NCBI GenBank assembly: GCA_030145425.1
Contig: JAQYVO010000199.1
Span: 1-64,000 of the forward strand
Length of the DNA stretch: 64,000 nt
Origin: Chromatiales bacterium
GTDB taxonomy: Bacteria; Pseudomonadota; Gammaproteobacteria; Chromatiales; Chromatiaceae
Reading direction: 5' to 3'
The position numbers and the translations under genes are program-made. Below, piece by piece: positions 1-64,000 of the stretch (position 1 is the stretch's first letter; each line of letters opens with the position of its first letter). The notes under the pieces were generated by a model. The model searched no databases. It was not told the origin of the DNA and saw only the letters and a list, made by a program, of their open reading frames with translations.

Positions 1-72
1 CGGCGTGGCAACAGGCTTTCCATCATGCCCGTAACCGAGGCACAGTGGAATTTTATCCTGTCCCTGGAGTGA
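1..72 (+). CDS. EVE-domain protein, C-terminal fragment
   Basis: The window begins inside this gene. Frame 1 reads 23 codons to a TGA at 70-72. The peptide contains RGNRLSIMPVT followed by W-x-FILSLE. This closely matches the usual C-terminal strand of EVE/thymocyte-nuclear-protein-1 family proteins, which end in a R-x-RLSVMPVT...W-x-x-ILSL pattern. The family belongs to the PUA-like fold and is thought to read modified bases. Only the tail is visible, so the domain assignment rests on this one short stretch and on memory of the family. A longer ATG-started frame (45-257) overlaps it but has no recognisable content. Confidence 0.7.
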   Translation, partial: RRGNRLSIMPVTEAQWNFILSLE

Positions 73-300
73 TGCCTGTCGCGTCGGATCCATCGAGATC
101 CCGAGGGGCACGGCAGGAACGGCAATTAACCCGACATTTGAAAAGGGAAGCAATCACAGGTCTGCATGGATTTGTAAACTACAGCTCCGGCGGTGAATAT
201 GTCCCTCAGGGGATAGCAGAACCAAAAGAGTGGCCTGTAATCCCGGGTGGCACATAGAAAACAGATACGCGTTAAACTCTATTAATTATCTATTGGTTAG

Positions 301-425
301 TGTCCGGTCAGAAACAGCTGTTTTCGTCATTCCGGCGAAGGTCGAAATTCGGTGACACCTGGTATTTCCTGGATCCCGGCCTTCGCCGGGATGACGTGAA
401 TCAAAAAAGTATGCGTTTCCGGACA
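301..425. repeat. MITE-like palindromic repeat, copy 1
   Basis: This lies in the roughly 400-base gap between the EVE fragment and the RND adaptor, a gap in which I see no gene. The outer ends are inverted: TGTCCGGTCAGAAAC at 301-315 pairs imperfectly with GTTTCCGGACA at 415-425. The core is a long imperfect palindrome (about 328-404) of the CGTCATTCCGGCGAAGG ... CCTTCGCCGGGATGACG type. That core is a dispersed repeat common in proteobacterial genomes. A second copy with the same core occurs at 7021-7134. It could form a strong hairpin in RNA and may affect transcription of the downstream efflux genes. Confidence 0.85.
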
Positions 426-471
426 TAACGCTAGTTACAAAGTATCAGCGCATCATTCTACAGGAGCAGAA

Positions 472-1584
472 ATGGCCTATCATCGAATTTTAAATAACCA
501 GGAGCTACCGGGTCGAATCTTTTTTAACGGGCTGATGGTTGGACTTGTTACGGTGAGCCTGTTGGGCTGCAGCGAAAAACCGGCAACCCAGGCCGAGATA
601 ATCCGGCCGGTGAAGTCCGTCGTCGTTGGCGACGCTGAAATTATGGCCCGGAGACGATTTCCCGGCAGGGCCACGGCCACCCAGGAGGTCAACCTCTCTT
701 TCGACGTCAGCGGGAGCCTTGTGGAGCGCCCCGTCAATGTGGGTGACGAGGTGAAGAAGGGTCAACTGATTGCGCAACTCGATCAAAGGGATTTCCGGTC
801 CAACGTCAAGGCAACCCAGGCAGCGTTGAAAAGGGACCACAAAAATTTCAAACGCGCCACAGAGTTGGTCAGAGATGGCAATATATCTCAGTCCGACTAC
901 GATCGCCTGGAAGCCAGGGTGGATGTGGCCGATGCCGAACTGGCCGTTGCTCAAAAGGCCCTCGCTGACAGCGTGCTGGCAGCGCCGTTCGACGGCCGTA
1001 TCGCCAACCTGTTCGTGGAAAACTTCCAGGCGATTCGCGCCAAGCAGGAGATTGCCCGGCTGCTCGATTCCACCCACGTGGAATTCACGATCCAGATCCC
1101 CGAACAATTGATCTCCCTGGTCTCCTACATCCGGGACATCAAGGTGGAATTCGACAGTTTTCCGGGACGTCCGGTTTCCGCTTTCATCAAGGAGATAGGC
1201 ACCGAGGCCTCGACCACCACGCGCACTTACCCGATAACACTGACCATGGAGCAACCCGAGGGCTTTGAGATCCTGCCGGGTATGGCCGGCATTGCCACCG
1301 GCCGGCCGGAGTTCCCCGAGAGCATGAAGATCGCCGGCATACCGGTGCCGGTTACAGCCGTATTCACGGACACGGAATCGTCCGGCAATTTCATCTGGGT
1401 GATCGACGAAGGCACGAATACCGTCAAGCGCAGGTCGGTGGAGGTGGGGGAGCTCGGTGATGCGGGTATTCCGGTGACCAACGGACTTCAGGCCGGCGAG
1501 CGGGTCGTGACGGCAGGGGTGAGTTATCTTCGGGAAGATCAGAAGGTCAAACTCCTTGACAGCCAGGGAGGCGATGATCGATGA
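472..1584 (+). CDS. RND efflux periplasmic adaptor subunit (lipoprotein)
   Basis: Membrane-fusion protein of a tripartite RND pump. It links the inner-membrane permease to an outer-membrane channel. The N-terminus has a hydrophobic segment ending in a lipobox (LLGC, Cys about residue 33), so a lipid-anchored periplasmic protein is expected. A coiled-coil hairpin around residues 100-150 is flanked by the two lipoyl-like halves, the second carrying the family motif APFDGRI near residue 165. Length (370 aa) is normal. The ATG at 472 has AGGAG about 6 bases upstream. The stop overlaps the permease start (ATGA), indicating translational coupling. No outer-membrane factor gene is adjacent, so a shared TolC-like partner is likely. 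Confidence 0.93.
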   Translation: MAYHRILNNQELPGRIFFNGLMVGLVTVSLLGCSEKPATQAEIIRPVKSVVVGDAEIMARRRFPGRATATQEVNLSFDVSGSLVERPVNVGDEVKKGQLIAQLDQRDFRSNVKATQAALKRDHKNFKRATELVRDGNISQSDYDRLEARVDVADAELAVAQKALADSVLAAPFDGRIANLFVENFQAIRAKQEIARLLDSTHVEFTIQIPEQLISLVSYIRDIKVEFDSFPGRPVSAFIKEIGTEASTTTRTYPITLTMEQPEGFEILPGMAGIATGRPEFPESMKIAGIPVPVTAVFTDTESSGNFIWVIDEGTNTVKRRSVEVGELGDAGIPVTNGLQAGERVVTAGVSYLREDQKVKLLDSQGGDDR

Positions 1585-4500
1585 ATCTTGCAAAACTCGC
1601 GATCGATAACCGCGCCGTAAGCTACTTCGCCGCGATACTCATCGTGGTGGGTGGCATCTTCAGCTTTTTCGGGCTGGGGCAACTGGAAGACCCGCAATTT
1701 ACTGTCAAGACTGCAGCGGTTACAACGACCTACCCCGGCGCCAGTCCCCAACAGGTCGAGATGGAAGTAACCGACCGTATCGAACTGGCGATCCAAGAGA
1801 TGCCGGAGATCGATTACCTGGAATCCTTCTCCAGGGCCGGCATGTCCCTGATCAAGGTCAACATCAAGTCTGAATTCTGGTCTGATCGCCTGCCCCAGGT
1901 GTGGAATAAACTGCGCGCCAGGATACGGGACGTGGAAGCTCAGTTGCCGCTGGGCGTCGGGCGCCCGGATGTCTCCGACGACTTCGGGGACGTGTTTGGT
2001 TTTCAGATCGCCCTCACCGCAGAAGGGTTCGAGTACAGCGAACTGGAGGAGTACGCCAAGATCATCAAGAAAGAGCTCAGCCTGGTCAATGGCGTGGCCA
2101 GGGTTGATCTGTGGGGGGTTCAGCAGAAGGTGGTCTACGTCGATGCCTCCGCCACCCGGCTTGCCGATCTCGGTCTGTCGGAGGCCAATCTGGAGGCCAC
2201 CCTCAACGTACAGAATATGGTGGTGGATGCCGGCAGCCTGGACCTGCAGAGCCGTCGCTTTCGCATCGCACCCACCGGCGAGTTCGACACGCCAGAGGCG
2301 ATCGGCGACCTTGCGGTACGCCCCAGCCTGACCGACAGCCTGAGTGCCGGCGACAGGCGCTCGGATGAGATCATCCGAATAAAGGATATTGGCGATATTC
2401 GTACCGGCTATCTGGATCCACCCCTCACTCTGATGCGCTACAACGGTCACCCGGCGCTGGGGATTTCAATTACCAACGTTTCCGGTGTCAATGTGGTGGA
2501 AGTGGGCCGGGCCATCGATACCGCCATCGATAACCTGATGGAGCGGCTGCCGGTGGGTATCGAGCTGCATCGAATCCACTGGATGTCCGACATCGTCGAT
2601 ACCGCGGTCATGGACTTCCTCATCAGTTTCGCCGAGGCAGTGGCCATCGTCCTGGTGGTCATCACCTGGGCCATGGGCGTGCGCATGGGTGCGATCATCG
2701 GTACCGCCCTGGTGCTCACCATCCTGGTCAGCTTCATCCTGATGTCGATCTTCGGGATCGACCTGCAGCGCATGTCCCTGGGGGCACTGGTGGTTGCCCT
2801 GGGCATGATGGTGGACAATGCCATCGTAGTCGCCGACGGCATGGCTATGCGTCTGCAAAAAGGTGTGGAGCGCACCCAGGCGGCGATTGAGTCGGCCCGG
2901 GTTCCCTCCGTACCATTGCTCGGGTCCACGGTGATTGCGGTGATGGCCTTCTACCCCATCTTTGCCTCCGTGGAAGACGCCGGCGAATACTGCCGCACCC
3001 TGTTTTCGGTGGTGGCCATTGCGCTGCTCAGCTCATGGCTCATCTCCATGACCATCACGCCGATTCAATGCATCGACATGCTGCCCGAACCCGAGAAAGA
3101 TGCAGCCGGGAAAGATCCCTATGGCAGCGGTATGTTCCGAATCTATCTTCGCCTGCTGGAAAAGGCCATGGCTTTCCGCTGGGTGACCCTCGGCGTTCTG
3201 ATCATCCTGCTCGTGGCTGCCGTCATGGGCTTCGGACAGCTCAAACAACAGTTCTTTCCCTTCTCCTCGATGGACAAATTCATGGTGGATGTCTGGTACC
3301 CGGAGGGGACCCGTATCCAGAATGTGGCTGCCGAGCTGGAGAGTATGAATAGACACCTGCAGGCCGATGAACGGGTCGATACGGTGACCAGCTTTATCGG
3401 CCAGGGTCCACCCCGTTTCTACCTGCCGGTGGATCCGGAGGATCCCTACCCGTCTTACGCCCAGCTCATCGTCAACGTGCACGACTACCGGGTGATCGAT
3501 GACCTGATGGCCGAACTCATCCCCTGGCTGGCGCAGCAATATCCGGACGCCCAGATACCCATGCGCAAGTACGGGGTTGGTCCCTCCAACACCTGGAAGT
3601 TCGAGGTGCGCATCAGCGGTCCGGCGGAGGCCGATCCAATATTGCTGCGTGACTATGCCGAACGGGGCATGGCCATTCTGGAGGCATCACCCCTGGCCGG
3701 CGCGGTGCGCAACAACTGGCGTGAGAACACCCTCAAGGTGGTGCCCGTATTCAATCAGGAACGGGCGCGCTGGGCCAATATCAGCCGCGAGGACCTGGCC
3801 AATGCCACCAAGCGCGCATTTGACGGACGCACCATCGGGCTCTATCGGGAACAGGATAGTCTCATCCCCATCATTCTGCGCCACACGGAGGCAGATCGGA
3901 CCAATGTGGGGGGGCTGGATGCACTGCAGGTCAAGAGCAGCCTGGCTACCGAAACCGTACCCATGGGGCAGGTAACCGATGGTGCTGCCACAGAGTGGGA
4001 GGATCCCCTCATCTGGCGGCGTGACCGAAGGCGCACCATCACCATCCAATCCAACCCCATACAGGATGTCACACTGCCCAGCCTGCGTACCGATGTGCTC
4101 GAGGAATTTGACGCCCTGGCAGCCAGCCTGCCCGGCGGCTACTCCCTGGAGTGGGGTGGCGAGTACGAGGATACGGTCAGCGCCCAGGCATCATTGATTC
4201 CCGGCGTGGTACCGGCATTGGCCGTCATGCTGTTTCTCATCGTGGCCCTGTTCAATGCCTTCCGGCCGCTGCTGGTAATCATCCTCACCATTCCCTTTGC
4301 ACTCATCGGCATCATTATCGGACTCATGCCCACCGGCACACCATTCGGTTTTCTGGCGCTGCTCGGGGCCATGAGTCTGGTGGGCATGATGATCAAGAAT
4401 GCGATCGTTCTGCTGGATCAGGTCAACATAGAGTTGGACGAGGGGGCTGCTCGCTATGATGCGGTAATCAACGCGGCCCTGTCCCGCCTTCGCCCGGTGC

Positions 4501-4715
4501 TGCTGGCCGCGGCCACCACCGTGCTAGGCGTCGTTCCGCTGCTGCAGGATGTTTTCTGGATCGGTCTGGCCATCACCATTATGTTTGGCCTGACCTTCGG
4601 CACCATCCTGACCATGGTGGTAGTACCGACATTCTATGCCACGCTGTATCGGCTGAACAAGCCGGACAACAAAGGTCAGCAAGATGTCAGCGAAGCCAAG
4701 CAGCAGCCGGCCTGA
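1581..4715 (+). CDS. RND family efflux permease (AcrB-like)
   Basis: Proton-driven inner-membrane exporter of 1044 aa, full length for the HAE/AcrB-type RND family. The first transmembrane helix lies near the N-terminus, followed by a periplasmic porter domain, helices 2-6, a second porter domain and helices 8-12. Relay residues are visible: TM4 reads GMMVDNAIVVADG, with one Asp followed by Asn rather than the Asp-Asp pair of AcrB. TM10 reads GMMIKNAIVLLDQ and retains the Lys. The substrate cannot be read from sequence. It is coupled to the adaptor gene by an ATGA overlap and forms an operon with it, possibly extended by the lipoprotein gene 57 bases downstream. Confidence 0.94.
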   Translation: MNLAKLAIDNRAVSYFAAILIVVGGIFSFFGLGQLEDPQFTVKTAAVTTTYPGASPQQVEMEVTDRIELAIQEMPEIDYLESFSRAGMSLIKVNIKSEFWSDRLPQVWNKLRARIRDVEAQLPLGVGRPDVSDDFGDVFGFQIALTAEGFEYSELEEYAKIIKKELSLVNGVARVDLWGVQQKVVYVDASATRLADLGLSEANLEATLNVQNMVVDAGSLDLQSRRFRIAPTGEFDTPEAIGDLAVRPSLTDSLSAGDRRSDEIIRIKDIGDIRTGYLDPPLTLMRYNGHPALGISITNVSGVNVVEVGRAIDTAIDNLMERLPVGIELHRIHWMSDIVDTAVMDFLISFAEAVAIVLVVITWAMGVRMGAIIGTALVLTILVSFILMSIFGIDLQRMSLGALVVALGMMVDNAIVVADGMAMRLQKGVERTQAAIESARVPSVPLLGSTVIAVMAFYPIFASVEDAGEYCRTLFSVVAIALLSSWLISMTITPIQCIDMLPEPEKDAAGKDPYGSGMFRIYLRLLEKAMAFRWVTLGVLIILLVAAVMGFGQLKQQFFPFSSMDKFMVDVWYPEGTRIQNVAAELESMNRHLQADERVDTVTSFIGQGPPRFYLPVDPEDPYPSYAQLIVNVHDYRVIDDLMAELIPWLAQQYPDAQIPMRKYGVGPSNTWKFEVRISGPAEADPILLRDYAERGMAILEASPLAGAVRNNWRENTLKVVPVFNQERARWANISREDLANATKRAFDGRTIGLYREQDSLIPIILRHTEADRTNVGGLDALQVKSSLATETVPMGQVTDGAATEWEDPLIWRRDRRRTITIQSNPIQDVTLPSLRTDVLEEFDALAASLPGGYSLEWGGEYEDTVSAQASLIPGVVPALAVMLFLIVALFNAFRPLLVIILTIPFALIGIIIGLMPTGTPFGFLALLGAMSLVGMMIKNAIVLLDQVNIELDEGAARYDAVINAALSRLRPVLLAAATTVLGVVPLLQDVFWIGLAITIMFGLTFGTILTMVVVPTFYATLYRLNKPDNKGQQDVSEAKQQPA

Positions 4716-4772
4716 GTAGGCTGGCATTCATATGAAAAAACTTATAAACAGGCTTCTGAAGGATTGGAATCG

Positions 4773-6038
4773 ATGCGCGTTCTAGGTCTTGGCTTCCTGG
4801 CACTCCTGCTGGCCGGATGTGCCGGACACCCTTTGATGCCCACGCCGAACCTCTACGTCGATGGTACGGTCAATCCTTTTCCTGACGTGCCGGCCGAACT
4901 GCAGAGCAACCGGGTGGAGCTCCTTTATCTAACCGATCGAGTGCCGGAGAAGGATGCCGGAGACAGATTCAATTATGGCTACGGGCGCTCAAAATCTCTG
5001 GCCTGGGGTATCGCCACCGTCTCCCTGGGACGCGATATCTCCTGGCCCGAACTGGTCGAAGCCAGTCGCACAAAGGAGCGCTCCAGACAGCTGAACGTCG
5101 AATTGCTGTCTGTGGACGAACGTGGACGCGGACCGGGTACGCCCGCCCCGTTCAGAATAGAGAAGGGTTTTCCCAAAAGCGATCCGGAGGTGGTGGCGAA
5201 GGTCCAAAAGCATGCGGCATTACTTCATCAGGAGCTGTCACGACGTCTGAGGCTAACCGGACGCAAGCATGTATACATCTTTGTACATGGCTATAACAAC
5301 ACCTTTGAGGATGCGGCGCTGGGTGCTGCTGAACTGTATCACTTCGGTGGACGTAGGGGCGTCCCGCTTGTGTATTCCTGGCCCGCAGGACACCCGGGAC
5401 TGTTGAAGGGCTATGGCTACGATCGGGAATCGAGCGAATTCACAGTCCACCACTTGAAGTTGGTTATTCGCGCTGTGTCTGCCTTGCCAGAAGTCGAGCA
5501 GATACAGATTATCGGGCACAGCCGGGGTACGGATGTGGTACTTGCGGCGGTGCGGGAACTGTTCATCGAGGCCTGGGCCAAGGGCGTCAGTCCTCGGGAA
5601 ATGTATCGCATCGACAACCTGGTACTGGTTGCAGCCGACCTGGACATTCAGGTCGTTGAACAGCGCCTGGTGGGTGAACGCATCAATGCTGGTGTGTCTC
5701 AGTTGCTCGTCTATACCTCTCCACGGGACCAGGCCATAGGTTTTGCCGAGTCGCTGTTCGCCAGCCCGCGCGGGCGGCTGGGCAAACTGAAACTTTCATC
5801 ACTGACGGCACAGGAGAAGGAACACATGGAGGATTACGAGTGGGTAAAGACAGTGACCTTTATAAACTTCAGCGGCACTTCGGAGCAATACGGCCACAGC
5901 TATTTTCGGACCGATCCACGCGTAAGCTCAGATCTGATCCTGCATTTTGACGGCATCCCACCCGGCTCCCCCGAGCGACCGCTTGAATCCAAAGGTTTCG
6001 GATTCTGGGAGATACCGGAAGGTTATCCCGGTAACTAG
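4773..6038 (+). CDS. Alpha/beta hydrolase lipoprotein (DUF900-like)
   Basis: Predicted envelope-anchored serine hydrolase of 421 aa. A short hydrophobic leader ends in LLAGC (Cys about residue 16), a lipobox. The middle resembles the alpha/beta-hydrolase family of unknown function (DUF900 type). It has VYIFVHGYNNTFEDAA for the oxyanion region and IIGHSRGTDVV as the nucleophile elbow (Ser about residue 250). An Asp-rich strand (LVLVAADLD) and late His residues could complete the triad. I chose ATG 4773 because AAGGA sits 9 bases upstream. An upstream in-frame TTG at 4764 abuts that site and is unlikely. The substrate is unknown. It follows the RND genes closely, so it may be cotranscribed with them. 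Confidence 0.82.
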   Translation: MRVLGLGFLALLLAGCAGHPLMPTPNLYVDGTVNPFPDVPAELQSNRVELLYLTDRVPEKDAGDRFNYGYGRSKSLAWGIATVSLGRDISWPELVEASRTKERSRQLNVELLSVDERGRGPGTPAPFRIEKGFPKSDPEVVAKVQKHAALLHQELSRRLRLTGRKHVYIFVHGYNNTFEDAALGAAELYHFGGRRGVPLVYSWPAGHPGLLKGYGYDRESSEFTVHHLKLVIRAVSALPEVEQIQIIGHSRGTDVVLAAVRELFIEAWAKGVSPREMYRIDNLVLVAADLDIQVVEQRLVGERINAGVSQLLVYTSPRDQAIGFAESLFASPRGRLGKLKLSSLTAQEKEHMEDYEWVKTVTFINFSGTSEQYGHSYFRTDPRVSSDLILHFDGIPPGSPERPLESKGFGFWEIPEGYPGN

Positions 6039-6094
6039 TGTACCCCGCATTTCCCGATAAACTTTTTTTCAATTGAACGGAAATCATAGTAATA

Positions 6095-6988
6095 ATGCAT
6101 GCTCGTGTCGTTTTCCAGGTAATCCTGTGGGTCCTGCTCTTCACATCGACCTTGGCGACCGGACAAGGCCAAGTGAAGGTTTATACGGTTAACTATCCGC
6201 TGCAGTATTTTTCACAACGCATCGCGGGCCAGCATGCCGATGCGGTGTTCCCCGCACCCACTGAAGGGGACCCCGCCTTCTGGCAGCCCTCCGTGGAAGT
6301 CATTTCCGGATATCAACAGGCCGACCTGATCCTGCTCAACGGTGCGAACTATGCGAAATGGGTCAACCGGGTTTCCCTGCCGCGACGCAAACTGGTTGAT
6401 ACTTCGGCGGGTTTCCGGGATCGCTACATCCGTGTGACGGTGGATGCAACACACAGTCATGGCCCCGGCGGGGAACACTCCCATGCCGGTACCGCTTTCA
6501 CAACCTGGCTGGATTTCGAGCAGGCGGCAGCACAGGCGCGCGCAACTGCAGACGCAATGACGCGAAAGTGGCCGGAGTGGAAATCGGACTTCTCGCGTAA
6601 TCTTGAAGCGCTGGAAGCGGATCTTCTGGAACTCGACAAACAGATTCAAATGATTGTGGCGGTGAAGCCGGACCATCCGCTGATGGCATCACATCCGGTG
6701 TATCAATATCTTCAGCGCCGCTACGGGCTCAACCTGAAAAGCATGATGTGGGAACCGGACGAAATGCCGGACGAAGCGCAGTGGGCAGCGCTTGCACGGG
6801 CGCTTGGCGACCACCCTGCCCGCTGGATGATCTGGGAAGGCGAGCCGAACCCTCAGATCGTCAAGCGATTGCAGCGTATGGGGGTGGAAAGTGTTGTGTT
6901 CGACCCCGCAGGCAACCGCCTGGATAAAGGCGATTTTCTCAGTGTGATGGGGCAGAATGTGAAACATCTGAAGCGAGCTTATCAATGA
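6095..6988 (+). CDS. ZnuA-like metal ABC binding protein, metal site degenerate
   Basis: Periplasmic solute-binding protein (297 aa) of the cluster A-I / ZnuA-TroA fold, with a signal peptide over about residues 1-23. Family landmarks are visible: YTVNYPL near the start, ADLILLNGANYAKW, a His-rich loop (HSHGPGGEHSHAG, about residues 120-133), WLDF, ASHPVYQYLQRRYGL, and a C-terminal IWEGEPN ... VVFDPAG. The first canonical His (usually D-P-H) is Ala in GDPAFWQP. The second (H before x-W-L-D) is Thr in FTTWLDF. The third His (SHPVYQY) and the acidic residue remain. High-affinity zinc binding in the usual way is therefore doubtful. The gene overlaps the next one by ATGA and sits with a MacB-type, not ZnuBC-type, transporter. 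Confidence 0.85.
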   Translation: MHARVVFQVILWVLLFTSTLATGQGQVKVYTVNYPLQYFSQRIAGQHADAVFPAPTEGDPAFWQPSVEVISGYQQADLILLNGANYAKWVNRVSLPRRKLVDTSAGFRDRYIRVTVDATHSHGPGGEHSHAGTAFTTWLDFEQAAAQARATADAMTRKWPEWKSDFSRNLEALEADLLELDKQIQMIVAVKPDHPLMASHPVYQYLQRRYGLNLKSMMWEPDEMPDEAQWAALARALGDHPARWMIWEGEPNPQIVKRLQRMGVESVVFDPAGNRLDKGDFLSVMGQNVKHLKRAYQ

Positions 6989-9009
6989 TCGGGCAGGATT
7001 ACTTTTTGATTCACTATTTGGTGTTTTTCCATAAACAGTATCTTCCGTCATTCCGGCGAAGGCCGGAATCCAGTAAGTCGCTGAATTCCCTGGATCCCGG
7101 CATTCGCCGGGATGACGTAGTTTCTGAAAAACACGCGTTTCAGGACGGATACTATTTATTGTATTTATCACCGCGTATTGTTGCCGCCACGGTCCTCCTG
7201 CTGGCGGTTCTTTTATTACCGTTGGAAAGCCACGCCGACTGGATCAACCTCACGGGAGCAGAGACTGCGCCCAATATCGCAGAGATCTATGTGCTGGACG
7301 ACAGGGTGAAGCTCATTCTGGAAGTCTATGTGCAGGATCTGGATAGGTTTGAGGATCTGATACCCGACGACTGGGTAAAGGACAGCACAACCGAAAGGCC
7401 GCCACTGGAAGCGCGCATGCAACACTTTGCGGATCATACCTTTCAGGTGCTGACAGAATCCGGTGAAAAGTTGTCTGCCAGGCTTGATCTGGTCGAGCCG
7501 CGGATGCGGGTCGACCGCAAGTCCCCTTTTGCCGGAATGATTAATCCATTCACTCGCCAGCGGGTGCCTGAGGCCCCGGCTGACAAGCGCGTGCTGTATG
7601 CCGAGATCAGTTACCCGTTCAGGCAGCGGGCTGCCGAACTGACGTTCGTACCGCCACAGGACGATGATGGGCTGGCCACGGTTTCCATCGGGTTCATCGC
7701 CTATCACAAGTCGGTGCCCATTATAGATTTTCGCTACCTGGGTGCCCCGGCGCGGGTACAGCTGGACTGGTCGGATCCCTGGTATACGAAATTTGACAAT
7801 CCCAACCTCAAACGGCACCACAAGTCTGCACTCATGTCATTTCTCTATGTGGAGCCCTATGAGGTCAGACACGAGATCCTGGTCCGGGCCATGGATATGA
7901 AACAGTGGATGGATCTGGGTCTGCGTGGTGACGGCTGGATCGAGGTTGATGAACTGGAGGGGCTTAAGCAGCGCATCGGTGAGTTCCTGCTGGAGAAGAA
8001 TCCTGTTCTCGTCGATGGCCAAGCGCTTAAGCCAATTCTGGATCGGACCAATTTCGTCAAGGTCAGTCTGCAGGGAATCAAGCTGGTGGAGGTGCCCGAG
8101 CGGATGGAGATTGCCACCGCAATCGTCGGCGTCATCATCACCTACCTGACGGATGGCCTGCCGCAGCAGGTAACGGTGGACTGGGAATTGTTTACTGACC
8201 AGATTCAGCGTGTGCCCGCCACGGCAACCGACCCCGCGGGTCCCCTGCCGACCTTTCTGACCCCGGATGATGCTGTTCATATCTGGACGAATTACCTGAA
8301 GAACTATCAGATACCAACGGTGCAGGGGGTAGCAGTCCGCGGTTCCCTGGGAGAGATGACGATACCTCTGGGCAGTGTTGCCGCGGTGGTGCTGTTGCTG
8401 CCGCTGGGTGGATTGTTTTTTCGCCGGCTGCGGCGCGGTGAGCCATTAAAATGGATGGCGGTTTCCGCTGCAGTGCTGGTCGTCGCAGGTATCGCGAGTT
8501 TCCCGTACACGCAGGTGACTTTCGCACGCCCGGCCGCGGTCGCCGGCGACCTGGACGATGAGCAGGCGAAGGCGTTATTGCAGGCATTGCTGAAGAACGT
8601 CTATCGGGCCTTCGATTTTCGTGAGGAAGGTGATGTCTATGACAAACTCGCGATGACAGTAGAGGGAGATCTGCTGACGGAGCTCTATCTGCAGAATCGC
8701 CGTTCTTTCGCGATCCAGAAAGCGGGTGGTGCCCAGGCTAAAATCAAGGAGGTCAACATTCAACAGGCGCAGGCAAAGCGACTGGATAGCGGATCGCTGG
8801 GCTACGCAATCGCCGGGCGCTGGACAGCCCTCGGATCCGTTGGGCACTGGGGGCACATACACATGCGGCAAAACCTTTACGACGCCGTGGTGAAGGTCGA
8901 GTCGATCGATGGCCGCTGGAAGATCACGAATCTCGAATTGCTGGAAGAACAGCGTATTGATCCGAGCAAGCCGGTTTCCTCAGAAGCTTCTCCATCAGGA
9001 AAACGCTGA
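6985..9009 (+). CDS. Large membrane-anchored protein of unknown function
   Basis: I do not recognise a named family. The open frame is 674 aa from an ATG at 6985 that overlaps the previous stop. The first about 57 residues include translation of a dispersed palindromic repeat (7021-7134). After it come a hydrophobic leader (about residues 65-84), a long probably periplasmic region, two hydrophobic helices (about residues 455-475 and 490-505), and a soluble C-terminal domain of about 150 residues. Alternative start: TTG at 7159, directly after the repeat, preceded by GGACGGA; this would give about 616 aa beginning just before the signal segment. The gene lies between the ZnuA-like gene and the ABC ATPase, so it is probably an accessory or extracytoplasmic partner of that transporter. 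Confidence 0.75.
   Translation: MIGQDYFLIHYLVFFHKQYLPSFRRRPESSKSLNSLDPGIRRDDVVSEKHAFQDGYYLLYLSPRIVAATVLLLAVLLLPLESHADWINLTGAETAPNIAEIYVLDDRVKLILEVYVQDLDRFEDLIPDDWVKDSTTERPPLEARMQHFADHTFQVLTESGEKLSARLDLVEPRMRVDRKSPFAGMINPFTRQRVPEAPADKRVLYAEISYPFRQRAAELTFVPPQDDDGLATVSIGFIAYHKSVPIIDFRYLGAPARVQLDWSDPWYTKFDNPNLKRHHKSALMSFLYVEPYEVRHEILVRAMDMKQWMDLGLRGDGWIEVDELEGLKQRIGEFLLEKNPVLVDGQALKPILDRTNFVKVSLQGIKLVEVPERMEIATAIVGVIITYLTDGLPQQVTVDWELFTDQIQRVPATATDPAGPLPTFLTPDDAVHIWTNYLKNYQIPTVQGVAVRGSLGEMTIPLGSVAAVVLLLPLGGLFFRRLRRGEPLKWMAVSAAVLVVAGIASFPYTQVTFARPAAVAGDLDDEQAKALLQALLKNVYRAFDFREEGDVYDKLAMTVEGDLLTELYLQNRRSFAIQKAGGAQAKIKEVNIQQAQAKRLDSGSLGYAIAGRWTALGSVGHWGHIHMRQNLYDAVVKVESIDGRWKITNLELLEEQRIDPSKPVSSEASPSGKR
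7021..7134. repeat. MITE-like palindromic repeat, copy 2, inside a reading frame
   Basis: The core (about 7049-7117) has the same CGTCATTCCGGCGAAGG / CGCCGGGATGACG arms as copy 1 at 301-425. It is bounded by a different inverted repeat: GTGTTTTTCCATAAAC at 7021-7036 against GTTTCTGAAAAACAC at 7120-7134. It sits at the 5' end of the 674-codon frame without breaking it. Its translation (PSFRRRPES ... PGIRRDD) is the peptide these repeats give in one frame, and is typically a misannotation artefact. Confidence 0.85.
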
Positions 9010-9038
9010 GAGATTTGGAGGCGGTAGCCGGTAACCAC

Positions 9039-9707
9039 ATGATAAGGGTCCGCTCACTTGAATTCCGCTATCCCGGTACCGATTTCCTGCTGCGCATTCC
9101 AGATTTTCAGGTCGGGACACGGGAGATGGTGGCGGTCATAGGCCCCAGCGGGTCGGGCAAGACCACGCTGCTGAACCTGGTGGCCGGCATCCTGGTTCCC
9201 GAACAGGGCAGCGTGCATTGTGCCGATAGCGAAGTCAGTACCCTGAGTGATGCCGCCCGCCGCGACTTTCGCATTTCCCGCATCGGCTTTGTCTTTCAGG
9301 ATTTCGAACTGCTTGATTACCTGAATGTACTGGATAACGTTCTGCATCCCTACCGTATTACCGGTGCCCTTAAACTGACACCCAGGATACGTGAACGGGC
9401 ACGCGACCTGCTGCAGCAGATGGGGCTGGGTGACAAGATCCAGCGCGGGGTGGAAAGGTTGTCCCAGGGAGAGAAGCAGCGCGTGGCCATCTGCCGTGCC
9501 CTGTTGCCATCGCCGCAAATCGTGCTCGCGGACGAAGCAACCGGCAACCTCGACCCACGCAACAAGGGGCACATACTGGATCTGTTGTTCGAGGCCGTAC
9601 AGGCTCATGGATCCACCCTGCTCGCCGTCACCCACGACCACGAGTTACTGCCACGATTCGATCGCACTGTCGATTTCAACGATTTTCTTGTTAAGGATGG
9701 ATTGTGA
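9039..9707 (+). CDS. ABC transporter ATP-binding protein (LolD/MacB type)
   Basis: Nucleotide-binding subunit of about 222 aa. It has Walker A GPSGSGKTT (about residue 37), a Q-loop FVFQDFELL, signature LSQGEKQRV, Walker B IVLADEATGNLD and the switch His in VTHDHEL. The EATGNLD form and its size are characteristic of the LolD/MacB/FtsE group. It pairs with the FtsX-like permease encoded next, whose GTG start overlaps this stop. I prefer the ATG at 9039 (MIRVRSLEFRYPG), which matches the usual family N-terminus. A TTG at 9015 would add eight residues. It presumably powers conformational work in the envelope rather than import, as in other type VII ABC systems. Confidence 0.92.
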   Translation: MIRVRSLEFRYPGTDFLLRIPDFQVGTREMVAVIGPSGSGKTTLLNLVAGILVPEQGSVHCADSEVSTLSDAARRDFRISRIGFVFQDFELLDYLNVLDNVLHPYRITGALKLTPRIRERARDLLQQMGLGDKIQRGVERLSQGEKQRVAICRALLPSPQIVLADEATGNLDPRNKGHILDLLFEAVQAHGSTLLAVTHDHELLPRFDRTVDFNDFLVKDGL

Positions 9708-10885
9708 TCGACAGCCTGTACATCGCCTGGAAATATGTCAGCTTCTACAAGGCGCGGACGGCGACACTGGTCGCCTGTGTGACCCTGATCGCCGCCCTGC
9801 CCCTGGCGCTGGAATTGGTGCTGGAGGAAAGCGAGCGGCAGTTGCTGTCCAGGGCGGAATCGACCCCGCTGCTGTTGGGTGCCAGGGGGAGTGCCCTGGA
9901 TCTGGTGATGAACAGCCTGTACTTCGGTGACGAGGTGCCTGAACTCATCTCCATGCGCGCAGCGGACGACATGGATGCTTCTGGACTGGCGACGCCGATC
10001 CCCTTGTACGTGCGTTTTCAGGCGCGCGGGTTTCCGATTGTCGGCACTACCCTGGATTATTTCGACTTCCGGGACCTGCATATTGCCCAGGGCCGGCAGA
10101 TGGCCCTGCTCGGTGAATGTGTCATAGGCGCCGAAGTGGCCGAACGGCTCGAGCTGAAGCCCGGCGACACCCTGTTGTCATCCCCGGAGACCCTGTTCGA
10201 CCTGGCGGGTGTCTATCCGCTCAAGATGAAGGTGGCCGGCGTGCTGGCGCGCAGCTACACACCGGACGACCTGGCCGTGCTGCTGGATCTAAAAACCGCC
10301 TGGGTGGTGCAGGGCCTGGTTCACGGTCACGAGGATGTCACCCGGACACAGGATGACAGTGTGATCATAAAGCGCAGTGACAACAACGTTATTGCGAACG
10401 CCAAACTGGTGGAGTACACGGAGATCACCACGGAGAACGTCGACAGCTTCCATTTTCACGGTGCCCCGGACGACTACCCGTTGACTGCCGTACTGGCGCT
10501 GCCCAATGACGAGCGCTCCGGAACCATTCTTCGCGGGCGCTATCTCGATACGGCGATCCCTTATCAGCTCGTCGTCCCAGGCGATGTTATCGTTGGGCTT
10601 CTGGCCAACATATTCCGCATCAAGAATGTATTGGATGCCGTGATACTGATGGTCGGGGTCGCCACAGCCCTGGCCCTGATCCTCGTGTTCGCCCTGTCAC
10701 TCAGGTTGCGTCAGCACGAGATCCGCACGGTATTTCGGATCGGCGGCAGCCGTTTGACAATCTTCCGCCTGCTGGGTGCGGAAATCACCATTATTTTCCT
10801 GGTGAGTGGGTTGCTCTGCGGTTTCGCCATGATTGTCGTGGATCAGTACAGCGCCGAGCTTGTGAGACGCCTGGTCATCGGATGA
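9704..10885 (+). CDS. FtsX/MacB-type ABC transporter permease
   Basis: Membrane subunit of 393 aa with the four-helix plan of the MacB/LolCE (type VII) group. One N-terminal helix (about residues 20-40) is followed by a periplasmic domain of about 240 residues. Three C-terminal helices (about residues 300-390) include the FtsX-like segment with EIRTVFRIGGSRLTIFRLLG. It starts at GTG 9704, overlapping the ATPase stop. Homodimers or heterodimers of such permeases move lipoproteins, peptides or toxins, or transmit mechanical signals. With only one permease gene present, a homodimer is likely. Its cargo is unknown. The link to a ZnuA-like protein is unusual. Confidence 0.9.
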   Translation: MIDSLYIAWKYVSFYKARTATLVACVTLIAALPLALELVLEESERQLLSRAESTPLLLGARGSALDLVMNSLYFGDEVPELISMRAADDMDASGLATPIPLYVRFQARGFPIVGTTLDYFDFRDLHIAQGRQMALLGECVIGAEVAERLELKPGDTLLSSPETLFDLAGVYPLKMKVAGVLARSYTPDDLAVLLDLKTAWVVQGLVHGHEDVTRTQDDSVIIKRSDNNVIANAKLVEYTEITTENVDSFHFHGAPDDYPLTAVLALPNDERSGTILRGRYLDTAIPYQLVVPGDVIVGLLANIFRIKNVLDAVILMVGVATALALILVFALSLRLRQHEIRTVFRIGGSRLTIFRLLGAEITIIFLVSGLLCGFAMIVVDQYSAELVRRLVIG

Positions 10886-10909
10886 TTGGGCTGCTCCCCT
10901 GATCAAGTT

Positions 10910-10976
10910 GTAGGGCCGAATTCATTCGGCCAACATCCTGTCCTGGGGTATTGGTCGAATGAATTCGACCCTACAG
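10910..10976. repeat. GTAGGG-type palindromic repeat, paired copy A
   Basis: Two inverted ends of about 24 bases flank a short spacer. The left end begins GTAGGGCCGAATTCATTCGG and the right end finishes GAATGAATTCGACCCTAC. Each end is itself palindromic. The element lies just after the ABC permease gene and before convergent fabI, where it could act as a hairpin. The same family recurs at 17166-17222 and 28594-28675. Confidence 0.85.
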
Positions 10977-11056
10977 TAAAGTAGCGTGTAGGATGTGCTC
11001 AATGTTCGTGGAAGCCAAAGAGTTCGAGTTTATGCAACAATCGGGTTAATTCGCAC

Positions 11057-11080
11057 TTGGCCGAATGAATTCGGCCCTAC
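11057..11080. repeat. GTAGGG-type repeat, solitary end
   Basis: A single right-end unit, TTGGCCGAATGAATTCGG followed by CCCTAC. It lies 80 bases past copy A and about 20 bases beyond the fabI stop. No matching left end is adjacent, so it is a solo end or remnant. It can still fold by itself because the unit is palindromic. Confidence 0.75.
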
Positions 11081-11101
11081 AGCGGGGAGCCGACGAACCG
11101 C

Positions 11102-11881
11102 TCAGCCCATGATGTTTACGCCGCCGTCGACGTACACCACGCCACCGGTTACCCGACGCCCGTAGGGTGTCGCCAGGAAGGCACAGTGAAACCCCACATC
11201 CATGATGTCCACGAGTTCCCCAACCGGGGAACGTTCGATAGCCTCGTTGAGCAGCAGATCAAAGTCTTTCAGTCCTGATGCCGCACGGGTCTTCAACGGA
11301 CCGGGAGAGAGGGCGTGGACCCGTATGCCCTGGGGTCCGAGTTCGTAGGCCAGATATCGGCAGGACGATTCCAGTGCAGCTTTCACGGGTCCCATGACGT
11401 TGTAGTTGGGCACGACTTTGTTGGCACCGTGATAGCTCATGGCGAACATGCTTCCGCCGTCGGTCATCAATGGGGCCGCCAGTTTGGCCATGCGTATGAA
11501 GGAGTGGCAGGAGATATCCATCGCCTTGCCGAAACCCTTGCCGGAACAATCGAGCAATCCGCCTTTCAGGTCCTCTGCCGGGGCAAAGGCAATGGAGTGT
11601 ACCAGGATATCCAGCCTCCCCCATCGCTGACGGATCTCATCGAATACTGCTTCCAGCATACCCTCCTGGCTCACGTCCAGGGGCATGAATATCGGGGCGT
11701 CGAGTTCCTTTGCCACAGGTTCGACATGAGGTTTGGCCTTCTCGTTAAGGTAGGTCAACGCGATGTCGGCGCCCATCTCGTGAAACGCCTTGGCGCACCC
11801 GTAGGCGATCGAATGTTCATTTGCCACGCCCACGACCAGGGCCTTGGCACCTTTTAAGGGGGGGCTCGGTATATCAACCAT
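11102..11881 (-). CDS. fabI: Enoyl-[acyl-carrier-protein] reductase (NADH)
   Basis: Catalyses the last reduction of the fatty-acid elongation cycle, trans-2-enoyl-ACP to acyl-ACP, in the cytoplasm. It is 259 aa, the usual length. It is a divergent short-chain dehydrogenase with N-terminal GVANEHSIAYGCAKA for the cofactor, SIAFAPAEDLKGG, and the catalytic Tyr...Lys region YHGANKVVPNYNVMGPVKAALE. The C-terminal GGVVYVDGG is typical. Its ATG overlaps the end of ackA (ATGA-type), so it is last in a MaoC-Pta/AckA/FabI operon. FabI is normally encoded elsewhere, so here it may serve a dedicated acyl pathway or be the housekeeping copy; sequence cannot decide. Confidence 0.94.
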   Translation of the reverse strand: MVDIPSPPLKGAKALVVGVANEHSIAYGCAKAFHEMGADIALTYLNEKAKPHVEPVAKELDAPIFMPLDVSQEGMLEAVFDEIRQRWGRLDILVHSIAFAPAEDLKGGLLDCSGKGFGKAMDISCHSFIRMAKLAAPLMTDGGSMFAMSYHGANKVVPNYNVMGPVKAALESSCRYLAYELGPQGIRVHALSPGPLKTRAASGLKDFDLLLNEAIERSPVGELVDIMDVGFHCAFLATPYGRRVTGGVVYVDGGVNIMG

Positions 11882-13076
11882 GATTCACTCCTGGCTCTCC
11901 GGTCACCACACGCAGTGTGTGACGCGCTATCATCAACTCTTCGTTAGTGGGTATTGCCCACACTGAGACACCGCTACCGGGGGTACTGATGCGTGGTCCG
12001 CCGCCAGCATTGGCATGTGTGTCCAGTTCCACGCCCAGCCAGGCGGCATCCCGACAGGCACGCTCCCGAATAAAATCCGAATTCTCGCCGATGCCTGCCG
12101 TAAAAACGATACTGTCGAGCCCACCCAGGGCAGCCGCCATGGAGCCCAGCTCTCGACCTATTCGGTAGACGTAATAATCGATGGCGAACCCGGCTCTTGG
12201 GTCCTCGCTCTCCTGCAGAACGCGCATGTCACTGGATATGCCGGACAAACCCAGCAGGCCAGACTCTTTGTAGATGAGCGTTTCCACCTCTCGCACATCC
12301 ATACCCCGCTGTTCTATCAGATAGAGCACCACGCCCGGATCAATGGTGCCGCATCGGGTGCCCATGGGCAGCCCTTCCACAGCCGTAAAACCCATGGTAC
12401 TGGCGATACTGTGGCCCGCTTTCATGGCACACATACTGGCACCGTTGCCCAGATGCAGTACCACCGCACGGCCCGAGGCCGCATCCGGGTCATACTTCGG
12501 AAGGACCGATGCTATGTACTCGTAAGACAAGCCATGAAAACCATAGCGCCGCACGCCGCTATCCGTAATTTCCTTCGGAATGGCAAACAACTGGGCCAGC
12601 TCCGGCTGACCGGCATGAAAGGCCGTGTCGAAACAGGCAACTTGAGGAAGATCAGGCACCAGGTCAAACAACAGCCGGATGGGAGAGAGGTTGTGGGGCT
12701 GATGAAGCGGTGCGAGGGGGACGAACTCCTCGAGCCGGTCCACGATGGCAGCGTCAAGACGCTCCGGGTGGGTGAACTCGACACCGCCATGCACGACGCG
12801 ATGACCGATCGCTATAGGTTTGTATTGGTTGGTGTGCTCCTTGAGAAAGCCGACCAGATGGTCCAGAGCCCCTTCATGGCCCAGGCGTTCGCCATCGGGC
12901 CATTGCTTCTCATCGATGACCTCCCCTGCCTGGTCCTTGGCCACGAACCGCGGCTTTGTATAGATGCCTTCGGCCTGACCGCTGTAGACCAGCCGGAGAT
13001 CGGCATCCTCTACCGCAAATACAGAGAATTTGATGCTGGACGAACCCGCGTTGAGGACAGTGATTGCATCGCTCAT
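11874..13076 (-). CDS. ackA: Acetate (acetate/propionate) kinase
   Basis: Interconverts acyl phosphate plus ADP with the free acid plus ATP. It is 400 aa, full length. Motifs of the acetate/sugar kinase/Hsp70 fold are present: VLNAGSSSIKFSVF at the N-terminus, IGHRVVHGG, CFDTAFH, RRYGFHGLSY, VVLHLGNGASM, MGTRCGTIDPG, and FTAGIGENS near the C-terminus. The partner phosphotransacetylase is encoded just upstream with a 20-base gap, and fabI overlaps downstream. The operon could generate ATP from acetyl-CoA or activate acetate. A broader short-chain acyl range is possible given the MaoC fusion. Confidence 0.95.
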   Translation of the reverse strand: MSDAITVLNAGSSSIKFSVFAVEDADLRLVYSGQAEGIYTKPRFVAKDQAGEVIDEKQWPDGERLGHEGALDHLVGFLKEHTNQYKPIAIGHRVVHGGVEFTHPERLDAAIVDRLEEFVPLAPLHQPHNLSPIRLLFDLVPDLPQVACFDTAFHAGQPELAQLFAIPKEITDSGVRRYGFHGLSYEYIASVLPKYDPDAASGRAVVLHLGNGASMCAMKAGHSIASTMGFTAVEGLPMGTRCGTIDPGVVLYLIEQRGMDVREVETLIYKESGLLGLSGISSDMRVLQESEDPRAGFAIDYYVYRIGRELGSMAAALGGLDSIVFTAGIGENSDFIRERACRDAAWLGVELDTHANAGGGPRISTPGSGVSVWAIPTNEELMIARHTLRVVTGEPGVNHG

Positions 13077-13096
13077 TAGGTGCTTTCCTCCGGGTT

Positions 13097-14482
13097 TCAG
13101 GGCGCGGCAGTCCGGCGTGCCTGTGCCACCATGGTCATTACGGCTACCGAGGCAAGCCGCGTGCGCACCGTATCGGCCCGGCTGGTAAGCACGATGGGAA
13201 CCCGGGTGCCCAGCACGATGCCGGCACTGTCAGCACCTGCCAGGTACTGCAGCTGTTTGGCCATCATGTTACCCGCCTCGAGGTCCGGGGCCAGCAGAAT
13301 GTCAGCCACACCCGCCACCTCGGAAACGATCTTTTTGGTCTTGGCCGCTTCCACATTAATGGCATTATCGAAGGCCAGCGGTCCATCCAGGATACCGCCG
13401 GTAATCTGCCCGCGGTCTGCCATCTTGCACAGTGTCGCCGCGTCAATCGTTGAGGGAATCCTCGGGTTGATGGTCTCCACAGCCGACAGGATCGCCACCT
13501 TCGGCAGCTCGATCCCCAGATCCTGCGCCAGGCCGATGGCGTTCTGCACTATGTCTACCTTGACCTCCAGGTCGGGATAGATATTGATGGCGGCATCGGT
13601 AATGAACAGGGGCCTGGGATAGGCAGGCACATCGAGCACAAATACGTGGCTCATTCGACGTGCCGTACGCAGACCCCGGCTGGATGAGACCACGGCACCG
13701 AGCAGCTCATCAGTGTGCAAACTGCCTTTCATCAGAGATTCCACCTCACCGGACCGGGCCATCTCCACGGCCCGCTCCGCCGCCGCGTGGCTGTGTTCGG
13801 TTGACTCGATTCGGAAAGGGCTCAGATCCACGCCCTCGGCCTCTGCCACGGCGCGGATCTTGGCTTCCGGCCCCACCAGCACCGGATTGATGAGCCCCTG
13901 CTTGTATGCCTCCAGGGGGCCGAGCAGGGAATCCCGGTCACAGGGATGCACGATGGCACAAGCGGCGGGCGTCATGCCCTTGCACTGCTTGAGCAACTTG
14001 GCAAAGGTGTCGTTGCGACGCAACATTATCTGTGGTGTCGCCACGTTGGAGTAGCTGATGCGCCGCGTGGGTGCCTCCACCGTAACCCTGCCGGAAACCA
14101 GCCTTTCGTCCCCTTTCCTGACTTCGCACTCAAATACCACAAGGTGGCCGGTTGGAATCTTTTCCAGAACCTTAACGGTGCCTGTCAGCTCGTCGCCGGT
14201 GAATACCTCCCCGGAAAACTCAAGATTCTGTCTCAATACCGTCGTTCCCGGCCCCGGCAGCCGCCGGTTGAGCATACCTGACACAAGCGCCTCGGCGCCT
14301 ACTGCCTTTGCACGGATGCCCGAATTTTCCGCTGCATCTGCCGGCTGCTCCAGGTGAAACGCGTCCACGTCCCCCGAAACCATCGCCAGACCCTCGATCT
14401 CTGCTTTGGAGATAACACGCGTTACCGTCTCGGACTGGCCGATCTCCATCTCATCGAATGTTACGTTGGTGAATGAATCCAT
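13097..14482 (-). CDS. MaoC enoyl-CoA hydratase / phosphate acetyltransferase fusion
   Basis: Bifunctional protein of 461 aa. Residues about 10-140 form a MaoC-like hotdog domain (FDEMEIGQSETVTRVISKAEIE, DVDAFHLE, LNRRLPGPGTTVLRQNLEF) with the expected Asp/His hydratase region. Residues about 160-461 form a phosphate acetyl/butyryltransferase (PTA_PTB) domain, with CAIVHPCDRDSLLG, SLMKGSLHTDELLG, ITDAAINIYPDLEVKVDIVQNA and GILDGPLAFDNAI. The fusion is known as bifunctional enoyl-CoA hydratase/phosphate acetyltransferase. The predicted role is (R)-type hydration of enoyl-CoA together with acyl-CoA to acyl-phosphate exchange, feeding AckA immediately downstream. Confidence 0.92.
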   Translation of the reverse strand: MDSFTNVTFDEMEIGQSETVTRVISKAEIEGLAMVSGDVDAFHLEQPADAAENSGIRAKAVGAEALVSGMLNRRLPGPGTTVLRQNLEFSGEVFTGDELTGTVKVLEKIPTGHLVVFECEVRKGDERLVSGRVTVEAPTRRISYSNVATPQIMLRRNDTFAKLLKQCKGMTPAACAIVHPCDRDSLLGPLEAYKQGLINPVLVGPEAKIRAVAEAEGVDLSPFRIESTEHSHAAAERAVEMARSGEVESLMKGSLHTDELLGAVVSSSRGLRTARRMSHVFVLDVPAYPRPLFITDAAINIYPDLEVKVDIVQNAIGLAQDLGIELPKVAILSAVETINPRIPSTIDAATLCKMADRGQITGGILDGPLAFDNAINVEAAKTKKIVSEVAGVADILLAPDLEAGNMMAKQLQYLAGADSAGIVLGTRVPIVLTSRADTVRTRLASVAVMTMVAQARRTAAP

Positions 14483-14531
14483 ATGCCTATTCCCGCAAAT
14501 ACTGAGATTTGATCTACAACTGCGGCTCGCT

Positions 14532-16865
14532 TCAAGCCTTCGTCCCGGTGGTACGCCGTGCCCTTTTCTTGACAGGAGCAGGTGTTACGGGCTCTTGACC
14601 CAGTATTTTGAAAATACGCCCAAACATCTCTGTCTGCTCTTTTTCCAGACCGGGAAAATCAGGGTCGGAGGCCAGCCGCTCCAGCAGGGTCAGGTATCGG
14701 GTGCGGTCACCTTCATCGGACAGCAGCGTCGCCATCGCCTCGAGTGCTTGTTCGGGTTCGAACTTCACGATCAGATCCTGTCGCCCCCTGATCAGGCGCC
14801 ATTCGTTCCAGGGCATCTCGGGCAACAGGTCAGCATTTCGTTTGACGAAGGAATCCTTCAATTCGATTCGCGACAACGGGATGGGGACACCCTCACGCTT
14901 GACCAGAACCGCCGTACGGGCAATCGCCGCGGGGTAGCCCCCCTTATCGATGTTAAGCAGGGCCTCTCTGACCCAGGGCAGATCCCTGGGATCCTCTATG
15001 GCAGTAGCCTGCTCTTCGGCTTCATGCTGCTCGGCCATGTGGAAATTAAAGATGTTTCCATACATGGCAAAGAACATGGCCTCGCTGTTGGCATCACGCA
15101 GGTCACGGTACAGGTCAAGGGAGGCGCTGACCTCCTCGGACACCAGTTCACCGGCCTGGCGTGACGGATGGGAATCGGTAACCGGCTGGCGAGCGTTTTT
15201 CACCATCTCGGCCGTCGATTTCAGCCACCAGAGTGCCGGATTGAGATCGGAAATCGCCCAGCGCTGCATGCGCAGCGGGTGAAAGGCCCGCATGTTTTCG
15301 GCTATGGTCTCGTTGGAGAATGCTTTGACCAGCGGGCTCACAAAAAGGTCATAGGCCTGCTGGTTGAGCTTGGCAACGGCAGAAACTGCCTCAAAGGCCT
15401 TCTCATCCTTGCGATGAAAGCGGTTCAACTGCTTGACGATATCCTCCAGCTTGTGTTCCTCGAAAGATACGTCGTAGTCGGGTTGGCCGCCCTTTCCCTT
15501 GGTTTCATGGATCTCCATGCCCCACAGGCCCGGTGGAAGCGCCTCGACGCTCTTGAGCACCGAGACGATCTGTTTGTGTTCCTTGCGTGCAACACCGCCC
15601 GAGACGAAGATGCCCAGATGCCCGACATCCTCGTGCAACAGGCCGACGATCACCTGCCCCCGCGCCTTGATCTCCTCGGTGCTGCCGTAAAGATCCGCGA
15701 TCCAGTTAAAGGCCTGCTGGGGCGGCGTGATGTTGTCTCCCATGGAGGCGAATACAATGATGGGTGAACGGATGGAGCGAAGATCGAAATAGTCGCCCCC
15801 GGCCTGCTGCACTCCGCCCGCCGCGAGCTTGTTTCCCACGAACAGGTTCTGAACGATCCATTCCATCTCCGACTGGTTGAGCATGTAGAACCCGCCCCAC
15901 CAGCGTTCAAATTCCAGGAATCGATCCCGTTCCGTATCCACATTCGTGAACAGATTGTAGTATTTCTCCCAGAAGGAGTTGGCGGGATTCAGGTTTTCGA
16001 AATTCTGCACCAGGTCGGCACCATCGAATTTCCCGGCGCCAAGATCCGAGGCAAACGAGGCCCCCCAGGAACCGCCCATCAGCCCCCCCGTGTACCGCAT
16101 GGGGTTGTCGCCCTCGTCTTCACTCCAGGCGCCACCCCAGTAGGACATGGGTGCCCCATTGATCACAATCGGCCCGGTGTCTTCCGGCGCTGACGAGGCC
16201 AGCATCATGGCAGCCCATCCGCCCTGGCAATTGCCGACCACAACCGGTGCGGCACTGTCCGGATGGCGCTCGCGCACCTCGTGGATGAACTTGCGCTCGG
16301 CATCGCAGACATCCAGAAGGGTCTGATCCGGTTCGGGTTCGGGAAAAAATATCACGAAGTAAACCGGGTGACCGTCCTCCAGGGCCACACCCACCTGGGA
16401 GTCGTCCTTGAAGCCCCCGATGCCCGGCCCGTGACCGGCACGGGGATCGATAATGACGTAGGGACGCCGTTTCTCGTCCACCTCCACACCCTCCGGGGGG
16501 ATGATGCGCACCAGCGCATAATTGACCGCGCGCTTGAACTCGCGCGCGTCAGAAATGATTTCGTAATCGAAATGAAGCACGGGCGGTTTGCCTTCCTTCT
16601 CGTGCTCGACGAAGACGTTGCCCCGTTCCCTCAGGATGTCCCAGAACAGAATGGACCGCTGGGTTGCGTCCGTCGTGTACTGTAGCCAGTCTCCCCAGAT
16701 CTCCCAGGGACTCTTGACATGGGATGTGGGGTCGAAATTCTGGATTGCTTCCCGCATCCGAGTGGAGAAGCGTTCCTGGGCCTTCTCAGTGCGCTTGCGG
16801 TAGACATTGGAGATCCGGTTGGTGAGCTCAACGCTGTCAACCATCGATGAAACGTTCTTTTTCAC
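14532..16865 (-). CDS. DUF3141 alpha/beta-hydrolase-like protein (Cys nucleophile)
   Basis: Large cytoplasmic-looking protein (about 777 aa) matching the DUF3141 family. The N-terminal third is helical (VYRKRTEKAQERFS, PWEIWGDWLQY), as in polyhydroxyalkanoate synthase-like proteins. The hydrolase core has IDPRAGHGPGIGG and the elbow VVGNCQGGWAAMM, so the likely nucleophile is Cys (about residue 208), as in PHA synthases. VFASMGDNITPPQQA and EDVGHLGIFVSGGVARKEH supply candidate Asp and His. The C-terminal half is family-specific. I chose GTG 16865 because GGAGG lies 7 bases upstream; the longer frame from GTG 16898 would begin almost at the predicted -10 box. Function is undetermined. It neighbours MaoC-Pta/AckA/FabI on the same strand with a 49-base gap. 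Confidence 0.85.
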   Translation of the reverse strand: MKKNVSSMVDSVELTNRISNVYRKRTEKAQERFSTRMREAIQNFDPTSHVKSPWEIWGDWLQYTTDATQRSILFWDILRERGNVFVEHEKEGKPPVLHFDYEIISDAREFKRAVNYALVRIIPPEGVEVDEKRRPYVIIDPRAGHGPGIGGFKDDSQVGVALEDGHPVYFVIFFPEPEPDQTLLDVCDAERKFIHEVRERHPDSAAPVVVGNCQGGWAAMMLASSAPEDTGPIVINGAPMSYWGGAWSEDEGDNPMRYTGGLMGGSWGASFASDLGAGKFDGADLVQNFENLNPANSFWEKYYNLFTNVDTERDRFLEFERWWGGFYMLNQSEMEWIVQNLFVGNKLAAGGVQQAGGDYFDLRSIRSPIIVFASMGDNITPPQQAFNWIADLYGSTEEIKARGQVIVGLLHEDVGHLGIFVSGGVARKEHKQIVSVLKSVEALPPGLWGMEIHETKGKGGQPDYDVSFEEHKLEDIVKQLNRFHRKDEKAFEAVSAVAKLNQQAYDLFVSPLVKAFSNETIAENMRAFHPLRMQRWAISDLNPALWWLKSTAEMVKNARQPVTDSHPSRQAGELVSEEVSASLDLYRDLRDANSEAMFFAMYGNIFNFHMAEQHEAEEQATAIEDPRDLPWVREALLNIDKGGYPAAIARTAVLVKREGVPIPLSRIELKDSFVKRNADLLPEMPWNEWRLIRGRQDLIVKFEPEQALEAMATLLSDEGDRTRYLTLLERLASDPDFPGLEKEQTEMFGRIFKILGQEPVTPAPVKKRARRTTGTKA

Positions 16866-16900
16866 GGGGGAACCTCCAGTTTTCATGTTGCGATGCACAA

Positions 16901-16906
16901 ATTATA
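16901..16906 (-). promoter_or_regulatory. Putative -10 box of the DUF3141 operon
   Basis: On the minus strand this reads TATAAT, a perfect -10 hexamer. It lies about 36 bases before the preferred GTG start and 23 bases before its GGAGG site. No good -35 is seen at 17 bases (GATCCA), so activation or an extended element would be needed. Its position argues against the GTG at 16898 as start. Confidence 0.5.
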
Positions 16907-17165
16907 CGCCAATCCGGTACCGTTGGATCAGACTATCGGTATCGAATGTGACACACGTCAACAGTATGTTTCCGATCTGAAAAATCGCCGGAATTAACGC
17001 CCGATAATGGAGGGTAATCTATGGTGGATTTCCGGATAACTTCCGGTGTTTTTGAGCAACCGGGGAAAGCGTGCTCGGAGAGCTGTCGATGTAACCAGGG
17101 AAGATTTCGGAGCCAGACATTCCGCCGGAAATCCCCCTCATTGGCTTTCTGCCCGATTGAGAATC

Positions 17166-17222
17166 GTAGGGTCGAATTTATTCGACCATCGGCTGTATTT
17201 GGCCGAATGAATTCGGCCCTAC
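17166..17222. repeat. GTAGGG-type palindromic repeat, paired copy B
   Basis: The left end GTAGGGTCGAATTTATTCGA and the right end GGCCGAATGAATTCGG plus CCCTAC are separated by about 10 bases. It sits in the roughly 370-base gap between the DUF3141 start and the end of mshG. The rest of that gap holds the DUF3141 promoter and no credible gene (a 69-codon frame at 17021 runs through the repeat). The repeat is 17 bases past the mshG stop, where the cluster's usual downstream genes are missing. Confidence 0.85.
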
Positions 17223-17238
17223 AAGGATAATCTACCTA

Positions 17239-18468
17239 TTAACCCCTGACGACGGAATTGAGGTCCCACATGGGCAGAAAGACACCGAGGGCGAGAATAA
17301 GCACCATTGCGCCTATAGCCATGATGATGATTGGCTCAATGGCGTCGGAAAGGCGTTTCAGTTCGTAGGTCACTTCCCTTTCATAGTGTCCCGCCGTCTC
17401 CATAAGCAATTCGTCTACAGAACCGCTCTCCTCCCCCACCGAGATCATCTGCTGAACCAAGGGGGTGAACAGGCCGGTGGCTGCTGCGGTACGGGATATG
17501 CTGTCACCGCTTTCGATCCCGTCACGCATGCTCAGGATGCGCTCTCCGACGAAGGCGTTGTCGACAACACCTGCGATAATGGTCAGTGATTTGACCAGGG
17601 GCACACCGGATTTCAGTGCCATTGCAAAGGAACGTGCGAACCGGGCGAGAATCGCCTTCAGCAGTATCGGGCCCACCATCGGGATACGCAGAATGGCCCG
17701 CGACCAGAGATACTCTCCTGCCTGGGATTTGATCCAGAAGCGAAAACCCAGGAAACCGCCTACGGCGGCGATCAACAGGAATTGCCACCAACGCAGTGTA
17801 AACTCGGAAATACCCAGAAGGACCAGGGTAGCCCAGGGCAATTCTGCATCAAATTTAGAGAAGGTATCCGCAAAAACGGGAATTACCCAAATGTTTATAA
17901 TGATCATCGCCAGGACAATTGCCGAGATGACGACGAGTGGATAGCGGGTGGCACTCTTGATCTGCTCTCGTGTATTTTTTTCCTGTTCCAGATACCCGGC
18001 CAGGTTGATAAAAACTTCATCCAGCCGGCCCGTGTTCTCCCCCACCCGCACCAGACTGACGAACAGCGGTGGGAAAATATTGGATCTTCTGGCCAGTGCC
18101 GCGTGCAATTCGTGGCCGGCCTGGAGGTCGTCGGTAACGGAACGCAGTGCGTCTGTGAGGCTGGGATTCGGGGTGGTGTCTATCAAAGCCGCCAGGCCGC
18201 GCAGAATAGGCACACCCGCCTTCATCAGCGTGTGCAGCTGCCGGCACAACATGATGAGTTCTTCGAGCTGCACCCGCGGCCGCAGCAGACGGGGCAGGAG
18301 GGTGAACTTAGGCACGGAGACGGATTTTTCTATTGCCGGCTTTATCTCGATGGGTGTCAAATGGCTTTTGAAAAGCTGTTCCGCCACCATCTCGGCGGAC
18401 TCCCCCTCCATGTTGCCGCCGTGCGGTTCACCCCGCCGGTTTCTGGCCGTGTAGCTGAACTGGCTCAT
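17239..18468 (-). CDS. mshG: MSHA biogenesis inner-membrane platform protein MshG (GspF family)
   Basis: Polytopic platform protein of type IV pilus/type II secretion machines, 409 aa. It has two GspF (T2SSF) domains, each with the pattern CRQLHTLMKAGVPILRGL or FARSFAMALKSGVPLVKSL. Hydrophobic segments lie around residues 175-200, 220-245 and 375-400, ending in LGVFLPMWDL, a hallmark C-terminus. It couples the ATPase MshE to pilin assembly. The start is 13 bases after the mshE stop. It is the last msh gene here: mshF and the pilin genes that usually follow are absent. Confidence 0.9.
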   Translation of the reverse strand: MSQFSYTARNRRGEPHGGNMEGESAEMVAEQLFKSHLTPIEIKPAIEKSVSVPKFTLLPRLLRPRVQLEELIMLCRQLHTLMKAGVPILRGLAALIDTTPNPSLTDALRSVTDDLQAGHELHAALARRSNIFPPLFVSLVRVGENTGRLDEVFINLAGYLEQEKNTREQIKSATRYPLVVISAIVLAMIIINIWVIPVFADTFSKFDAELPWATLVLLGISEFTLRWWQFLLIAAVGGFLGFRFWIKSQAGEYLWSRAILRIPMVGPILLKAILARFARSFAMALKSGVPLVKSLTIIAGVVDNAFVGERILSMRDGIESGDSISRTAAATGLFTPLVQQMISVGEESGSVDELLMETAGHYEREVTYELKRLSDAIEPIIIMAIGAMVLILALGVFLPMWDLNSVVRG

Positions 18469-18481
18469 CCGCGATCAGATA

Positions 18482-20242
18482 TCATTGGTCCAGTGAGCTT
18501 TCCGAGTCACCGGTAATGCGTAATACCTCGTCGAGGCTGGTGACGCCTTCCCGCGCATACTGCAGTGCCATCTCGGAAAGCGGCCTGAATTGCTCCGAGG
18601 TCAGGCAGGCCCGCGTAAATCCTTCGAGATCCTCTGTTCGCAGCGCCCTGGACTGACTTTCATCCAGTTCGAGAAGCTCATAGACGCCGATGCGGCCGCT
18701 GTAGCCGGTGTTTCCGCAGCGATGACAGCCTCTGCCCTGCAGAAATTCATTTGGGCCGTCCCCTTTCCTTGTAATTCTCTCCAACCAGGCTTTCTGCTGA
18801 TCGCTCAACTCCACAGGTTCGGAACAGTCGGCGCACAGACACCTCACAAGGCGTTGGGCGACAATGGCCAGCAGGGACGAGGCCACCAGATAACCCGGTA
18901 CACCCATATCCAGCAGTCGGCTCACCGTTCCCACGGCGCTGTTGGTGTGCAGCGTTGACATCACGAAATGTCCCGTTATGGCGGCGCGCAATCCGATCTG
19001 CGCTGTTTCCAGATCGCGCATCTCGCCCACGAGCAGAATATCCGGATCTTGCCGAAGTGCTGTTCGCAGCACCCGCGCAAAGCTCAAGCCGATTTGTTCG
19101 TGAATCTGAACCTGATTGATCCGGGGCAGGCGGTACTCGACCGGATCTTCGACCGTGATGATCTTCTTCTCCGATGAATTGAGTTCGTTCAGTGCGGCAT
19201 AAAGTGTGGTTGTCTTACCGCTGCCGGTAGGGCCGGTGACAAGCACCAGGCCGTGTGGCCGATGGGTCAGCCTCCTCAGATTTTCCAGCATGTCGGTGCG
19301 GATACCGAGTTCGTCAAGGCTCAGAATTCCCGAACTCTGATCCAGCAGACGCATCACCAGTGATTCACCATGCTGAACCGGCATGGTGGAAAGACGCACA
19401 TCAACACTGTGGGTCCCCACCTTGATCTGAAACCGGCCGTCCTGGGGAAGACGTTTTTCAGATATGTCCAGATTGGCAAGCAATTTCAGACGCTGCACCA
19501 ATGCCGGTGCAATGCGGCTTTCGTTCACCACCTGCTCCGTCAGCACCCCGTCGATACGCTGACGGATACGCAGCAGCTGCTCTTCGGGTTCGATATGGAT
19601 ATCGGAGGCCTTTACATGCAGCGCATCTTCAAACAGGTTTTGCAGCAGTCGAATGACCGGCGCGTCACCCGCATCCACTGTCTCTATGATTCGATCGAGG
19701 TCCAGATCCCCCTGGGCGAGATCCTCGTGCAGCTCACCCGCAAGGGCACTCAGCTCATCGTTGCCGCGGTACACACGCCCCAGCTGGGCAAGCAGATCGC
19801 TCTCCCTGACCACGGCCTGGCGCACCCGCTTCTTGAGGATACGGCCCAGTTCATCGAAGGCAAACAGATCCGTGGGATCAGCCATACCCACCAGAACGTC
19901 CCGTTCCCACTGTTCAAGAACGATGGCACGATAGCGACGCGCCATGGTTTCCGGCAACAAATTCACAGCCTCGGGATTGAACTGGTAAGACTTGATGTCT
20001 ACAAAGGGAATCTGCAGCTGCTGTGACAGAAAATCTAACAGCTGTCGCTCCTTGATGTAACCCAGCTCTATAAGCGTTTGTCCAAGCTTGTGTCCGGAGC
20101 TTTTCTGGGCCGTCAGTGCTGTCTGCAGTTGCGACTCGGAAATGACCCGATTCTGCACCAGCAGATCACCGATACGAACCTTCTTTCGGCCTCGCGCCCC
20201 CCCCGAAGCCAAATCAGGCTTTGTCACCCGGCCGCTTATCAT
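18482..20242 (-). CDS. mshE: MSHA assembly ATPase MshE (GspE/PilB family)
   Basis: Cytoplasmic hexameric motor for pilus extension, 586 aa. The N-terminal GspE-N (T2SSE_N) domain over about residues 20-160 (LGQTLIELGYIKERQLLDFLSQQ) is the type known in Vibrio MshE to bind cyclic di-GMP. The ATPase core has Walker A GPTGSGKTTT (about residue 334), an Asp box (LLVGEMRDLETAQIGLRAA) and a His box (GHFVMSTLHTNSA). A tetracysteine zinc motif CLCADC ... CHRCGNTGYSGR follows. The start overlaps the mshN stop by 4 bases. Its possible c-di-GMP control links to the PilZ gene at 41077. Confidence 0.92.
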   Translation of the reverse strand: MISGRVTKPDLASGGARGRKKVRIGDLLVQNRVISESQLQTALTAQKSSGHKLGQTLIELGYIKERQLLDFLSQQLQIPFVDIKSYQFNPEAVNLLPETMARRYRAIVLEQWERDVLVGMADPTDLFAFDELGRILKKRVRQAVVRESDLLAQLGRVYRGNDELSALAGELHEDLAQGDLDLDRIIETVDAGDAPVIRLLQNLFEDALHVKASDIHIEPEEQLLRIRQRIDGVLTEQVVNESRIAPALVQRLKLLANLDISEKRLPQDGRFQIKVGTHSVDVRLSTMPVQHGESLVMRLLDQSSGILSLDELGIRTDMLENLRRLTHRPHGLVLVTGPTGSGKTTTLYAALNELNSSEKKIITVEDPVEYRLPRINQVQIHEQIGLSFARVLRTALRQDPDILLVGEMRDLETAQIGLRAAITGHFVMSTLHTNSAVGTVSRLLDMGVPGYLVASSLLAIVAQRLVRCLCADCSEPVELSDQQKAWLERITRKGDGPNEFLQGRGCHRCGNTGYSGRIGVYELLELDESQSRALRTEDLEGFTRACLTSEQFRPLSEMALQYAREGVTSLDEVLRITGDSESSLDQ

Positions 20243-21456
20243 CTTCCGCTCAGCGCCATGACGCGCTGCCTCGCATAGTCGTAAACCGCGACCGGAAGCC
20301 CCCCCAGTGCGAGGGCTCTTCGAAATGCCTCCAGGGATCGCACCTCATCATTGGCCGCATCCAGCGCGAAAGCGAGCCCGGCCCAGTAGCCGGCGGATGT
20401 TCTGTCCTGTTCCAACAACCGGGCGTATACCGCCTGTGCTTTCAGAAAGTCCCCCTCTTGCTGGTATACGACCCCAAGCATCGACAAGAGTACCTGATCG
20501 CCTTCTCTGCCGTGCAGATGGACTTCCAACAGGGAACGGGCCGACCCGGTATCACCTTCTTCCAGGAGAATCCTCGCCTGGAGCCCGACAAAAGGCGGGT
20601 GATCCGGCATCAGTTCCCTGCCCTGCTGCAGCAGCGCCGTCGCCTCCACATAGCGTTTGCCTCGAATCAACAAGGTGGCCAGTGATTCGCGCACGTCTGC
20701 GGCATCCGGGTGTATCTTCAACTCACGCCAAAGGACCGCCTCGGCTTCCGCCAAACGACCCTCCGAGACGTATTGCCGGACTCTTTCGAGAACCGACACA
20801 TCGATTTCTTCTGTTTCTTTATGCTCGCTTTTCAAGGCCGCGGTCGCTGTGTTTATCTCCCTGGGCTCCGGTGCAGCCTGGGCAGGCTCATCGGTTATGA
20901 TGAGCGGAAGGTAACTGGTATCTTCGGCATCCGCGGACGGCTTCCTATCGACGATAGGTTGCTCCGGCTCTTCCGCCGGCGCTTCAGCCGTCAGTCCCTT
21001 ATTCGATGTCTGGGTCTGTGACGCCCCCACCCGGATCGCCGACTGGCTGCTTTCCGAAGCCGGCATCGGTACCGGAACACTCGTTTGCGGGACCTCTGAG
21101 ACGGATATATCCTTATCGTCCGCTATTCGGGGCAGCGTGATACCCGGGATTTCCTGGCTTGGAGCGTCGGGCTCTGCCGGTCGCAGGGGCACCCCTGCCG
21201 GACGCTTGACGGGTTCCTTCTCCAGGATTGGTATAGCGGTGGCCAATTCATCCGCCGGGACGGATTGCCCCTGATTACTTGTGAAATACCAGACCAGACC
21301 GGCCCCGACAATCAGGCAGATGACAGCAACGGCCACTGTCGGAACCCAGGGAAACGGGCGTCCCGGCGGTGGGGGCAAATTGATCTCGTGTATCTGAGCG
21401 GTCTTCTGTTCCTGACGCTCATCGAGATCCCGCAGCATCTGGTTGATCAGACTCAT
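20239..21456 (-). CDS. mshN: MSHA biogenesis protein MshN (TPR)
   Basis: Inner-membrane-anchored tetratricopeptide protein, about 405 aa. It begins MSLINQMLRDLDERQ, the usual MshN N-terminus, followed by a transmembrane helix (about residues 38-62), a long low-complexity Pro/Ser/Glu linker, and a C-terminal block of TPR repeats (about residues 215-405). The start is fixed by an ATGA overlap with the mshM stop at 21453-21456. An 8-residue upstream extension is open but ignores this junction. Its role in pilus assembly is inferred from gene order. Confidence 0.85.
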   Translation of the reverse strand: MSLINQMLRDLDERQEQKTAQIHEINLPPPPGRPFPWVPTVAVAVICLIVGAGLVWYFTSNQGQSVPADELATAIPILEKEPVKRPAGVPLRPAEPDAPSQEIPGITLPRIADDKDISVSEVPQTSVPVPMPASESSQSAIRVGASQTQTSNKGLTAEAPAEEPEQPIVDRKPSADAEDTSYLPLIITDEPAQAAPEPREINTATAALKSEHKETEEIDVSVLERVRQYVSEGRLAEAEAVLWRELKIHPDAADVRESLATLLIRGKRYVEATALLQQGRELMPDHPPFVGLQARILLEEGDTGSARSLLEVHLHGREGDQVLLSMLGVVYQQEGDFLKAQAVYARLLEQDRTSAGYWAGLAFALDAANDEVRSLEAFRRALALGGLPVAVYDYARQRVMALSGR

Positions 21457-22364
21457 AGACCGATACCGGGAATCAAACAAGCCCAGGCGGCCATGGATAC
21501 CGTGAATTTCCGCGGATTGAAAAGTAATGAATGGAGGGGACGCATCCTAGACTTGGCCCCTTCTGTATCCCGGATTGCACGCAACACCAGACGCCGCTTA
21601 ACCCTTTGCGTTCCTTCTCCATAGGCAGCGAGCAGCGCCTTGTGGGCGATGATGTTCATCAATCTGGGCACACCACCGCTGCCCCGATGCAGCGCCGCCA
21701 CGGCCCGTCTGTGAAAGACACCCGATCCCTCATAACCCGCTATGCGAAGCCGATGGCTCAGATATCCATCCGCCCCTGCCCGGGACATGGGCTTGAGTTT
21801 GTGGGAAAAGGTGATCCGCTGTCTCAACTGGCGAGATGAAGGTCGATCGAGCCTAACATCGAGTTCGGGTTGCCCAAACAGGACCACATGCAAAAGTTTG
21901 GTCTTTTCCGTTTCCAGGTTGGTAAAGAGGCGAATGGCCTCGAGACTTTCATCCGGCAAAGCCTGGGCCTCGTCGATAAGCAGCACCACCTGTTTGCGTT
22001 CATAGCGCAGCCTTATCAACTCTTCATTGATAAGCTGCAGTATCCGGTGTTCTGGGGTAGCGGGATCATGGGCGATCCCAAGCTCATCCGCCAGCATGTG
22101 GCGAAGCTCCCTGGGTCCGAGGATCGGGTTGGGAATATAGGCGGTGACAAGGCCCCGATCAGACAGAAGGTTGAGCAGCTTGCGGCAGATCAAGGATTTT
22201 CCTATACCTACCTCGCCGGTGACCTTGATGAACCCTTCATTCATCTCCAATGCCACCAAAAGCATGTTGAGCGCTTCCTGGTGATCCGGGTATCGATAGA
22301 AATAGCTGGTGTCCGGAGTCAGGCTGAAAGGCAGCTCCTTCAGACCGAAGTGCTGTTGATACAT
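21453..22364 (-). CDS. mshM: MSHA biogenesis ATPase MshM (ExeA-like AAA)
   Basis: AAA-type ATPase of 303 aa, homologous to ExeA/GspA. It opens with YQQHFGLKELPFSLTPDTSYFY, the classic family signature. Walker A is GEVGIGKS (about residue 47) and Walker B is VVLLIDEAQALP. A GVPRLMNIIAHKALLAAY sensor region and a short hydrophobic C-terminus follow. It is thought to help peptidoglycan remodelling or secretin assembly. It lies 5 bases after mshL and overlaps mshN. Confidence 0.9.
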   Translation of the reverse strand: MYQQHFGLKELPFSLTPDTSYFYRYPDHQEALNMLLVALEMNEGFIKVTGEVGIGKSLICRKLLNLLSDRGLVTAYIPNPILGPRELRHMLADELGIAHDPATPEHRILQLINEELIRLRYERKQVVLLIDEAQALPDESLEAIRLFTNLETEKTKLLHVVLFGQPELDVRLDRPSSRQLRQRITFSHKLKPMSRAGADGYLSHRLRIAGYEGSGVFHRRAVAALHRGSGGVPRLMNIIAHKALLAAYGEGTQRVKRRLVLRAIRDTEGAKSRMRPLHSLLFNPRKFTVSMAAWACLIPGIGL

Positions 22365-22369
22365 ATCGC

Positions 22370-24136
22370 TCAGAGCCTCTTCTCGCCGAGGTTGCCGAAG
22401 ACATCCGGTCTTCCACCGAAATGGAATCCTCTGTCGAGATTACGTATGCGATCGTTTGACTCGGTGAGATTGCTCTTCCAGGTATCTGAATTGTCCACAA
22501 CCGTGGGCCGCAACAGGATCACCAGCTCACTCTTGATCGCTCCCTGCTGAGTGTGTCTGAACAATGCGCCAACACCGGGCAGGTCACCCAGCCAGGGCGT
22601 GGATGCGATCTTCTCGCTGCGGGCATCCTGCATCAGGCCGCCGATCACCACCAGCTGGCCGCTGTTGGCATACACGATGCTGTCTGACTCCCGGACCGTG
22701 CTTCTGGCAAGCGGCAGGATGACCTTGTTCTCTCCGAGATCTATCTCCTTTTGCTGATCCTGCACATCACTGACGGTCGGATGGATATGCAGGGTAACCC
22801 GGCCTTCGGCATCTATCTGGGGAGTGACGTCCAGTGCGATACCCGAGAAGAACGGCGTCAGTTCGATATCGTTTGATACCCTGTTGCTGGCACCCGCCAC
22901 GCTGTCGTAATTGTCACTGGAGACATCGGTAACGAAAAATTCGTCAGTGCCGACCTTGATCACCGCCTTCTGATTATTCACCGTTGAAATGCGCGGGCTG
23001 GAAAGCACCTGCACATTACCCTGCAGGCCCAGGAGCTCGATGAACGCCATGAAATTCCCTGTGTTCATTACCGCCCCGAAAAAGCCGCCGAAGGCCTTGA
23101 AGTCCACGAAATCCAGGGGCGGTGGTGCCTTTGGATCCGTGATTCCGCCGGTTGGTATATCCTTCCTGCCCCGGGTATCACCAAAGATGTTACCGCCGTT
23201 GGATTGTCCCAGACCGAGCTTGTTCCCGTTGACGGAGATCATCTTGGCCCAGTTGATACCGGCCTCATAGCCGTCATTGAGCTCCACTTCCAGTATCTTG
23301 GCTTCGAGTATCACCTGGCGGTGCATGATGTTGTCGGTGGCCCGCAGGTAATCCTCCACCTCGCGTATCTCAGCGGGCATGGCGCGTATGACGACGACCC
23401 CGGACTGAGGCATTACCACCACGGCCCGGCCCTCTCCCTGACCTACCAGGGCATTGAGTGCCACCGTGAGTTCACCCCAGAAGTCAGACGTCGATTCTGT
23501 GTTTATCTGGCTGCCGGATATCAGCCCGTCGCTTGCGCCGCTTTGATCGTTGCTGCTGCTTCCGCTACTACCGCTGTTTACATCCGATATCTGCCCCGAG
23601 CTGACGCGTGTATGGGACCGGCCGACACGCTGCAGATTGAGGTAGTTGACCTGAAAAATCCGCGACTGCAGCCTGGCCGGCATGACCTGATAACCACTGC
23701 GGGAGCTGCGGAATTCATAGCCGTAAACCTGTTGAAGCATCTCCATCACTTCCGGGATGGTGACATTTTTCAGGCTAAGTGAAATGTTGCCCGTCACCGT
23801 CGGATGAACAACCATGTTGTAGGGCGTTCCATCCACCAGGCCCATGAAGAACTCCCGGGCCGGGGTTTCCGTCACATTGATGTCAAAGCGAGTCTCGCGT
23901 CGGCTGGCCGCACCGGCGGCGCCAAGCTCCATCGGCGGTAGAAGAGCGCTGCTTACCGCGGGCGGCGGCAGCGTTGGGGCAGCCGGGGCGCTCGCCTGGG
24001 GTTCAGGGTCCAACGCCTCCTCCATGGCCGATATGGTTCCCCCGTCCTTCGGCTCCATGCTGCTGCAGCCGGTCAGGACCATCAACGCCATGAAGGCGCT
24101 AAGCAGCCAGGGGACATTTGTGCCAATCCTTCTCAT
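22370..24136 (-). CDS. mshL: MSHA pilus secretin MshL (lipoprotein)
   Basis: Outer-membrane secretin pore for the pilus, 588 aa. A signal peptide ends at lipobox VLTGCSS (Cys about residue 24). A Pro/Ala linker precedes the N-domain, which includes NVTETPAREFFMGLVDGTPYNMVVHP and a secretin-and-TonB short domain (about residues 80-150). A Ser/Gly-rich stretch (about residues 188-205) follows. The secretin domain (about residues 330-560) ends with GGLMQDARSEKIASTPWLGDLPG, the family signature. Its ATG overlaps the mshK stop by 4 bases. Confidence 0.92.
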   Translation of the reverse strand: MRRIGTNVPWLLSAFMALMVLTGCSSMEPKDGGTISAMEEALDPEPQASAPAAPTLPPPAVSSALLPPMELGAAGAASRRETRFDINVTETPAREFFMGLVDGTPYNMVVHPTVTGNISLSLKNVTIPEVMEMLQQVYGYEFRSSRSGYQVMPARLQSRIFQVNYLNLQRVGRSHTRVSSGQISDVNSGSSGSSSNDQSGASDGLISGSQINTESTSDFWGELTVALNALVGQGEGRAVVVMPQSGVVVIRAMPAEIREVEDYLRATDNIMHRQVILEAKILEVELNDGYEAGINWAKMISVNGNKLGLGQSNGGNIFGDTRGRKDIPTGGITDPKAPPPLDFVDFKAFGGFFGAVMNTGNFMAFIELLGLQGNVQVLSSPRISTVNNQKAVIKVGTDEFFVTDVSSDNYDSVAGASNRVSNDIELTPFFSGIALDVTPQIDAEGRVTLHIHPTVSDVQDQQKEIDLGENKVILPLARSTVRESDSIVYANSGQLVVIGGLMQDARSEKIASTPWLGDLPGVGALFRHTQQGAIKSELVILLRPTVVDNSDTWKSNLTESNDRIRNLDRGFHFGGRPDVFGNLGEKRL

Positions 24137-24504
24137 TTTTCTTTACTCGTATATTCTGCAGCGGTCTTGACCTGTATTGGCAACAGTTCGACTACGAAGA
24201 GGCTTCCATCCCGTTCCAACTCGACATCCAGTGTGTTCACTTTCAGAACTGTCGCACCGCCAACCTGGTCTCCCGCCTTGACGCGACTACCGTTGATGAC
24301 GGCGATGTTATCCTGCGGCCCGGAAATGATCATGGTGAGCCTGTGGGACATTATGTTTTCGGGCGAAGAAGCCTGAAGCTGGTTATCCTGCAAGTGCCAC
24401 GCGGGCCGTGTAGGATCCTGCAGTTCCAGTGCCCAGGCGCAACCGGCGGTATAAAAAAACAGGATAAGGACGACACAATAACTATGCACTGACCCACCCC
24501 TCAT
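24133..24504 (-). CDS. mshK: MSHA biogenesis protein MshK-like
   Basis: Small exported protein of at most 123 aa. A hydrophobic signal (about residues 7-25) is followed by ELQDPTRPAW, a motif typical of MshK/GspB-like periplasmic partners. A short domain then has INGSRVKAGDQVGGATVLKVN, as in type II secretion C-like modules. Two starts are possible. ATG 24504 overlaps mshJ by 23 bases and supplies an Arg to the leader but lacks a ribosome site. GTG 24489 has AGGGG upstream and overlaps mshJ by 8 bases. Placement between mshJ and mshL supports the name. Confidence 0.72.
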   Translation of the reverse strand: MRGGSVHSYCVVLILFFYTAGCAWALELQDPTRPAWHLQDNQLQASSPENIMSHRLTMIISGPQDNIAVINGSRVKAGDQVGGATVLKVNTLDVELERDGSLFVVELLPIQVKTAAEYTSKEK

Positions 24505-25168
24505 CGAAACTCAGGGTGTGGAGCCATATCTGTACCCTGGCCTTGGGATATTCCATAACCCGGAATTCCACACCGTCCCAGAAAAACTTCCACGGCAGAG
24601 CTTCCAGGTTTTCCAGGTAGTTCAGGGTTGAAAAATAGTCACCTTCGAACTCGACCAGAAAGCCATGGCGATATAGGCTCAGCTGCGGGCGTGCCACGAC
24701 ATCCTTATCCACCTTGTCATCTGATTGCGGCTCGGTGAGCGATTCAGTCTTGAGTTTTTCCAGTCTGACCAGTCGCAGGTTGCCGTTACGCTCAAGCATA
24801 TCTTCGAGAAATCTGACCATTTCCGAGGGATCGATCAAGGCCCCCGCAGCTTCCCGGATCCGCCATTCCATGGTGTCGAGTTCAGTCTGAAGGCTATCGA
24901 GCTGCCTGCGCAGGCCTTTATTGGGATCGAAGCGGGAACGATCCACGGCACCTTCGAGTTGCAACTTGATGGATGCCAGTTTCTCTTCTTCTACCGCTAT
25001 TTGACTGCCCAGCATCTCCTGCTCGGTACGTAGCGGCCCCCAAAACCAGTTGGTCCATCCCAACTGCAGCATTACCAACAGCGAGATCAAGACCAGGATC
25101 CGTTCCCTCAGCGACAAGATGTTGAACCTGGCGGTGACGTCTTTGATCCTTTTCAGCAGGTCTTTCAC
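24482..25168 (-). CDS. mshJ: MSHA biogenesis protein MshJ (PilO/GspM-like)
   Basis: Bitopic inner-membrane protein of 228 aa. One transmembrane helix lies at about residues 24-44 (LVLISLLVMLQLGWTNWFWGP). A coiled coil (about residues 45-95) and a small periplasmic ferredoxin-like domain ending in VRVQIWLHTLSFDEGWVSA follow. This is the PilO/GspM architecture that aligns the inner-membrane platform with the secretin. It overlaps both neighbours by a few bases, indicating tight coupling. Confidence 0.83.
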   Translation of the reverse strand: MKDLLKRIKDVTARFNILSLRERILVLISLLVMLQLGWTNWFWGPLRTEQEMLGSQIAVEEEKLASIKLQLEGAVDRSRFDPNKGLRRQLDSLQTELDTMEWRIREAAGALIDPSEMVRFLEDMLERNGNLRLVRLEKLKTESLTEPQSDDKVDKDVVARPQLSLYRHGFLVEFEGDYFSTLNYLENLEALPWKFFWDGVEFRVMEYPKARVQIWLHTLSFDEGWVSA

Positions 25169-25782
25169 TGCTTCTGCCCCTCAGCCGATGTCAACAGCAA
25201 AAACCGGATCGCCCCGGTGCCCTCATCCTGTCGGTTCATTCTGACCACGCGAAAAGCTTTGCCTGCGAATGCCGGTTCATCGTGAAGTTTCGTAAGCAGC
25301 TTGGGGACCAACTCCGGCTGAAGTACGCTGCCCTCAAGCTCAAGCAAGGCTCCCCCTTCGCTGACCTTGATATCCCGAAACCACATTCCGGGTAAAACCT
25401 GGCGTCCCAACCCCTCGAGGTAATCCGAAAAACCCACATGATTTCCCGTGGCCTGGGAAGTCAGCTTATCGAGCAGGTCCTTCCTGGTTTTCTGTGTGTC
25501 ACCCAACTGTTGGATCTTGTTCTCGAGTTCCTGGTCGGTATCCGGTGCAACGAGCTGATCATCCATACCGCCCGCCTGTTGCACCAAGTAGGCACTACGT
25601 GCTTCAACGGTCTTTAATAGTTCCTGAATCTGTTGATTCTGCCACCAGGCATAACTGTAAATGCCGGACATGCCCAGCAAGGCCGCCAGGATAACCAGCA
25701 TCAGCATATTGACCGAGAAGGCCACGTGCTCCTTGCGGAACATGGGTTGAAACAGGTTTACCTGCTGTGCCACCCTGTTCAT
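25165..25782 (-). CDS. MSHA biogenesis protein MshI2 (PilN-like)
   Basis: About 205 aa. It starts MNRVAQQVNLFQPMFRKE, matching the cytoplasmic NLF/NLLP tail of PilN proteins that docks on PilM. A transmembrane helix (about residues 22-45), a coiled coil and a compact periplasmic domain follow. I set the start at ATG 25782 because it overlaps the mshI stop as ATGA. The open frame extends 13 residues further but would run into mshI. It partners MshI (PilM-like) and MshJ (PilO-like). Confidence 0.85.
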   Translation of the reverse strand: MNRVAQQVNLFQPMFRKEHVAFSVNMLMLVILAALLGMSGIYSYAWWQNQQIQELLKTVEARSAYLVQQAGGMDDQLVAPDTDQELENKIQQLGDTQKTRKDLLDKLTSQATGNHVGFSDYLEGLGRQVLPGMWFRDIKVSEGGALLELEGSVLQPELVPKLLTKLHDEPAFAGKAFRVVRMNRQDEGTGAIRFLLLTSAEGQKQ

Positions 25783-26717
25783 ACGCCCGGCCTCATCGCC
25801 GCACCCAATGCAGGTACGCAAATATTCAGCTGTTCGGGAGATACGGCACCCAGACCCTCAATCTGGCGTCCGACCATCATGGGTTCCACATGGGCGGCCA
25901 GATTCTGGCTCGCATACTCGATGAGCTGGTCCCGGTGCTCCTCCGGGCCGATGATAGAGAGCGCGGAAACAGGGCCCTTGCCGAACTCACTCTCGTGGTA
26001 ATCCAGGGAGCGCTGCAGTTCCAGGATCAGGGAATCCATCAACTCATCGAGTCCGTATCCTCCCTGCTCCTGGAAGTCCCGGGCGCCGATCTCTATTCTG
26101 CGATTGAGGTAGAGCGTGGATTCCTGGGCGATCTCAATTATTCCGTAGTCGGGTGCCAGATAGAGCAGTGCCTGAACCCCACCGCTCTCCGTGTTTTCGT
26201 ACCAGGAGAGAAGATTGCGCAAAGACAACTCGGTAATGTCGATGGCACAAAGGTTGAGGTCGGCCTCATGGAACTGATCCGCGATACTCTGGATGATAGA
26301 TTTTCGAACGGCTACGACAAACATGGTCTGGGGGGCACCGGCACGTCGTGTCTGGGGCAAAGCGAAGATATCCAGAACCGCATCATCTATGTGGAAATCT
26401 ATGAGGTCCTTGATGCGCCAGCGGACAGCGAGGCGCAGTTCTTCGGGCTCAACTTCGGGGGCCTCTATCTGCAACAGGGTGTAGTAATCGGGCTCCAGGG
26501 CCACTACCACCGGCGTCTTTTTCAGTTTTAGTTTTCGTGCCAGCTGTGCAAGCTGCTGCCCACGGGCAACTTCGCCGTCCGCCTCATGGAAGCTGCAACT
26601 GACCAGCTGGGGTAACCGGGAACCGCTACGTTGAAGATTGACGACGGAAATTCCCGTATGGTGGAACCCCATCCCAATTTGCTGCCCGTTGCCCGATTTC
26701 TGCCGGAACCATGGCAT
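25779..26717 (-). CDS. mshI: MSHA biogenesis protein MshI (PilM-like)
   Basis: Actin-fold (PilM/GspL-like) protein of 312 aa expected at the cytoplasmic face of the pilus machine. Visible features are VSCSFHEADGEVARGQQLAQL, VVVALEPDYYTLLQIEAPEVEPEELRLAVRWRIKDLIDF (typical of PilM/MshI) and DITELSLRNLL. The nucleotide-binding pocket is not clear by eye. First gene of the cluster; about 320 bases of AT-rich DNA separate it from divergent htpX. Confidence 0.85.
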   Translation of the reverse strand: MPWFRQKSGNGQQIGMGFHHTGISVVNLQRSGSRLPQLVSCSFHEADGEVARGQQLAQLARKLKLKKTPVVVALEPDYYTLLQIEAPEVEPEELRLAVRWRIKDLIDFHIDDAVLDIFALPQTRRAGAPQTMFVVAVRKSIIQSIADQFHEADLNLCAIDITELSLRNLLSWYENTESGGVQALLYLAPDYGIIEIAQESTLYLNRRIEIGARDFQEQGGYGLDELMDSLILELQRSLDYHESEFGKGPVSALSIIGPEEHRDQLIEYASQNLAAHVEPMMVGRQIEGLGAVSPEQLNICVPALGAAMRPGV

Positions 26718-27040
26718 TGACTGTATTCCTCCTCCCCGAGACCAAATGGTTGTCAGCCCAAAAAAACGGGCTGTAAGTCAACTGTTCAGTATTGTTAGCG
26801 GCTATGAGATTTAATACTTTAGGAAGTTAGTTTCTTCCCGTAGATGGACGTTTTTTACCTATTTAGACAGATAGTTATAGGTAATACTTAATTTTATTTG
26901 TACGGTTTTTTACTACGCCAAAGCAGGGTTGACTGGAATTTAATTCCTGAACTTCGGCGGTGATGGATAACCCGGTTGCATTGAAGCGCAAAGATTCGCA
27001 TGATCTCGGCCATCACAACCAATATCGGAGACAGACAGGC
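26718..27040. promoter_or_regulatory. Divergent AT-rich promoter region, msh cluster / htpX
   Basis: About 320 bases with no gene and clearly lower GC than the flanks. It must hold promoters for mshI (minus) and htpX (plus). ACCTAT at 26857-26862 and ATAGGT at 26877-26882 form a spaced inverted repeat. GGAA/TTCC arms around 26822-26837 form another. I could not identify convincing sigma-32 or Cpx motifs for htpX. CGGAG at 26...27030 (27026-27030) is the probable ribosome site for htpX. Confidence 0.5.
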
Positions 27041-27928
27041 ATGATGCGAATATTGCTTTTTCTGGCCACCAACGCGGCCATACTGGTGCTGATCAGTATT
27101 GTTTTTCAGGTATTGGGCATCGAATCCATACTGGCCGAAAACCAGGTGGACCTTAACCTGCAGGCCCTGCTGGTTATGTCAGCGGTTATCGGATTCGCCG
27201 GATCCTTCATCTCCCTTGCGATGTCGAAGACCATGGCCAAGCGGTCCATGGGCGTGCACATCATCGAATCCCCTCGCAATAAAACTGAGCAGTGGCTGGT
27301 TCAGACCGTCAGACAACAGTCACAGCAAGCAGGAATTGGCATGCCCGAGGTGGGTGTCTTCGATTCTCCTGCCCCCAACGCCTTTGCCACCGGCATGCGC
27401 CGCAACAGTGCCCTGGTGGCGGTGAGCACGGGGCTTCTCCAGAATATGAGTTCGGACGAAGTGGAGGCGGTCCTGGGGCATGAGATCACCCATGTCAGCA
27501 ACGGCGACATGGTCACCATGGGACTTATTCAGGGGGTGGTGAACACCTTCGTTATTTTTCTATCCCGGGTCATAGGTCATGTGGTGGATCGGGTGGTGTT
27601 CAAAACCCAACGGGGCTACGGACCGGCCTACTTCATCACTTCCATCGTGGCCCAGATCTTTCTCTCCTTTCTCGCCAGCATGATCGTGATGTGGTTCTCT
27701 CGCCGCCGGGAATTCAAGGCGGATACCGGCGGCGCCGCCCTCGCCGGCCGCGGTAAGATGATCGGCGCACTGCAGGCCCTGCAGAGGGCGCATGATCCCA
27801 AGGACCTTCCCGGAGAGTTCGCCGCCTTCGGCATATCCGGCGGCCTGGGCCAGGGCATCAAGGCACTGCTCATGAGCCACCCGCCGCTGGAGGAGAGGAT
27901 CAGGGCGTTGCAGGCGGCGGGCAGGTAG
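27041..27928 (+). CDS. htpX: Membrane zinc metalloprotease HtpX
   Basis: Inner-membrane M48 protease that degrades misfolded membrane proteins, 295 aa and near the E. coli length. I chose the start at [18 protein letters not shown] (27041), which matches the conserved HtpX N-terminus; an upstream GTG at 26960 would add 27 unrelated residues. Transmembrane helices lie near residues 4-24 and 34-52. The zinc motif HEITH ([15 protein letters not shown], about residue 145) and the downstream Glu in [14 protein letters not shown] are intact. Two more hydrophobic segments lie around residues 160-215. It is probably envelope- or heat-stress controlled, as in the family. Confidence 0.95.
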
Positions 27929-27959
27929 CTGGAATGCGGCTAATGGTTTCACAATCCGG

Positions 27960-28011
27960 CACGGCTGAACGGGAGCGCGCGAGCTCGATGCCGTGTTCGA
28001 TTTAATTTTTT
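27960..28011 (+). terminator. Possible intrinsic terminator after htpX
   Basis: CACGGC at 27960-27965 pairs with GCCGTG at 27990-27995. A nested GAGC/GCTC hairpin lies in the loop, and a T-rich run reaches about 28011. The outer stem is short, so this is a weak prediction. Confidence 0.35.
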
Positions 28012-28041
28012 ACTTGGCAAGCGTGGCGGGGGATTTTAAAC

Positions 28042-28485
28042 ATGGCTGAAATCATTCACAGGGTCGGAATAGCGGTACCTGCCGACAAAGTCTATGAAAC
28101 ACTAACGACGGACAAGGGTCTTTCAAGGTGGTGGACAACAGACACCACCGGCGCCGGCAATGTGGGGTCCATCATCAACTTCAGGTTCAATGGCGGGGGG
28201 CCGGATTTCCAGGTTGTGAAACTGCAACCAGACACTTCCGTGCATTGGCGGCATTCGGGAGATATGCCGCCAGAATGGATAGACACGGAGGTTTCGTTCC
28301 AATTGAGTTTCAAGAATGGGCAAACGTATGTTCTGTTTTCGCATTCCAATTGGAAAGAACAGTCTGATTTCATGGCCCACTGCAGTACCAAATGGGCTGT
28401 ATTTCTGTTGAGCCTGAAGGAAGCATTGGAGACAGGCAGCGGCAAACCCTTTCCAGACGACATTCACATCGATCACGATGAATGA
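28042..28485 (+). CDS. SRPBCC / AHSA1-like domain protein
   Basis: Single-domain START-like protein of 147 aa. The N-terminus IIHRVGIAVPADKVYETLTTDKGLSRWWT is the classic activator-of-Hsp90 homologue (AHSA1/polyketide cyclase) opening. IDTEVSFQLSFKNGQTYVLFSHSNWKEQSDFMAHCSTKWAVFLLSLKEALETGSGKPFPDD is the typical C-terminal helix region. The fold binds hydrophobic ligands or proteins; no ligand can be assigned. It appears monocistronic. Confidence 0.88.
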   Translation: MAEIIHRVGIAVPADKVYETLTTDKGLSRWWTTDTTGAGNVGSIINFRFNGGGPDFQVVKLQPDTSVHWRHSGDMPPEWIDTEVSFQLSFKNGQTYVLFSHSNWKEQSDFMAHCSTKWAVFLLSLKEALETGSGKPFPDDIHIDHDE

Positions 28486-28593
28486 TTCTTGGGGTTAGAA
28501 CGATAGATCTGACATAGGCGTTTTTTAGCTCCTCCCCTGATCGAGTGGTAAATCAACATTTTCGAAAAACGCATTTCATTTGTCAGCATCACC

Positions 28594-28675
28594 GTAGGGT
28601 CGAATTCATTCGACCAGTTCGTGCAAACACCGGAATTCACAAAACTGGCTGCTGGCCGAATGAATTCGGCCCTAC
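28594..28675. repeat. GTAGGG-type palindromic repeat, paired copy C
   Basis: Left end GTAGGGTCGAATTCATTCGA (28594 onward) and right end GGCCGAATGAATTCGG plus CCCTAC, with a spacer of about 36 bases. It lies in the roughly 400-base gap between the SRPBCC gene and the coiled-coil gene, in which I see no gene. The spacer differs in length and sequence from copies A and B, so only the ends are conserved. Confidence 0.85.
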
Positions 28676-28842
28676 GAAGAGTAGGAAGAGTAGCGTCTTC
28701 TTAATACCATTTTACCGAAAATTGCGGAGCATTTTATTCATGCCCAGATCAGGCACTTCCCCTATCAGGACAAACAATCTGCCCTTGAATGGCATGGTGA
28801 TGGGCAGGAGTGACGGCTGAGCTCTGCCCATCCAGGGATGAA

Positions 28843-28873
28843 GCCGGCGCCGCAACAATCCGTTGCCGCCGGC
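28843..28873 (-). terminator. GC-rich hairpin downstream of coiled-coil gene
   Basis: GCCGGCGCCGCAAC pairs with GTTGCCGCCGGC apart from a two-base bulge, with a five-base loop, about 19 bases past the stop of the 98-aa gene. There is no clear U-run, so it may be an RNA 3' end stabiliser or a Rho-assisted terminator. A second hairpin (ATGGGCAG/CTGCCCAT, 28800-28831) follows. Confidence 0.4.
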
Positions 28874-28891
28874 GAACCCTGCCCTGCGGCG

Positions 28892-29188
28892 TTACTCCTT
28901 AGACTTGAACTTGGAACGCGCGTCATCGAACGCGCCGAACCATGCCTTCCAGGCCTTCTCCGTCCCCTGCACCATGACATCCCAGGCATCTGCGGCGGCA
29001 TTCTGAAGATCGTTGTACTGCTTCTGTGCGTCATCACGCGTCTCACGAAGGGATTCCAGCTGTTTGTGAATCTGATCCTGTATATCCCCTTGGGCCTCCT
29101 GGGCCTTGGCCTCCAGCTTGTCGATATCCGCGTTCCAATCGTCAAGCTTCGCCTTGAATTTCTCCAGGTATTCGTCTCTGTTGGTCAT
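28892..29188 (-). CDS. Small coiled-coil protein (sll1863-like)
   Basis: Soluble 98-aa protein, almost entirely charged amphipathic helix. DEYLEKFKAKLDDWNADIDKL is followed by heptads to about residue 60. A final segment WKAWFGAFDDARSKFKSK has regular aromatic spacing. It has no signal or membrane segment. This layout resembles the short coiled-coil family annotated as sll1863-like stress-induced proteins. GGAG lies about 9 bases upstream of the ATG. Function is unknown. Confidence 0.75.
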   Translation of the reverse strand: MTNRDEYLEKFKAKLDDWNADIDKLEAKAQEAQGDIQDQIHKQLESLRETRDDAQKQYNDLQNAAADAWDVMVQGTEKAWKAWFGAFDDARSKFKSKE

Positions 29189-29292
29189 CTCTTTGCTCCA
29201 CTGTTTGGTATGTGCTTCCTGAGAGTTTAGCTATCCGAAGCCGGGTTCACAACAGGGGCGAGGTGGTGTAGCTGGTAGTTTAGGGTGTGCAT

Positions 29293-30621
29293 TCAATCGG
29301 CTGCAATCCGCTCGGCCAGCTCGCGGCTGTTGCGCACACAGTCGTTCATGGCGATGCCGCGGTAGGCATTGCAGTTCAGGTGCAAGCCAGGATAGCGGCC
29401 CAGATGACCGAAGAGGTCATCCATCGCCTTCAGGTGTCCCACCGGGTAGTTGGGAATACCCCGTTCCCAGCACTGCACAAAACTGACATCCGGCTCCCTG
29501 TCCACCCCCATGGTCAGGCGGATACCTTCCCGCGCCGTGGCGATGAGGCCGGCCTCGTCCTGTCGCACCAGCTCCGGATTTCGTTGACCGCCGATCATCA
29601 CACGTACCGACCTGCCATCTTCGGGCGCCCGGTCGGTAAAGATACTGCTGTCCCACAGGACACCCAGGATCGGGAGCTGTGCTCCTGTGGTGGTGAGCAG
29701 GCCGAATCCTTCCAGGGGATGGTCAAGGTCATGATAACCGAAGCCTACAACGGCAATGGGTGAGTAGTCGATTGCCTGGAGCCGTTCGGCGATATCAGCA
29801 TCAAGATCCCGCAGCATACCCGCCGCTGCGGGCGCCGTGGCGGAGACGATCACCCGATCCACCTGTTCCTCTCCCCCCGAAGTGATAATTCTGTAACCTC
29901 CGGCGTCCGGGAGAACCCCGGTGACCTGGGTTCCGAGCCGCCAGTCCGCCCGCAGGACTTCCTGCAGGTGTTGGATGAAGCGCCCCACCCCACCCTTGAA
30001 ACTCATCAATATACCGCCGGGACCGGCCTGCTTCTTGCGACGCTTGATCATGCCGCGGAACAGGCCGCCGTATTCCCTTTCCAGATTAACCACCAGGGGG
30101 AAAGCGGCGTTTACCGATACCCGATCCGGCGTCGTGGCATAGATACCGGCGGTCATGGCATCCAGAAACACGTCTGTGAAGGCCTTTCCGAGGCGGCGAT
30201 AACCAAACTGCTGCAACGTCTCGTCCGAGTCGTCGCGCTTCGCGGGGGTCACCACTTCTGCCATCACCCGCAGCTTCTGGGGCAGGCTCAGGAGTTTCGA
30301 ACCCAGGAATGCAGGGGGCGACTCCGGCAGACGGTGCAACTTATCGGTAAAGATGAACCGTTTGCGGGCCAAATCCGAGCTGGGCAGCAACAGCTGCTCA
30401 GCACCGGCATCTTTCACCAGCTGCATGCTGTCAGGTTTGTTGGTCAGGAACCCGTTGCCACCGGCCTCGAAGAGAAATCCCCCGCGTTCCACCGTCCGCA
30501 TGGTCCCTCCGGGAACGGGGTTGGAATCGAAAATCAGGAGTTCCCAGTCCGGTTTTGCCCGTTGCAGATAGAAGGCAGTGGAGAGGCCGCTGATGCCGGC
30601 CCCGACGATGGCGATACGCAT
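29293..30621 (-). CDS. Protoporphyrinogen oxidase (HemY type)
   Basis: FAD-dependent oxidase of 442 aa for the penultimate step of haem synthesis, protoporphyrinogen IX to protoporphyrin IX. The N-terminal dinucleotide motif is VGAGISGLSTAFYLQ. GGTMRTVERGGFLFEAGGNGFLTNKP is the usual second FAD signature of this amine-oxidase superfamily. The C-terminus LHLNCNAYRGIAMNDCVRNSRELAERI matches the conserved GNxxxGIGVxDCIxSG-like FAD clasp. It starts 40 bases after the histidine kinase stop on the same strand, so it may be read from the same transcript. Other members of the superfamily are possible, but length and motifs favour HemY. Confidence 0.85.
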   Translation of the reverse strand: MRIAIVGAGISGLSTAFYLQRAKPDWELLIFDSNPVPGGTMRTVERGGFLFEAGGNGFLTNKPDSMQLVKDAGAEQLLLPSSDLARKRFIFTDKLHRLPESPPAFLGSKLLSLPQKLRVMAEVVTPAKRDDSDETLQQFGYRRLGKAFTDVFLDAMTAGIYATTPDRVSVNAAFPLVVNLEREYGGLFRGMIKRRKKQAGPGGILMSFKGGVGRFIQHLQEVLRADWRLGTQVTGVLPDAGGYRIITSGGEEQVDRVIVSATAPAAAGMLRDLDADIAERLQAIDYSPIAVVGFGYHDLDHPLEGFGLLTTTGAQLPILGVLWDSSIFTDRAPEDGRSVRVMIGGQRNPELVRQDEAGLIATAREGIRLTMGVDREPDVSFVQCWERGIPNYPVGHLKAMDDLFGHLGRYPGLHLNCNAYRGIAMNDCVRNSRELAERIAAD

Positions 30622-30661
30622 GGGTTTCCCTGTTGTATTTCCGGCTGGGGCAACTAACTTA

Positions 30662-32008
30662 TCACAAGATTACGGTTACGGCGGCACCACCGAGTTGACT
30701 TTCACCGATCTGCAGCGATCCACCGTAGAGCCGGATAATCTCTTGTGCCACGCTCAAACCGATGCCCTGGCCGGGAATCCGTTGATCCATGCGGGCACCC
30801 CGATTGAGCACATCTTCACGGTCTTGCACTGGGATTCCCGGGCCGTCGTCTTCGATGATCACACGAATGACGGAATCGCCCCCCATCGAGTCAGGAGGGA
30901 TATTGGCCCCCACCCTTACTTGGCTGCGCCCGTATTTGAATGCGTTCTCCATCAGGTTGCCGAGGATCTCCATCAGATCCCCCGAGTCCCCCACAAATCT
31001 CAGCGCATCAGCCACCTCTATCCGACAGTCCACTCCCTTTTCGCTGTATACCTTTGCCAGGGTGGCGGCCAGTCGTTCGATCAGTGGTGAAACCGGCACC
31101 GAGACACCGGGCTGGGCAGCACCCGAAGCCGCGGCCCTTCTTAGCTGGTACTGAACAATTTCGTCCATGCGGGAGACCTCATCCTCCACGGCAAGCTTCA
31201 AACGTTCCCGGTCCCCGGATTCCGCCGCCCCCCGAAGCACGGACAGGGGCGTCTTAAGGCTGTGCGCCAGATCGCCCAGGCTGTTTCGGTATCGATCGCG
31301 GCTGGCACGGCCGTTGCGAATCAGCAGATTGATATTGCTTATCAGCCCCTGGAGTTCCCGTGGGAAACGCCCGCCGATGGCTTCTATTTCTCCCGACTCG
31401 ATTCGGTGCAGGTCCGCTTCGGCCTTTCGCAACGGCCGCAGCCCCCAGGCGAGCACCAGCCCCTGGGCGACCAGCAAAAGTACAGCGGCACCGCCCAGCC
31501 AGTACATCAGCCGGGCACGAAAGGCTTCTACCTGTTCCAGCAGGCCACGGGTGCTCTCGGCCACAGCCAGGGTGTAGGCCAACTCCCGACCCTGGAGGTC
31601 TTCCCACAACACCCCGAAATTTATCAGGTAGAACTCCTCGCCATTGAAGTGCTTTTTCACGAAATGCCGAACACCCGCCCCCTGGTGACTCAGAAACGCC
31701 ATATCACGACCGATCAGCGAGAAAGACTTCCAGACGTATCCCCCGTTTTCTCCTGTCACCTGGGCATAGAGACCGGAATCCGGGTTGGAAAGGCGGGGAT
31801 CGGGCAGCGCATCCGGCAGCCGCATCCGGCCCTCGGCGTCCTCCGCGGCTGCCCCCAGCAGGAGATATACCTGACCCTGCAGGCGTTCCCGCATGGCCTC
31901 TTCCCCGCTTGTTCGGAACGCCCGGTCCAGGGCCAGCGCGCCCAGCCCCAGAAAAGAAGCCAGCACCAGGCTCGCAACCAGGAGCAGGCGGGAATGAAGC
32001 GAATGCAT
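30662..32008 (-). CDS. Two-component sensor histidine kinase (PhoQ-like)
   Basis: Inner-membrane sensor kinase of 448 aa. One transmembrane helix lies at about residues 7-27, then a periplasmic sensor of about 135 residues, a second helix (about residues 168-188) and a HAMP-like linker. The dimerisation domain has the phosphoacceptor His in GDLAHSLKTPLSVLRGAAE (about residue 250). ATPase boxes are intact: N box NLMENAFKYGRS, G1 EDDGPGIP, G2 GQGIGLSVAQEI. The cognate response regulator is 19 bases upstream. Signal unknown; the PepSY protein in the operon suggests envelope or metal/peptide stress. Confidence 0.92.
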   Translation of the reverse strand: MHSLHSRLLLVASLVLASFLGLGALALDRAFRTSGEEAMRERLQGQVYLLLGAAAEDAEGRMRLPDALPDPRLSNPDSGLYAQVTGENGGYVWKSFSLIGRDMAFLSHQGAGVRHFVKKHFNGEEFYLINFGVLWEDLQGRELAYTLAVAESTRGLLEQVEAFRARLMYWLGGAAVLLLVAQGLVLAWGLRPLRKAEADLHRIESGEIEAIGGRFPRELQGLISNINLLIRNGRASRDRYRNSLGDLAHSLKTPLSVLRGAAESGDRERLKLAVEDEVSRMDEIVQYQLRRAAASGAAQPGVSVPVSPLIERLAATLAKVYSEKGVDCRIEVADALRFVGDSGDLMEILGNLMENAFKYGRSQVRVGANIPPDSMGGDSVIRVIIEDDGPGIPVQDREDVLNRGARMDQRIPGQGIGLSVAQEIIRLYGGSLQIGESQLGGAAVTVIL

Positions 32009-32027
32009 TAGGGCTTGTCCCCAGGCC

Positions 32028-32705
32028 CTATCCGGAATCCGGCCTGATCCGGTATCCCCTGCCGCGCAGCGTCTCTATGGGTTGCAGCGTACCCTGGGGA
32101 TCCAGCTTGCGCCTGAGGCGACCGACGAATACCTCCAGCACGTTGCTGTCCCGGTCGTAGTCCTGGTAATAGAGATGCTCGGTCAACCGGGTCTTGGAGA
32201 TCACCTCGCCGCGATGCAGCATAAGGTATTCCAGAACCCGATACTCGTAGGCGGTCAGATCCAGGGCCTCGCCTGCAAGCGACACCGACTGACTGGCGGT
32301 GTTCAGCTGCACCGGACCCCACTCGATAAGCGGCGTCGCCAGACCGGCCGAGCGGCGTAGCAGCGCATTCAGACGGGCCAGCAGTTCTTCGATGTGAAAC
32401 GGTTTGACCAGATAATCGTCGGCGCCCGCCTCCAGGCCCTCCACCTTGTCCTGCCAGTTGCCCCGCGCCGTGAGAATCAACACCGGCAGGGTCAAACCCT
32501 CGCCGCGCGCTCTCCTGATAACCTCAATACCCGAGAGCTTGGGCAGGCCGATGTCGATTACCGCCACGTCCGAAGGATACTCCTGGAGGTAGTAAAGCCC
32601 TTCTTCACCGTCGGCCACTCCGTCCACAACGTAGCCGTGGGTGCCAAGCTGCTCCATCAGCTGCTCCCTGAGCCTGTCTTCATCTTCTACCAGCAGAAGC
32701 CGCAT
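32028..32705 (-). CDS. Two-component response regulator (OmpR/PhoP family)
   Basis: DNA-binding regulator of 225 aa. The receiver domain (1-115) has acidic DEDRL residues near position 10, the phosphoacceptor Asp in VAVIDIGLPKLSG (about residue 51), and VKPF with the conserved Lys (about residue 101). The winged-helix output domain runs about 128-222, with LTAYEYRVLEYLMLHRGEVISKTRLTEHLY and the recognition-helix region SNVLEVFVGRLRRKLDP. It lies between the PepSY gene (1-base gap) and the kinase gene, forming a PepSY-regulator-kinase operon. Confidence 0.94.
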   Translation of the reverse strand: MRLLLVEDEDRLREQLMEQLGTHGYVVDGVADGEEGLYYLQEYPSDVAVIDIGLPKLSGIEVIRRARGEGLTLPVLILTARGNWQDKVEGLEAGADDYLVKPFHIEELLARLNALLRRSAGLATPLIEWGPVQLNTASQSVSLAGEALDLTAYEYRVLEYLMLHRGEVISKTRLTEHLYYQDYDRDSNVLEVFVGRLRRKLDPQGTLQPIETLRGRGYRIRPDSG

Positions 32706-32706
32706 C

Positions 32707-33009
32707 TCAGCGCTTTCTATCCGGCCGTGTCAGGCGCCCGGTTTCCGCATCCATCCTGTAGCGCTTCACCCTGCCGTCCTTATAGATTCGAATATTGTGT
32801 GTGCGCCTACCGTCCCGTTCACCGGTTTCGGCCCGCACCACGCGCCCGCCCTTCGATCGTTTGCGCGCCTTGGAGACCGCGCTGTCCAGACTGTAGTTGT
32901 CGCTTTCGGCTGCCCCACGTCTGGAGCCACGCTCCGCCATGGCGTCCGTGAGGGACAGCAGCAGAAGTACAATCGAAAACGCTGTCAGAATGCGTGCTTT
33001 TATCGACAA
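32707..33009 (-). CDS. Secreted PepSY-domain protein
   Basis: Small exported protein of 100 aa. A cleavable signal peptide is likely over residues 1-25 (LTAFSIVLLLLSLTDAMA). A basic linker precedes a short PepSY-type alpha-beta module (about residues 40-92) with LDSAVSKARKRSKGGRVVRAE and HNIRIYKDGRVKRYRMDAETG. PepSY domains are often found next to PhoPQ-like systems and are thought to modulate protease or sensor activity in the periplasm. It abuts the response-regulator gene. Confidence 0.75.
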   Translation of the reverse strand: MSIKARILTAFSIVLLLLSLTDAMAERGSRRGAAESDNYSLDSAVSKARKRSKGGRVVRAETGERDGRRTHNIRIYKDGRVKRYRMDAETGRLTRPDRKR

Positions 33010-33035
33010 TTCAGCAGGGCTCCAATAGGTTCGTT

Positions 33036-33578
33036 TCAGTATTGATTGGCGGCGTACTTACCGGCCGGTTCCAGATGTACCTCAACTTCCATCCATTTGC
33101 CGGGGTGCCTATCCGTACGTGTCTGAAACTGCTTTCCCCGATACTCATATACTACATCATAACCCACCAGTTCCTCCCGCTCATGGATGCTGTCCACCCA
33201 TTCGCAGCGCTCCTCTATGACGTAGCGTCTCCCTGCCGGACGCCGTTTCCTGAAGTCCCTCCCCACGGATGCCCCGAGCATCGCACCGGCCACCGTCATG
33301 GCATTTTTGCCCCGTCCTCTGCCGAATTGGTTGCCGATCACACCACCCATGATGGCACCAGCTACCACCGGGGTGTAACTGTCCGTGCGCAGTCCACCGC
33401 CGTGCCGCACCCGCACCTCCCGGCATTGCCTCTGTGGCTGGGTTACGCGGACCGTTTCGTAAATAGGATCCACTTCGAGAACCGGGGCCTTGTCATAGAA
33501 ACCCTCCGCCGCAACGGTTGCGTCTGCGGCTGCCAGAATCACGGCACTCATGGTTACTGCGGTAAGCGCTGTTTTCAT
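33036..33578 (-). CDS. Glycine-zipper 2TM (Rick_17kDa-like) surface protein
   Basis: About 180 aa. Signal peptide MKTALTAVTMSAVILAAADATVAA. The centre holds a glycine zipper: VVAGAIMGGVIGNQFGRGRGKNAMTVAGAMLGASVGRD. Flanking are YETVRVTQPQRQCREVRV and a C-terminal domain ending in Tyr/Arg-rich VYEYRGKQFQTRTDRHPG. This is the 17-kDa surface antigen-like plan seen in many envelope proteins. I chose ATG 33578, with AGAGGGA about 8 bases upstream; the frame extends 21 residues further without a signal-like start. It may be transcribed with the PepSY two-component genes 26 bases downstream. Confidence 0.82.
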   Translation of the reverse strand: MKTALTAVTMSAVILAAADATVAAEGFYDKAPVLEVDPIYETVRVTQPQRQCREVRVRHGGGLRTDSYTPVVAGAIMGGVIGNQFGRGRGKNAMTVAGAMLGASVGRDFRKRRPAGRRYVIEERCEWVDSIHEREELVGYDVVYEYRGKQFQTRTDRHPGKWMEVEVHLEPAGKYAANQY

Positions 33579-33728
33579 TACTGATTCCCTCTCTATTGGG
33601 TGATAACGGGGCGGGACTACCCCAACCCTGAGTACCATCATGGGAGATGCCGGCTGAACGGTGCCTGAACCAAATACCGGAAAGATTGACTAACTCCGCA
33701 GATAACGTCTTTCTCACCGGAAAACCGT

Positions 33729-33772
33729 TTGACAAAGGCAAGCGTCGGGATTAAGTTGTCGCAGCAACTAAA
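33729..33772 (+). promoter_or_regulatory. MarR operon promoter with overlapping operator palindrome
   Basis: A consensus -35, TTGACA, lies at 33729-33734. Seventeen bases on is a weak -10 (TAAGTT, 33752-33757). The -10 lies inside a near-palindrome at 33751-33772, TTAAGTTGTCG / CAGCAACTAAA, with 8 of 11 positions matching. AGTTG...CAACT half-sites are of the kind many MarR dimers bind. The palindrome ends 17 bases before the marR ATG. Likely autorepressor site for the marR-RND operon. Confidence 0.6.
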
Positions 33773-33789
33773 TCCACGTCTTCAGGACC

Positions 33790-34218
33790 ATGTCCGACTA
33801 CCAGCTGAGGCAGACCATCGGTTTCACTCTGTTTCGCACTTCCATGCGTCTCAAGGGGGAATTTTCCAGGGAACTCAACCCCTTCGATATCACCACCGAG
33901 CAGTTCGCGGTGCTGGGACTGCTGTGGGAGAGGGATGCCCTGCTTCAACGCGAGCTGGCGGAGTTGCTTTTCAAGGACCGCCCGAACATCACCCGCATCC
34001 TGGAGAAACTGGAGCGCAAGGGACTGGTGGAGCGAACACCCGATGACCTGGATCGTCGTGCGACCCGGGTCAACCTCACCCCATCGGGTGCGGAACTCGA
34101 GAAACCGCTCACTCGACTTGCCCTGGACTTCCGGGCCCGCGCGTACCGGGGGCTTACCAACGCCGACATGCGCGAACTCGGCAGACTGCTCGATAGGATA
34201 TTGGAGAATCTTTCATGA
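33790..34218 (+). CDS. MarR family transcriptional regulator
   Basis: Winged-helix dimeric regulator of 142 aa, normal for MarR. Helix-turn-helix residues lie at about 58-78 (RELAELLFKDRPNITRILEKLERKGLVER) and the wing at RTPDDLDRRATRVNLT. The C-terminal helices form the dimer interface. It overlaps the RND adaptor start by ATGA and should repress the pump until an inducing ligand binds, by family analogy. A palindromic site lies over its own promoter. Confidence 0.92.
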   Translation: MSDYQLRQTIGFTLFRTSMRLKGEFSRELNPFDITTEQFAVLGLLWERDALLQRELAELLFKDRPNITRILEKLERKGLVERTPDDLDRRATRVNLTPSGAELEKPLTRLALDFRARAYRGLTNADMRELGRLLDRILENLS

Positions 34219-35267
34219 CTTCACTGCGTTTCGCAGCCTGTGCGATTGGCCTGATCGCCCTGTTTCCCGCCAACGCCCAGGAACCGCCCCCATCCAGGGT
34301 GGTGGTGGCCGATATCAGTCAGCAGGAGATTGCCGCTACCAGCCGCCTGGTGGGCATCATTGATTTCGACCGGGTCTCAAAGGTCTCCGGGGAGGTTTCG
34401 GGATTGATTACCGAGCAGCACGCCAGGGAGGGCCTGGTGGTGAAGGCAGGCGAGCCTCTGGTTACGCTGAACACCGATTTCATTGAAAAGGACGTGGAGA
34501 TCAAGCGTAAGCAGCGGGGCCAGTTCAACGCCGATCTCCAGAAACTGGCGGCCACGCTGAAACGCCTGGAGAGCCTGCTGCAGAAAAACTCCGCCAGCCG
34601 TCAGGCATACGATGATGCGCTTTACGATCACCGCTCCCTGGTGAAAAAGCTGGAAACACTGGATCTGGAGCTCGAGCGTCTGCAGCTGCAGGTCACGAAG
34701 AGTACCGTGCGCGCACCCTTCGACGGCATCGTTTTGGAGAAGCTCAAGGAGAGCGGCGAATGGCTGGATCCGGGTACCGCCGTATGCACACTGGCATCGA
34801 GCAATGATCTTGTGGTTAAGGCCGCGATATCCGAAAACGTGGTGCGCTATCAGAGGCCGGGGGAATCCCTCGCGGTTACCGTAAACGCCCTGGACATCCA
34901 GCTGCAGGGTACCGCCCAGACGATCAGCCCGGTCGCCAGACAGCGCAGCAAGAGCGCCACCCTGAAGGTGACTGTACCCTACCATCCCGGGATGATCCGC
35001 AACATGTCCGCCACCGTCGAGGTGCCGTCGGGGGCGGCACAGCTCATGCTCATGTTGCCCAGGGACGCGCTGATCCGGAACGGGGGCGCGGACTTCGTCT
35101 ACACGGTCGAGGAGGGAAAGGCCAAAATGGTTTCGGTCGATGTCCTGACAAGGCGCGGAAACCAGGCCGGTGTCGCATCCCCTTCCCTGAAGCCGGGAAT
35201 GAAGGTGGTCGTAGACGGTAATGACCGTCTTCAGCCGGGCCAAGCAGTCATGGTAGTCGACAGGTAG
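34215..35267 (+). CDS. RND efflux periplasmic adaptor subunit
   Basis: Membrane-fusion protein of 350 aa with a cleavable signal peptide (about residues 1-22, ending NAQ) and no lipobox, unlike the adaptor at 472. The coiled-coil hairpin (about residues 88-150) is flanked by lipoyl halves: VVKAGEPLVTLNTDFIE and STVRAPFDGIVLEKL. Beta-barrel and membrane-proximal domains follow. Translationally coupled to marR (ATGA overlap) and 8 bases before the permease gene. No outer-membrane channel gene is present. Confidence 0.92.
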   Translation: MTSLRFAACAIGLIALFPANAQEPPPSRVVVADISQQEIAATSRLVGIIDFDRVSKVSGEVSGLITEQHAREGLVVKAGEPLVTLNTDFIEKDVEIKRKQRGQFNADLQKLAATLKRLESLLQKNSASRQAYDDALYDHRSLVKKLETLDLELERLQLQVTKSTVRAPFDGIVLEKLKESGEWLDPGTAVCTLASSNDLVVKAAISENVVRYQRPGESLAVTVNALDIQLQGTAQTISPVARQRSKSATLKVTVPYHPGMIRNMSATVEVPSGAAQLMLMLPRDALIRNGGADFVYTVEEGKAKMVSVDVLTRRGNQAGVASPSLKPGMKVVVDGNDRLQPGQAVMVVDR

Positions 35268-35275
35268 ACATCGAC

Positions 35276-38200
35276 ATGGACCTCGTCAAACTTTCCATTG
35301 AGCAGCCGGTATCCACCTTCTCCGCGGTGATACTGGTGATCCTGTTCGGATTTATCGGACTCGAACAACTGCCGGTACAGCTGACGCCGGACGTGGAAGC
35401 CCCGAAGATCAGCGTCCGGACAAACTGGTTCGGCGCCAGCCCCTACGAAATAGAAAAGGAGATCATCGACGAGCAGGAAGGCGTCCTGAAGAGCGTATCC
35501 GGGCTGACGCTGATGGAGAGTTCCAGCTACAACAACTACGGGACCATCAGCCTCACCTTCAAAGTCGGCACAAGGCTCGACGACGCCATGGTCAGGGTCA
35601 CCAATAAACTGAACGAGGTGTCCCGCTATCCGGAGAATGCGGATAAGCCCGTCGTAAGCACTTCCAGCGAAGAAAATTCTCCTGTGATCTGGATGATGCT
35701 TAAGACCAGGGAGGGGGAGCCGGAACGAATCAAGAACGAGCGGACATTCTTTGAAAACGACGTGCGCCATCTGCTGGAACGGGTACAGGGCGTGGGTTCC
35801 CTGTTTGTTTTCGGTGGCAGTGAGAAACGCCTGGAGATCACCGTCGACGCCCGCCGCCTGGCGGAGCACAACATCACCCTGACCCAGTTGATCGGAAGGG
35901 TTCAGAGTGCAAACAGCGATATCTCCGCGGGCACCCTGGGGGTGTCGAAAAGAAACTACAGAGTCCGCACCGTCAGTCAGTTTCAGTCACCGGAAGATGC
36001 GGGCGAACTGCTGCTTCTGGATGACGGGCTGCATCGGGTACTTCTGAGTGAGGTGTCCGATACCGGATTCGGCTTTGAGCCCGACCCGCCGGCGGTGCTG
36101 CACAACGGCCAGCCGATGATCGTGGTGGGCGTACGCAAGGAGGCCGGGGCCAACGTGCTGGACCTGACCACCCAAATGCGGCAGCGGGTGGACGACCTCA
36201 ACCGGGGGCTGTTGCAGACACGGGGACTTTACATCGACTGGGTATATGACCAGACGCCGTATATCAATAACGCCATCAGCACCGTCAAGCGCAATCTGAT
36301 GATCGGCGGGACGCTTGCGATCACCGTGCTGTTGATCTTTCTGCGCTCCGTGAGTTCCACCCTGGCGGTTGCCATTGCGATTCCGATATCCGTGATGGGC
36401 ACCTTCTTTGTCATGTACCTCACCGGCCGCAACATCAATGTCATGAGCCTGGCCGGTATCACTTTCGCCGTGGGCATGCTGGTGGACAACTCCATTGTTG
36501 TGCTTGAGAACATCGACCGGCACCGGCGCATGGGCAAAGGACCCTTTCAGGCCTCCTATGACGGTACCCGTGAGGTCTGGGGCGCGGTGCTGGCCTCCAC
36601 GGTAACTACCGTGGCCGTTTTTCTGCCGGTGATATTTATCGAGGAAGAGGCGGGCCAGCTGTTTCGCGATATCGCCATCGCCATCACCAGTTCCATCCTG
36701 CTGAGTCTGTTCGTGTCGGTTTCGGTCATCCCCGCCATGACCAAGCGTTTTTACGAGATCTCCGGGAAGCGCACGAAACAGCTGGTGGCCGAGCCGGGGG
36801 AAGGCAATCTTTTTGTTCGGGTCATCATGTGGTTCTCCAGGCTGACCCTTAAGAACGCGGTTACGCGCGTACTGACCGTGATCGTCTTTACAGCCGCATC
36901 CGTGACGGCGGCGGTGGTGCTGCTTCCCAAGGCCGAATACCTCCCCCAGGGCAACAGGAACCTGATACTGAACATCCTGGTGCCGCCCCCGGGCTACTCC
37001 GAGGAAAAGCGGCAGTCAGTGGGTAATCATATCTATCAGCAGGTCAAGCCCCATCTGGAGGAGGATTGGCTGGACGGTGTGCCCAGGATCGAGAACATCT
37101 TTTTCGTCGCCTCGGACGCGGTCACGCTGTTCGGCGGCACAAGTGCCCATGTCACCGAGGCTCGCCAGATGATGCCTCTGTTCACCCGCATCATGAACTC
37201 CATTCCGGGCATGTTCGGGGTAAGCATACAGAGAGGCATCTTCGAATCCGGCATCGGTCAGGGACGCACCGTTGACGTTAACATCTCCGGCAACGATACC
37301 GAACAGATCGTCGCCGCCGCCCGCACCCTGTTCGGCATGCTCAAACAGGCCATCCCCGAGGCCCAGGTCAGGCCGGTGCCCTCCCTTGAGATCAGCTATC
37401 CCGAGGCCAACCTGGTTCCGAACCGTTCCAGGGTGGTGGCGAACGGTCTCACCGAGCAGGAACTGGGGATCTATATCGACGTCCTGATGAACGGGCGCAA
37501 GATCGGGGAATACAAACCGGACGGCGTAAAGGCGATGGACTTGATCGTCAACAGCGGCCATACGGATAAGATCACACCGGAGACCCTTCTCGACAGCGAA
37601 ATCACCAATGCGTATGGGGAACTCGTGCAGCTCCGTGACCTGGCGAATTTGGAGTATGGACAGGGCATGACCCAGATAGATCATCTGGAACGTAACCGCA
37701 ATATCCGGCTTCAGGTCACGCCCCCTGACAATGTGCCCCTGCAAACAGCCATGGAGCTGGTCTCCGAGGATCTGGTACCCAAACTGCAGCAACAGGGCGG
37801 TCTCGAGGGAGTCACGATCTCCACCGGCGGCAATGCGGACAAACTCACGGAAACCCGGCTGGCCCTGCAATGGAACTTCGTCCTCGCCATAGTTATCACC
37901 TATCTGCTGATGTCGGCCCTCTTCGGCAGTTACATCTACCCGCTGATCATTCTTTTCTCGGTCCCGCTGGCGGCAGCAGGGGGCTTTATCGGGCTGGCCA
38001 TAACGGACAGGTTCCTGGCCCCCCAACCCTTCGACATTCTCGTTATGCTCGGATTCATCATTCTGGTGGGGGCGGTGGTGAACAATGCCATCCTGATCGT
38101 GCATCAGACCCTGAACAACGTCCGCTACGGAGGAATGGAAGGCATGACCGCCCTCCGCCACTCAGTGCGTACGCGTATTCGCCCCATATTCATGAGCACG

Positions 38201-38383
38201 ACAACCAGCCTGTTCGGTCTCATGCCTCTGGTCCTCGCCCAAGGCTCCGGAACGGAGCTCTACCGGGGTCTGGGCAGCGTTATCCTGGGCGGCCTGGCGG
38301 TTTCCACCTTGCTGACCCTGTTCGTGGTGCCCGCCCTGCTGGCGTTTCTGATAGGTTTCGAGAAACCACGGGCGGCAGACTGA
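35276..38383 (+). CDS. RND family efflux permease
   Basis: Proton-driven exporter of 1035 aa with the complete 12-helix, two-porter-domain plan. TM4 reads GMLVDNSIVVLENIDRH (single Asp). The equivalent of the TM10 Lys is Asn in VGAVVNNAILIVHQT, as in many HAE1-type pumps. The periplasmic loops show NWFGASPYEIEKEI and GLTLMESSSYNNYG, typical family segments. It is clearly distinct in sequence from the permease at 1581. Likely regulated by the MarR protein; substrate unknown. Confidence 0.93.
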   Translation: MDLVKLSIEQPVSTFSAVILVILFGFIGLEQLPVQLTPDVEAPKISVRTNWFGASPYEIEKEIIDEQEGVLKSVSGLTLMESSSYNNYGTISLTFKVGTRLDDAMVRVTNKLNEVSRYPENADKPVVSTSSEENSPVIWMMLKTREGEPERIKNERTFFENDVRHLLERVQGVGSLFVFGGSEKRLEITVDARRLAEHNITLTQLIGRVQSANSDISAGTLGVSKRNYRVRTVSQFQSPEDAGELLLLDDGLHRVLLSEVSDTGFGFEPDPPAVLHNGQPMIVVGVRKEAGANVLDLTTQMRQRVDDLNRGLLQTRGLYIDWVYDQTPYINNAISTVKRNLMIGGTLAITVLLIFLRSVSSTLAVAIAIPISVMGTFFVMYLTGRNINVMSLAGITFAVGMLVDNSIVVLENIDRHRRMGKGPFQASYDGTREVWGAVLASTVTTVAVFLPVIFIEEEAGQLFRDIAIAITSSILLSLFVSVSVIPAMTKRFYEISGKRTKQLVAEPGEGNLFVRVIMWFSRLTLKNAVTRVLTVIVFTAASVTAAVVLLPKAEYLPQGNRNLILNILVPPPGYSEEKRQSVGNHIYQQVKPHLEEDWLDGVPRIENIFFVASDAVTLFGGTSAHVTEARQMMPLFTRIMNSIPGMFGVSIQRGIFESGIGQGRTVDVNISGNDTEQIVAAARTLFGMLKQAIPEAQVRPVPSLEISYPEANLVPNRSRVVANGLTEQELGIYIDVLMNGRKIGEYKPDGVKAMDLIVNSGHTDKITPETLLDSEITNAYGELVQLRDLANLEYGQGMTQIDHLERNRNIRLQVTPPDNVPLQTAMELVSEDLVPKLQQQGGLEGVTISTGGNADKLTETRLALQWNFVLAIVITYLLMSALFGSYIYPLIILFSVPLAAAGGFIGLAITDRFLAPQPFDILVMLGFIILVGAVVNNAILIVHQTLNNVRYGGMEGMTALRHSVRTRIRPIFMSTTTSLFGLMPLVLAQGSGTELYRGLGSVILGGLAVSTLLTLFVVPALLAFLIGFEKPRAAD

Positions 38384-38458
38384 AACTCGCTGGGAATGCT
38401 TTCCCCCTGCTCTTCTACAGAAAACCGGGTAACTGACGCTATGCTCAGGGACCCTCGT

Positions 38459-38501
38459 TTGAACTTGTTACGGTCCATCTTTGAATATGTTACGGTCCAT
38501 C
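38459..38501 (+). promoter_or_regulatory. Tandem 21-base direct repeat upstream of DUF1631 operon
   Basis: Two copies of TTGAAxxTGTTACGGTCCATC (38459-38479 and 38481-38501), 22 bases apart (two helical turns) and differing at two positions. They end 54 bases before the small gene at 38556. Two-turn spacing suggests tandem binding of a regulator on one face of DNA. No known operator was recognised. Confidence 0.6.
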
Positions 38502-38555
38502 CGGACGTGATATTCTTCTGAGGTTACAGGTTCAGTTAAATCATCAGAGGTGGAT

Positions 38556-38774
38556 ATGCCGTACTACGTCTACCGCGTAAGCGAGGGCAATAAACTTGAG
38601 TGTCTTGATCAACATGCCAAATACAGGGAGGCACGGGACAAGGTGAGAGAAATCAGGGCCGGACAGACAAATGGCGACAATGCCCAGGTTCGCCTGATTT
38701 TTGCCAGCAGCGAAGTCGAGGCTGAAAGACTTCTGCTCACGCCCCGCGAAGCCCCCATCGAAGGTGACGACTAG
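38556..38774 (+). CDS. Small conserved hypothetical protein
   Basis: A 72-aa soluble protein beginning MPYYVYRVSEGNKLECLDQH. It has a mixed beta-alpha pattern, charged helices (EARDKVREIRA) and VRLIFASSEVEAERLLLTPRE before an acidic tail. I chose ATG 38556 because AGAGG lies about 6 bases upstream; a GTG at 38550 overlaps that site. It is followed 27 bases later by the DUF1631 gene and is probably cotranscribed. I know no defined function. Confidence 0.75.
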   Translation: MPYYVYRVSEGNKLECLDQHAKYREARDKVREIRAGQTNGDNAQVRLIFASSEVEAERLLLTPREAPIEGDD

Positions 38775-38801
38775 TGCTCCATAGAAACGGCAGAGGCGAT
38801 C

Positions 38802-41066
38802 ATGGCTGAAAGTTACAAAAATCAGCAGCGTTATCTCTCCGTAATGCAGGAATGCCGGGATATGGCCCTGGTTACCATGGGGAACCTGCTAGCGGAGATG
38901 TTCGACAATGTGGAACCCGCTCTTCTGCATTTTATCGATCAGGCGGACACAAACCAGAGCCAGTTCCAATTCGTTGATGCGATAAGCATCGTGACCACCA
39001 ACAGAGAACTGGTGGAACAGGTATTCCGGGAGGAGATCTCGAGAGGGTTCACCGAGTTCTCCAAACAGAAGCCCATCACCTACAGCGTTGCCCTGCTGGA
39101 TTCCCAGCGCGCGGAAACCGGCGGACTGGAACTGGTCGAGGAAAACGATCTCAATCAGCAGCTTTCCCTGAGAAACATGATCGAGAATGTGAACACCGAC
39201 TGTTTCCAGGAGCTCCACGCCTTGCGGCAACGACTCTCAATGATCAACGGCGGCAACAAGCTCGAAGATCAGGACATTCCAGCCGGCCCTGTACATACCG
39301 TCTCCGCAGTACAAAAAGCAGCCGCCGAATTCGGTTTCGACAGCGGTATTCTGCTTATCATGTACGCGCTGTTCAACAAGTTCATCATAGGCAAGCTGGA
39401 CGGTCTTTATAACGATTTCAATGAGAAGCTGGCGGATGCAGGGCTGTTCCCCAATCTGAAATTCGAGGCCCCGAAAAATCCCAACAGGCCCCAGGGAGAG
39501 ATGGCCGGAGAGGAGGAACCCTGGCTGGAGGAGGGTCAACCCCCACCAGATGGGAAGACCCGTGCCGAAGACCCAGGAAACGTTCCGATAGGTGAAGAGG
39601 TATTTGCATCGATCCGGGATCTGTTGACCGATCGCCGTCGGCAGGATCCCAGGTATGCGCAACACCCGGACATCAACCCCGCAGCACCCCGGCGACCGAT
39701 GGTGGCTCCCCCCCAACTGGCTTCCGCGATCACGGATATCCAGCCGCCTAAGAGTGCCGGATTCCTCCCGGTTGTCGAAAAGGGAGGCGAACGCCCGGCG
39801 GTCGTCCCCGTTAGCGAAGATTTGCTGCTGCAGGTCAGGGATCAACTTACCCAGGAGCGGGAGCAGTTATTTGAGGATGTCGACAGAAATACGATTCCGA
39901 GCGCCGATCTGGATACGATCGAACTCGTGGGCATGCTGTTCGAGCACGTGCTCAATGAAGAAGAGCTGCCCAATATCGCCAAGGCATTGATAAGCCACCT
40001 TCATACACCCTACCTGAAGGTAGCCATTCTAGACCATGATTTCCTGGTCGATACCCGGCACGTGGCCCGCAGACTGCTCAACATGTTGATGTCTGCAGGC
40101 AGACAATGGGTTGATGAAGAGGACCTTCGCCGGGGTATCTACTACCCGATGCAGGAAAGCGTCAATCTCATCCTTTCAGATTTCAAGGACGATATCGAGA
40201 TATTCCACACTGTCCTGGAAGAGCTCGATAAAAAGATCGGTGATCTGGACCAGAAAGCCAAGGTGGTCGAGTCCCGTGCACAGGAAGCCGCCAAGGGACG
40301 GGAGCGACTGGAAAATGCCCGCAGTCGTGGCCAGCAGATTATTCTCAAACAGATCGGCAAGCGGCGCTTCCCGGTAGCCGTGGAACGGTTTATCAACCGC
40401 GCCTGGCTGGACAAGATGATCCTGATGCTGCTGCGGGATCCGAATATCGAGGTAACATCGGAATGGCAGGATATTACCAAAGTCATTGACGACGTTGTCT
40501 GGATTTGCGACTCCCGGAAAAACCCTCAGGTGCAGGCCAGACTGAGAGCGTCTCTGCCGGATCTCGTGCAGCGCATCGAAGACGGGCTGTCCTCGATGGG
40601 TGACTTCCACCAACCGGATCTGCAGGCGCTGTTCGAACTCCTGACTTCCTTTCTTGATCCGCAGGCGCCGGTGGAGGATATTCCACCCGACGACACCAGA
40701 CCGGAGACGCAACCCGAATGGCAGCAGCCCAAAAAGACCCGGGCCGACAAACCCCAGCAACCACTTTCAGAGCCTGAGAAGGCCAAGGTGGATCAGTTGA
40801 GGAAACTGAAGTTCGGTACTTGGTTCGAGATAGAAGATAAGAAGGGCAAAAAACACCAGCTCAAGCTTTCGTGGTTCAGTCCTGTAACCCGGAACTATAT
40901 GTTCGTCGACCGATCCGGGGTTCAGGCGCTGGTGACTCCTCTGGACGTCCTGGCACGACAACTCTCCAAAGGCAGCGCAAAAATCATGGATCGGTCTGAA
41001 TTACCGTTTGTTGACCGCACGCTCGATACTGTACTTAACCTGTTGAAAAAACCATTTGGTGGATAG
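38802..41066 (+). CDS. DUF1631 family protein
   Basis: Large soluble protein of 754 aa matching the DUF1631 family length and layout. A helical N-terminus (RYLSVMQECRDMALVTMGNLLAEMFDNVEPALL) is followed by a proline-rich low-order linker (about residues 225-330), then a second helical region with a coiled coil (about residues 455-510). The C-terminus resembles a small beta barrel (GTWFEIEDKKGKKHQLKLSWFSPVTRNYMFVDRSGVQALV). That last module is PilZ-like in appearance. The PilZ gene follows 10 bases after the stop. Family function is not established; a role in surface or c-di-GMP responses is inference from context. Confidence 0.85.
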   Translation: MAESYKNQQRYLSVMQECRDMALVTMGNLLAEMFDNVEPALLHFIDQADTNQSQFQFVDAISIVTTNRELVEQVFREEISRGFTEFSKQKPITYSVALLDSQRAETGGLELVEENDLNQQLSLRNMIENVNTDCFQELHALRQRLSMINGGNKLEDQDIPAGPVHTVSAVQKAAAEFGFDSGILLIMYALFNKFIIGKLDGLYNDFNEKLADAGLFPNLKFEAPKNPNRPQGEMAGEEEPWLEEGQPPPDGKTRAEDPGNVPIGEEVFASIRDLLTDRRRQDPRYAQHPDINPAAPRRPMVAPPQLASAITDIQPPKSAGFLPVVEKGGERPAVVPVSEDLLLQVRDQLTQEREQLFEDVDRNTIPSADLDTIELVGMLFEHVLNEEELPNIAKALISHLHTPYLKVAILDHDFLVDTRHVARRLLNMLMSAGRQWVDEEDLRRGIYYPMQESVNLILSDFKDDIEIFHTVLEELDKKIGDLDQKAKVVESRAQEAAKGRERLENARSRGQQIILKQIGKRRFPVAVERFINRAWLDKMILMLLRDPNIEVTSEWQDITKVIDDVVWICDSRKNPQVQARLRASLPDLVQRIEDGLSSMGDFHQPDLQALFELLTSFLDPQAPVEDIPPDDTRPETQPEWQQPKKTRADKPQQPLSEPEKAKVDQLRKLKFGTWFEIEDKKGKKHQLKLSWFSPVTRNYMFVDRSGVQALVTPLDVLARQLSKGSAKIMDRSELPFVDRTLDTVLNLLKKPFGG

Positions 41067-41076
41067 GTGGATAGCC

Positions 41077-41400
41077 ATGCAGGAACTGAGAACCCAAGCC
41101 AGGATACGCATAGACGAGGATATCGAGCTCATCGATATCAACGTGGAGCAACCGCTGGGCAAACTGATCAATATCTCCGCCGGCGGGTTTATGTTACTAG
41201 CCAGCGGTGAAATTCCGACGAACCAACTTTTTCAGCTTCGCCTGCAGCTGCCGAACGGGGATGAATTCGCCGAATTCGGCGCCGAGTGCCTCTGGGCTCA
41301 GGAGACTTCCGATGCGGGCCACTTTTGGGTGGGCTTTCAGATCATTGATATCTCCGAACAGAGCACCACCCGGATCAACGGTCTGATTGCCTCGTCCTAG
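41077..41400 (+). CDS. PilZ domain protein
   Basis: Single-domain cyclic-di-GMP receptor candidate, 107 aa. The Arg motif lies near the start (LRTQARIRID, R-x3-R) and the second motif is INISAGGF, fitting [D/N]-x-S-x-x-G. The beta-barrel strands follow to about residue 95. ATG 41077 has AGGTGG 6 bases upstream; a GTG at 41056 would overlap the DUF1631 end. It is last in the small-protein/DUF1631/PilZ operon. The MSHA extension ATPase at 18482 is another likely c-di-GMP target in the window. Confidence 0.88.
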   Translation: MQELRTQARIRIDEDIELIDINVEQPLGKLINISAGGFMLLASGEIPTNQLFQLRLQLPNGDEFAEFGAECLWAQETSDAGHFWVGFQIIDISEQSTTRINGLIASS

Positions 41401-41417
41401 GGCCTGTTAACAGGCCC
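41400..41417. terminator. Palindromic hairpin between convergent genes
   Basis: GGGCCTGTTAACAGGCCC is a perfect 18-base palindrome. It begins at the last base of the PilZ stop codon and ends 3 bases before the transglycosylase stop. It could serve as a bidirectional terminator, although it lacks a strong T-run on either side. Confidence 0.5.
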
Positions 41418-41419
41418 TA

Positions 41420-42109
41420 CTACCTGACCGCCATGTAGGAGCCGCTCAGCCGATTCTGCTGGTAGAATTTAATGACCTTCCTTACGTAATTCTGGGTTTC
41501 CGGAAACGGCGGCACCTGGTTGTCATACTTCTTCACCGCATTCTCACCTGCGTTGTAGGCGGCGAGGGCAAGCATGAGATCGGAGTCGTACATCTTCAGA
41601 AGATCCCGCAGGTACAAAGCCCCGCCCTTCAAATTCTGCTCAGGATCAAGGCTGTCACTTACTTTGTAGCGACTGGCCGTAGCCGGCATCAGCTGCATGA
41701 GACCCTCGGCACCCTTGGAGGAGCGGGCGTTGGGATCGTAGGCCGACTCAGCCCGAACCACCGCGTGCAACAGCTCCGGTCTTATCCGGGTATTTTTCGC
41801 CACACTATTTATCATGCCCGCATAACGCACCTGGTTGCGCTTCATGGCACCGGTGTTTATCCGTGAAACGGGGCCGAAACGGGGATCGCTTCCCGAACGC
41901 CACAGCAGGCGGAGCCCCGATCCCTTTTTCATGGGCTTATCGGTGAAATGGACATTCCCCGACCGATCTTTGTACTTGAATATCTCGGCCGCTGCCGGGA
42001 GCCCGGTCAGCAGCAAAAACCCGGTCATCAAATGTACAATCAGCCGTTTCGTTGCGGGCATTTGTGCCATCAATCTCATGAATCTATGGTTGTTTCCCAC
42101 CGATAACAT
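41420..42109 (-). CDS. Lytic transglycosylase (DUF4124 plus SLT domain)
   Basis: Exported muramidase of up to 229 aa. A signal peptide (LIVHLMTGFLLLTGLPAAA) is followed by a DUF4124-type strand pair, EIFKYKDRSGNVHFTDKP. The C-terminal SLT goose-lysozyme-like domain has the catalytic Glu in HAVVRAESAYDPNARSSKGAEGLMQLMPATASRYKV, then LALAAYNAGENAV and a final YVRKVIKFYQQ. Starts are uncertain: ATG 42109, 42079 or 42061 (MPATKRLIVH) are all possible, and the last gives the most compact leader. It cleaves peptidoglycan strands in the periplasm. Confidence 0.9.
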   Translation of the reverse strand: MLSVGNNHRFMRLMAQMPATKRLIVHLMTGFLLLTGLPAAAEIFKYKDRSGNVHFTDKPMKKGSGLRLLWRSGSDPRFGPVSRINTGAMKRNQVRYAGMINSVAKNTRIRPELLHAVVRAESAYDPNARSSKGAEGLMQLMPATASRYKVSDSLDPEQNLKGGALYLRDLLKMYDSDLMLALAAYNAGENAVKKYDNQVPPFPETQNYVRKVIKFYQQNRLSGSYMAVR

Positions 42110-42171
42110 AGCAAACTATCGGCTTGTGCGCGTCGAACTTCAGTCCCAAAAGAGACGTTGTTCACGTGTAC

Positions 42172-42212
42172 TTTGTCACCAATCCTTTAACGTCACGGGT
42201 TTGGTGACGAAA
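42172..42212 (-). other. Inverted repeat between ychJ and transglycosylase gene
   Basis: TTTGTCACCAA at 42172-42182 pairs with TTGGTGACGAAA at 42201-42212, with one extra base, around an 18-base loop. It lies in the 116-base gap between two minus-strand genes, just past the ychJ stop and upstream of the transglycosylase. There is no U-run. It could be an operator or an RNA hairpin. Confidence 0.4.
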
Positions 42213-42225
42213 TGCACTGGATTCC

Positions 42226-42714
42226 CTATCTCCCACAGCATTTTTTGTACTTCTTCCCACTGCCACAGGGACAGGGTTCGTTCCTGCCGGTCTTTGGCGT
42301 CTGGTGTACCTCAGTCTTGGGAGGCACCATCTTTCCATCCACGAAATACCAGATACCCTTCTCTTTTCGGAACTCACTTTTTTCATGGTGCCGGTGAGTT
42401 ACCCCTTTATCCTTGAATGTGGCTACGAACTCCACCACACCCTCACTGTCCTCTTCCCCACCAGCCTCCGTGGATTGGATCTCCAGATTCAGCCAATCTG
42501 AGTTCTCAGCCCAGCGCCGGGTTGCCGCAGCATCATGGTCCTGACGAGAGGCCGGGTGCAGGCTATCGGTCAGAAACTGAAAACGCCTCTCCGCAAACGC
42601 GGTGTAACGTGCGCGCATCAGGGTCTCGGCTGTTGCCGCACGGCTTTCGCCGGAGAGCAGCGGGGCACAGCAGGCACCATACTCCAAACCGGATCCACAA
42701 GGGCACGAAGACAT
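42226..42714 (-). CDS. YchJ family SEC-C motif protein
   Basis: A 162-aa protein of the UPF0225/YchJ family. It has a zinc-binding SEC-C-like motif at each end: [13 protein letters not shown] at residues about 4-16 and [16 protein letters not shown] near the C-terminus. Between them is the NTF2-like domain ([49 protein letters not shown]). The molecular role of the family is unclear; the SEC-C motif also occurs in SecA. ATG 42714 is the natural start. Confidence 0.92.
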
Positions 42715-42902
42715 TCCTGATTATCCCTGCTGTTCTGACAATATGTAATGGGGGCAATTCTGGCATAAAAGCCTTTAAAGCGCGATGCAATGGTGGACAG
42801 GTTGGCATAACGGCGTCGCCGTGGAGCGATGGACACTGATTGGGCCGGTTGATATATTTGGGAACGGTACAACCTAACGAGCTGACTGAAGGAATGTAAA
42901 AA

Positions 42903-43094
42903 ATGGCAACCTACGAGTGCAAAGTTTGTGGAATGAGTGTCAATGCGACTTGCGGGAAGTGTGATGCGCCCCTTGAAAACGGCACCCTGAAACTTGATGA
43001 CGGCAATGAGGTACAGATTTCCGAGTGCCCGAACGGCCACGGAAAAATCAAGTCTCCGCAGTGCTGTGGACAGGACATGACCTGTTCTGTCTAG
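42903..43094 (+). CDS. Tiny eight-cysteine zinc-ribbon/rubredoxin-like protein
   Basis: A 63-aa protein with Cys at 6, 9, 17, 20, 42, 54, 55 and 61. Two CxxC knuckles (ECKVCG, CGKCD) resemble a zinc ribbon or the rubredoxin-like ends of rubrerythrins. It lacks any helix long enough for a di-iron domain. The ATG has AAGGA 9 bases upstream, and a strong intrinsic terminator follows at 43153. It is therefore a clear independent gene. Function is unknown; metal binding or redox sensing is inference. A peroxiredoxin gene lies downstream on the same strand but in a separate transcript. Confidence 0.78.
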   Translation: MATYECKVCGMSVNATCGKCDAPLENGTLKLDDGNEVQISECPNGHGKIKSPQCCGQDMTCSV

Positions 43095-43152
43095 CGGATG
43101 CAGTACGAGTAACGAAAGCGAGTTTGGAATTGCTCGGCTGAGATGAATTGGG

Positions 43153-43182
43153 CCGGTTACCGAATAGGTAACCGGTTTTTTT
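43153..43182 (+). terminator. Rho-independent terminator
   Basis: CCGGTTACC (43153-43161), loop GAATA, GGTAACCGG (43167-43175), then seven T. A perfect 9-base-pair stem with a U-tract ends the transcript of the eight-cysteine gene about 58 bases past its stop. Confidence 0.92.
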
Positions 43183-43247
43183 ATCAGTGTTTTCGGTTGA
43201 GATAATCATCACTATCGAGAATATTTTGTTAACAGATGGAGACGAGA

Positions 43248-43724
43248 ATGATAAAGGAAGGAGACAGGATTCCCTCTGTGGATATCACGGCCGTAACACC
43301 TGACGGTCTGGAAACCCTTAGCGCAGACCGGCTGTTCAGTGGAAAGAAGGTTGTACTGTTTGGTGTGCCGGGTGCATTTACGCCAACCTGCTCTGCAAGC
43401 CATCTTCCCGGCTTTGTCGCGCTGGCGGATCAGATCAAAGCCCGGGGTGTAGACATGATCGCCTGCGTTTCCATAAACGACGTATTCGTGATGCGTGCCT
43501 GGGGGGAACAGCAGAATGCAGAGGCAATAACCCTGCTGGCAGATCTGGGCGGTGTATTCACCGACGCCGTCGGCCTGGGGGAACCAAGACCCGACCTCGG
43601 GGGCACGCGATCACAACGTTACGCAATGATCATCGAAGACGGCGTCGTGACAAAGCTGAATGTGGAGATACCCAAGGAGTTCAAGATCAGTGATGCCGAA
43701 ACCATGCTTGGCGCACTGTCGTGA
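43248..43724 (+). CDS. Peroxiredoxin, Prx5 group
   Basis: Thiol peroxidase of 158 aa. The peroxidatic-cysteine motif PGAFTPTCSASHLPGF (about residue 48) is diagnostic of the Prx5/AhpE-like group. VSINDVFVMRAWG, ADLGGVFTDAVGL and the conserved Arg in GGTRSQRYAMIIEDGVV complete the family pattern. No fused glutaredoxin domain is present, so reduction by an external glutaredoxin or thioredoxin is expected. I chose ATG 43248 (GGAG 6 bases upstream) over ATG 43236. It converges on hrpA with only 6 bases between stops. Confidence 0.93.
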   Translation: MIKEGDRIPSVDITAVTPDGLETLSADRLFSGKKVVLFGVPGAFTPTCSASHLPGFVALADQIKARGVDMIACVSINDVFVMRAWGEQQNAEAITLLADLGGVFTDAVGLGEPRPDLGGTRSQRYAMIIEDGVVTKLNVEIPKEFKISDAETMLGALS

Positions 43725-43730
43725 AACCCG

Positions 43731-46700
43731 TCAAAGACCCAGCTCCTTCCAGCGCTTTTCAACGCGCTTGATGGAGACCGGATAGGCGGTACCCAACTCC
43801 TGGGCAAACAGGGATACCCGCAGTTCCTCTAAGCGCCAGCGCAGCTCCTCGATCCTTTCGTCCACCCTGCCGTCGGTTCGACATTTCTCATCCCATTCCC
43901 GCCACCGGCTGTAGAGTGGATGCAGTTCCTGAGTCAACTGCCGGTCCCGCGGGGCTGCGTAACCCAGTTTTTCCAGACGCATCTTCAGCGCCTTCAGGTA
44001 ACGGGGAATATGCCGCAGCTGGGGATAAGGGGTGTGGGCGAGAAAACCCTGGTACACGAGGCGGTCCAGCTGCTGGGAAATATCCGACACCGATCCCTTC
44101 CAGTTGACCTGAGTGATACCTGACAGCAGCTTGCGCACCTCCTGATAGCCCTCCAGCACGTCCCTGACCAGACCGAGCGCTTCCTTCGTCTGGTCCATCA
44201 ACCGCCCTTTACGTTCACTGATGCGCTGTTCAAAGGCCCCGGAATCCCTTACCGGAGGCATACCCTCGATGAACGTGAGATCGAGTATCAGAACGACCAG
44301 CTGGTTTTCCAGGTCCGGACCTGTCTCGTCCGTCAGGCCGGGAGGTGCCGCCGCTGCCTTGCTGTACTGCAGCCGCATCGGCTCCAGTCCCGTAAGATTG
44401 CGTCGCAGATATCGTATGTCTTTGGACATCGCCAGCATAAACAGGCGGCGCAATCCCGCCCGGTGGGCCCGCCGGGCATTCTCCGCCGAGTCCAGCACCC
44501 TGAGTGCCGCCGAATCCTTTTTATCGACCAGCGCCGGGTAGCCTTTCAGAGCGATCCCGCCGCGTCTGATCTCTATTGACTCGGGCAACGGGCCGAAATC
44601 CCAGCGGGTAATGCCCTCGCGATCGAAGCCGGTATCCGTATGCTTCCGATACCCTCTATCGCCCTGCCCTCCGAGACGTTTTTGCAGGCTGACCAGATCC
44701 CGGGAGGCATCCAGGCGCTGCCCCTTTTCATCGACGACCAAATAGTGCATCTTCAGGTAGTCGGGCAGCGATTCCTCCCGCCACGAATCCTCCGGGACGT
44801 GGACACCGGTCATCACCTTGAGCTGCTCACCCAGGGCGCGTATCAGGGGTGTGTCAGACGGCTGCATCGATCTCAGGCAGGCATCCGCCACCTCCGGGAT
44901 CGGAACAAAGGCCCTGCGCAACTGTTTGGGCAGGGAGCGCAGCAGTGCCACGATACGCTCACGCAGCAGCCCCGGAACCAGCCAGTCACAACGCGCCGCG
45001 GAAACCTGATTCATCATCGGCAGAGGAATCTTCAGGGTGACGCCGTCTGCCCCGTGGCCGGGTTCGAAGCGATAATCAAGGGGAAGCGGGGTACCGTTGA
45101 CGTCCATCCGGTCCGGAAACTGCCCGTCCGAAACGGCCTCGAGCCTTTCGCGGATCAGGTCATCCTGGCGCATATGAAGCAGTTTGGGATTGGATCGGGT
45201 TTCGCCGCGTAGCCACTGGTCGAACTGGGGCGTACTGTAGATCCCTTCGGGTATGCGCCGGTGGTAATACTCGTAAATCACCTCTTCATCCACCAGCAGA
45301 TCCCGGCGCCGGGACTTGTGTTCGAGGTGTTCCACGTATTCGATCAGTTCACGGTTATGACGCCAGAATGGCGCACGGGTTTTAAAATCACCGTCCACCA
45401 GGGCCGAGCGGATAAAGATCTCCCGGGATACCTCGGGCTCAATGGGTCCGTAGTTGACCTTGCGTCTGGGTATCAGCGTCAGGCCGAACAGGTTGATCCT
45501 CACATAGGCGGCCACTTGTCCGTGATCCCGTTCCCAATGGGGCTCGGAGTAGCCCTTTTTTACCAGATGTGCGGCTGCCTTCTCGATCCATTCAGGCTTT
45601 ATGATCGCCACGGTGCGCGCATAGAGCCTGCTGGTCTCCACCAGCTCCGCCGCCATCACCCACTTGGGCTGTTTCCTGAAAAGTCCCGAGCCCGGAAACA
45701 CCATGAAGCGGCTGCCCCGTGCACCCTGGTACTCACGATCCCTGCCGCTGGCACGAAACCCTATATTGCTGAGTAGACCGCTGAGTATGGCCTTGTGAAT
45801 CTCTTCGTATCCCGCCTCTGCCTGATTTTCCTTGTAACCCATCTCGTGCATCTGTCCGCGCAGCTGGTGATGGATGTCGCGCCATTCCTGAACCCGGGTC
45901 CAGGAGAGATAACCGTCGCGGCAAAGGTGCTGAAATTTGCGCCGGCTGAGATGCCGGCGCTGTTCCCCGAGATAACGCCAGAGTTTCAGATGACGGATGA
46001 AATCCGACTGCTCATCCGTGAAGAGCTGGTGGGCCTCGTCCGCCGCCTGCTGCTTTTCCAGGGGCCTCTCCCGGGGATCCTGAATGCTCAACGCCGCGGC
46101 GATAACCAGCACCTCCTCGAGGCAGTGGGTGTGTGCGGCCTCCAGCAGCATACGCCCGATCCTCGGGTCCACCGGCAGCCTTGCCAACTGCCGCCCCATG
46201 CCCGTGACACGGAGATCGCCGCCAATGGCGCCGATCTCCTCCAGAACCCGGTAGCCGTCCTTGATCAGGCGCTTGTCGGGCGGATCGATGAAGGGGAAGG
46301 TTTCTATCTCTCCGAAACCCAGTATCTTCATCTGCAGGATCACCGATGCAAGATTGGTGCGCTGTATCTCCGGCTCGGTGTAGTCCCCCCGGGAGAGAAA
46401 ATCCTCTTCACTGTAAAGCCGGATGCAGATCCCCTCGGCCACGCGCCCGCACCGGCCCTTTCGCTGGTTGGCGCTGGCCTGGGAAACAGCTTCAACCGGC
46501 AGGCGCTGCACTTTGCTGCGATGGCTGTAGCGGCTTATACGGGCGAAGCCGGGATCTATGACATAGTGGATACCCGGCACGGTCAGCGAAGTCTCTGCCA
46601 CATTGGTGGAGAGTATGATTCGGCGATTGCCGCTGGGGTGAAATATGCGTGTCTGTTCCGACCGTCCAAGCCGGGCGTACAGGGGCAGAATCTCAGTGAG

Positions 46701-47642
46701 ATGGAGTTTGTGCTTCCGCAAATGTTCGGCGGTTTCCCGGATCTCCCGTTCGCCGCTGAGAAAAACCAGGACATCCCCCCGACCACTGCGTGACAGCTCA
46801 TCAACCGCATCCAGGATTGCGTCCTGAAGCGGCTCATCCCGCTCTCCACCCCCCTCCTCCCCGGGTGGACGGTAATGTACCTCCACTGGAAAGGTGCGGC
46901 CGGATACATTGATGATGGGGGCGTCATCAAAATGCCGGCTGAATCGCTCGGGATCGATGGTGGCCGATGTGATGATCAGTTTCAGGTCCGGACGGCGGGG
47001 CAGGATATTTTTCAGGTAGCCGAGCAGAAAGTCGATATTCAGGCTGCGCTCGTGGGCCTCGTCGAGGATCAGGGTATCGTAATTGACAAGCAACCGATCC
47101 TGCTGCACTTCCGCCAGCAGCATCCCGTCCGTCATCAGCTTGACATGAGTCTCCGGGCCTACGCGGTCGTGAAATCTCACTTTGTACCCGACGCTGGTGC
47201 CCAGTTCCCGGCCGAGTTCTTCGGAGATCCTGGACGCCAGGCTGCGGGCGGCAATACGCCGCGGCTGGGTGTGCCCGATCCTGCCGAATACCCCGCGACC
47301 CAGAGCCAGGCAGATCTTCGGCAGTTGCGTAGACTTGCCGGAGCCGGTCTCCCCGCAAAGAATGATGACCTGATGGGCCTCGATCAGTCCGGCGATCTCT
47401 TCCCAACGTTCAGTGATCGGCAGCTCGGCGGGGAAAGCGGGGATGGGAAGCTGCGACCGCCGCCTGTCCGCAAGGGTTTGGGAAACCCGGATGCGTTCCC
47501 ACAACCGGTCAACGTCTGACTGACTCGATGTGTCCTTCCGGCCGCGCCGCCGCAGGCCCTTGACGCGCTGTGCATACCCATGCCTGTCGGCGAGCATACA
47601 GGCATCGATATCCTTTGGATCAGGAAGCGTTCGGGAATTCAA
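43731..47642 (-). CDS. hrpA: ATP-dependent RNA helicase HrpA
   Basis: DEAH-box RNA helicase of 1303 aa, the size of E. coli HrpA. Motif I is GETGSGKST (about residue 97), motif II DEAH (about residue 193), motif III TSATID and motif VI QRKGRCGR. Helicase-associated and OB-fold domains and the long HrpA-specific C-terminal DUF3418 region follow. It acts on mRNA or stalled ribosomes. The start is a TTG at 47642; the residues it adds align with the usual HrpA N-terminus around MLADRHGYAQRVKG. The next ATG (47597) would remove part of that region. It follows the aminotransferase stop by 1 base. Confidence 0.95.
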   Translation of the reverse strand: MNSRTLPDPKDIDACMLADRHGYAQRVKGLRRRGRKDTSSQSDVDRLWERIRVSQTLADRRRSQLPIPAFPAELPITERWEEIAGLIEAHQVIILCGETGSGKSTQLPKICLALGRGVFGRIGHTQPRRIAARSLASRISEELGRELGTSVGYKVRFHDRVGPETHVKLMTDGMLLAEVQQDRLLVNYDTLILDEAHERSLNIDFLLGYLKNILPRRPDLKLIITSATIDPERFSRHFDDAPIINVSGRTFPVEVHYRPPGEEGGGERDEPLQDAILDAVDELSRSGRGDVLVFLSGEREIRETAEHLRKHKLHLTEILPLYARLGRSEQTRIFHPSGNRRIILSTNVAETSLTVPGIHYVIDPGFARISRYSHRSKVQRLPVEAVSQASANQRKGRCGRVAEGICIRLYSEEDFLSRGDYTEPEIQRTNLASVILQMKILGFGEIETFPFIDPPDKRLIKDGYRVLEEIGAIGGDLRVTGMGRQLARLPVDPRIGRMLLEAAHTHCLEEVLVIAAALSIQDPRERPLEKQQAADEAHQLFTDEQSDFIRHLKLWRYLGEQRRHLSRRKFQHLCRDGYLSWTRVQEWRDIHHQLRGQMHEMGYKENQAEAGYEEIHKAILSGLLSNIGFRASGRDREYQGARGSRFMVFPGSGLFRKQPKWVMAAELVETSRLYARTVAIIKPEWIEKAAAHLVKKGYSEPHWERDHGQVAAYVRINLFGLTLIPRRKVNYGPIEPEVSREIFIRSALVDGDFKTRAPFWRHNRELIEYVEHLEHKSRRRDLLVDEEVIYEYYHRRIPEGIYSTPQFDQWLRGETRSNPKLLHMRQDDLIRERLEAVSDGQFPDRMDVNGTPLPLDYRFEPGHGADGVTLKIPLPMMNQVSAARCDWLVPGLLRERIVALLRSLPKQLRRAFVPIPEVADACLRSMQPSDTPLIRALGEQLKVMTGVHVPEDSWREESLPDYLKMHYLVVDEKGQRLDASRDLVSLQKRLGGQGDRGYRKHTDTGFDREGITRWDFGPLPESIEIRRGGIALKGYPALVDKKDSAALRVLDSAENARRAHRAGLRRLFMLAMSKDIRYLRRNLTGLEPMRLQYSKAAAAPPGLTDETGPDLENQLVVLILDLTFIEGMPPVRDSGAFEQRISERKGRLMDQTKEALGLVRDVLEGYQEVRKLLSGITQVNWKGSVSDISQQLDRLVYQGFLAHTPYPQLRHIPRYLKALKMRLEKLGYAAPRDRQLTQELHPLYSRWREWDEKCRTDGRVDERIEELRWRLEELRVSLFAQELGTAYPVSIKRVEKRWKELGL

Positions 47643-47643
47643 A

Positions 47644-49320
47644 CTACTGACTGTCTACCTCACCCATGGTGGCTAACTCATGTGCCTGACGCAGCGCCTG
47701 TTCAAGATAGTCCCTGTAGAGCAACTTTCTCTGCTCGTCACTGATCTCGCCGGACACCATTGGCTGCGAATGGCGTAGCGCCGCCTGCAGTGAGAATTCG
47801 ACCGGTTCTTCTTTCCAGAACCTGTGCTTCCAACCTCCGCCCCGGGCGTCGAACCGGTATTGATGCACGAACAGGTGCCCATACTCGGCCACGAACTCAA
47901 TGCAGTCTATGAGATATTCCACCTCGGGTTCGTCGAACACGTAATGAAAACCCACCCGGCACCAACCGGGTTTAACACCATGATAGCCACGGCTGATCCA
48001 GTTACGGTACTCGCCTGCCTTGACAGGATCGATATCCAGCAGCTTGTGCCCGTAAGGTCCGGCACAGGAGCACCCTGCCCTGCTCTGGATGCCAAAAAGA
48101 TCGTTCAGCAGCGTGGTCACAAAGCGCGGGTGCAGATACTGCCCCCTGGCGTCCCGCAGGTTGAAGGATACAATCCCGACCCGCCGGTCGGGATCAGGGT
48201 TGCCCAGAATCTCTATCTGCGAATGCCCTCCCCAGCGTTCGAAAACCCGGTGTACCAGCTCCTCTTCCCGCTGTTCGATCCGCTCGATCCCGATTGACTC
48301 CTTCACCTCGAAAACCAGTGCCGCCTTGAGGGTCTGGAGAATACCGGGGGTACCCGCCTTCTCCCTCGCCTCGATGTCGCTGATGAAATCATGGTCTTCG
48401 GGTCCCACGTAATCCACCGTCCCACCGCCGGCAATGCTGGGTGGAAGCTCATCGTGATAGCAGCGCTTGTTGAAGACCAGCAGTCCGCTGGCACCGGGGC
48501 CGCCGAGAAATTTATGGGGTGAAAGGAACACGGCATCCAGCGAGGCGTCTTCCGTCTCATCGGATGACTCAGGATTCATGTCAATGGGCACGTATGGCGC
48601 TGATGCCGCGTAATCGAAAAAAGCAAGGGCTCCCCGGCTGTGCAGCAGCTTCGCTATCTCATGCACAGGAGAGCGCATTCCGGTCACATTCGATGCGGCA
48701 GAGAAGGAGCCGATCCGCAAACGGTCCTGAAACTCCGGCCGACCCACGAGTTCCAGCAGATGATCGAGATCGATTCCCCCGTCGGCGGACATTCTGACCT
48801 CAACCACCGTGGCCAGGCTCTCCCTCCATGAGATCTCATTGGAGTGATGTTCGTAGGGTCCGACGAATATCACCGGCTGCCGTTGTTCGATGTGCTCCAG
48901 GAGCACCGGCATGCTTTCGGCACCCACGAAACCCTGCAACAGACCATAAAGGAGAGAGCGGCTGGCGGCGGGCAGTTTCACCCCCACCAGCTGCTGCATT
49001 CGGTCTATGGCACCGGTTGCACCCGTGCCACAGGCAATGATCCGGCCGTCGGGACCGGCATTGAGGGCCCGCTTGATCATCTCCTCGGCCTGATGCAGCA
49101 GATCGGTGGTTACCCGCCCGCTGAAATCATCCTCCGTGTGGCTGTTGGCATAGAGCCTTTGCAGAGAGAGCAGATAGTCCTCAACAAAAGCCAGCGAACG
49201 GCCGGACGCGGTGTAATCGGCATAGAGCATCAGGCGTTCGCCGAAGGGGGTCTTTATGAATGCATCGACACCGATGATCTGGCGACGCAGTTCTTTCAGA
49301 TCGAGAGTGGTCTGAGACAT
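47644..49320 (-). CDS. Class V aminotransferase-fold PLP enzyme
   Basis: PLP-dependent enzyme of 558 aa, longer than typical cysteine desulfurases (about 400). It has YADYTASGRSLAFVEDYL near the N-terminus, CGTGATGAIDRMQQL, FFDYAASAPY with the cofactor Asp, and SPHKFLGGPGASGLLV with the Schiff-base Lys (about residue 270). SRAGCSCAGPYGHKLL carries an SCAGPYGH segment that resembles the desulfurase catalytic-cysteine loop. The extra C-terminal region (about residues 430-558) is family-specific. The large aminotransferase V-like family is known but its substrate is not assigned. It may be cotranscribed with hrpA. Confidence 0.87.
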   Translation of the reverse strand: MSQTTLDLKELRRQIIGVDAFIKTPFGERLMLYADYTASGRSLAFVEDYLLSLQRLYANSHTEDDFSGRVTTDLLHQAEEMIKRALNAGPDGRIIACGTGATGAIDRMQQLVGVKLPAASRSLLYGLLQGFVGAESMPVLLEHIEQRQPVIFVGPYEHHSNEISWRESLATVVEVRMSADGGIDLDHLLELVGRPEFQDRLRIGSFSAASNVTGMRSPVHEIAKLLHSRGALAFFDYAASAPYVPIDMNPESSDETEDASLDAVFLSPHKFLGGPGASGLLVFNKRCYHDELPPSIAGGGTVDYVGPEDHDFISDIEAREKAGTPGILQTLKAALVFEVKESIGIERIEQREEELVHRVFERWGGHSQIEILGNPDPDRRVGIVSFNLRDARGQYLHPRFVTTLLNDLFGIQSRAGCSCAGPYGHKLLDIDPVKAGEYRNWISRGYHGVKPGWCRVGFHYVFDEPEVEYLIDCIEFVAEYGHLFVHQYRFDARGGGWKHRFWKEEPVEFSLQAALRHSQPMVSGEISDEQRKLLYRDYLEQALRQAHELATMGEVDSQ

Positions 49321-49411
49321 TGAGCTTTTCCAATCGACTCTAGTGAAGTTAACCCGGACAATCTAAACGGAACCTATCAACCTAAAAAAACCTGTCAACG
49401 TTTCGAAAGAC

Positions 49412-49487
49412 GAACCGCAGAGACGCAGAGACACAGAGAACTCTTTTAAAAAAAATTATTCTCTGTGTCTCTGCGCCTCCGCGGTTC
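49412..49487. repeat. Long inverted repeat (GAACCGCAGAGACGCAGAG type)
   Basis: GAACCGCAGAGACGCAGAGA... at 49412-49440 pairs with ...TCTCTGCGCCTCCGCGGTTC at 49459-49487: a near-perfect 29-base stem around an A/T-rich loop. This sequence type is a dispersed repeat seen across many proteobacteria. It lies in the 260-base gap between the ion-channel and aminotransferase genes, both on the minus strand. The rest of the gap shows no gene. Confidence 0.85.
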
Positions 49488-49580
49488 AAATTCATTTATC
49501 AATATTGCACAGGATTATTGATAACTTACAGTGGAATATGAGACCTTTTCGCCGCTGGCAACGATAGACAGCGAATTGTA

Positions 49581-50288
49581 TCAGGAGTTTCTCGACTGTC
49601 TAAGCTGAAGCCCGATCAGGCGGGCGAGCAGTATTGCCAGATAAAGCTGTCCCACAATGGCCTCCACCGCGGACCAGGAGCGGGCCTCCCTGGTGACCGC
49701 GACGATATCGCCGTAGCCGAGGGTGCTGAGCGTGACGAGGCTGTAATAGATGAAATTATCCAGATCACCCCAATGGGGTACGGAGTGGCCCATGATAGAC
49801 CCGCCACCCGGATCTGATACCAATCTGAAGGAACCCGGCTGGGAGAGTTCCAAAGCCCCGTATATCAGGGCCCAGACCAGCCCTATCAGCAGATAGCCTG
49901 AAATGGCGCCGAGAATCTTGTCCATGCTTATGTGTTCCTGCCTGACCACATAAGCGATGACAACCCCGGTGACAAAGACCAGGAATATCAGATCCAGCAG
50001 ACAGCTGGTCAGCACCAGCCAGTTTTCCCGAAAAAAGTAGACCGTGATATCCGACAGCAGGGCTGGAACAGCCAGGGACAGGCTGGTCCAGAATGTCCAG
50101 CGTTTCTCACTGACCGCGTAAATGCTGGCAAGAATCACGCCCCAGAAAACCAGGTCGAAAGTCGCCAGACCCAGGGCATCCCGACTCCAGAAAGGATAGG
50201 CCAGCAGCAGCCCGAAAAGGGTCACTGTCAAGATGAGAAATCGTCCCTGATCGGGGAAGAACCGGCTTAATCTGGACTCACGGGCCAT
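49581..50288 (-). CDS. Ion channel protein (two-pore-helix potassium channel type)
   Basis: Membrane protein of 235 aa with about six hydrophobic segments. Four N-terminal helices (about residues 15-130) precede a C-terminal ion-channel module. In that module helix LLIGLVWALIYGALEL is followed by the pore loop SLVTLSTLGYGDIVAVT, where TLGYGD is the potassium filter signature, and a last helix VEAIVGQLYLAILLARLIGLQL. There is no RCK domain, so gating is unknown. It appears to be a single-gene unit. Confidence 0.88.
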   Translation of the reverse strand: MARESRLSRFFPDQGRFLILTVTLFGLLLAYPFWSRDALGLATFDLVFWGVILASIYAVSEKRWTFWTSLSLAVPALLSDITVYFFRENWLVLTSCLLDLIFLVFVTGVVIAYVVRQEHISMDKILGAISGYLLIGLVWALIYGALELSQPGSFRLVSDPGGGSIMGHSVPHWGDLDNFIYYSLVTLSTLGYGDIVAVTREARSWSAVEAIVGQLYLAILLARLIGLQLRQSRNS

Positions 50289-50435
50289 GGCGCAGTTTGT
50301 GCAATCAGATCTGGTTATTCAAATCGAATCCTATACTTGACTCGACCGGTTTCAACGGACTATTTTTTCAAGTTGCTGCTTATCGGTTTTGTAGCCAAAC
50401 CGGGCTAATCCAGGATCACCCTTCCCTGGGCAGTT

Positions 50436-53099
50436 TCAGGAGTCACTTTGCTGTCTGATCACCGCCTGAGCGGCACCAAGCCGTGCGAGCGGAACCCTGA
50501 AGGGTGAGCAGGAAACGTAGTTCAGGCCGACCTTCTGACAAAATGCGATAGAGGCCGGATCTCCGCCGTGCTCACCACAAATGCCCATCTTCATGTCTTC
50601 GTTCACTTTTCGACCCTCGGCCACCGCCATCTCGACCAGTCGGCCGACCCCGGAAACATCCAGCGACTGGAACGGATCCTTTTCCAATAACTCCTTTTCC
50701 AGATAATCCGGGAGGAAATTATTGACATCGTCCCGACTGTATCCAAACGTCATCTGCGTAAGGTCGTTGGTGCCGAAACTGAAAAAATCCGCGTGCTCGG
50801 CGATCTGCTCAGCGGTAAGCGCGGCCCTTGGTACTTCGATCATGGTACCCACCGGGATATCCAGAGGGTCCGGATATCCCATGTCCTTTGCCACGATGGC
50901 CATCGTGCGCTCGGCAAGCTGTCGAAGCATATCCAGCTCCTTGTCCACGCCCACCAGGGGAATCATGATCTCCGGCTGCGCATCGATGTCCGCCCACTTG
51001 CATTCGATGGCGGCCTGGGTGATGGCGGTTACCTGCATCTCCAGGACCTCGGGATAGGTCACGGACAAACGACAGCCGCGATGACCCAGCATGGGATTGG
51101 CCTCGTGCAGCATAGCCACCCTGGCCTGAACCTTCTCCAGCGATACTCCAAGCTCTTTGGCCAGTTCAGCTTGCAGCTTCTCGTCTTGGGTCAGGAATTC
51201 ATGCAGCGGCGGATCCAACAGGCGCACGGTCACGGGCAGACCCTTCATGGCGGTAAAGATACCCTTGAAGTCCTCCCGCTGCATGGGCAGCAGTTTATCC
51301 AGTGCCCTCCGCCTCTGCTCCTCAGTTTCAGCCAGGATCATTTCACGCATCCGGGTGATGCGCTCGCCCTTGAAGAACATGTGCTCGGTGCGGCAAAGTC
51401 CTATGCCCTCAGCGCCATACTGCCGGGCCCGGATCGCGTCCTCCGGTGTATCCGCGTTAGTACGCACCGCCAGGGTGCGATGATTATCCGCCCAGCCCAT
51501 GAGGGTACTGAATTCGTCCGACAGCTTGGGGTCCTGGGTGCGTACGCTGCCCGCCATCACTTCCCCGGTGGACCCGTCGATGCTGATTACATCCTGGTCC
51601 CCGAAGGTCCTGCCGTTAACGGTCATAACCCGCTTCTTCTCGTTAATCAGTATCGCCCCCGCACCTGCGACGCAGCATTTCCCCCAACCCCTGGCCACGA
51701 CGGCCGCATGGCTGGTCATGCCCCCGGTCGAGGTCAGAATGCCTTCAGCCACATGCATGCCGCTGACATCTTCGGGACTGGTTTCTTTGCGCACCAGCAG
51801 CACCGACTCACCGGCATGGGCCCGCTCCACCGCCTCGTCAGCAGTAAATGCCAGCCTACCCGCCGACGCACCGGGGGATGCCGGCAGCCCCCGGGTAAGG
51901 ACATCGCGCTCGGCCTCCGGGGCGAAGGTGGGCAACAACAACTGGTTCAGATCCGTTGCCGGCACGCGCAACATCGCCTCTTCTTCGGTGATCCGCCCCT
52001 CCATGACCATGTCCACCGCGATCTTGACTGCAGCAGGCCCGGTGCGTTTTCCGGTGCGAGTCTGCAGGAGAAAAAGGGTTCCCCGCTCGATGGTGTATTC
52101 GATATCTTCCATCTCCCGGTAATGGTTTTCCAGGATAGCCTTGATCTCGAGCAGCTGTTCATACATCTCGGGACGCCACTTCACCATCTCCGCCAGGGGC
52201 TGGGGTGTCCGAATACCGGCGACAACGTCCTCCCCCTGGGCATTGATCAGAAACTCACCGTAAAATTCGTTCTCACCGGTGGAAGGGTCACGGGTGAAGG
52301 CAACCCCGGTACCGGAGTCCTCACCCATGTTGCCGAAGACCATTGTCTGCACGTTGACCGCGGTGCCGAACAGACCGGTGATCTCGTTGATCTGACGATA
52401 GCGAATCGCTCTGGGAATGTTCCAGCTTTTAAAAACCGCCTCTACGGACTTCTCCAACTGCTCATAGGGATCCTGGGGGAAATCCTCGCTTGTCGCCTTG
52501 CGATATACCAACTTGTAGGCCTCTATCAGCTTTTCCAGCCCGGCCTCGTTAAGCTCCGTATCCAGGGTCACGCCGAAGTCTGCCTTAATGCGGTCGAATT
52601 CCACTTCGAACTTTTCGTGATGTACACCCATCACCACATCGCCGAACATGTTGATCAGACGGCGATAGGCATCCAGCGCAAAACGCCGGTTGCCCGACAC
52701 CCTGGCCAACCCCTCCATCGCCTTGTCGCTCAGCCCCAGGTTCAGGACCGTGTCCATCATACCGGGCATACTGGCCGCCGCCCCGCTTCGCACCGACACG
52801 AGTAACGGATCCTCCTCCGATCCAAACTGCTTGCCGAGTTCTTTCTCCACGATTTCCATGTTTTCCCTGACTTCATCCATGAGGCCGTCCGGCAGCATGC
52901 CCCCTATGTCGTAGTAGTCAGCACAAGACTGGGTATCGATGGTGAAGCCCGGAGGAACCGGCAGCCCGATAGACGTCATTTCCGCGAGATTCGCCCCCTT
53001 ACCCCCGAGCAGACTTTTCATCTCCTTGTTTCCTTCGGATTTGGTCTTGCCAAAGTAATGGACGTGTTTTTTGGGTTTCATGCTGGTTTTCTCTGACAT
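50436..53099 (-). CDS. ppdK: Pyruvate phosphate dikinase
   Basis: Reversible conversion of pyruvate, ATP and Pi to phosphoenolpyruvate, AMP and PPi; 887 aa, full length. The ATP-grasp domain (about residues 1-350) begins KSLLGGKGANLAEMTSIGLPVPPGFTI. The swivelling phosphohistidine domain has GGMTSHAAVVARGWGKCCVAG with the catalytic His at about residue 458. The C-terminal TIM barrel carries GIGLCRTEHMFF, SFGTNDLTQMTFGYSRDD and the active Cys in GICGEHGGDP. It lies 141 bases downstream of the ferredoxin-NADP reductase on the same strand. This suggests it takes pyruvate made by the PFOR at 58824 up to PEP, or works glycolytically in reverse. Confidence 0.96.
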   Translation of the reverse strand: MSEKTSMKPKKHVHYFGKTKSEGNKEMKSLLGGKGANLAEMTSIGLPVPPGFTIDTQSCADYYDIGGMLPDGLMDEVRENMEIVEKELGKQFGSEEDPLLVSVRSGAAASMPGMMDTVLNLGLSDKAMEGLARVSGNRRFALDAYRRLINMFGDVVMGVHHEKFEVEFDRIKADFGVTLDTELNEAGLEKLIEAYKLVYRKATSEDFPQDPYEQLEKSVEAVFKSWNIPRAIRYRQINEITGLFGTAVNVQTMVFGNMGEDSGTGVAFTRDPSTGENEFYGEFLINAQGEDVVAGIRTPQPLAEMVKWRPEMYEQLLEIKAILENHYREMEDIEYTIERGTLFLLQTRTGKRTGPAAVKIAVDMVMEGRITEEEAMLRVPATDLNQLLLPTFAPEAERDVLTRGLPASPGASAGRLAFTADEAVERAHAGESVLLVRKETSPEDVSGMHVAEGILTSTGGMTSHAAVVARGWGKCCVAGAGAILINEKKRVMTVNGRTFGDQDVISIDGSTGEVMAGSVRTQDPKLSDEFSTLMGWADNHRTLAVRTNADTPEDAIRARQYGAEGIGLCRTEHMFFKGERITRMREMILAETEEQRRRALDKLLPMQREDFKGIFTAMKGLPVTVRLLDPPLHEFLTQDEKLQAELAKELGVSLEKVQARVAMLHEANPMLGHRGCRLSVTYPEVLEMQVTAITQAAIECKWADIDAQPEIMIPLVGVDKELDMLRQLAERTMAIVAKDMGYPDPLDIPVGTMIEVPRAALTAEQIAEHADFFSFGTNDLTQMTFGYSRDDVNNFLPDYLEKELLEKDPFQSLDVSGVGRLVEMAVAEGRKVNEDMKMGICGEHGGDPASIAFCQKVGLNYVSCSPFRVPLARLGAAQAVIRQQSDS

Positions 53100-53240
53100 A
53101 TCTATTTAGGTACCGCAATTGGTGTGTGGTGTTACTTCGAATCTGCTGCATTCAGGGCAGGAAGTATACACATAAAGGCAGTTAATGGCAGGGAAAGCCG
53201 CTACTTGTTTTCGAATGGTAAGGGCAGACTGCCGGTCACC

Positions 53241-54122
53241 TTAATCGTACAAATGCTCTGCCCAGCGGCCATCCAGGTAGATTTGCCTTTTCAGTCGCAT
53301 CCAGTTCTCCTCTGACCCGGCTATATGCGAGAGTGCAGTATCCAGTACTTTGGACTGCACCCTCATTCCTGCGACATATACATGGGTTTTCGGATCCTGT
53401 ATCAATTCCCAGACCTCGGCGGCATTCTCCTCGAGTTTGTTACCCAGGGCCGAAGGGTCATCGAATGCGGGTCGTGAACTCAGTGCCTCAAAGGCCTTGA
53501 AGGTTGCCGCATCGTAGTAGTGGCTGAAGTCATCCTTGATATCGTTCATGTAGAGCAGTTCCAGCCCACTCTTGGCACCGTAGAAAAGACGAACCTTACC
53601 CTTCCAGTCCTCCTCTTCCTCATAGATGTGCTTGATGAAGGCACGAAACGGGGCGATCCCCGTACCGGTACCCACCATCAGCATATTTGCCGAGTTGTCC
53701 CTGGGCACAACGAAATGTCGCCCGTAGGGTCCAGTGATTTGGATCTCGTCTCCGGCCCCGGCGTCGCACAGGTAGTTGGAACACTTGCCGGGATACCGTT
53801 CTCCGCTGACCTCATCGATGTAGAAACAGCGTCGTACACAGATGGCGATCTCCGTACGGTGTCCCTCTTCACCCTTCCTGGTGCTGGCGATGGAATACAG
53901 ACGCATGTGATGATCGTTGCCAAAATCGTAAGGCGGCGGAGCCAGGACACCGATACTCTGACCCTCCACATAGACAAACGATGGCGCCGGGATGTCCAGG
54001 ACGACCTGGTGGACATCAGCTTCGGCACTTTCACTCGTGATACGGTCGGTACTCACGACCCTTGCCCGAAAGGGTCTGCTGATGTCGTAGTCTTTTGGCT
54101 GAATGAAAAATTCGTCTACCAT
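53241..54122 (-). CDS. Plant-type ferredoxin-NADP(+) reductase
   Basis: FAD enzyme of 293 aa exchanging electrons between NADP(H) and ferredoxin or flavodoxin. FAD motifs are RLYSIAST and KCSNYLCD. The nucleotide-binding motif is GTGTGIAPFRAFI and a late VYVAGMR strand precedes the C-terminus, which ends in W-x3-LYD rather than a terminal Tyr. Membrane segments are absent, so it is cytoplasmic or peripherally bound. It follows the NqrM-like gene by 72 bases and appears to belong to the rnf operon. It thereby couples the ferredoxin pool, used by PFOR and Rnf, to NADPH. Confidence 0.9.
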   Translation of the reverse strand: MVDEFFIQPKDYDISRPFRARVVSTDRITSESAEADVHQVVLDIPAPSFVYVEGQSIGVLAPPPYDFGNDHHMRLYSIASTRKGEEGHRTEIAICVRRCFYIDEVSGERYPGKCSNYLCDAGAGDEIQITGPYGRHFVVPRDNSANMLMVGTGTGIAPFRAFIKHIYEEEEDWKGKVRLFYGAKSGLELLYMNDIKDDFSHYYDAATFKAFEALSSRPAFDDPSALGNKLEENAAEVWELIQDPKTHVYVAGMRVQSKVLDTALSHIAGSEENWMRLKRQIYLDGRWAEHLYD

Positions 54123-54194
54123 GATTCAAACCCCACTTGTCCCGGACAATAACTGTAAAACTGTACGAGGCCGATTACACTCACAACCCGCACC

Positions 54195-54386
54195 CTAATT
54201 TTCACATCGGTTTCCTTCCGAATCCGTACTGCATTTTCCGCTGCAGGCGCCGCAGCCGCCGGCCTTCTCCTTATAAGGACCGAACTCCGGGTGTCGGGCT
54301 GCGAACCGGCGTGACAGATGCTGAACCCATACCCACCCCAGCAGTACTGAAAATATGACGCTGACCGCGAGCAGATATGTACCCAT
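54195..54386 (-). CDS. Small cysteine-rich membrane protein, NqrM-like
   Basis: A 63-aa protein reading MGTYLLAVSVIFSVLLGWVW..., one transmembrane helix (about residues 3-20). A basic stretch (SRRFAARHPEFGPYKEK) precedes a C-terminal cluster GGCGACSGKC plus a last Cys three residues from the end. Its ATG overlaps the rnfA stop (TGATG), so it is translationally coupled to rnfA. A longer frame through the same bases (54195-54890) runs antiparallel-phase to rnfA and is spurious. The helix-plus-four-Cys plan resembles NqrM, the iron-delivery factor for the NqrD/NqrE cluster. RnfA and RnfE are the NqrE/NqrD homologues. Homology is my inference from layout. Confidence 0.75.
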   Translation of the reverse strand: MGTYLLAVSVIFSVLLGWVWVQHLSRRFAARHPEFGPYKEKAGGCGACSGKCSTDSEGNRCEN

Positions 54387-54970
54387 CAGTGCCCCCCCAG
54401 CCCTGCAAAACCCATGAAGGTGAGGGACAGGATACCCGCGAGCATAAAGCTGATTGCCGATCCCCGACTGATCGAGGGCACATCTGCCAGATCCAGTTTT
54501 ACCCGCAGCCCTGCCATAAGCATAAGGGCCAGAGTAAACCCCGCACCCGCGCCCGCACTGTAGACCAGGCATTGCAGGAAATCGTACTCCTTGAAGGTCT
54601 GAAACAGGGCCAACCCGAGGATAGCGCAGTTGGTGGTGATCAAAGGCAGAAAGATACCCAGCGCCCTGAAAAGTTCCGGACTGACCTTCTTTATCGTGAT
54701 CTCCACCAACTGAACCGCGGAGGCAATCACGGCGATATAGCAGATGAGCCGGAGAAACTCCAGGTTGAACTCCACCAGCAGCATATTGACACCGTAGGCG
54801 CAGAGAGAACTGACGAGCATCACGAACATGGTGGCCAACCCCATGTTCCAGGCGGTATCGAGTTTCGCCGACACACCGAGAAACGGACAAAGACCGAGGA
54901 AGAACGCGAGCACGAAATTGTTGATGATAAACGCGTTGAGGAAAATGAAAGTGAGATCATCCGGTTGCAC
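54386..54970 (-). CDS. rnfA: Rnf electron transport complex subunit RnfA
   Basis: Integral membrane subunit of 194 aa with six helices. Its two cluster-ligand cysteines sit in FFLGLCPFLGVS (about residue 27) and LPLITTNCAILGLALF (about residue 109). These pair with those of RnfE to hold an intramembrane [2Fe-2S] cluster. It overlaps rnfE upstream by 14 bases and the NqrM-like gene downstream. Confidence 0.95.
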   Translation of the reverse strand: MQPDDLTFIFLNAFIINNFVLAFFLGLCPFLGVSAKLDTAWNMGLATMFVMLVSSLCAYGVNMLLVEFNLEFLRLICYIAVIASAVQLVEITIKKVSPELFRALGIFLPLITTNCAILGLALFQTFKEYDFLQCLVYSAGAGAGFTLALMLMAGLRVKLDLADVPSISRGSAISFMLAGILSLTFMGFAGLGGH

Positions 54971-55619
54971 GGGCAGTCTCCTCCTGTTTCAGAATCTTCC
55001 GCTGCTTCCGTTCCTTCAACCACGAGAACAGCAGCAGCCAGGCTCCGATGACAAAAAACCCTCCCGGCGGCAGCACCATGACCACCCAGGGCTGAAAGGA
55101 CTCACCGAACAACGAATACCCAAGAATGGTCCCGCTGCCCAATACCTCTCTCACCGTACCCAGGCAAAGCAGGGCAAAGGTAAAACCTATGCCAATCCCG
55201 AAAGCATTGACTACGGACTTGGTGACCCGGTTCTTGGAGGCATAACTCTCGGCACGTCCGAGAATCACGCAATTGGCCACTATCAGCTGGATAAAGGCCC
55301 CGAGTGCGTTGTACAGCTCGAGGCTAATGGCATGAATCGCATAATCGACAATGGTGACAAAGGTGGCAATAATGACGATATAGGATGCAATACGCACCTG
55401 CTTGGGAATGACGCTGCGCAACAGAGACACCAGCGCGCTGGAACATACGAGTACGAAGAGAGTTGCCAGGCCCATGCCTATGGCATTCATGGTGGTGTTG
55501 GTAACCGCGAGCGCCGGACAGAGACCGAGCAGCATGACGAATACCGGATTCTCTTTCCAGATACCCCGCAAAAAGGTATCCATGGTGATAGGTGTGGGTT
55601 TATGGTGTAGATCAGCCAT
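54957..55619 (-). CDS. rnfE: Rnf electron transport complex subunit RnfE
   Basis: Six-helix membrane subunit of 220 aa, homologous to RnfA and NqrD. Conserved Cys in VMLLGLCPALAVTNT (about residue 33) and IQLIVANCVILGRAES (about residue 113) complete the cluster site. A GSGTILGYSLFGESFQPWVVMVLPPGGFF periplasmic loop precedes the last helix. Its start shares a base with the rnfG stop. Confidence 0.95.
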   Translation of the reverse strand: MADLHHKPTPITMDTFLRGIWKENPVFVMLLGLCPALAVTNTTMNAIGMGLATLFVLVCSSALVSLLRSVIPKQVRIASYIVIIATFVTIVDYAIHAISLELYNALGAFIQLIVANCVILGRAESYASKNRVTKSVVNAFGIGIGFTFALLCLGTVREVLGSGTILGYSLFGESFQPWVVMVLPPGGFFVIGAWLLLFSWLKERKQRKILKQEETARATG

Positions 55620-56323
55620 CAGTTGTTCACCTTGAGAACATGCAGGTGACGTGCGATCAGCGGCAGCATCTTCTGAGCACTCTCATTGAGTCCCCTGCTG
55701 ATCGCCCTGGAAGTGATGGTGGCACCGGATATGGCGTCGACCTGCCAGATTCCCGTCTTGGTTCCGTGTTTAACGGTTTCAACAGCATGAGCCAGCCGGC
55801 TTTGGTCTTCAGCCAGCTGAACGGACAGTGCATCGAAGTTGGCCATGAACTGTCTGTTGCCCTCGAGCGTGTTTTTGTCACCCATACCGGGCGTATCGGT
55901 ACTCTTCATAATGACCAGACCCACGATGCACTCGCATTTCGGGTCATAGCCGTACAGTGTGCGCACCACATCCTGGTACCCCTGAGCTGCGGCCTGCAGG
56001 GCGATTCCCATCAGCATTCCCGAGTCATCGTATACCGCGAACAGGTTGGCCTCACCCGTACCCGTCTCTTCATCCAGACGCACCAGCCCATCTTCGCTCA
56101 ATGCGAAGCTGACACGGGTTGCCGTTGCCTGAACGACCCCGGGGATAACCTGGAATACCGCCTGCTCCAGCGCCAGTCTCTCTTTCTCCTTGATAATGGG
56201 TTCGGTGTACCTGGCAACGAGCACCACGAGAAGCCCTGAGATCATGGCGATGAGCCCCAGTGTTCGAATCATGGAGAGACTCGAGGGCATCGGTGGGCTC
56301 TGGGATTGCACGTCGCCGCTCAT
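55619..56323 (-). CDS. rnfG: Rnf electron transport complex subunit RnfG
   Basis: Periplasmic flavoprotein of 234 aa with one N-terminal membrane anchor (about residues 17-40). The C-terminal FMN-binding domain has the covalent flavin motif DAISGATITSRA, with FMN attached to the second Thr of SGATIT by ApbE (about residue 205). GDKNTLEGNRQFMANFDAL is typical. ApbE itself is not in the window. Overlaps rnfD by 4 bases. Confidence 0.94.
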   Translation of the reverse strand: MSGDVQSQSPPMPSSLSMIRTLGLIAMISGLLVVLVARYTEPIIKEKERLALEQAVFQVIPGVVQATATRVSFALSEDGLVRLDEETGTGEANLFAVYDDSGMLMGIALQAAAQGYQDVVRTLYGYDPKCECIVGLVIMKSTDTPGMGDKNTLEGNRQFMANFDALSVQLAEDQSRLAHAVETVKHGTKTGIWQVDAISGATITSRAISRGLNESAQKMLPLIARHLHVLKVNN

Positions 56324-57393
56324 GGTTTTGTCGCCTTCTTACGGCCGGTGCCGTAAACCCTGGGCTGGGTGAATGCACCAATGAGCGGAGAGGCCGCGTT
56401 GCCGAACAGTATGGCATACATGACACCTTCGGGAAGCCCGCCGAAGAGGCGGATAATGACAGTCAGAAAACCGATGAGAATCCCGTATATCCATACCCCC
56501 CTCGGGGTCGTCGGTGACGCTACCATGTCGGATGCCATGAACAAGGCACCCAGCATCAATCCGCCGGAAAGCAGGGTGAACAGCGGTGTGGGATATGCAC
56601 CGGCATCCACCAGGTAAAAGCCGCCCGACGTGACAAAAGCCCCCAGCAACATCGCCGCTGGGATATGCCAGTCCATCATGCGGCGAACAGCCAGATAGGC
56701 GCCACAGACCAGTATGAGCAGGGCCGACGTCTCACCGGCAGAACCGGCGGTCATACCAAAAAAGAGATCTGCGTTTTGGGTCGTGACATGTTCCAGATTG
56801 CCATCCCCGAACTTCTGCAGTGCCAGCGGTGTGGCCCCTGTATAACCGTCCACCGCAATGCGCTCCACCCACCCCGCAACCGACTTCGGCACAACAAATG
56901 GGAGTGTCAATGTCGAAGGGATGAACTCGGTGAAACGACCCGGGGCGAAGGCAGGTGTCCAGGTTGTAATGGCCACGGGAAACGCGGCCTGCACAAAGGC
57001 CCTGCCAACCAGGGCGGGATTGAATACATTGAAGCCGATACCCCCGAACATGACCTTGGTCAGGGCGATGGCCACGAAACCTGCCACCACGGCCATCCAA
57101 AGAGGGAATCCCGGCGGCAGGGTGAGTGCGAGCAGGAGCCCTGTGATTACCGCGCTGAAGTCGCCTATCGTGGTCGGCTTGTCCGACAACCGGCAGAACA
57201 GGTGTTCCGTGCAGATACAGGCCAGTGTGGTTGCCAGTATCAATGCCAAAGCACTGAGCCCGAACTGATAGACCGCGAACCCGCAGATGGGAAGCAGTGC
57301 GTACACGACGTTACGCATGATCTGATCCACACTCGGTGCCTTCCGGAGATGGGGTGCACCCCTCAGCTCTATTATGGGTGTCCTATTGTTCAT
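56320..57393 (-). CDS. rnfD: Rnf electron transport complex subunit RnfD
   Basis: Polytopic membrane flavoprotein of 357 aa, with about nine helices. The covalent FMN motif DGYTGATPLALQ (about residue 190) is intact. SAVITGLLLALTLPPGFPLWM and GIGFNVFNPALVGRAFVQAAFP are the conserved NqrB/RnfD helices. It is the main candidate for the ion pathway. It starts 28 bases after rnfC. Confidence 0.95.
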   Translation of the reverse strand: MNNRTPIIELRGAPHLRKAPSVDQIMRNVVYALLPICGFAVYQFGLSALALILATTLACICTEHLFCRLSDKPTTIGDFSAVITGLLLALTLPPGFPLWMAVVAGFVAIALTKVMFGGIGFNVFNPALVGRAFVQAAFPVAITTWTPAFAPGRFTEFIPSTLTLPFVVPKSVAGWVERIAVDGYTGATPLALQKFGDGNLEHVTTQNADLFFGMTAGSAGETSALLILVCGAYLAVRRMMDWHIPAAMLLGAFVTSGGFYLVDAGAYPTPLFTLLSGGLMLGALFMASDMVASPTTPRGVWIYGILIGFLTVIIRLFGGLPEGVMYAILFGNAASPLIGAFTQPRVYGTGRKKATKP

Positions 57394-57421
57394 CGAGCCG
57401 GCAGGAAACTTCTAGTACGCA

Positions 57422-58780
57422 TCAGGCTGCCCGTTCCCGGTTCTCGCGGTTGATCGCTTTGGCTATTCGGAAATACTGCACCAGCGGAATCCCGGAAGGG
57501 CAGACATATGTACAACAGCCGCACTCGAAACAATCATTGAGGTGATATTTTTCCTCCATGGTTTCGTATTGGCGCTTCGCCGCGAGCATTCCCAGTTCCG
57601 ATGGATTGAGATGAATGGGACAGGCTTGCACACAGTACGCGCATCTGATGCAGGGCCATGTTTTCTTTGGGATCTGCTTCGATATCCCCTCTTCGGTCAG
57701 AATCAGGATCCCCGATACGCCCTTGGTTACCGGCACGTCCAGAGATGCCACGGAGGAACCCATCATTGGCCCACCCACAATCAGCTGCCTGGCATCACCC
57801 TGAAAACCAAGCTGGTCCAGCACAAAGCGCAGGGGCGTACCCAAAGCCACCAGATAATTGCCGGGTTTCTCGATACCCGGTCCGGATATGGTCACCACCC
57901 GTTCGATCAACCCGTGTCCCTGAGGCAACAGGGCTCCGAGCTGTGCCAGAGTGGCCACGTTAAACACGCTTACACCCACGGATGAGGGGTAACCGCCGCT
58001 TGGAACCTCTTTGCCGATCAGGGCCTTGATCATCATCTTCTCGGCACCCTGCGGATACTTGGTTTCCATCACGCCGACGGTTACGCTGCCGTCCGCCGGG
58101 CAGGCATTGCGCAAGGCTTTGATGGCATCCGGTTTGTTGTCTTCAATGCCGATAATGGCCTTCTCGGCACCCGTGGCCTTCATGGCCACCTGGATCCCCG
58201 CAAACAGATCCATGGAATACTCCAGCATTACCCGATGATCCGTGGTCAGATAAGGCTCACATTCACAGCCATTGACCATTACCGTATGGACCTTATGATC
58301 CTCGGGAACGGTCATCTTCACATGGGTTGGGAAACTTGCCCCGCCCAGACCGACCATACCGGTCTCTTTTACCGCATCGATTACTGCTGCCGGAGACATC
58401 TCGGAGGTATCCTGGGGGGAATCGTAGAGCACCTCCTGACTAACTCCCGCGTGCAGTTTCAGCACAATGGCCGGTACCCTGGGCCCACGTGCCGTGCGCG
58501 TCAGACCGATGCTCTTGATAATACCCGTGGCCGGTGCGTGCAAAGGTACTGACATAAACCCGTCCGCCCGGGCCACCACTTCTCCCCTCACAACTTCCTG
58601 ACCTTCATGAACGATGGGGATCGAGGGTGCACCAAAATGCTGGGAAAGCGGCAGTATCATCTCCGGCGCGAAGTACAGTCGACGGATCGCCTTGGAGCCC
58701 GTAACCGCCTTGTACTCCGGCGGATGAATACCATGGGAAAAGGTCGCTTTCCCAAGTCCGAGTAACTGCTTCAGGCCCAT
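57422..58780 (-). CDS. rnfC: Rnf electron transport complex subunit RnfC
   Basis: Membrane-associated NAD(H)-facing subunit of 452 aa. The N-terminus has the barrel-sandwich part (GIHPPEYKAVTGSKAI). The NADH/FMN motif MVGLGGASFPTHVK lies at about residue 140. Two [4Fe-4S] motifs lie at about residues 375-390 (CIRCAYCVQACPIHL) and 415-430 (CFECGCCTYVCPSGI). The length is at the short end; the long Ala/Lys-rich C-terminal tail of gamma-proteobacterial RsxC is absent. First rnf gene, 43 bases after the PFOR stop. Confidence 0.95.
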   Translation of the reverse strand: MGLKQLLGLGKATFSHGIHPPEYKAVTGSKAIRRLYFAPEMILPLSQHFGAPSIPIVHEGQEVVRGEVVARADGFMSVPLHAPATGIIKSIGLTRTARGPRVPAIVLKLHAGVSQEVLYDSPQDTSEMSPAAVIDAVKETGMVGLGGASFPTHVKMTVPEDHKVHTVMVNGCECEPYLTTDHRVMLEYSMDLFAGIQVAMKATGAEKAIIGIEDNKPDAIKALRNACPADGSVTVGVMETKYPQGAEKMMIKALIGKEVPSGGYPSSVGVSVFNVATLAQLGALLPQGHGLIERVVTISGPGIEKPGNYLVALGTPLRFVLDQLGFQGDARQLIVGGPMMGSSVASLDVPVTKGVSGILILTEEGISKQIPKKTWPCIRCAYCVQACPIHLNPSELGMLAAKRQYETMEEKYHLNDCFECGCCTYVCPSGIPLVQYFRIAKAINRENRERAA

Positions 58781-58823
58781 AGGAGGTTGTCTCTTGTCTA
58801 TCCGATGCTTTCGCGCAACAAGC

Positions 58824-61800
58824 CTACTGATATTTCTCGGCGCGCTTGACGAGCTTATCGAGCCCCTTCTCGCCGGGGTTCCAGGGCGTTCCGGGATGAA
58901 TGCAGTCGGCGGTGCATTTTTCCGCGGAACGCACGATATCCTTGAAGGAACCTGCCTTCGGATTGGTTACGATCGCCTTTTTCTCATCGTTGTAGATGAA
59001 CATCTTGGGATTGATCTCGATGCATTCGTCACAGGCGGTACACTGTGGCGTGTCGATCCATACTGATTCATAGTCCACATCCGCCACTGCCGCCGGTTGC
59101 ATTCCCCCATTACCCTTGGAAGCCGGGGTATCCGACATGCCCGTGGGTGTCGCAGCCATCAGCGCCCCCAATTCGGTGCTGGCCGAGCCGCCTGTCACCA
59201 TGGAAAAAAGGCCGCTGGCCAGCTTCTGCGCCATATCCACCCGGACGTCCTGCGCAATCTGGTCCGGATCGATCTGTTCGAGCATTCCGGCCAATCCTTT
59301 TACCGTCCGCCAGTAGTCACGCCGCTCTTCGGTGGACTCTACCAACTCCGAAGAACAGATAACGCGCATCAGATGACTCTTCTTGTCCACGGCCCAGATA
59401 AAGGGATACATGCCTTCCCTATCCTCTTCCTCCAGGTCGATAAACTCCCCCAGGGGTAACATATTCTCGTTCCAGGTATCCCGCGGTGCCATGCGGAAAT
59501 GTTTTCGAAACCTGCCTTCGGTGAGTGCGAAATCGGCAAAGGTCGTGGGAAGTTCCATGGAACCCTCGGTGCCGTCCTCTTCTTCATAGTTCAATGTATG
59601 GTTGGGCCAGTCATCGTCCATGGCGGGATTGCCATCCAACGACAGACATTCCTCCCAGGTCTCCCCTGCATCAGGGTTGAATACCATGAGTGGATAAGCC
59701 CTTGATTCCACCGCAAGTCTGCTCTGCCTCTCGGAGGCATCGTCGGGTATCGCATGCTCGGGGGGACAAGGTGCATAGATGTTCCACAAAGCAGGCCGGC
59801 GGGAGTTGAGCCCATCGATATAGCTCTCGATGAGATGGGTATAATTACTGATGGCACCATTAACGGTAAAGGTGGTTCTATGGGCCATGCTGATCAGCGC
59901 CATCTCCTTGCGCGTCTCCTCCTTACCCCGCCAGACAGGCCCGTAGGGCGCCATATCGGAGACCTGACCTATAAAGCCGGAAGTGCAGGCCTGCCCACCG
60001 GTGTTGGAATAGACCTGGGTGTCCACCACAAGCACCTTGATGGGCATACCGGATGCCAGGGCACGGGAAAGGTTCTGAAAACCGATATCGTACATCGCCC
60101 CATCACCACCGACCGCCACCACCGGAGGACAGAGTTTAAACTCCTCATCGCTGAATTTGTTCCACTTGAAATACCGCAGATCCTTCTCGATACTTTCGTG
60201 ATCCAGCTTGCCTTCCAGCTCCATACCGGCCATTCGAATGGCCTTGAATCCATCGGCCATCTTTGCCATATGCCCCTCGAACAGCCCCATCGCGACTGAT
60301 GGAGCATCCTGGAACAGATGGCTCGACCAGGGGAACGGGTAAGGGTTGTATGGAAATGTGGAACCGTATACGGAAGTGCATCCCGTGGCATTGATAAAAC
60401 CGAGGTCCGCGCGCCCGCGCTTGGTTGTCCCTTCCGTATACTTCCACTTCAGGGTCCTGAGATTATCCAACAGGCGGGTGACCCATTTTATCCAATCGGC
60501 ATCCAGGGGTTCGCCGGCTGTACCCTCATCCAGAGAACCGGACAGTGTCGAGAGCGTCAGATTGAGATCCTGATGCTCTGCGACCGCTTTCTCGACGGCT
60601 GCCATGTTACCAAGATCCATGGTACCCGCCAGCTTCAAACGGATATGCTGTTCCAGACGCTCGATGAGTTCCGTGAGCGCTTCCAGGTGCTTCTTGATGC
60701 GGGACTGCATCAATGCCGTCACCGTCGAGGTGAACAGATGCAGCGAGGTTTTTTCTCCACACCCATTGCATGCGCCGTCCCCGCAGTCCATGGACCAGTA
60801 GGCCTTCTTGTCAAGCAGCATGGTCTCCAGGGCACCGATCTTTTCATCCATGTCATCGATACGGATGTAATCAGTTGAAGTGGTAGGCAGGTCCAGCCAG
60901 AACTCCCAGTCCTTGCGCAGCAGTTCTATTGCCGCCGGGGTCTGTTTCTCGATAACCAGTGCTTCATCATCACAGACGGCAACACACTCCATGCAGCCTT
61001 TGCAGGTATAGGGATTGATAGTGATTGAGAACAATCCGCCGCTGCCCTTGGCCTTCTTTTCCTTGTTCTGATAGTAGGGAGCCACCAGCGAGAACTTGAA
61101 ATCTCCGACAGCCTCTTTGAACCAGTCGAACTCCTGCTGCAATACCGGGATCTGGGTTTCCGTCAGTTCGGAATCCGCGATGGTTTCATTGATGGCCTGC
61201 TGCAACAGGGGCCTGGCATCCAGTATGTTCCCCTCAGCGGCATCGGCAACGCTGCGCAGTTTCTTATCCACCATGCGCACGGCGCGTCGCAGATGTTTGA
61301 CTTCCCTGCCCTTGCCTTCCACCCGCTGTATGGCTGTCTCGAACACCTCCGTGGCGGTATTCACCAGGCCCGGTATAGCGCTGTCCGGGCAAAGGGTAAA
61401 ACAGTCACTGCAGGCCGTGCACTTATCGGGCACCCATACCGGGTACTCGAAACGGATCATGGTCATATCCCGGTATACACCGGTGCTGGCCGGGATCAGG
61501 CTCAGTGCCGAAAAAGGATCCGCCAGATTCTCGTTGCCCTGCCCTTTCTGATAAAAATTTCCGGTCTGTTCCCAGAAACGATGCACATCGGTCTTGGGAT
61601 CGCTGCCCGCAGGAAGATTCTTGAGCATGATGGGCATACTGGGTGCCTTGCGTACCCCTTTACCGTTTTGATCAGTCTGCAACGGCTTCTCGGTAATCTC
61701 CTGAATCTGATCGAAGCCTCTGCGTACCACCCGGAGATTGTCCTCGACCACGCGAGCGCCCTTACTCCCGAATTTATCCTGAAGCTGGTCACGAATTGCC

Positions 61801-63794
61801 TGAAACAGCTTCTCCTCCGTCAGTTTTGCAGTCTCCATTACCGGGGACGCCGCAAAGAAGGCACCCTGAAAGGCAGCGCCCTGCATACGAAACTGCAGTT
61901 CCGTATCACTGGCCTCTTCGCGGGCTATCTGAAAGGCATCCAGAAAGAACACACTGATGTCATTGTCGATGATGAACTTTCGGGCACTAGCGGGAAAAGA
62001 CGTCCAGACAGCCTCAGGCGATGAATACTCGCTCTGTATGATGAAGACCCCCCCTTTCTTGAGACCAACCAGCGGATTGGAGTGCCCAAACACGTTGGGA
62101 TCGGGAGACAGCACCACATCCACGTAGTAATACTCGCAGTTCATCCGGATCGGCTCGGGTGCCGCCGACATGTAGTAAGTAGTCGGCTGACCCTTCTTCT
62201 CCGATCCGTATTTCGGATTTGCCTTGATCTCGAAGCCGAGCAGATCGAACAGCGTCATTGCCAGATTCTTACCGGTGGTGATAGCTCCCCAGCCACCTAC
62301 GGAATGCATGCGCACCGTAATGGCCCCTTCGGGCATCAGGTTGGGATTCTCGCTGCCGTGGACCGCCAGGCTCTGGACGCCGGGATAGAGGTCCAGAATA
62401 TTCTGCTGATGGACTTCCTGTTTCGGGGTAAACGCCTTGTCGCGAATGAAGTCGATGGAAAGATAGAAAAACTTCTTCTTCTTTCCGTCCGGCAGCATAT
62501 TCTCGATTGCGCCGATCAGCGCCTCCGGCTGGAGGTCGCGGCTGCCCAGACCGTATGCCCCTGAAAAGAGGGGTGACAGGTCCGCCTGGGGCTTGCCGTA
62601 AACGGGATAGGCCGGGTGGGGAACCTCTTCCCGTTTGCCCGCAATACTGTTTTCCAGGCATTTGACAATGGCGGCCCGGGTTTCGCGCATGAGTGGCAGA
62701 TCCTCAGCCAGCGGCTGATCGGTACGCTCCAGCACCGCCACCCCCTTGCGCCCCTTGAGCAGCTCGGCAACCAGATCACCCGGGAAGGGTCGCCACATGA
62801 CGACATTGACCACGCCAACCTTGATCTTGCGCGTGTCGCGCAGGTAATCGGCCACCGCCTCTGCCTGCACGAGCATGCTGCCCATACCCACGATCAGATA
62901 GTCGGCATCTTGCGTGCGATAGCCCATTACCCTGTTGTAGCGCCTGCCGGTGAGTTCGTAGAATTCATCCATACAGCGGTCGGTTATGGCGGGAATATGC
63001 TCGAAAAAATAGGGTCGCTGGGCGGCAACGGCCTGCATATAGGCATCCTGATTCTGCACACAACCAGAAACGGCAGGATTGTCCACATCCCACACCAGGG
63101 GAATTCGACGCCGTTTCTCTCCAAACAGCATCCGCTGCGCCGGTGTCGGACATTCGATCTCATCATCGGGACGGCCCAGATACTCGGCGATCAGCTCGCG
63201 TTCAGGTACCGCCACCGACTCGATGACATGTGTGGTGAGGAAACCGTCCTGCCCCACTGCGCCGGGGTTCATTGAAAGTTCTGCGATCTTGCGCGAGATG
63301 ACATTCAAATCCGCCGCCTGCTGTGCGCTGTTGCCCAGAACCTGAAAAAAGCCCACGTCATCGATGGCAAAATAGTCGTCATGGGCGGCATGCACATTCA
63401 GACTGGCCTTGGTAATGGCGCGACAGCCGATATTGAGAATATAGGGCAGTCTTTTGCCAACCGCACCGTAGAGGGATTCATGCATATACACGATCCCCTG
63501 ACCTGAAGAGAAGTTGGTCGCACGCAGACCGGTCATGGCCATGCCGGCGGTCACGCTCGCGGCAGCATGTTCCCCTTCCGGCTCGATAAAAATCAGGGGG
63601 CGACCCGAGATATTGAGATGTCCCTTGGCCGTCTCCTCCGCCCAGTACTCACCCATCTGGGTCGAGGGTGTGATCGGGTAGGCGCCTGCCGCATCACTGG
63701 CCTCGCGTTCACACATGATCACCGCACCGTTTCCGTCGGTGGACATGCGCATGCCGGGATACTTAAACTTTTTTTCCTGCGTTTTTCTCATCAT
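58824..63794 (-). CDS. Giant pyruvate:ferredoxin (flavodoxin) oxidoreductase with extra ferredoxin domain
   Basis: Homologue of NifJ/PFOR but 1656 aa instead of about 1170-1200. Reaction: pyruvate + CoA + oxidised ferredoxin to acetyl-CoA + CO2 + reduced ferredoxin, reversible. Order: alpha domain (EASDAAGAYPITPSTQMGEY, about residue 35), gamma domain (VGGWGAITTGKNLA, about 500). Then come two 4Fe-4S motifs, CTACSDCFTLCPDSAIP (about 790) and CKGCMECVAVC (about 930), with about 125 extra residues between them. The TPP domain follows (GDGACNGCGEKTS about 1005; GGDGAMYDIGFQNLSRAL about 1226), with an extra helical insertion between these motifs. An additional C-terminal ferredoxin-like module has CTACDEC (about 1583) and CTADC (about 1626). 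I chose ATG 63794 over TTG 63800. Substrate could be another 2-oxoacid. Confidence 0.9.
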   Translation of the reverse strand: MMRKTQEKKFKYPGMRMSTDGNGAVIMCEREASDAAGAYPITPSTQMGEYWAEETAKGHLNISGRPLIFIEPEGEHAAASVTAGMAMTGLRATNFSSGQGIVYMHESLYGAVGKRLPYILNIGCRAITKASLNVHAAHDDYFAIDDVGFFQVLGNSAQQAADLNVISRKIAELSMNPGAVGQDGFLTTHVIESVAVPERELIAEYLGRPDDEIECPTPAQRMLFGEKRRRIPLVWDVDNPAVSGCVQNQDAYMQAVAAQRPYFFEHIPAITDRCMDEFYELTGRRYNRVMGYRTQDADYLIVGMGSMLVQAEAVADYLRDTRKIKVGVVNVVMWRPFPGDLVAELLKGRKGVAVLERTDQPLAEDLPLMRETRAAIVKCLENSIAGKREEVPHPAYPVYGKPQADLSPLFSGAYGLGSRDLQPEALIGAIENMLPDGKKKKFFYLSIDFIRDKAFTPKQEVHQQNILDLYPGVQSLAVHGSENPNLMPEGAITVRMHSVGGWGAITTGKNLAMTLFDLLGFEIKANPKYGSEKKGQPTTYYMSAAPEPIRMNCEYYYVDVVLSPDPNVFGHSNPLVGLKKGGVFIIQSEYSSPEAVWTSFPASARKFIIDNDISVFFLDAFQIAREEASDTELQFRMQGAAFQGAFFAASPVMETAKLTEEKLFQAIRDQLQDKFGSKGARVVEDNLRVVRRGFDQIQEITEKPLQTDQNGKGVRKAPSMPIMLKNLPAGSDPKTDVHRFWEQTGNFYQKGQGNENLADPFSALSLIPASTGVYRDMTMIRFEYPVWVPDKCTACSDCFTLCPDSAIPGLVNTATEVFETAIQRVEGKGREVKHLRRAVRMVDKKLRSVADAAEGNILDARPLLQQAINETIADSELTETQIPVLQQEFDWFKEAVGDFKFSLVAPYYQNKEKKAKGSGGLFSITINPYTCKGCMECVAVCDDEALVIEKQTPAAIELLRKDWEFWLDLPTTSTDYIRIDDMDEKIGALETMLLDKKAYWSMDCGDGACNGCGEKTSLHLFTSTVTALMQSRIKKHLEALTELIERLEQHIRLKLAGTMDLGNMAAVEKAVAEHQDLNLTLSTLSGSLDEGTAGEPLDADWIKWVTRLLDNLRTLKWKYTEGTTKRGRADLGFINATGCTSVYGSTFPYNPYPFPWSSHLFQDAPSVAMGLFEGHMAKMADGFKAIRMAGMELEGKLDHESIEKDLRYFKWNKFSDEEFKLCPPVVAVGGDGAMYDIGFQNLSRALASGMPIKVLVVDTQVYSNTGGQACTSGFIGQVSDMAPYGPVWRGKEETRKEMALISMAHRTTFTVNGAISNYTHLIESYIDGLNSRRPALWNIYAPCPPEHAIPDDASERQSRLAVESRAYPLMVFNPDAGETWEECLSLDGNPAMDDDWPNHTLNYEEEDGTEGSMELPTTFADFALTEGRFRKHFRMAPRDTWNENMLPLGEFIDLEEEDREGMYPFIWAVDKKSHLMRVICSSELVESTEERRDYWRTVKGLAGMLEQIDPDQIAQDVRVDMAQKLASGLFSMVTGGSASTELGALMAATPTGMSDTPASKGNGGMQPAAVADVDYESVWIDTPQCTACDECIEINPKMFIYNDEKKAIVTNPKAGSFKDIVRSAEKCTADCIHPGTPWNPGEKGLDKLVKRAEKYQ

Positions 63795-63898
63795 GACCAA
63801 TTTCTCTCGCTAACCGCCTCAGCCGTGCAACGTGATCACGGGTGAACGTGTTCCACTCCCGTGGCGCTCCCGGCTAAGACACTAACATTCCAACCCTG

Positions 63899-64000
63899 TT
63901 ATCCCCTCGGCAGCGGCTCCATACGAAGGATCTTCCTGGCACCCAGCCCCTTAACCGTTTTATGGTCCTCGATCCACACGATGGCACCTGTCGGACATCG
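63899..64000 (-). CDS. 4Fe-4S protein, C-terminal fragment
   Basis: Reading the minus strand from base 64000, frame 1 gives 33 codons to a TAA at 63899-63901. The peptide starts RCPTGAIVWIEDHKTVKG. CPTGAI is the typical last ligand segment of a bacterial [4Fe-4S] ferredoxin motif. The remaining tail is basic (ARKILRMEPLPRG). The gene enters from outside the window and lies 104 bases upstream of the PFOR gene on the same strand, so it may be the first redox gene of the module. Its full identity cannot be determined here. Confidence 0.72.
   Translation of the reverse strand, partial: RCPTGAIVWIEDHKTVKGLGARKILRMEPLPRG

Follow-up and report, generated by a model that had tools for sequence, protein, structure and literature searches.

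The rnf Operon and Its Small Gene

The window, i.e., the whole stretch of 64,000 nucleotides from a Chromatiales bacterium that we analyzed, carries on its reverse strand an rnf operon with a small open reading frame (ORF) directly behind rnfA. By position, its features are:

53241..54122, reverse strand: FNR-like flavoprotein gene, after the small ORF; kept in most operons of rnfA clade I
54195..54386, reverse strand: small ORF, Rnf-linked single-helix Cys-rich protein (translation, orthologs, dN/dS)
54231..54257, reverse strand: Cys tail GCGACSGKC of the small protein, residues 44–52, family core C45/C48/C52 (alignment)
54324..54380, reverse strand: transmembrane segment of the small protein, residues 3–21 (hydropathy, alignment, AlphaFold)
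54384..54388, reverse strand: TGATG stop/start overlap with rnfA (sequence)
54386..54970, reverse strand: rnfA (family match; cluster cysteines C28, C115)
54957..55619, reverse strand: rnfE (family match; cluster cysteines C34, C117)
55619..56323, reverse strand: rnfG (family match)
56320..57393, reverse strand: rnfD (family match)
57422..58780, reverse strand: rnfC (family match)
58824..63800, reverse strand: pyruvate:ferredoxin oxidoreductase (PFOR)-like gene, between rnfB and rnfC (identified from its sequence)

The gene order is rnfB, PFOR-like, rnfC, rnfD, rnfG, rnfE, rnfA, small ORF, FNR-like and PPDK, rnfB lying just beyond the window (contig C142, 64.5–64.8 kb). The operon-like block rnfB–PFOR–rnfCDGEA–FNR-like–PPDK occupies positions 50436–64000 of the window and continues on the contig beyond. 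RnfA C28/C115 and RnfE C34/C117 are essentially invariant across the loci examined, and the matching membrane cysteines that an earlier note on this DNA had ascribed to the two subunits are indeed there; we take them to be the expected ligands of a shared intramembrane [2Fe-2S] cluster. The FNR-like protein is similar to PetH/BoxA-type reductases, and the presence of its gene after rnf in most clade I operons suggests a possible NADP(H) link to this Rnf. The end of the PFOR-like protein carries an extra ferredoxin-like segment (window 58824–59070, CTACDECIEINPKMF...C). Further downstream on the reverse strand, past PPDK and an ion-channel gene, positions 47644–49320 encode a protein of 558 aa which, judged by eye, is class V aminotransferase/cysteine desulfurase-like.

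Three distinct Rnf systems are present in this genome: the window operon on contig C142, a canonical rnfAB... set on contig C187, and a second rnfCDGEA set on contig C61, which is associated with other 2-oxoacid oxidoreductase-like genes. Two of the three are thus interleaved with 2-oxoacid:ferredoxin oxidoreductase-like genes.

A Conserved Protein with One Helix and a Cysteine Tail

Read from 54386 to 54195 on the reverse strand, the small ORF translates to MGTYLLAVSVIFSVLLGWVWVQHLSRRFAARHPEFGPYKEKAGGCGACSGKCSTDSEGNRCEN (63 aa); translation and coordinates agree with the 63-codon gene, starting at the TGATG overlap with the rnfA stop, that had been proposed from the sequence. This overlap would couple its translation to that of rnfA, and in most loci the start of the orthologs lies about 2–10 nt from the last rnfA codon. 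An initial search of 55 genomes found orthologs in 20 (E < 1e-10), and differences among same-genus homologs fall mainly at synonymous sites (NG86: dS 0.98 and dN 0.081 against G001; dS 1.40 and dN 0.29 against G002). The small ORF is a real gene rather than a chance ORF, because it has orthologs and because dS far exceeds dN among same-genus homologs; it is under purifying selection, with a dN/dS of about 0.08–0.2. One copy, in genome G015, is frameshifted. The family has no convincing match in Pfam or NCBIfam and is so far unclassified.

The architecture of the protein is simple. The Kyte-Doolittle maximum (2.08) falls on residues 3–21, and AlphaFold, run on the protein alone, predicts a helix over residues 2–31 (17 residues at pLDDT ≥ 90), followed by a flexible tail of low confidence; both agree with the single membrane helix claimed earlier. 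One N-terminal helix is found in all 46 family members compared, in which W18 is invariant and Q22 nearly so, just past the transmembrane segment. In the same 46 members, K and R are more abundant on the C-terminal than on the N-terminal side of the helix and, by the positive-inside rule, the Cys tail would therefore be cytosolic (N-out/C-in). The tail GGCGACSGKC was correctly recognized by the earlier note, which also spoke of a final cysteine; C61 is the last cysteine but not the final residue, and it is conserved within the genus only, the family core being C45/C48/C52. Every one of the 46 sequences has at least three tail cysteines, with variable spacing ([2,3,8], [3,1,5], [1,4], [2,4], [2,2] and others), and since the spacing varies, a labile metal carrier fits better than a rigid electron-transfer cluster. 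A comparison with solved structures gave no meaningful match.

An Exclusive Place behind rnfA

In the first round, orthologs were located at 19 loci, including L032, each time right after rnfA. We then relied on a family profile built from both versions of the family and run in six frames with no positional condition. Its matches in 274 gammaproteobacterial genomes lie directly 3′ of rnfA in 18 cases out of 18, and those of the enlarged profile in 55 relatives in 31 out of 31. Hence, the claim that the small gene is linked to rnf in other genomes is very strongly supported. No strong copy was found away from rnfA in the relatives and class genomes searched, and no convincing one beyond Gammaproteobacteria in 398 genomes of the phylum. 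The complete operon also occurs on a contig of one Kiritimatiellae MAG (L032), for which mis-binning is possible.

The family accompanies two separate rnfA clades (I and II), with sequences that have diverged but are still recognizable, in operons of the order (rnfB)–PFOR/KOR–rnfCDGEA. Behind the second clade, 11 of 12 loci have a diverged version, MLTxLLAxxGLxxLCxxWVxFQxWL-x-DP-...GCGxC...C. Among the relatives, 31 of 32 clade I/II rnfA loci carry the small gene, a count that leaves aside one further rnfA fragment running off its contig; a clade II operon in G027 (contig C243) is without it. In the class sample, about 20 of 22 such loci carry the small gene or a diverged candidate. The profile missed four class loci, two of which (L171 and L172) hold a diverged candidate at the same place.

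The gene is not found everywhere that Rnf is. The clade I-like rnfA–FNR operons of G069 and G085 (L168 and L170), the other two class loci that the profile missed, have no small gene, and their RnfA/RnfE cluster cysteines are intact despite its absence. There is likewise no family copy beside the canonical rnfABCDGE, either in the genome of the window or in about 100 other genomes; the canonical rnfA (about 50% identity) is followed by rnfB in all cases examined. Since neither the canonical Rnf nor the two sister operons have it, the small gene is not a universal requirement, and it is not strictly required even among otherwise similar operons. At another locus (L064), G085 encodes an NqrM that might substitute for the missing gene.

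Relation to NqrM, RnfB and FeoB-Linked Peptides

NqrM (DUF539, PF04400) is a maturation factor of the Na+-NQR and is thought to serve the iron loading of NqrD/NqrE. The small protein had been called NqrM-like, and this stands for architecture and neighborhood: a single N-terminal helix with a cytosolic Cys tail, which is a feature of NqrM, is also found here if the positive-inside rule is followed. Homology, on the other hand, is undetectable. Neither the window protein nor the 31 family members match PF04400, a profile which does find real NqrMs in other genomes, and NqrM models of Pfam or NCBIfam give no match among the 31. E. coli is not known to carry an NqrM, and none of the control genomes gave a match to the profile. 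In the alignment of class NqrMs, G31, C33, G34, G35 and C45 are invariant and S32 nearly so; the corresponding hallmark, G[ST]CGG[LIM], is missing from all 46 family sequences. With hhalign, the family scores 29.5 against NqrM (z 4.7 over shuffled columns), aligning either the helix alone or else 16–21 columns of the Cys tail alone. Profile–profile comparison was rejected as proof of NqrM homology, as NqrM (4.7), FeoB-linked peptides (4.8) and the RnfB N-terminus (3.9) all fall at z 3.9–4.8 and the signal is not specific. The family is linked to rnf only, with no linkage to nqr; G008 has both genes, an NqrM gene near nqrE and the small gene next to rnfA, which points to one factor per complex. 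We consider it quite improbable that the family descends from a true NqrM diverged beyond recognition. Size, topology, the order of helix and cysteines and the kind of neighbor are the same, and some members (e.g., GCGLACSCTETC, from L032) look close to short forms of NqrM (e.g., GSCGGMNNCACASPC, L074); the lack of any profile match, the missing near-invariant GSCGG and the partial alignments nevertheless speak against it.

A second reading takes the protein for a small, permanent subunit of this type of Rnf, its helix lying beside RnfA and its Cys tail carrying a cluster that would wire RnfB, PFOR or the FNR-like flavoprotein to the [2Fe-2S] of RnfA/RnfE. Its gene could even have arisen from a duplicated rnfB N-terminus, a descent that is conceivable because it fills the slot of rnfB, which directly follows rnfA in canonical operons. 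The RnfB N-terminus shares the order helix, (D/H)P, CGxCx4C, and hhalign places 55–60 columns of it collinearly; the FNR-like gene is moreover the next one in most clade I operons. Against such a subunit, the same operons encode a full four-Cys RnfB upstream of the PFOR gene, the number and spacing of the tail cysteines are too variable for a conserved redox cluster, the RnfB alignment (z 3.9) does not rise above those with other helix-plus-Cys families, and two operons lack the gene altogether. We therefore regard this reading as rather unlikely. That the protein replaces RnfB in an Rnf devoid of it was ruled out by the rnfB gene found just past the window, upstream of the PFOR gene; with its 63 aa, the protein has neither a four-Cys cluster domain nor a ferredoxin domain.

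Single-helix peptides with a Cys tail also lie directly downstream of feoB in Gammaproteobacteria (L196, L200, L201 and L202), of which those of L196 and L202 do not reach the Pfam thresholds of DUF6587 and FeoB_associated. The small protein could accordingly be a generic peptide of the FeoB-associated type, buffering metal or thiols or tethering a protein for stability, with no role in the RnfA/RnfE cluster. Such peptides do reach the family profile weakly, the one behind feoB in G256 being among the weak non-rnf matches (E 2.3e-4), and conversely two of the 31 members match PF12669 (FeoB_associated) at best at E 0.0038, and the best match to DUF6587 (PF20228) among the 31 has an E of 0.08, all below the cut-offs. 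However, every strong family match adjoins rnfA and none feoB; this strict one-to-one linkage holds for two rnfA clades and in many families, the same genomes carry no strong copies at other sites, and a generic role is therefore improbable.

A Putative Assembly Factor for the RnfA/RnfE Site

We favor, with a probability of about 0.5, a membrane-tethered factor that would hand off iron or an Fe-S unit to the RnfA/RnfE site of this Rnf subtype. By analogy with NqrM, iron delivery to this site is the most plausible mechanism, limited to one Rnf subtype; the likeness to NqrM is an analogy and not a proven kinship. The factor would be made together with RnfA through translational coupling, as an N-out/C-in membrane protein. 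Its flexible cytosolic tail, with three or four cysteines, may bind iron or a nascent Fe-S unit in a labile way and present it to a freshly inserted RnfA/RnfE pair, in which two cysteines per subunit (RnfA C28/C115, RnfE C34/C117) would form the intramembrane [2Fe-2S] site. The protein would thus be to the rnfCDGEA-type Rnf, tied to 2-oxoacid:ferredoxin oxidoreductases, what NqrM is to NqrD/NqrE. The analysis itself establishes the gene and its conservation, its place behind rnfA and nowhere else, the architecture of the protein and the conserved cluster cysteines, whereas metal binding, the direction of the transfer and the action as an assembly factor rather than as a permanent subunit are inferred.

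Several observations argue for a hand-off: the position directly 3′ of rnfA in two separate clades, start codons that touch or overlap the rnfA stop, the variable spacing of the tail cysteines, the predicted cytosolic side of the tail, the architecture shared with NqrM, the separate genes for the two complexes of G008, and the peptides directly following feoB. The lack of any NqrM homology beyond that expected from a helix and a Cys tail argues against it, as do the canonical Rnf, the G069 and G085 operons and the clade II operon of G027, which all manage without the gene. More generally, the small gene suggests that iron-accepting membrane proteins (NqrD/E, FeoB, RnfA/E) repeatedly gain a tethered Cys-tail peptide encoded nearby. 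As a guess, this Rnf branch may assemble where cluster insertion is otherwise inefficient.

Among titles, abstracts and passages of the open-licence literature, no description of a small gene behind rnfA was found, which is a weak sign of novelty, and in the part of that literature retrieved no Rnf-specific maturation gene is named for the RnfA/RnfE intramembrane [2Fe-2S]. Tentatively, the new family could be the first dedicated assembly factor for this cluster, of an origin independent of NqrM, in the Rnf branch linked to 2-oxoacid:ferredoxin oxidoreductases. A conserved gene that is translationally coupled to rnfA in one branch of Rnf, but has no counterpart beside the canonical Rnf of the same cell, provides a direct genetic handle on the assembly of the [2Fe-2S] that RnfA and RnfE share within the membrane.

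Comparison with Known Systems

The rnf2 cluster of the Solemya velum symbiont, rnfBCDGEA with a PFOR gene between rnfB and rnfC, is of the same operon type as that of the window; the available passages of the paper make no mention of a gene behind rnfA (PMC4287430). The N-terminal region of RnfB is like the small protein in its helix, its P-containing linker, its CGxC...C and its gene slot beside rnfA. Unlike RnfB, the small protein lacks ferredoxin domains and a fourth conserved Cys where the RnfB spacing would place it, and it coexists with a complete RnfB in the same operon. With the FeoB-associated (PF12669) and DUF6587 proteins, it shares a single helix, a Cys tail and a gene placed right after that of a membrane protein that handles iron; it differs from them by falling below every curated cut-off and by its partner, which is RnfA and not FeoB.

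With respect to NqrM, the family differs by the lack of a profile match and of the GSCGG motif, by a different complex, by an additional conserved W..VQ...RHPE..GP between the helix and the Cys tail, and by being dispensable for some members of its partner complex. It is like NqrM in its small size and its one N-terminal helix followed by positive residues and then by a Cys tail, and in the position of its gene, near a complex with RnfA/RnfE-type subunits that have an intramembrane Fe-S site in common.
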